This document shows, piece after piece, positions 1 to 11,782 of a stretch of 11,782 nucleotides of DNA. A program made the translations under genes and the position numbers. Below the pieces are notes generated by a model. That model saw only the letters and a list, made by a program, of their open reading frames with translations, had not been told where the DNA came from and ran no database searches. The DNA comes from Gemmatimonadota bacterium (GTDB taxonomy: Bacteria > GCA-2686955), in the NCBI GenBank assembly GCA_002686955.1, contig NYZA01000040.1, positions 1 through 11,782 on the forward strand. Reading direction: 5' to 3'. Position 1 is the first letter of the stretch; the number at the start of each line of letters is the position of its first letter.

Positions 1-18
1 GATCAGAGCAAGGAAACG

Positions 19-246
19 ATGATCCGCGTGAGGCGACTGGATGGTGGCGAGATGGTACTCAACGCGGAGCTCATCCAGGATGTCCAGGAAAGGCCCGATA
101 CGATCATCACGCTGACCACCGGAAAGTCCATCGTCGTGAGCGACTCGCCGGCAGAGCTGACCGAGCGTGTAGTCGCCTACCGTCGTGAGATCGGAGCGGG
201 CCCGCTCCGAGCTCCGAAGAGAAAGGAGAACGAATGGGGGTCCTGA
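19..246 (+). CDS. flbD: Flagellar protein FlbD/SwrD family
   Basis: This 75-residue protein matches the small FlbD family (SwrD in Bacillus) almost from end to end: an opening MI.V.RLDG, then LNAELI, then a central PDTIITLTTGKSIVV and a closing V..YRREIG. Family members are usually 60-75 residues and sit between the hook genes and motA/motB, as here. In Bacillus subtilis SwrD is known to raise flagellar motor power by an unknown means; the protein has no signal peptide or membrane segment, so it is probably cytoplasmic. The ATG has an AGGA Shine-Dalgarno five bases upstream (11-14). The last 15 or so residues are polar and encode a perfect palindrome at 191-210. The stop lies inside motA (13-base overlap), so the two are probably translationally coupled. 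Earlier flagellar genes probably lie upstream of the window edge. Family assignment is firm; the mechanism is not known. Confidence 0.93.
   Translation: MIRVRRLDGGEMVLNAELIQDVQERPDTIITLTTGKSIVVSDSPAELTERVVAYRREIGAGPLRAPKRKENEWGS
191..210. repeat. 20-bp perfect palindrome ahead of motA
   Basis: TCGGAGCGGGCCCGCTCCGA reads the same on both strands. As RNA it can fold into an 8-bp GC-rich stem with a GGCC tetraloop. It lies in the last codons of flbD and ends 12 bases before the motA Shine-Dalgarno (AAGGAG at 223-228). It could stabilise or process the mRNA, or tune flbD-to-motA coupling, but nothing in the sequence decides between these. A dimeric DNA-binding protein could also use it. Confidence 0.8.
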
Positions 247-977
247 GTATTCTCGGCCTGCTCACGGGCGTCGCGTTGATCGTGACGGCCGTGATGCAAG
301 AGGGTGATCCATCCTGGTTTCTCAATCCGATGGGGATCGCGATCACGGTGGGTGGCACCATTTGTTCAGCGCTCGTGACCTATCGCATTCGTCAAATCGC
401 GAGTGCGGCGGCCCGATATATGAAGATCGTTTTCGCGGCGCCGCCGACCTGCGACGAAGGGTACGAGATACTCCTAGAAGTGGCGAAACAGGCCAGACGG
501 GAAGGCTTCGTGAACCTCTCGGTGCAGAGGGGAGGCCGCAACCTGGATTTCTTGAGCGCCGGCGTCGAGCTTTTGGCCGACGGGGTGGATCCGGACCAGA
601 TCCAGTACATCATGCAGACGCGGTCCCAGATTCTCGCGGAGGAGTATCGGCTCTCCGAGAGGGTTTTCGGCCAGCTCGCGCAGGTCGCGCCGATGTTTGG
701 TCTCCTCGGTACGGTGATCGGCCTGATCCTGATGCTCAACAACGTCGAGAACACCGAAGCGATCCCTCGAAACATGGCGGTGGCGCTGGTGACCACCTTC
801 TACGGGATCGCTCTCGCGGGCTTGGTGTTCGTGCCCATTGCCGCGAAATTCCGGACTCACAACGAAGAAGATCAGAAGGTTCGGGACATGATGACGATGG
901 GGGTTCTCTCGGTTCAGGCGGGTGATACGACCCGTCTGGTCAAAGAGAAGCTCGATACCTTCGTGGCCGAGAAGTAA
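234..977 (+). CDS. motA: Flagellar motor stator protein MotA
   Basis: MotA forms the pentameric ion-channel ring that, with MotB, turns ion flow into flagellar rotation in the inner membrane. The 247 residues show four membrane segments (about 3-21, 31-50, 147-168 and 182-203). The cytoplasmic loop carries the ARREG motif (87-91), equivalent to the charged region that touches rotor protein FliG. Both conserved channel prolines are present: P153 in the motif APMFGLLGTVIGLI and P201 in TFYGIALAGLVFVP. The length is slightly below the usual 255-295. The ATG is supported by a strong AAGGAG five bases upstream. The gene overlaps flbD by 13 bases and is followed after 25 bases by motB. ExbB/TolQ proteins are related, but the four-segment layout and the FlbD and MotB neighbours settle the call. 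Confidence 0.96.
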   Translation: MGVLSILGLLTGVALIVTAVMQEGDPSWFLNPMGIAITVGGTICSALVTYRIRQIASAAARYMKIVFAAPPTCDEGYEILLEVAKQARREGFVNLSVQRGGRNLDFLSAGVELLADGVDPDQIQYIMQTRSQILAEEYRLSERVFGQLAQVAPMFGLLGTVIGLILMLNNVENTEAIPRNMAVALVTTFYGIALAGLVFVPIAAKFRTHNEEDQKVRDMMTMGVLSVQAGDTTRLVKEKLDTFVAEK

Positions 978-1002
978 CAACGGGCCGCGGGATGTTGTCA
1001 TT

Positions 1003-1734
1003 ATGGATCTGAGACCGACCTCAAAAGAAGAATCGCGCCGGGGAAGTGGATGGCGAGATCTGGCAAGACCGCATGTGATTGAGAGGGAGGGGGATCGTTC
1101 ACCCGCATGGGTCGTGACCTACTCCGACCTCGTTTCCCTGCTCATGGTGTTCTTCATCCTCTTCTTCGCGGTCGACAAGGCGGGGAGGATCAGTGAGCTC
1201 GAGCAGGCGCTCGCCGAGTATCAGGAGCGCCAGAACTTGGTGGAGCGAGAGTTTCAGCCCGGAGAGGTCGTGCTCCGAATCTCCGGCAAGGTGCTCTTCG
1301 ATTCGGGCAAGGCAAGACTCAAGCAGGCGGCCTTCCCAGTGCTCGACGAGGCGTTCCGGATCATTCGTGACAATCTTCTGACCTACGGGCCGGCGACCGT
1401 GCGCGTCGAAGGGCACACCGACAACGTGCCGATCCACACGCTCCAGTTCCCCTCGAACTGGGAGCTCTCGGCCGCCAGGGCCGTCTCGGTGGTTCGCTAC
1501 TACCTCGAGCAGGGCCACTTCAAACCGGGCGACCTGCAGTTGATGGGGTATGGGGAGCACAAGCCGCTCGAATCGAACGATACGCCCGATGGCCGCCAAA
1601 GAAACCGTCGGGTCGAGATCAAGATCGTGCGCGCCAACTTCACCCCAGAGGACGAACGGACTCCCGGCCCCGCCGACCGTCTCTGGCGAAACGAGGACGA
1701 TCTTCCGGTCCAACGAGTCGGAGAGCAGCAGTGA
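1003..1734 (+). CDS. motB: Flagellar motor stator protein MotB (OmpA-type peptidoglycan-binding)
   Basis: MotB pairs with MotA in the stator and anchors it to peptidoglycan. I place the start at the ATG at 1003 (243 residues): an in-frame ATG at 922 lies inside motA and would add 27 residues unlike the family. The Shine-Dalgarno at 1003 is weak, so coupling to motA is likely. After a charged cytoplasmic tail comes one membrane segment (about 35-57) with the ion-binding aspartate D42 in PAWVVTYSDLVSLLM. A short linker leads to the OmpA domain, with VLFDSGKARLK, VEGHTDNVPI (135-144) and NRRVEIKIV near 201-209, the residues that hold diaminopimelate in this family. Whether the motor uses protons or sodium cannot be told. 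The TGA stop overlaps the GTG of the next gene (GTGA). Confidence 0.95.
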   Translation: MDLRPTSKEESRRGSGWRDLARPHVIEREGDRSPAWVVTYSDLVSLLMVFFILFFAVDKAGRISELEQALAEYQERQNLVEREFQPGEVVLRISGKVLFDSGKARLKQAAFPVLDEAFRIIRDNLLTYGPATVRVEGHTDNVPIHTLQFPSNWELSAARAVSVVRYYLEQGHFKPGDLQLMGYGEHKPLESNDTPDGRQRNRRVEIKIVRANFTPEDERTPGPADRLWRNEDDLPVQRVGEQQ

Positions 1735-4700
1735 AGCGCAAACACCTTGTGGGCCGATTCGCGGTCGCGCTGGCGCCCCTCTTCATCTGGGCCGGCGCGG
1801 CGCCGGGCGACGGGCAGTCGGTCTACGACACCGACGATAGTGGAGGGAAGCCGCCCAACATCGTGATTCGAGGACAGTCGGGGGGGGTCTCTTTCGGTTC
1901 GCGTGTGGCGGTCGGGGATGTGACGGGCGACGGAATTGCCGACCTGGTCGCGAGCGCGCCACAGCTGTCGACCATCAACGGTCTTTCAACGGGCGCCGTC
2001 TATGTGATCAAGGGGCGCAGTGGGTTTCCGGACGAGATCGAGATCGACTTCGACGGAAGCGGGACGCACGCGATGTACTCGGGGCGCGAAGCCAGCGATC
2101 AATTGGGGACGTCGCTGCTCATCGCCGACGTGATCTCACCCTCGGGGGACGTGCCGGACGGCGTGCCCGATCTCATCGTGACCGGCACCTCCGCGGCGAC
2201 CCTGCAGGGTCACGTCTGGATCGTGCCCGGGCCGATTGCGGAGACCGGTGGGCCGATCGATATCGATGCGGCGGCCGGTGGAGCAGTGATCGACTACACG
2301 GGAGAGAGCGAGCAGGATCGACTCGGGGCATCGGCCGCGGTCGGTGATTTCGACGGGGACGGTTTCGCCGACCTGGCTCTCGGCGCTCCACGGGTCGAAG
2401 CCGTAGGGCCCGATTCGATTCAGAGCGGCGCGGTGTACGTGCTAAAGAGCCCGCTTGGCCAGGGCAGCTTTGCAATCGACGTTGCCGCTGATGTGACGAT
2501 CCATGGTGGAGAGCAGCTCGAGGACGTGGGCCGTGCACTTGTCGCCGTGGACCTCTCGCTGGGGATCGATGGCATCGATCTGGCGGTCGGCGCTCCCGGC
2601 GCGGGCACGGAGGACGCCGGAGGCGTCTACCTCTTCGACGGGGGATCCGGCAGCCCCTATTTCGAGCTGTCCGGCCAGGTCTTCGACCTGGAGTCCGACA
2701 CGGCAACCGTCTGGATCGAGGGATTCGGCGCCGGACGGCTCTTCGGCGGTGGCCTCGCGGCGGGAGATATCGACGGCGACTCACGGCCCGATCTCTGTGT
2801 CGTGGGGGCGGCGGGCGGCAAGGGCGCCGCGCACGTGTTGCGTGGAACCGGCGCTCCCTGGCCGGCTCGGATCGATCTCGATGAAGGCGGGACGTGGTTG
2901 AGCTTCGACGAGACCGGTCCGACCGATTCAGTGGTCGTCGACCTGGCGATCGGGCAGTTCCATCCCGCCGGACACCCCCTCTTCGGCACTGGGGACGATC
3001 TATTTCTGGGCTCCCCTCTCGGCGCTGGTGGGCAGGGGGCCGCGTACTTCATTCCGGGGCGAGGGAGTTTTGGATCCTCCAAAGTGTCGAGCGCGGCTGT
3101 ATTTCACACCGCGATTCTCGGCACCGAGGGCGCGGAGCACTTGGGGAACCAGAGCGCGATCGGAGACATCGACAACGACGGCCGCCCCGATCTGATCACG
3201 GGCGCTCCCGGTGGAGAAGGGACCGTTCGAATCTTGCTCGGTGGTACCCCCTATACGTGGGGGATGAGCCCGGCTCCCGGCGCGGCCAATGTCCCTCGAA
3301 ACCACGACACGATCGTAAGGATCTACGACGACATAATGAGCGGCGGGTCCAACTCGGTTCTGGACGAGGGGGTTCTGTCCGGGTCGATCGGGTTCACCGT
3401 CAACGGAGTCCCCTTTCCTTCCGAGCTGGTGGAGGTGCGCGAGCCGCTCGACGATCCGGGCCAGAGCCCGTGGAAACTCGAGGCGTTGATCCACTGGCCA
3501 GTAGACTCCGTGGGCCCGGGTGATGTGCTGCAGGTGCGCGTGGACGCCACCGACTTGGGTGGCCACCCGATCATCACCGAGGGTTGGTCCTACACGATCA
3601 CTTCCGACATCGAGTCTCCCTTTGTAAAGCTCGGTTCGACCTATCCGGGCGCCCTGGCCGATACCCTTCCGGACGTTCCACTCGTGACGCCGATTCGGGC
3701 GAGGATTCAAGACAACATCGCCATTGGGGATTCGACCGTGGTCATGACGGTGTCGTTCAAGCGAGTGACGGAGCTCAACCCGGATCCGGACGGATATCGC
3801 GAGACGATAACCGTCGAATTGCCCGACACCTCCGTGATCCAGCTCAGTGACGGACTCGTCGCGATCGACTATTTCACTTATCCCGATTTCTTCTGGACCG
3901 GTCTCGATTCCCTCAACCCCCCTCTGCGAGAGCGCTTCATCCCGAACGACACCGTCACGGTCACGCTCGACGCTGAAGACCACGTCGGCAATCCGTTGCG
4001 CGACCCGCGTGTCTTTAGTTTCATCACGATCATCGACGACGACGAACCACCCTATATCGCCTATCCACCCTTCGACGGCGCGACGAATCCGACGATCGGC
4101 CAGTCCGACGTACGAGAGGATCAGCGAACAGACATACAGATCAACGACGACGCCGCCGGTGTGCGTCTAAAGACCTGGAAGTGGTTCTGCCCCTCTTGCA
4201 CGACGGCTACCCAAGCGGACGCGATTCTAAGCGACGAACAGAAAGACCAGCTTCGGCCGAAGATTCTCAGGATTATTCCTCGCTCTGGCCAGGATCCCGA
4301 CACTGTCAACGTCACGCTGCATGGGACGCTCGGCGAGCGCAGTGAGGGGCCTCCTGTCTGCACCAACGGGAAGAACGGGAGGTCGGAGGCCCCTCACTGC
4401 GCCAAGTGGACCTATTTCCCCAATCCGCAATACCGATTCAACTCCGAGGTGCGCTTCCTCGTGAGTGCACTGGATTGGGCGGGGAATGAGCTGATCGATG
4501 ATGTCTACTTCTTCAACACCGTCGAAGATGTTCAGCCACCTTTCGTGGTGAAGACGATCCCCGCTGACGGAGAGCAGGCGCCGACCTCGGTCAGTGTAGC
4601 CGTCGAGATCGATGACGACATCTCCGGCCTGGCCGACTCCACAGTCGCGCTCTCGTATCAAACCGAGTCGATGGGAGGATTCGCCGATATTCTTCTGGGA

Positions 4701-5663
4701 GACTTGGAGTTTCAGGCCTGCGATCCACCCTGCAACGACGGCAAGAGGATCGTGTGGACGCCCGAAGAGGCGTTCATGGCCGGTCAGGTGACGATGCGTG
4801 TAAGCGCGGCGGATCGGGCGGAAAACCCGATGGTGCCGCCATTCGAATGGACCTTTACCGCGACACCCGACCTGATCCCCCCGGACATCGATATTCTGCT
4901 CTTCGAGCAGGGGCGCCAGGTGGCCGATACCATCTTCACCAGCCCGGATTCACTCGGCCGAGCCCGGTGCGCGGAGATCGACCCGGTCGATGATCAACAT
5001 CCGAACGACGTACCGCGGGATTCGCTCCTTTTCGTCGTCACGATCGAGGAGCCGCGGCTGAGCGATACCGGGATCGATCTGGGTGAGCTTCTGGTTATCC
5101 TCAACCTCTCATCATCGGAGCAGCTGTTGCTGGTTGCCGCGGGCGACGTCGCCGCGGGCGCGGCCAGAGTCGGCACGGTGACGATCGATCCGCACGAAGA
5201 CGCCGAAGGGATTTTGGAAAGCGTCGAGGTCTCGATTCGCACCGACCTCATCACCCTAGGTTTGGGCCGAACGCTTTCCCTAGAGACGGAAGTCGCTGAT
5301 CTCGAAGAGGGACTGCCGGTGCCGAATTACCGGAGTTGCACGCTCTTCTTCACGACGACGCTTTCCGGCCTCATGAACGAGCCGATACCCAGGATCATTA
5401 CGCCTGGCATGGCCGGCGATAACGACGATCTCGTCGTGCAGTTCCCAGGGGGCTCAGCGGGGTCCAATCCCTTGAAGATCTTCAATCGACGCGGCGAGCT
5501 CGTGATATCGATACGGCCCTCAGATCTCAGCGGAGAGGGACGGATCGCGTTTGCCTGGGATGGTAGAGACGAAAGGAGCGAACTGGTGCCCGGCGGCTTG
5601 TACATCTATCAGTACGACTCCGGCGATCAGGTGTTTTCGGGCACCATGGGGGTGGCTCGATGA
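1731..5663 (+). CDS. Large secreted FG-GAP propeller / Ig-repeat protein with FlgD-like C-terminus
   Basis: The 1310-residue product starts with a signal peptide (about 1-24, KRK then a hydrophobic run). Residues about 45-508 form an integrin-alpha-like FG-GAP beta-propeller of about seven blades; calcium-binding loops are clear at about 62 (DVTGDGIAD), 206 (DFDGDGFAD), 346 (DIDGDSRPD) and 479 (DIDNDGRPD), with degenerate ones between. Then come four or five Ig-like modules ending in repeated F.F.T..D..PP linkers near 620, 763, 925 and 1040, with D..GN motifs. Residues about 1221-1310 form an FlgD-type Ig domain (KIFNRRGELV, WDGRD at 1276-1280, PGGLYIYQY), a common C-terminal module of secreted FCB-group proteins. 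Paired cysteines suggest disulfides. The GTG start has GGAGAG five bases upstream and overlaps the motB stop. The next gene, PorV-like, may help export it. A role in adhesion or motility is inference; no enzyme domain is seen. Confidence 0.85.
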   Translation: MKRKHLVGRFAVALAPLFIWAGAAPGDGQSVYDTDDSGGKPPNIVIRGQSGGVSFGSRVAVGDVTGDGIADLVASAPQLSTINGLSTGAVYVIKGRSGFPDEIEIDFDGSGTHAMYSGREASDQLGTSLLIADVISPSGDVPDGVPDLIVTGTSAATLQGHVWIVPGPIAETGGPIDIDAAAGGAVIDYTGESEQDRLGASAAVGDFDGDGFADLALGAPRVEAVGPDSIQSGAVYVLKSPLGQGSFAIDVAADVTIHGGEQLEDVGRALVAVDLSLGIDGIDLAVGAPGAGTEDAGGVYLFDGGSGSPYFELSGQVFDLESDTATVWIEGFGAGRLFGGGLAAGDIDGDSRPDLCVVGAAGGKGAAHVLRGTGAPWPARIDLDEGGTWLSFDETGPTDSVVVDLAIGQFHPAGHPLFGTGDDLFLGSPLGAGGQGAAYFIPGRGSFGSSKVSSAAVFHTAILGTEGAEHLGNQSAIGDIDNDGRPDLITGAPGGEGTVRILLGGTPYTWGMSPAPGAANVPRNHDTIVRIYDDIMSGGSNSVLDEGVLSGSIGFTVNGVPFPSELVEVREPLDDPGQSPWKLEALIHWPVDSVGPGDVLQVRVDATDLGGHPIITEGWSYTITSDIESPFVKLGSTYPGALADTLPDVPLVTPIRARIQDNIAIGDSTVVMTVSFKRVTELNPDPDGYRETITVELPDTSVIQLSDGLVAIDYFTYPDFFWTGLDSLNPPLRERFIPNDTVTVTLDAEDHVGNPLRDPRVFSFITIIDDDEPPYIAYPPFDGATNPTIGQSDVREDQRTDIQINDDAAGVRLKTWKWFCPSCTTATQADAILSDEQKDQLRPKILRIIPRSGQDPDTVNVTLHGTLGERSEGPPVCTNGKNGRSEAPHCAKWTYFPNPQYRFNSEVRFLVSALDWAGNELIDDVYFFNTVEDVQPPFVVKTIPADGEQAPTSVSVAVEIDDDISGLADSTVALSYQTESMGGFADILLGDLEFQACDPPCNDGKRIVWTPEEAFMAGQVTMRVSAADRAENPMVPPFEWTFTATPDLIPPDIDILLFEQGRQVADTIFTSPDSLGRARCAEIDPVDDQHPNDVPRDSLLFVVTIEEPRLSDTGIDLGELLVILNLSSSEQLLLVAAGDVAAGAARVGTVTIDPHEDAEGILESVEVSIRTDLITLGLGRTLSLETEVADLEEGLPVPNYRSCTLFFTTTLSGLMNEPIPRIITPGMAGDNDDLVVQFPGGSAGSNPLKIFNRRGELVISIRPSDLSGEGRIAFAWDGRDERSELVPGGLYIYQYDSGDQVFSGTMGVAR
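4337..4402. repeat. 18-bp perfect inverted repeat inside the FG-GAP/Ig gene
   Basis: The arm GCGCAGTGAGGGGCCTCC (4337-4354) is matched exactly by its reverse complement at 4385-4402, with a 30-base spacer. The spacer holds a near-perfect 9-base tandem repeat (AACGGGAAG then AACGGGAGG). The element encodes a small loop bounded by two cysteines in the third Ig-like module. The mRNA could form a very stable hairpin here. No terminator U-tract follows, and the reading frame continues through it. Confidence 0.85.
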
Positions 5664-7282
5664 GGAGAGTCATAGCGCTTATCGGTTGCGCGCTTCTCGG
5701 TGGCACCGCCCTGGCTTCCTTCGAGATTCCGGGGGGCACCAGGGCCACCGGAATGGCGCAGGCCTTCGGCGGCTTGGCGACCGACGTATCGGCCGCGTAC
5801 TACAACCCGGCCGGTCTGTACCAGCTGAGCCTTGTCGAGCTTTCGACCTCGTACACCCGTCCCTTTCTCGGTGTCGACAATCTCGGCATCAGCGACCAGT
5901 ACTTCGGCATCGCCTACCCCTTTGGGCGTTTCGGTACGCCTGCCATCACGATGGTCACGACCGGCGATGAGATCTACCGAGAGTACGATCTTGCGATCTC
6001 GTACGGCGTGGGGGTCTGGCAGCGCGGCCGTCTCTCCCTCGGGCTGACCGGGCGGCGGCTCAGCAGAGGGTGGTCTTTTTCAGCGCTTCATCGCGACTAC
6101 AGAGATCGCGTCAGAAACGACCCTCTTTTCGTTGATGGCACGAGCCAGACCAATTTCACGCTCGATGCCGGCATTCTGCTCCGTGTCACGGATGCACTGC
6201 GAATAGGAGTCTCGAGCTTCAATCTTCTCGAGCCGAACCTCGCATTCAATCGATCCGACAAAGACCCGGCGGCGCGTCGCCACCGGCTGGGAATCGGCTA
6301 CGAGGGCGGCGGATACCGATTCGATCTGGATGCCGAATACGACAGCCAATCGATCGGCGGATCGACGCCGATTCGTGTTTATGCGGGCGGCGAGGCGGAT
6401 TTCTTCAATCGGCGTCTCCAGGCACGCGGCGGGTTGAGAGACAATGCGACCGGGGATGCGCGATCCACCCACCTCGCCCTCGGGTTCAGCTTCGAGTTTC
6501 TGCGCCGCGAGTGGCACGAACCGGGCTTCGATCTGCTCGACGGCAAGGAGTACACGGTCGTTCGTCGACTTCGTGTTGCTCTCGACACTGCCTGGGAGTA
6601 CGCAACGCCGATCAGCGAGATTTACGATCCCGGCTTCGGGGCTCCGATGGTCGGGCTCACATTTCTTTACGACACCTCCAAGGTCTATCAGAAGTTCATG
6701 AACCGCAGGCAGTTGGAGGAGGCCCTGAAGAAGCGGAAGGAACAGGTCGCCTTCGAAGTTGCGGAGTCGATGACCAAGCACCAGGCCAGCCTGCTCGAGA
6801 GCGAGAAACAGAAGATCGAGGCGTCGCTCCAGGAGAAATACGAGAGTGAACGCAAGCTCTTGGAGAAGGAGATCGAGGAGCGTGCCCAGCTGCAGGCGGA
6901 GAAGGAGTACCTCGAGACCGAAGCGAAGAATCAGGGACTCGAGCAAGAGCTGAACGAACAGGTCCGCCGCCTCGAAGAGGTCATTCGCGACAAGAACGTG
7001 GTCATTCAGCGGAGCACCCGCACCAATGAAGCTCTGCGGCATCTGGTGCAGGCCGTCGGCCACTACTTCGCGGGGGCGTACGACGAGGCGGAGAGCGAAT
7101 GCCTGGTCGCGATCGACATCGCGCCCTATTTGGAGCTCTCGTTTGTTCGACTCGGATCGATCTATGTGAAGCAGGGGCGCGTGGACGAGGCGATCTCCGC
7201 CTGGGAGCGCGCGTTGCAGATCGAGCCCGACAATTCAGAGTTGAGGGAGTGGCTGGAAGCGCTGAAGGCGGGGCACCGATAG
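5660..7282 (+). CDS. PorV/PorQ-like outer-membrane protein with coiled coil and TPR
   Basis: The 540-residue product has a signal peptide (1-19, ending TALA). The start of the mature part carries G.RATGMAQAFGGLATDVSAAYYNPAGL (26-53), the hallmark of the PorV/PorQ/UPF0164 group of outer-membrane barrels, and residues to about 340 alternate in the way expected of beta strands. Next is a long, highly charged coiled coil (about 345-455, rich in Glu, Lys, Gln and Leu), then about two TPR repeats (455-536, with GAYDEAESECLVAIDIAP and GRVDEAISAWERALQIEPDN). PorV in Bacteroidetes is known to carry type IX secretion substrates to the attachment complex. Those proteins normally end with the barrel, so the periplasmic coiled coil and TPR are unusual. 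The ATG overlaps the preceding stop (ATGA), implying a matched pair. A FadL-like transporter is the main alternative for the barrel. Confidence 0.8.
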   Translation: MRRVIALIGCALLGGTALASFEIPGGTRATGMAQAFGGLATDVSAAYYNPAGLYQLSLVELSTSYTRPFLGVDNLGISDQYFGIAYPFGRFGTPAITMVTTGDEIYREYDLAISYGVGVWQRGRLSLGLTGRRLSRGWSFSALHRDYRDRVRNDPLFVDGTSQTNFTLDAGILLRVTDALRIGVSSFNLLEPNLAFNRSDKDPAARRHRLGIGYEGGGYRFDLDAEYDSQSIGGSTPIRVYAGGEADFFNRRLQARGGLRDNATGDARSTHLALGFSFEFLRREWHEPGFDLLDGKEYTVVRRLRVALDTAWEYATPISEIYDPGFGAPMVGLTFLYDTSKVYQKFMNRRQLEEALKKRKEQVAFEVAESMTKHQASLLESEKQKIEASLQEKYESERKLLEKEIEERAQLQAEKEYLETEAKNQGLEQELNEQVRRLEEVIRDKNVVIQRSTRTNEALRHLVQAVGHYFAGAYDEAESECLVAIDIAPYLELSFVRLGSIYVKQGRVDEAISAWERALQIEPDNSELREWLEALKAGHR

Positions 7283-7285
7283 AGC

Positions 7286-8620
7286 ATGGCGGGAGAACGC
7301 GACTACAGGCGAGAGAGAAAGCGCTACCTCGATCGGACCGGGCGGCGCGGCAGCCGTACCCCGGGGTTTGCCGGCGACGCATCTCTCGCTAGGCGCGCGC
7401 CACTGATTCGCAACTTGATCTACGCCGCGGTGGCGGTGGGTTTCGCCGTGGTGGCCGTCGGCATCGCCGTTTCGGTCTGGGACCGGATGCACCCGGAGCC
7501 GGAGTGGGTGGCTGCGCCGAAGACCGACGAGGGGCCTTTCAAGGTTGAGGTTTCCGGTGCGGTGGAATCCCCCGGAGAGTATGACGTCGAGCCGAACACT
7601 CTCGTATACGAACTCTTGGCCGAGGCAAGGGTACGAACGTCGGCGGATCTGACTCTGATCGATGTCAACACCCGTGTGACCGGGCCCGCGCGAATCCACG
7701 TTCCCTTCGTCGAGGCCTCGCCTGACTCCGGCCCCTTCATGGGAATCGGTTTGACGGCGGCGGAACACGAGCGGGGGAAGGTCGAGGATCGGCAGCTGGC
7801 GGAGGAGCTCCGGCGCGCACAGGAGTCGGCTCTGGGCAACGCCCCCCCTCCCGCGCTCGATCTGGACCACGTAAACATCCTCTATCTGGGTGTTCCGAAC
7901 GTTTTCTTCCTGGCCGAGATCCAGTCGAAGCGGCGAAGCATGCACCTGATGAATCTGCCCCTCGACACGCGGGTGGCCTTCCCGAATCGGCGCGGCGCCG
8001 ATCGGCTGCGCGACGCCTACTTGTTGGGTGGTGCCCCGCTCTTGATCAATCAGGTCGAGTACGCGACAGAGATCCCAGTGCACGCGTATCTCATACAGGA
8101 GCGCCTGAGCTTCGAAAAGATGGTCGATCTGCTCGGCGGGATTCCGCTCGATGTCAGCCCCGTCCTCGCAGAGGCCCTTGACATTCCCGAGGGGCGGCAG
8201 GTGCTGAATGGGTGGGAGGCCTATCAGTTCATTCTCTTCTTCCGGGAGACGATCTCGGCCGCCGACTACGTTGCCTCGCAGATGGAGCGAATCCATCGTT
8301 GGGTGGAGTTCGCCCACAGCTTCCACGCCCAGACGAGGGAGCTTTCCTGGTTGAAGATGGTTCGTTTGGTTCGGCACGTGGTCTTCGAGACCGAGACGAA
8401 CCTCAAGCTCTCCGACGCGCTGGGGCTGGCCAAGGCGGTTCGCGGCTCAGAGCAGTGGAACATTGCGCTCGACGTTTTGCCGGGGCAGTGGGTTGAGTAC
8501 AAGGGGGTTCAGTACTGGGAGACTCGGCCGGACGACCTGACCTCGAGGGTGCTTTTCGAAGGTATGGGCGAAGAGGCGTTGATACACGGGATGACGCCGC
8601 CTGCTCTGGGAGCTGAGTAG
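7286..8620 (+). CDS. Membrane-anchored SLBB + LytR-CpsA-Psr (LCP) domain protein, apparently degenerate
   Basis: The 444-residue protein has a basic cytoplasmic tail, one membrane helix (about 43-65) and an outside part. Residues about 84-140 look like an SLBB/beta-grasp domain (VEVSGAVESPGEYDV, then LIDVNTRVTGPARIHVP). Residues about 195-345 follow the LCP fold: VNILYLGV, LPLDTRV (224-230), DRLRDAYLLGG (239-249), LVD/LLGGIPLDV and LNGWEAYQFILFFR (307-320). LCP enzymes transfer polyprenyl-linked glycans to the cell wall or surface. Here the usual PRDT arginine is Leu226, the acidic residues after the first strand are absent, and the AYVRFR arginines do not align cleanly, so it may bind rather than transfer. 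It starts 3 bases after the preceding stop. The family call is good; activity is doubtful. Confidence 0.8.
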   Translation: MAGERDYRRERKRYLDRTGRRGSRTPGFAGDASLARRAPLIRNLIYAAVAVGFAVVAVGIAVSVWDRMHPEPEWVAAPKTDEGPFKVEVSGAVESPGEYDVEPNTLVYELLAEARVRTSADLTLIDVNTRVTGPARIHVPFVEASPDSGPFMGIGLTAAEHERGKVEDRQLAEELRRAQESALGNAPPPALDLDHVNILYLGVPNVFFLAEIQSKRRSMHLMNLPLDTRVAFPNRRGADRLRDAYLLGGAPLLINQVEYATEIPVHAYLIQERLSFEKMVDLLGGIPLDVSPVLAEALDIPEGRQVLNGWEAYQFILFFRETISAADYVASQMERIHRWVEFAHSFHAQTRELSWLKMVRLVRHVVFETETNLKLSDALGLAKAVRGSEQWNIALDVLPGQWVEYKGVQYWETRPDDLTSRVLFEGMGEEALIHGMTPPALGAE

Positions 8621-8636
8621 CGGCGGAGATCGGTTC

Positions 8637-9452
8637 TTGCCTCCTCCTCTCAGGCGTCTCTACGACGCGTGTCTAGGGCTTCTCGTTCTCTCGATCGTGG
8701 TCCGACGCGTGCTTCTCGGGGCCGATCTTTCTCTGGAAGGGGGCGCGGTGATCTTCCAGTGGGCGCTCGTCATGGCGCTCACCTTGATTCATGCCCTCGC
8801 GCGTTCCGGCCCGAGGAATGCGATGCTTCTCGGCCTAACGGCTCTCCTACTCTCGCTGGCTGCGGAGTGGCTTGGCGCATCAGCGGGTTGGATCTTCGGA
8901 TCGTACGAGTACAGCGACCTTCTCGGCTATCGGATCGCGGGGCAGGTTCCGGTCTTCATCCCCCTGGCCTGGTATGTTCTGGCGTATCTGTCGGATGCCA
9001 TGACGGAGATGGCGCTCCCCCGATCGGCGGGGGTTGCCGCGCGCGTCCTTTTCGCGGCCCTTGCATTGACCTCCTGGGACTTTCTCTTCGATCCGATCTG
9101 CGTGGCCTTCGGGGCCTGGAGCTGGGTAGGAGGGGGAGCCTATTTCGGATCGATCCCGATCGGCAATTTCATCGGCTGGTACGGCGTCTCCGCCACGATC
9201 TTCGCGACCTACTACTGGCTTCGCGGTCCCCACCGTGACGAGAGAATGCTGGCCGATGATCCGCTACGATACGCGGCGCCGATCTTCATGCATCTTCTGA
9301 CCGCCGCTCTCCTGGTGGTTTTCGCCCTCGACCTCTGCAGGGCTGGAGAGGCGGTCGTGGGTCTCTTGGTGCTGCTGCCCTACCCGGCTCTGGCGGCCGC
9401 CGGATTCCTGTCGCGTCGCCAGTCCCTCCGGGCGAGAGCGGCTGCGGCGTAG
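8637..9452 (+). CDS. cruF: CruF-type carotenoid biosynthesis protein (DUF422), copy 1
   Basis: This 271-residue integral membrane protein belongs to the Caroten_synth/DUF422 family, whose known members (CruF) add water across the terminal double bond of acyclic carotenoids, for example in bacterioruberin or deinoxanthin synthesis. Family marks are AEWLGASAGWIFGSYEY (76-92), the proline-rich VPVFIPLAWYVLAY (104-117) and SWDFLFDP (146-153), with about six or seven hydrophobic segments. The start is TTG, backed by GGAG eight bases upstream (8625-8628). It begins 16 bases after the LCP gene, so it may be read with the motility series. Its last 24 codons and stop lie antisense to the end of the second CruF gene. 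The substrate is inferred from family only. Confidence 0.85.
   Translation: MPPPLRRLYDACLGLLVLSIVVRRVLLGADLSLEGGAVIFQWALVMALTLIHALARSGPRNAMLLGLTALLLSLAAEWLGASAGWIFGSYEYSDLLGYRIAGQVPVFIPLAWYVLAYLSDAMTEMALPRSAGVAARVLFAALALTSWDFLFDPICVAFGAWSWVGGGAYFGSIPIGNFIGWYGVSATIFATYYWLRGPHRDERMLADDPLRYAAPIFMHLLTAALLVVFALDLCRAGEAVVGLLVLLPYPALAAAGFLSRRQSLRARAAAA
9380..9452. other. Symmetric tail-to-tail overlap of two cruF paralogues
   Basis: These 73 bp encode the last 24 residues plus stop of both CruF proteins, on opposite strands. In each protein the segment begins at Pro248-Tyr249. The CTAC formed by the end of the Pro codon and the Tyr codon reads GTAG on the other strand and supplies the partner's TAG stop (at 9380-9383 and again at 9449-9452). 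By hand count 18 of the 36 base pairs that could be palindromic about the centre (9416) are. Transcripts from both sides would be complementary here. Confidence 0.9.
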
Positions 9453-10195
9453 GGCGCGAGCGCGGCACCGCCGGCAAGCCCCGCGCCTGGAAAACCGAGC
9501 TCTATAGTCGCGGCCACATTGTTGATGGCGGCGACGAAGAGTGCCAATGCGGGAAGATGTCGAAACCAGTGCTCGATGTCGGATCTCCGTAGGGCGTCCC
9601 CGGGACGTGCGAGATATGTCGCCACCGAAGCGACGAGCCACCAACTCGGAGCGTTGGTCGCCGGGATTCCGAATATGGTCGCCGTGGCTTCCGGGCTCCA
9701 CGTCCAGCAGTTGTAAGCAACGGCGATCGGATCGATCATCAGATCCCACGACGCCGCCACCGCGCCGACGGCGGCCGCGTGCCAGAGAGCGGGAAGGGAG
9801 CGTCCGAATGCCAGCCCGGCGCAATCGTCCGCCGCGTAGATCATCAAGACCCAGAACACGGGGATCGCAATCGGGACTTCGCCGGGCAGCATCGGCCCGA
9901 GCCGGTCTGTGTACGCGTACTCTCCGAAGAGCCATCCGCTGCGAACGCCGACGATCTCGGCGGTGTAGGCGACCGCGGCCACCGCGACGCAGAATCGTGT
10001 GAATCCGCGTGCCCCCCGGGTTATGAGGCCATGACGAATTCCGAACGCGACGGCGATCAGCAGATAGGTCGCCCGCACCAAGATCGGCACTTCAAGTCCG
10101 AGGTGGTTGCCGGCGCGAAACGCGGCGAGGAAGGCCACGGAGATCAGCGCGAACGCCACTCCCAGTCGACGGTCCGCGCGGAACCTTGCAGTCAA
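9380..10195 (-). CDS. cruF: CruF-type carotenoid biosynthesis protein (DUF422), copy 2
   Basis: This is a second DUF422 membrane protein, also of 271 residues and clearly a diverged paralogue of the convergent gene. It has AEIVGVRSGWLFGEYAY (79-95), GEVPIAIPVFWVLMIY (105-120) and SWDLMIDPIAVAY (149-161), in the same order and spacing as copy 1. The predicted role is hydration or a related modification of an acyclic carotenoid in the inner membrane. The start is TTG at 10195, with GGAAG eight bases upstream, and it overlaps the UbiA-type gene stop by four bases (TTGA), so the two form a coupled operon. Its tail carries PY at residues 248-249, the same positions as in copy 1. Which copy keeps the CruF activity cannot be told; two ends of one carotenoid could be served by separate enzymes. 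Confidence 0.85.
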   Translation of the reverse strand: MTARFRADRRLGVAFALISVAFLAAFRAGNHLGLEVPILVRATYLLIAVAFGIRHGLITRGARGFTRFCVAVAAVAYTAEIVGVRSGWLFGEYAYTDRLGPMLPGEVPIAIPVFWVLMIYAADDCAGLAFGRSLPALWHAAAVGAVAASWDLMIDPIAVAYNCWTWSPEATATIFGIPATNAPSWWLVASVATYLARPGDALRRSDIEHWFRHLPALALFVAAINNVAATIELGFPGAGLAGGAALAPYAAAALARRDWRRDRNPAAARAG

Positions 10196-11187
10196 ACGAA
10201 CGCTTCCAGCAGGAGGATCAGTTGGAAGAAGACGACTCCCATTCGTGTTCCGAAGCGGATGTGGCGCTCAAAAGCGTCGAAGATCGCCTCTTCGTTTCCA
10301 CTCCTGATAGTCCTCCAGGTAGCCGCCCACGTCGCCAGGAGAACCGCGGCGAAGACGATCGCTCCGGCCAGGTACACGGGCCCGAATAGCCCCGGTAGCG
10401 GACCGATTCCGGTGAAGGGGATCGGTAGCAGGAGTAGATAGCCCGCGTAGTAGAGGAGAACAAAGCGCATCGCCCGGTCTCTTCCCTGGCGGATCGGCAG
10501 GGTGCGAAAACCGGCCTCGATGTCACCCGGCATATCACCGATGCAGACCATGATCTCTCGGCCGATCTCCATGACGAAGATTGCGCATGCCAGAGGCAGG
10601 ATCCCCGAACCAGCGGCGGGGTAGAGCTTGAGCGCTCCCCAGAGCGGGATCGCGCCGACTCCGAAGGCAACGATGGCATGCCCCAGGAGCCCGTGCATTT
10701 TGCCGTGGTCGTTGTAGAAGATCCCGGAGGCCACGATCGCGGCGGTCAGCGCACTCATGACCGGATTCCACTCGAGGCCACCTCCCGGTGCGTGATGGAT
10801 CGACGCCACCGCCACCGCGGCGCACATGAAGACGATCCCGGTCCACTTCGCGCTTTGGTGGCCGATCGCACCCCGGGGAAGGGGCTTGTGGGGACGATTC
10901 ACCCGGTCGGAGGGGTAGTCCGTCACGTCGTTGTGGATCATCAGGCCCGAGCTGAGCAATGCGGCGCCGAGCATGAGCTCACAAAGATCGAAGAGCTCCG
11001 GAGCCGGCCAATCGGCCAGTGGTGGATGACCCAGAAAAACCCGTACGTTGAGCGCACCCACGAGCGCCCCGAAAACCGAGATGAAGATGATCAGGGGGCG
11101 ACCGATCTGGATCCAGGCCCAGGCCTTGTCGGCGGCGGAACCCGGCGGGAAGCGCGTCGGATGGGTTGTCGGGTCTCGGGGTGTCAA
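10192..11187 (-). CDS. UbiA-family prenyltransferase (lycopene elongase-like or DGGGP synthase-like)
   Basis: UbiA enzymes move a prenyl chain from its diphosphate to an acceptor inside the membrane. The 331-residue protein has about eight or nine hydrophobic segments and both metal-binding motifs: NDVTDYPSDRVNRP (86-99, with N86, D87, D90 and D94) and CIGDMPGDIEAGFRTLPI (216-232, with D218 and D222). The coupled CruF gene downstream suggests carotenoid work, as in haloarchaea where the UbiA-type lycopene elongase is next to CruF. However, NRPHKPLP and REI...GD..GD....TLPI also resemble archaeal-type geranylgeranylglyceryl-phosphate geranylgeranyltransferase. The start is TTG at 11187 with GGGA six bases upstream; a later start would be far inside the first membrane region. 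Family is firm, substrate open. Confidence 0.87.
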   Translation of the reverse strand: MTPRDPTTHPTRFPPGSAADKAWAWIQIGRPLIIFISVFGALVGALNVRVFLGHPPLADWPAPELFDLCELMLGAALLSSGLMIHNDVTDYPSDRVNRPHKPLPRGAIGHQSAKWTGIVFMCAAVAVASIHHAPGGGLEWNPVMSALTAAIVASGIFYNDHGKMHGLLGHAIVAFGVGAIPLWGALKLYPAAGSGILPLACAIFVMEIGREIMVCIGDMPGDIEAGFRTLPIRQGRDRAMRFVLLYYAGYLLLLPIPFTGIGPLPGLFGPVYLAGAIVFAAVLLATWAATWRTIRSGNEEAIFDAFERHIRFGTRMGVVFFQLILLLEAFV

Positions 11188-11315
11188 TGGCGGTCCCAGG
11201 TATGCCTCCGCCTCGGAGTACCTCGATCAGCATACTCTTTGACAAGTCAGCGGAGCGATCCCTATCCTCCTACGGCGTGTCGCGTTGGTGAGAGACACGG
11301 GCTCTGAGAGGACCG
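11188..11315. promoter_or_regulatory. Divergent intergenic region between the UbiA-type gene and dksA-like gene
   Basis: This 128-bp stretch is the only substantial gap between genes in the window. It must hold the start signals for the leftward UbiA-cruF pair and the rightward dksA-like gene. It has no open reading frame I believe in. On the leftward strand TTGTCA (11245-11240) followed after 17 bases by GGTACT (11222-11217) is a weak promoter candidate that shares its -35 bases with the rightward promoter. Confidence 0.5.
11239..11268 (+). promoter_or_regulatory. Sigma70-like promoter for the dksA-like gene
   Basis: A perfect TTGACA -35 element (11239-11244) is followed after 18 bases by TATCCT (11263-11268), which matches four of six bases of the -10 consensus including the key first T, A and last T. 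Transcription would start near 11275, giving a leader of about 40 bases before the ATG at 11316. No start site has been measured; the call rests on the two hexamers and their position. Confidence 0.55.
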
Positions 11316-11681
11316 ATGGATCGCCCGGGTGATCGACAAGACGATTTGCGAGAGTTGCTCGATCGGCTTCGCCAGGAAACCCTGACGGAGATCGCCGAGC
11401 TCTTGCGCAGCCATCGTCCGGAATCGGTGTCGTTCGATGATACGCGCCCGACCGACTGGGGCGATGAGGTGAGCCGCCACATCGATGACGAGATGGATGC
11501 CGCGCAACTCGAGAGAAAAGGGGAACGGGTGCGCAGAATCGAACATGCGCTCGATCTTCTCGATCGAGGGGCGTACGGGCATTGCGAGAAGTGCCGTGAA
11601 GCGATTCCGATCGCTCGCCTTCGTGCTCTCCCTTTCGCGACCCAATGCGTGGGTTGCCGCGAGTCGAACGAGCTCTTCTAG
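11316..11681 (+). CDS. dksA: DksA/TraR-family zinc-finger protein
   Basis: The 121-residue protein has an N-terminal helical hairpin and a C-terminal four-cysteine zinc finger, C90-x2-C93-x17-C111-x2-C114, in the typical YGHCEKC...I...RL.ALPFATQCVGC setting. DksA proteins enter the RNA polymerase secondary channel and, often with ppGpp, reset transcription during the stringent response. The acidic coiled-coil tip that matters for this appears as D47-W-G-D50, matching the DxxD of E. coli DksA, though the following Ala is replaced by Val. It is shorter than E. coli DksA (151) and nearer the short DksA-like proteins. The ATG has GAGAGG a few bases upstream. It is read alone from its own promoter. 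Whether it is the main DksA or an accessory paralogue cannot be judged here. Confidence 0.9.
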   Translation: MDRPGDRQDDLRELLDRLRQETLTEIAELLRSHRPESVSFDDTRPTDWGDEVSRHIDDEMDAAQLERKGERVRRIEHALDLLDRGAYGHCEKCREAIPIARLRALPFATQCVGCRESNELF

Positions 11682-11703
11682 CCCGCATATCTCACCAACT
11701 TTC

Positions 11704-11737
11704 TGCTGTGGCGGCGCATCTCCGCCCCCTGGCAGCA
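11704..11737 (+). terminator. Possible hairpin terminator after the dksA-like gene
   Basis: Downstream of the dksA-like stop, GGCGG (11710-11714) pairs with CCGCC (11722-11726) around a 7-base loop, and TGCTG (11704-11708) pairs with CAGCA (11733-11737) outside an uneven bulge. A pyrimidine-rich stretch (CTTCCCCCCGTTT) follows, but there is no proper U-tract. The position fits a terminator; the structure is imperfect. The remaining bases to the window end show no gene. Confidence 0.25.
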
Positions 11738-11782
11738 CTTCCCCCCGTTTCGCTTGGTGCGACGTGCAACCATCACGCCTCC

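Follow-up and report, generated by a model that had tools for sequence, protein, structure and literature searches.

Reading-frame geometry in the convergent overlap of two DUF422 genes from a Gemmatimonadota bacterium

Two genes of the DUF422 (PF04240) family, hereafter A and B, converge and overlap at their 3' ends in the window analyzed here, namely positions 1 to 11,782 of contig NYZA01000040.1 of a Gemmatimonadota bacterium. Our analyses indicate that the two genes are old paralogues and that their arrangement is very probably an ordinary convergent overlap. The overlap begins at Pro248-Tyr249 in A and in B alike. The preliminary description of the locus, which drew attention to this match, was accurate in its coordinates, strands, protein lengths, Pro-Tyr positions and overlap length, and a recount reproduced the CTAC/GTAG at both ends and the two TAG stops. 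However, its proposal that the match records an inverted duplication for the most part did not withstand the analysis. No paper reporting an overlapping DUF422 pair was recognized among those listed by our literature searches.

Table 1. Positions of the two DUF422 genes, their overlap and the adjoining prenyltransferase gene in the window
Feature	Position	Strand	Remarks
Gene A, DUF422/PF04240 (CruF-like) membrane protein	8637..9452	+	271 aa, TTG start, TAG stop; PF04240 120.5 bits
Gene B, DUF422/PF04240 (CruF-like) membrane protein	9380..10195	-	271 aa, TTG start, TAG stop; PF04240 107 bits
UbiA-family prenyltransferase, upstream of B	10192..11187	-	PF01040 101 bits
Tail-to-tail overlap of A and B, 73 bp	9380..9452		Phase 123:213 (position 3 faces 3, position 1 faces 2)
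CTAC, last base of A Pro248 plus the Tyr249 codon	9380..9383		Reverse strand GTAG holds the B stop
GTAG with the A stop	9449..9452		CTAC on the reverse strand comprises the last base of B Pro248 and the Tyr249 codon

The length of the overlap is 1 modulo 3, and codon positions 1, 2 and 3 of A face positions 2, 1 and 3 of B. In this phase, the strand opposite a TAG or TAA stop reads xxC-TAx or xxT-TAx, respectively. Since TAA and TAG are themselves stops, a TAR stop must face TAC or TAT, a tyrosine codon, and the symmetry of the phase makes the Tyr-to-stop distances equal in both genes. This tyrosine rule follows from the genetic code, independently of any count of examples. All ten stops in the five phase-123:213 overlaps examined face Tyr. 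The preliminary description was right in tying the stop of each gene to a codon of its partner. These overlaps are the window pair (73 bp), its counterpart in a second genome of the phylum, G001 (52 bp), two DUF422 pairs in the genomes G084 (37 bp) and G451 (55 bp), and L081, an unrelated 40-bp convergent gene pair of the same genome as A and B.

In A, B and their orthologues in G001, A' and B', the last ~50 codons of each tail contain a single Tyr, so that the TAR stop of the partner had only one position to take. The matching of stop and Tyr, and with it the appearance of exactly homologous overlapping tails, is therefore forced by the geometry together with the single Tyr of each tail. The two-ended match is a product of reading-frame geometry rather than of a preserved mirror-image duplication. 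An alignment of all four proteins (A, A', B and B') does place the homologous Pro of both tails in register, and the equal tail length is thus slightly more than pure geometry. The equal total length of 271 aa was rejected as a signal, as it hangs on the two TTG starts and the orthologues have 276 (A') and 266 (B') residues. The pair provides a clean worked example of how geometry can impose a match at both ends of an overlap between paralogues, and the Tyr-facing caveat covers any palindrome or inverted-duplication claim built on stop positions; beyond this caveat, the overlap of A and B matters little.

The convergent overlap itself is real, moderately long and maintained within a bacterial family: both genes belong to conserved families, have normal 3' ends and are kept in G001, the sole other genome of the phylum compared, which represents a different genus (contig JALXCG010000554.1, deposited as a Gemmatimonadetes MAG). 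The pair lineage is known from these two genomes of the phylum, a contig scan having yielded only G001 as a further member. A' is 52% identical to A, with the N-termini aligned, and B' is 56% identical to B and shares the same 4-bp overlap with the UbiA gene. The order UbiA-B><A is kept, and the 52-bp overlap is also in phase 123:213. In both genomes, the A stop lies opposite the Tyr of the conserved LAPY motif of B. In G001, Ile occupies the position of A Tyr249, and the B' stop faces another, non-homologous Tyr several residues on. The comparison of related convergent pairs, which the preliminary description had suggested, thus recovered the same gene order but a different partner codon for the B stop. 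The G001 homologues trace the tail match to where the stops fall, an outcome that the preliminary description had named as refuting its reading.

The same comparison bears on the possibility that one tail is an artefact, A or B having been lengthened by an assembly frameshift or a lost stop. The genome is indeed a fragmented metagenome assembly (270 contigs, 84.5% complete), and errors account for many annotated overlaps longer than 60 bp; the survey in question (PMC2478687) retained 54 of 178 convergent ones of that size as possibly real. However, an independent genome has the same arrangement, and homologous tails outside overlaps extend ~20 residues past the matching motif Pro, compared with 23 in A and B. 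An artefact is accordingly extremely improbable.

The palindromic character of the overlap was the second argument for an inverted duplication, with its junction in the tail, that would have made the pair and left the overlap as its remnant. We confirmed that 18 of the 36 pairs in the 73-bp overlap are palindromic, and this count, together with the alignment of Pro248 in all four proteins, speaks for such an origin. However, CTAC/GTAG at both ends supplies four of these pairs, whose match is imposed by the Tyr codon opposite each TAG. The interior alone gives 14/32, a value equalled or exceeded by 2.9% of all 73-mers in the window and reached in 3.3% of phase-matched coding windows, in 5.2% of those with a GC content of at least 0.68, and, when the tail of A itself was codon-shuffled, in 12% of the shuffles. 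The interior palindromy is weak (P 0.03-0.12, depending on the null), and the orthologous overlap in G001 has 8 palindromic pairs out of 26. No inverted repeat centred on position 9416 was found, and those nearby connect regions of the two genes that are not homologous.

The codon-aligned DNA identity of A and B is 45.7% in the core and 49.1% in the tail, so the tail is not special. Between the genera, the tails of the orthologues A and A' have 43% DNA identity, and A agrees with A' at 36% of third codon positions, near the random expectation of ~31% calculated for the A/B columns. With third positions near saturation and orthologous tails at 43%, signal predating the genus split would be largely gone, and since A and B separated ahead of that split, the 49% self-match is unreadable as a fossil of duplication. 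The palindrome was therefore rejected as such a fossil, given its forced ends, its weak interior, the 8/26 pairs in G001 and the old divergence. Its excess would instead reflect the forced ends plus the shared Ala/Arg-rich, GC-rich composition.

A maximum-likelihood tree of 39 rows groups A with A' and B with B' (support 100/99 each), and on this tree the divergence of A and B is evidently older than the genus split. A recent duplication, in which A and B of the window would group together, was rejected (lnL difference 127). The four sequences form a clade with support 94/89, which would make the A and B clades nearest relatives, as an inverted duplication would have it, but the data also allow trees that join A or B to another clade (p 0.295 and 0.254). 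Moreover, a second lineage of convergent overlapping DUF422 pairs, that of G084 and G451 outside the phylum, combines two copies from distant clades (AU p 0.0024), and one of its overlaps is still 13/27 palindromic. Convergent DUF422 pairs can thus arise by juxtaposition too, without an inverted duplication. Taking into account that any such event must predate two genera whose orthologues are themselves near saturation at third positions, we regard an inverted duplication as an unlikely origin of the overlap.

Adjacent DUF422 pairs recur elsewhere, with two copies side by side as in A and B (L032 in G259, L034 in G230, L060/L064 in G453, L006/L018 in G084 and L061 in G451). They differ in their arrangement: the G230 and G453 pairs lie on the same strand, those of G084 and G451 are convergent, and the G259 pair is fused in one 576-aa frame. 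As judged from these gene arrangements, two DUF422 enzymes may often work together, whatever their orientation.

The overlap was also placed against a baseline, for which a simple home-made codon-usage gene caller was applied to 296 kb (the window and 20 other stretches), or ~7% of the genome. It called 29 convergent pairs, of which 14 overlap, by 6, 8, 9, 12, 14, 14, 17, 23, 24, 38, 39, 40, 62 and 73 bp. The overlap of A and B is the longest, and phase 123:213 was found in 1 of the 13 others, two points that count against the ordinary reading. In a survey of 58 prokaryotes (Lillo and Krakauer-type statistics), this phase accounts for 18% of convergent overlaps of at least 5 bp, and stop-codon mutation is named as the main source of convergent overlaps (PMC2174442). 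The pair resembles other prokaryotic overlaps of this phase in having both stops inside the partner's coding sequence and a length of 1 modulo 3. While its 73 bp are long for the kind, antisense stops in this phase have a density of 0.0256 per codon (67% TAR), and against the corresponding mean run of 39 codons a read-through of 24 codons is not long. The homology of A and B to each other also sets the pair apart, but is incidental to the geometry.

An ordinary overlap of this kind would have formed upon the loss of a stop, or once the two genes had come to adjoin, with both reading frames then running on into the partner as far as the first stop they met. Stops in the relevant frame of this GC-rich genome are sparse and would mostly lie opposite Tyr. 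The A stop would have become fixed opposite the Tyr of LAPY, while the B end would have drifted, leaving 52 bp in one genus and 73 bp in the other.

Another possibility would be that mutual regulation of the convergent transcripts, by antisense RNA or by collision, has preserved the overlap, thereby coupling UbiA-B to A. The convergent overlap is retained in two genera, and no intrinsic-terminator-like site was found in 8600-10300, which makes read-through conceivable. However, the overlap RNA folds no better than shuffled sequences (z 0.27 and 0.99), the overlap sequence is poorly conserved, and overlaps are common in this genome, making mutual regulation quite improbable. Nor do the folding result and the lack of a terminator-like site in the same interval support a hairpin or a bidirectional terminator within the overlap. 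We consider very doubtful the combined scenario of an old inverted duplication whose overlap has since been kept by the Tyr-locked stops and by convergent RNAs balancing two paralogous enzymes of the same pathway.

With respect to the proteins themselves, A and B both score well above the PF04240 (Caroten_synth superfamily) gathering cut-off of 25 bits, and they were the only PF04240 matches found in the genome (84.5% complete, 270 contigs). Their cores share 32% protein identity, and the two are distantly related paralogues. The preliminary description had called them cruF paralogues; the paralogy holds, but both miss the CruF equivalog cut-offs of TIGR03460 (92-93 versus 154.7 bits), NF041333 (58-78 versus 300) and NF045693 (48-87 versus 400). 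Judging by these profile scores, 'cruF' reads as a mere family label for A and B. The TTG start of B shares 4 bp with the UbiA stop, and the two genes apparently form one operon. In bacterioruberin gene sets, cruF adjoins lycopene elongase, and the position of B next to a UbiA prenyltransferase gene resembles this context of the CruF carotenoid hydratases. On the other hand, the SQS_PSY proteins found in this genome are of the squalene-type HpnC/HpnD only, and no crtI-family match above the cut-off was found in the 84.5% complete genome. The DUF422 pair and UbiA may act on a non-carotenoid isoprenoid, or phytoene genes may lie in the missing 15%.

The genome's only two SQS_PSY proteins found, encoded at L092 13-3274 (G000:C8), pass the HpnC and HpnD cut-offs, and their genes adjoin HpnE, as in the squalene route. 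While UbiA-B is kept between the two genera, the upstream neighbour of A differs: it encodes a LytR-CpsA-Psr protein in the window (7286-8620) and, upstream of A' in G001 (L052 4327-5004), a DedA/VTT-like membrane protein recognized by eye. Further upstream in the window, 1731-7282 encodes a 1310-aa FG-GAP protein, whose C-terminus weakly resembles the CHU_C type, and after it a PorV/PorP-like protein with TPR, a hint of a possible type IX-like secretion cargo and its partner.
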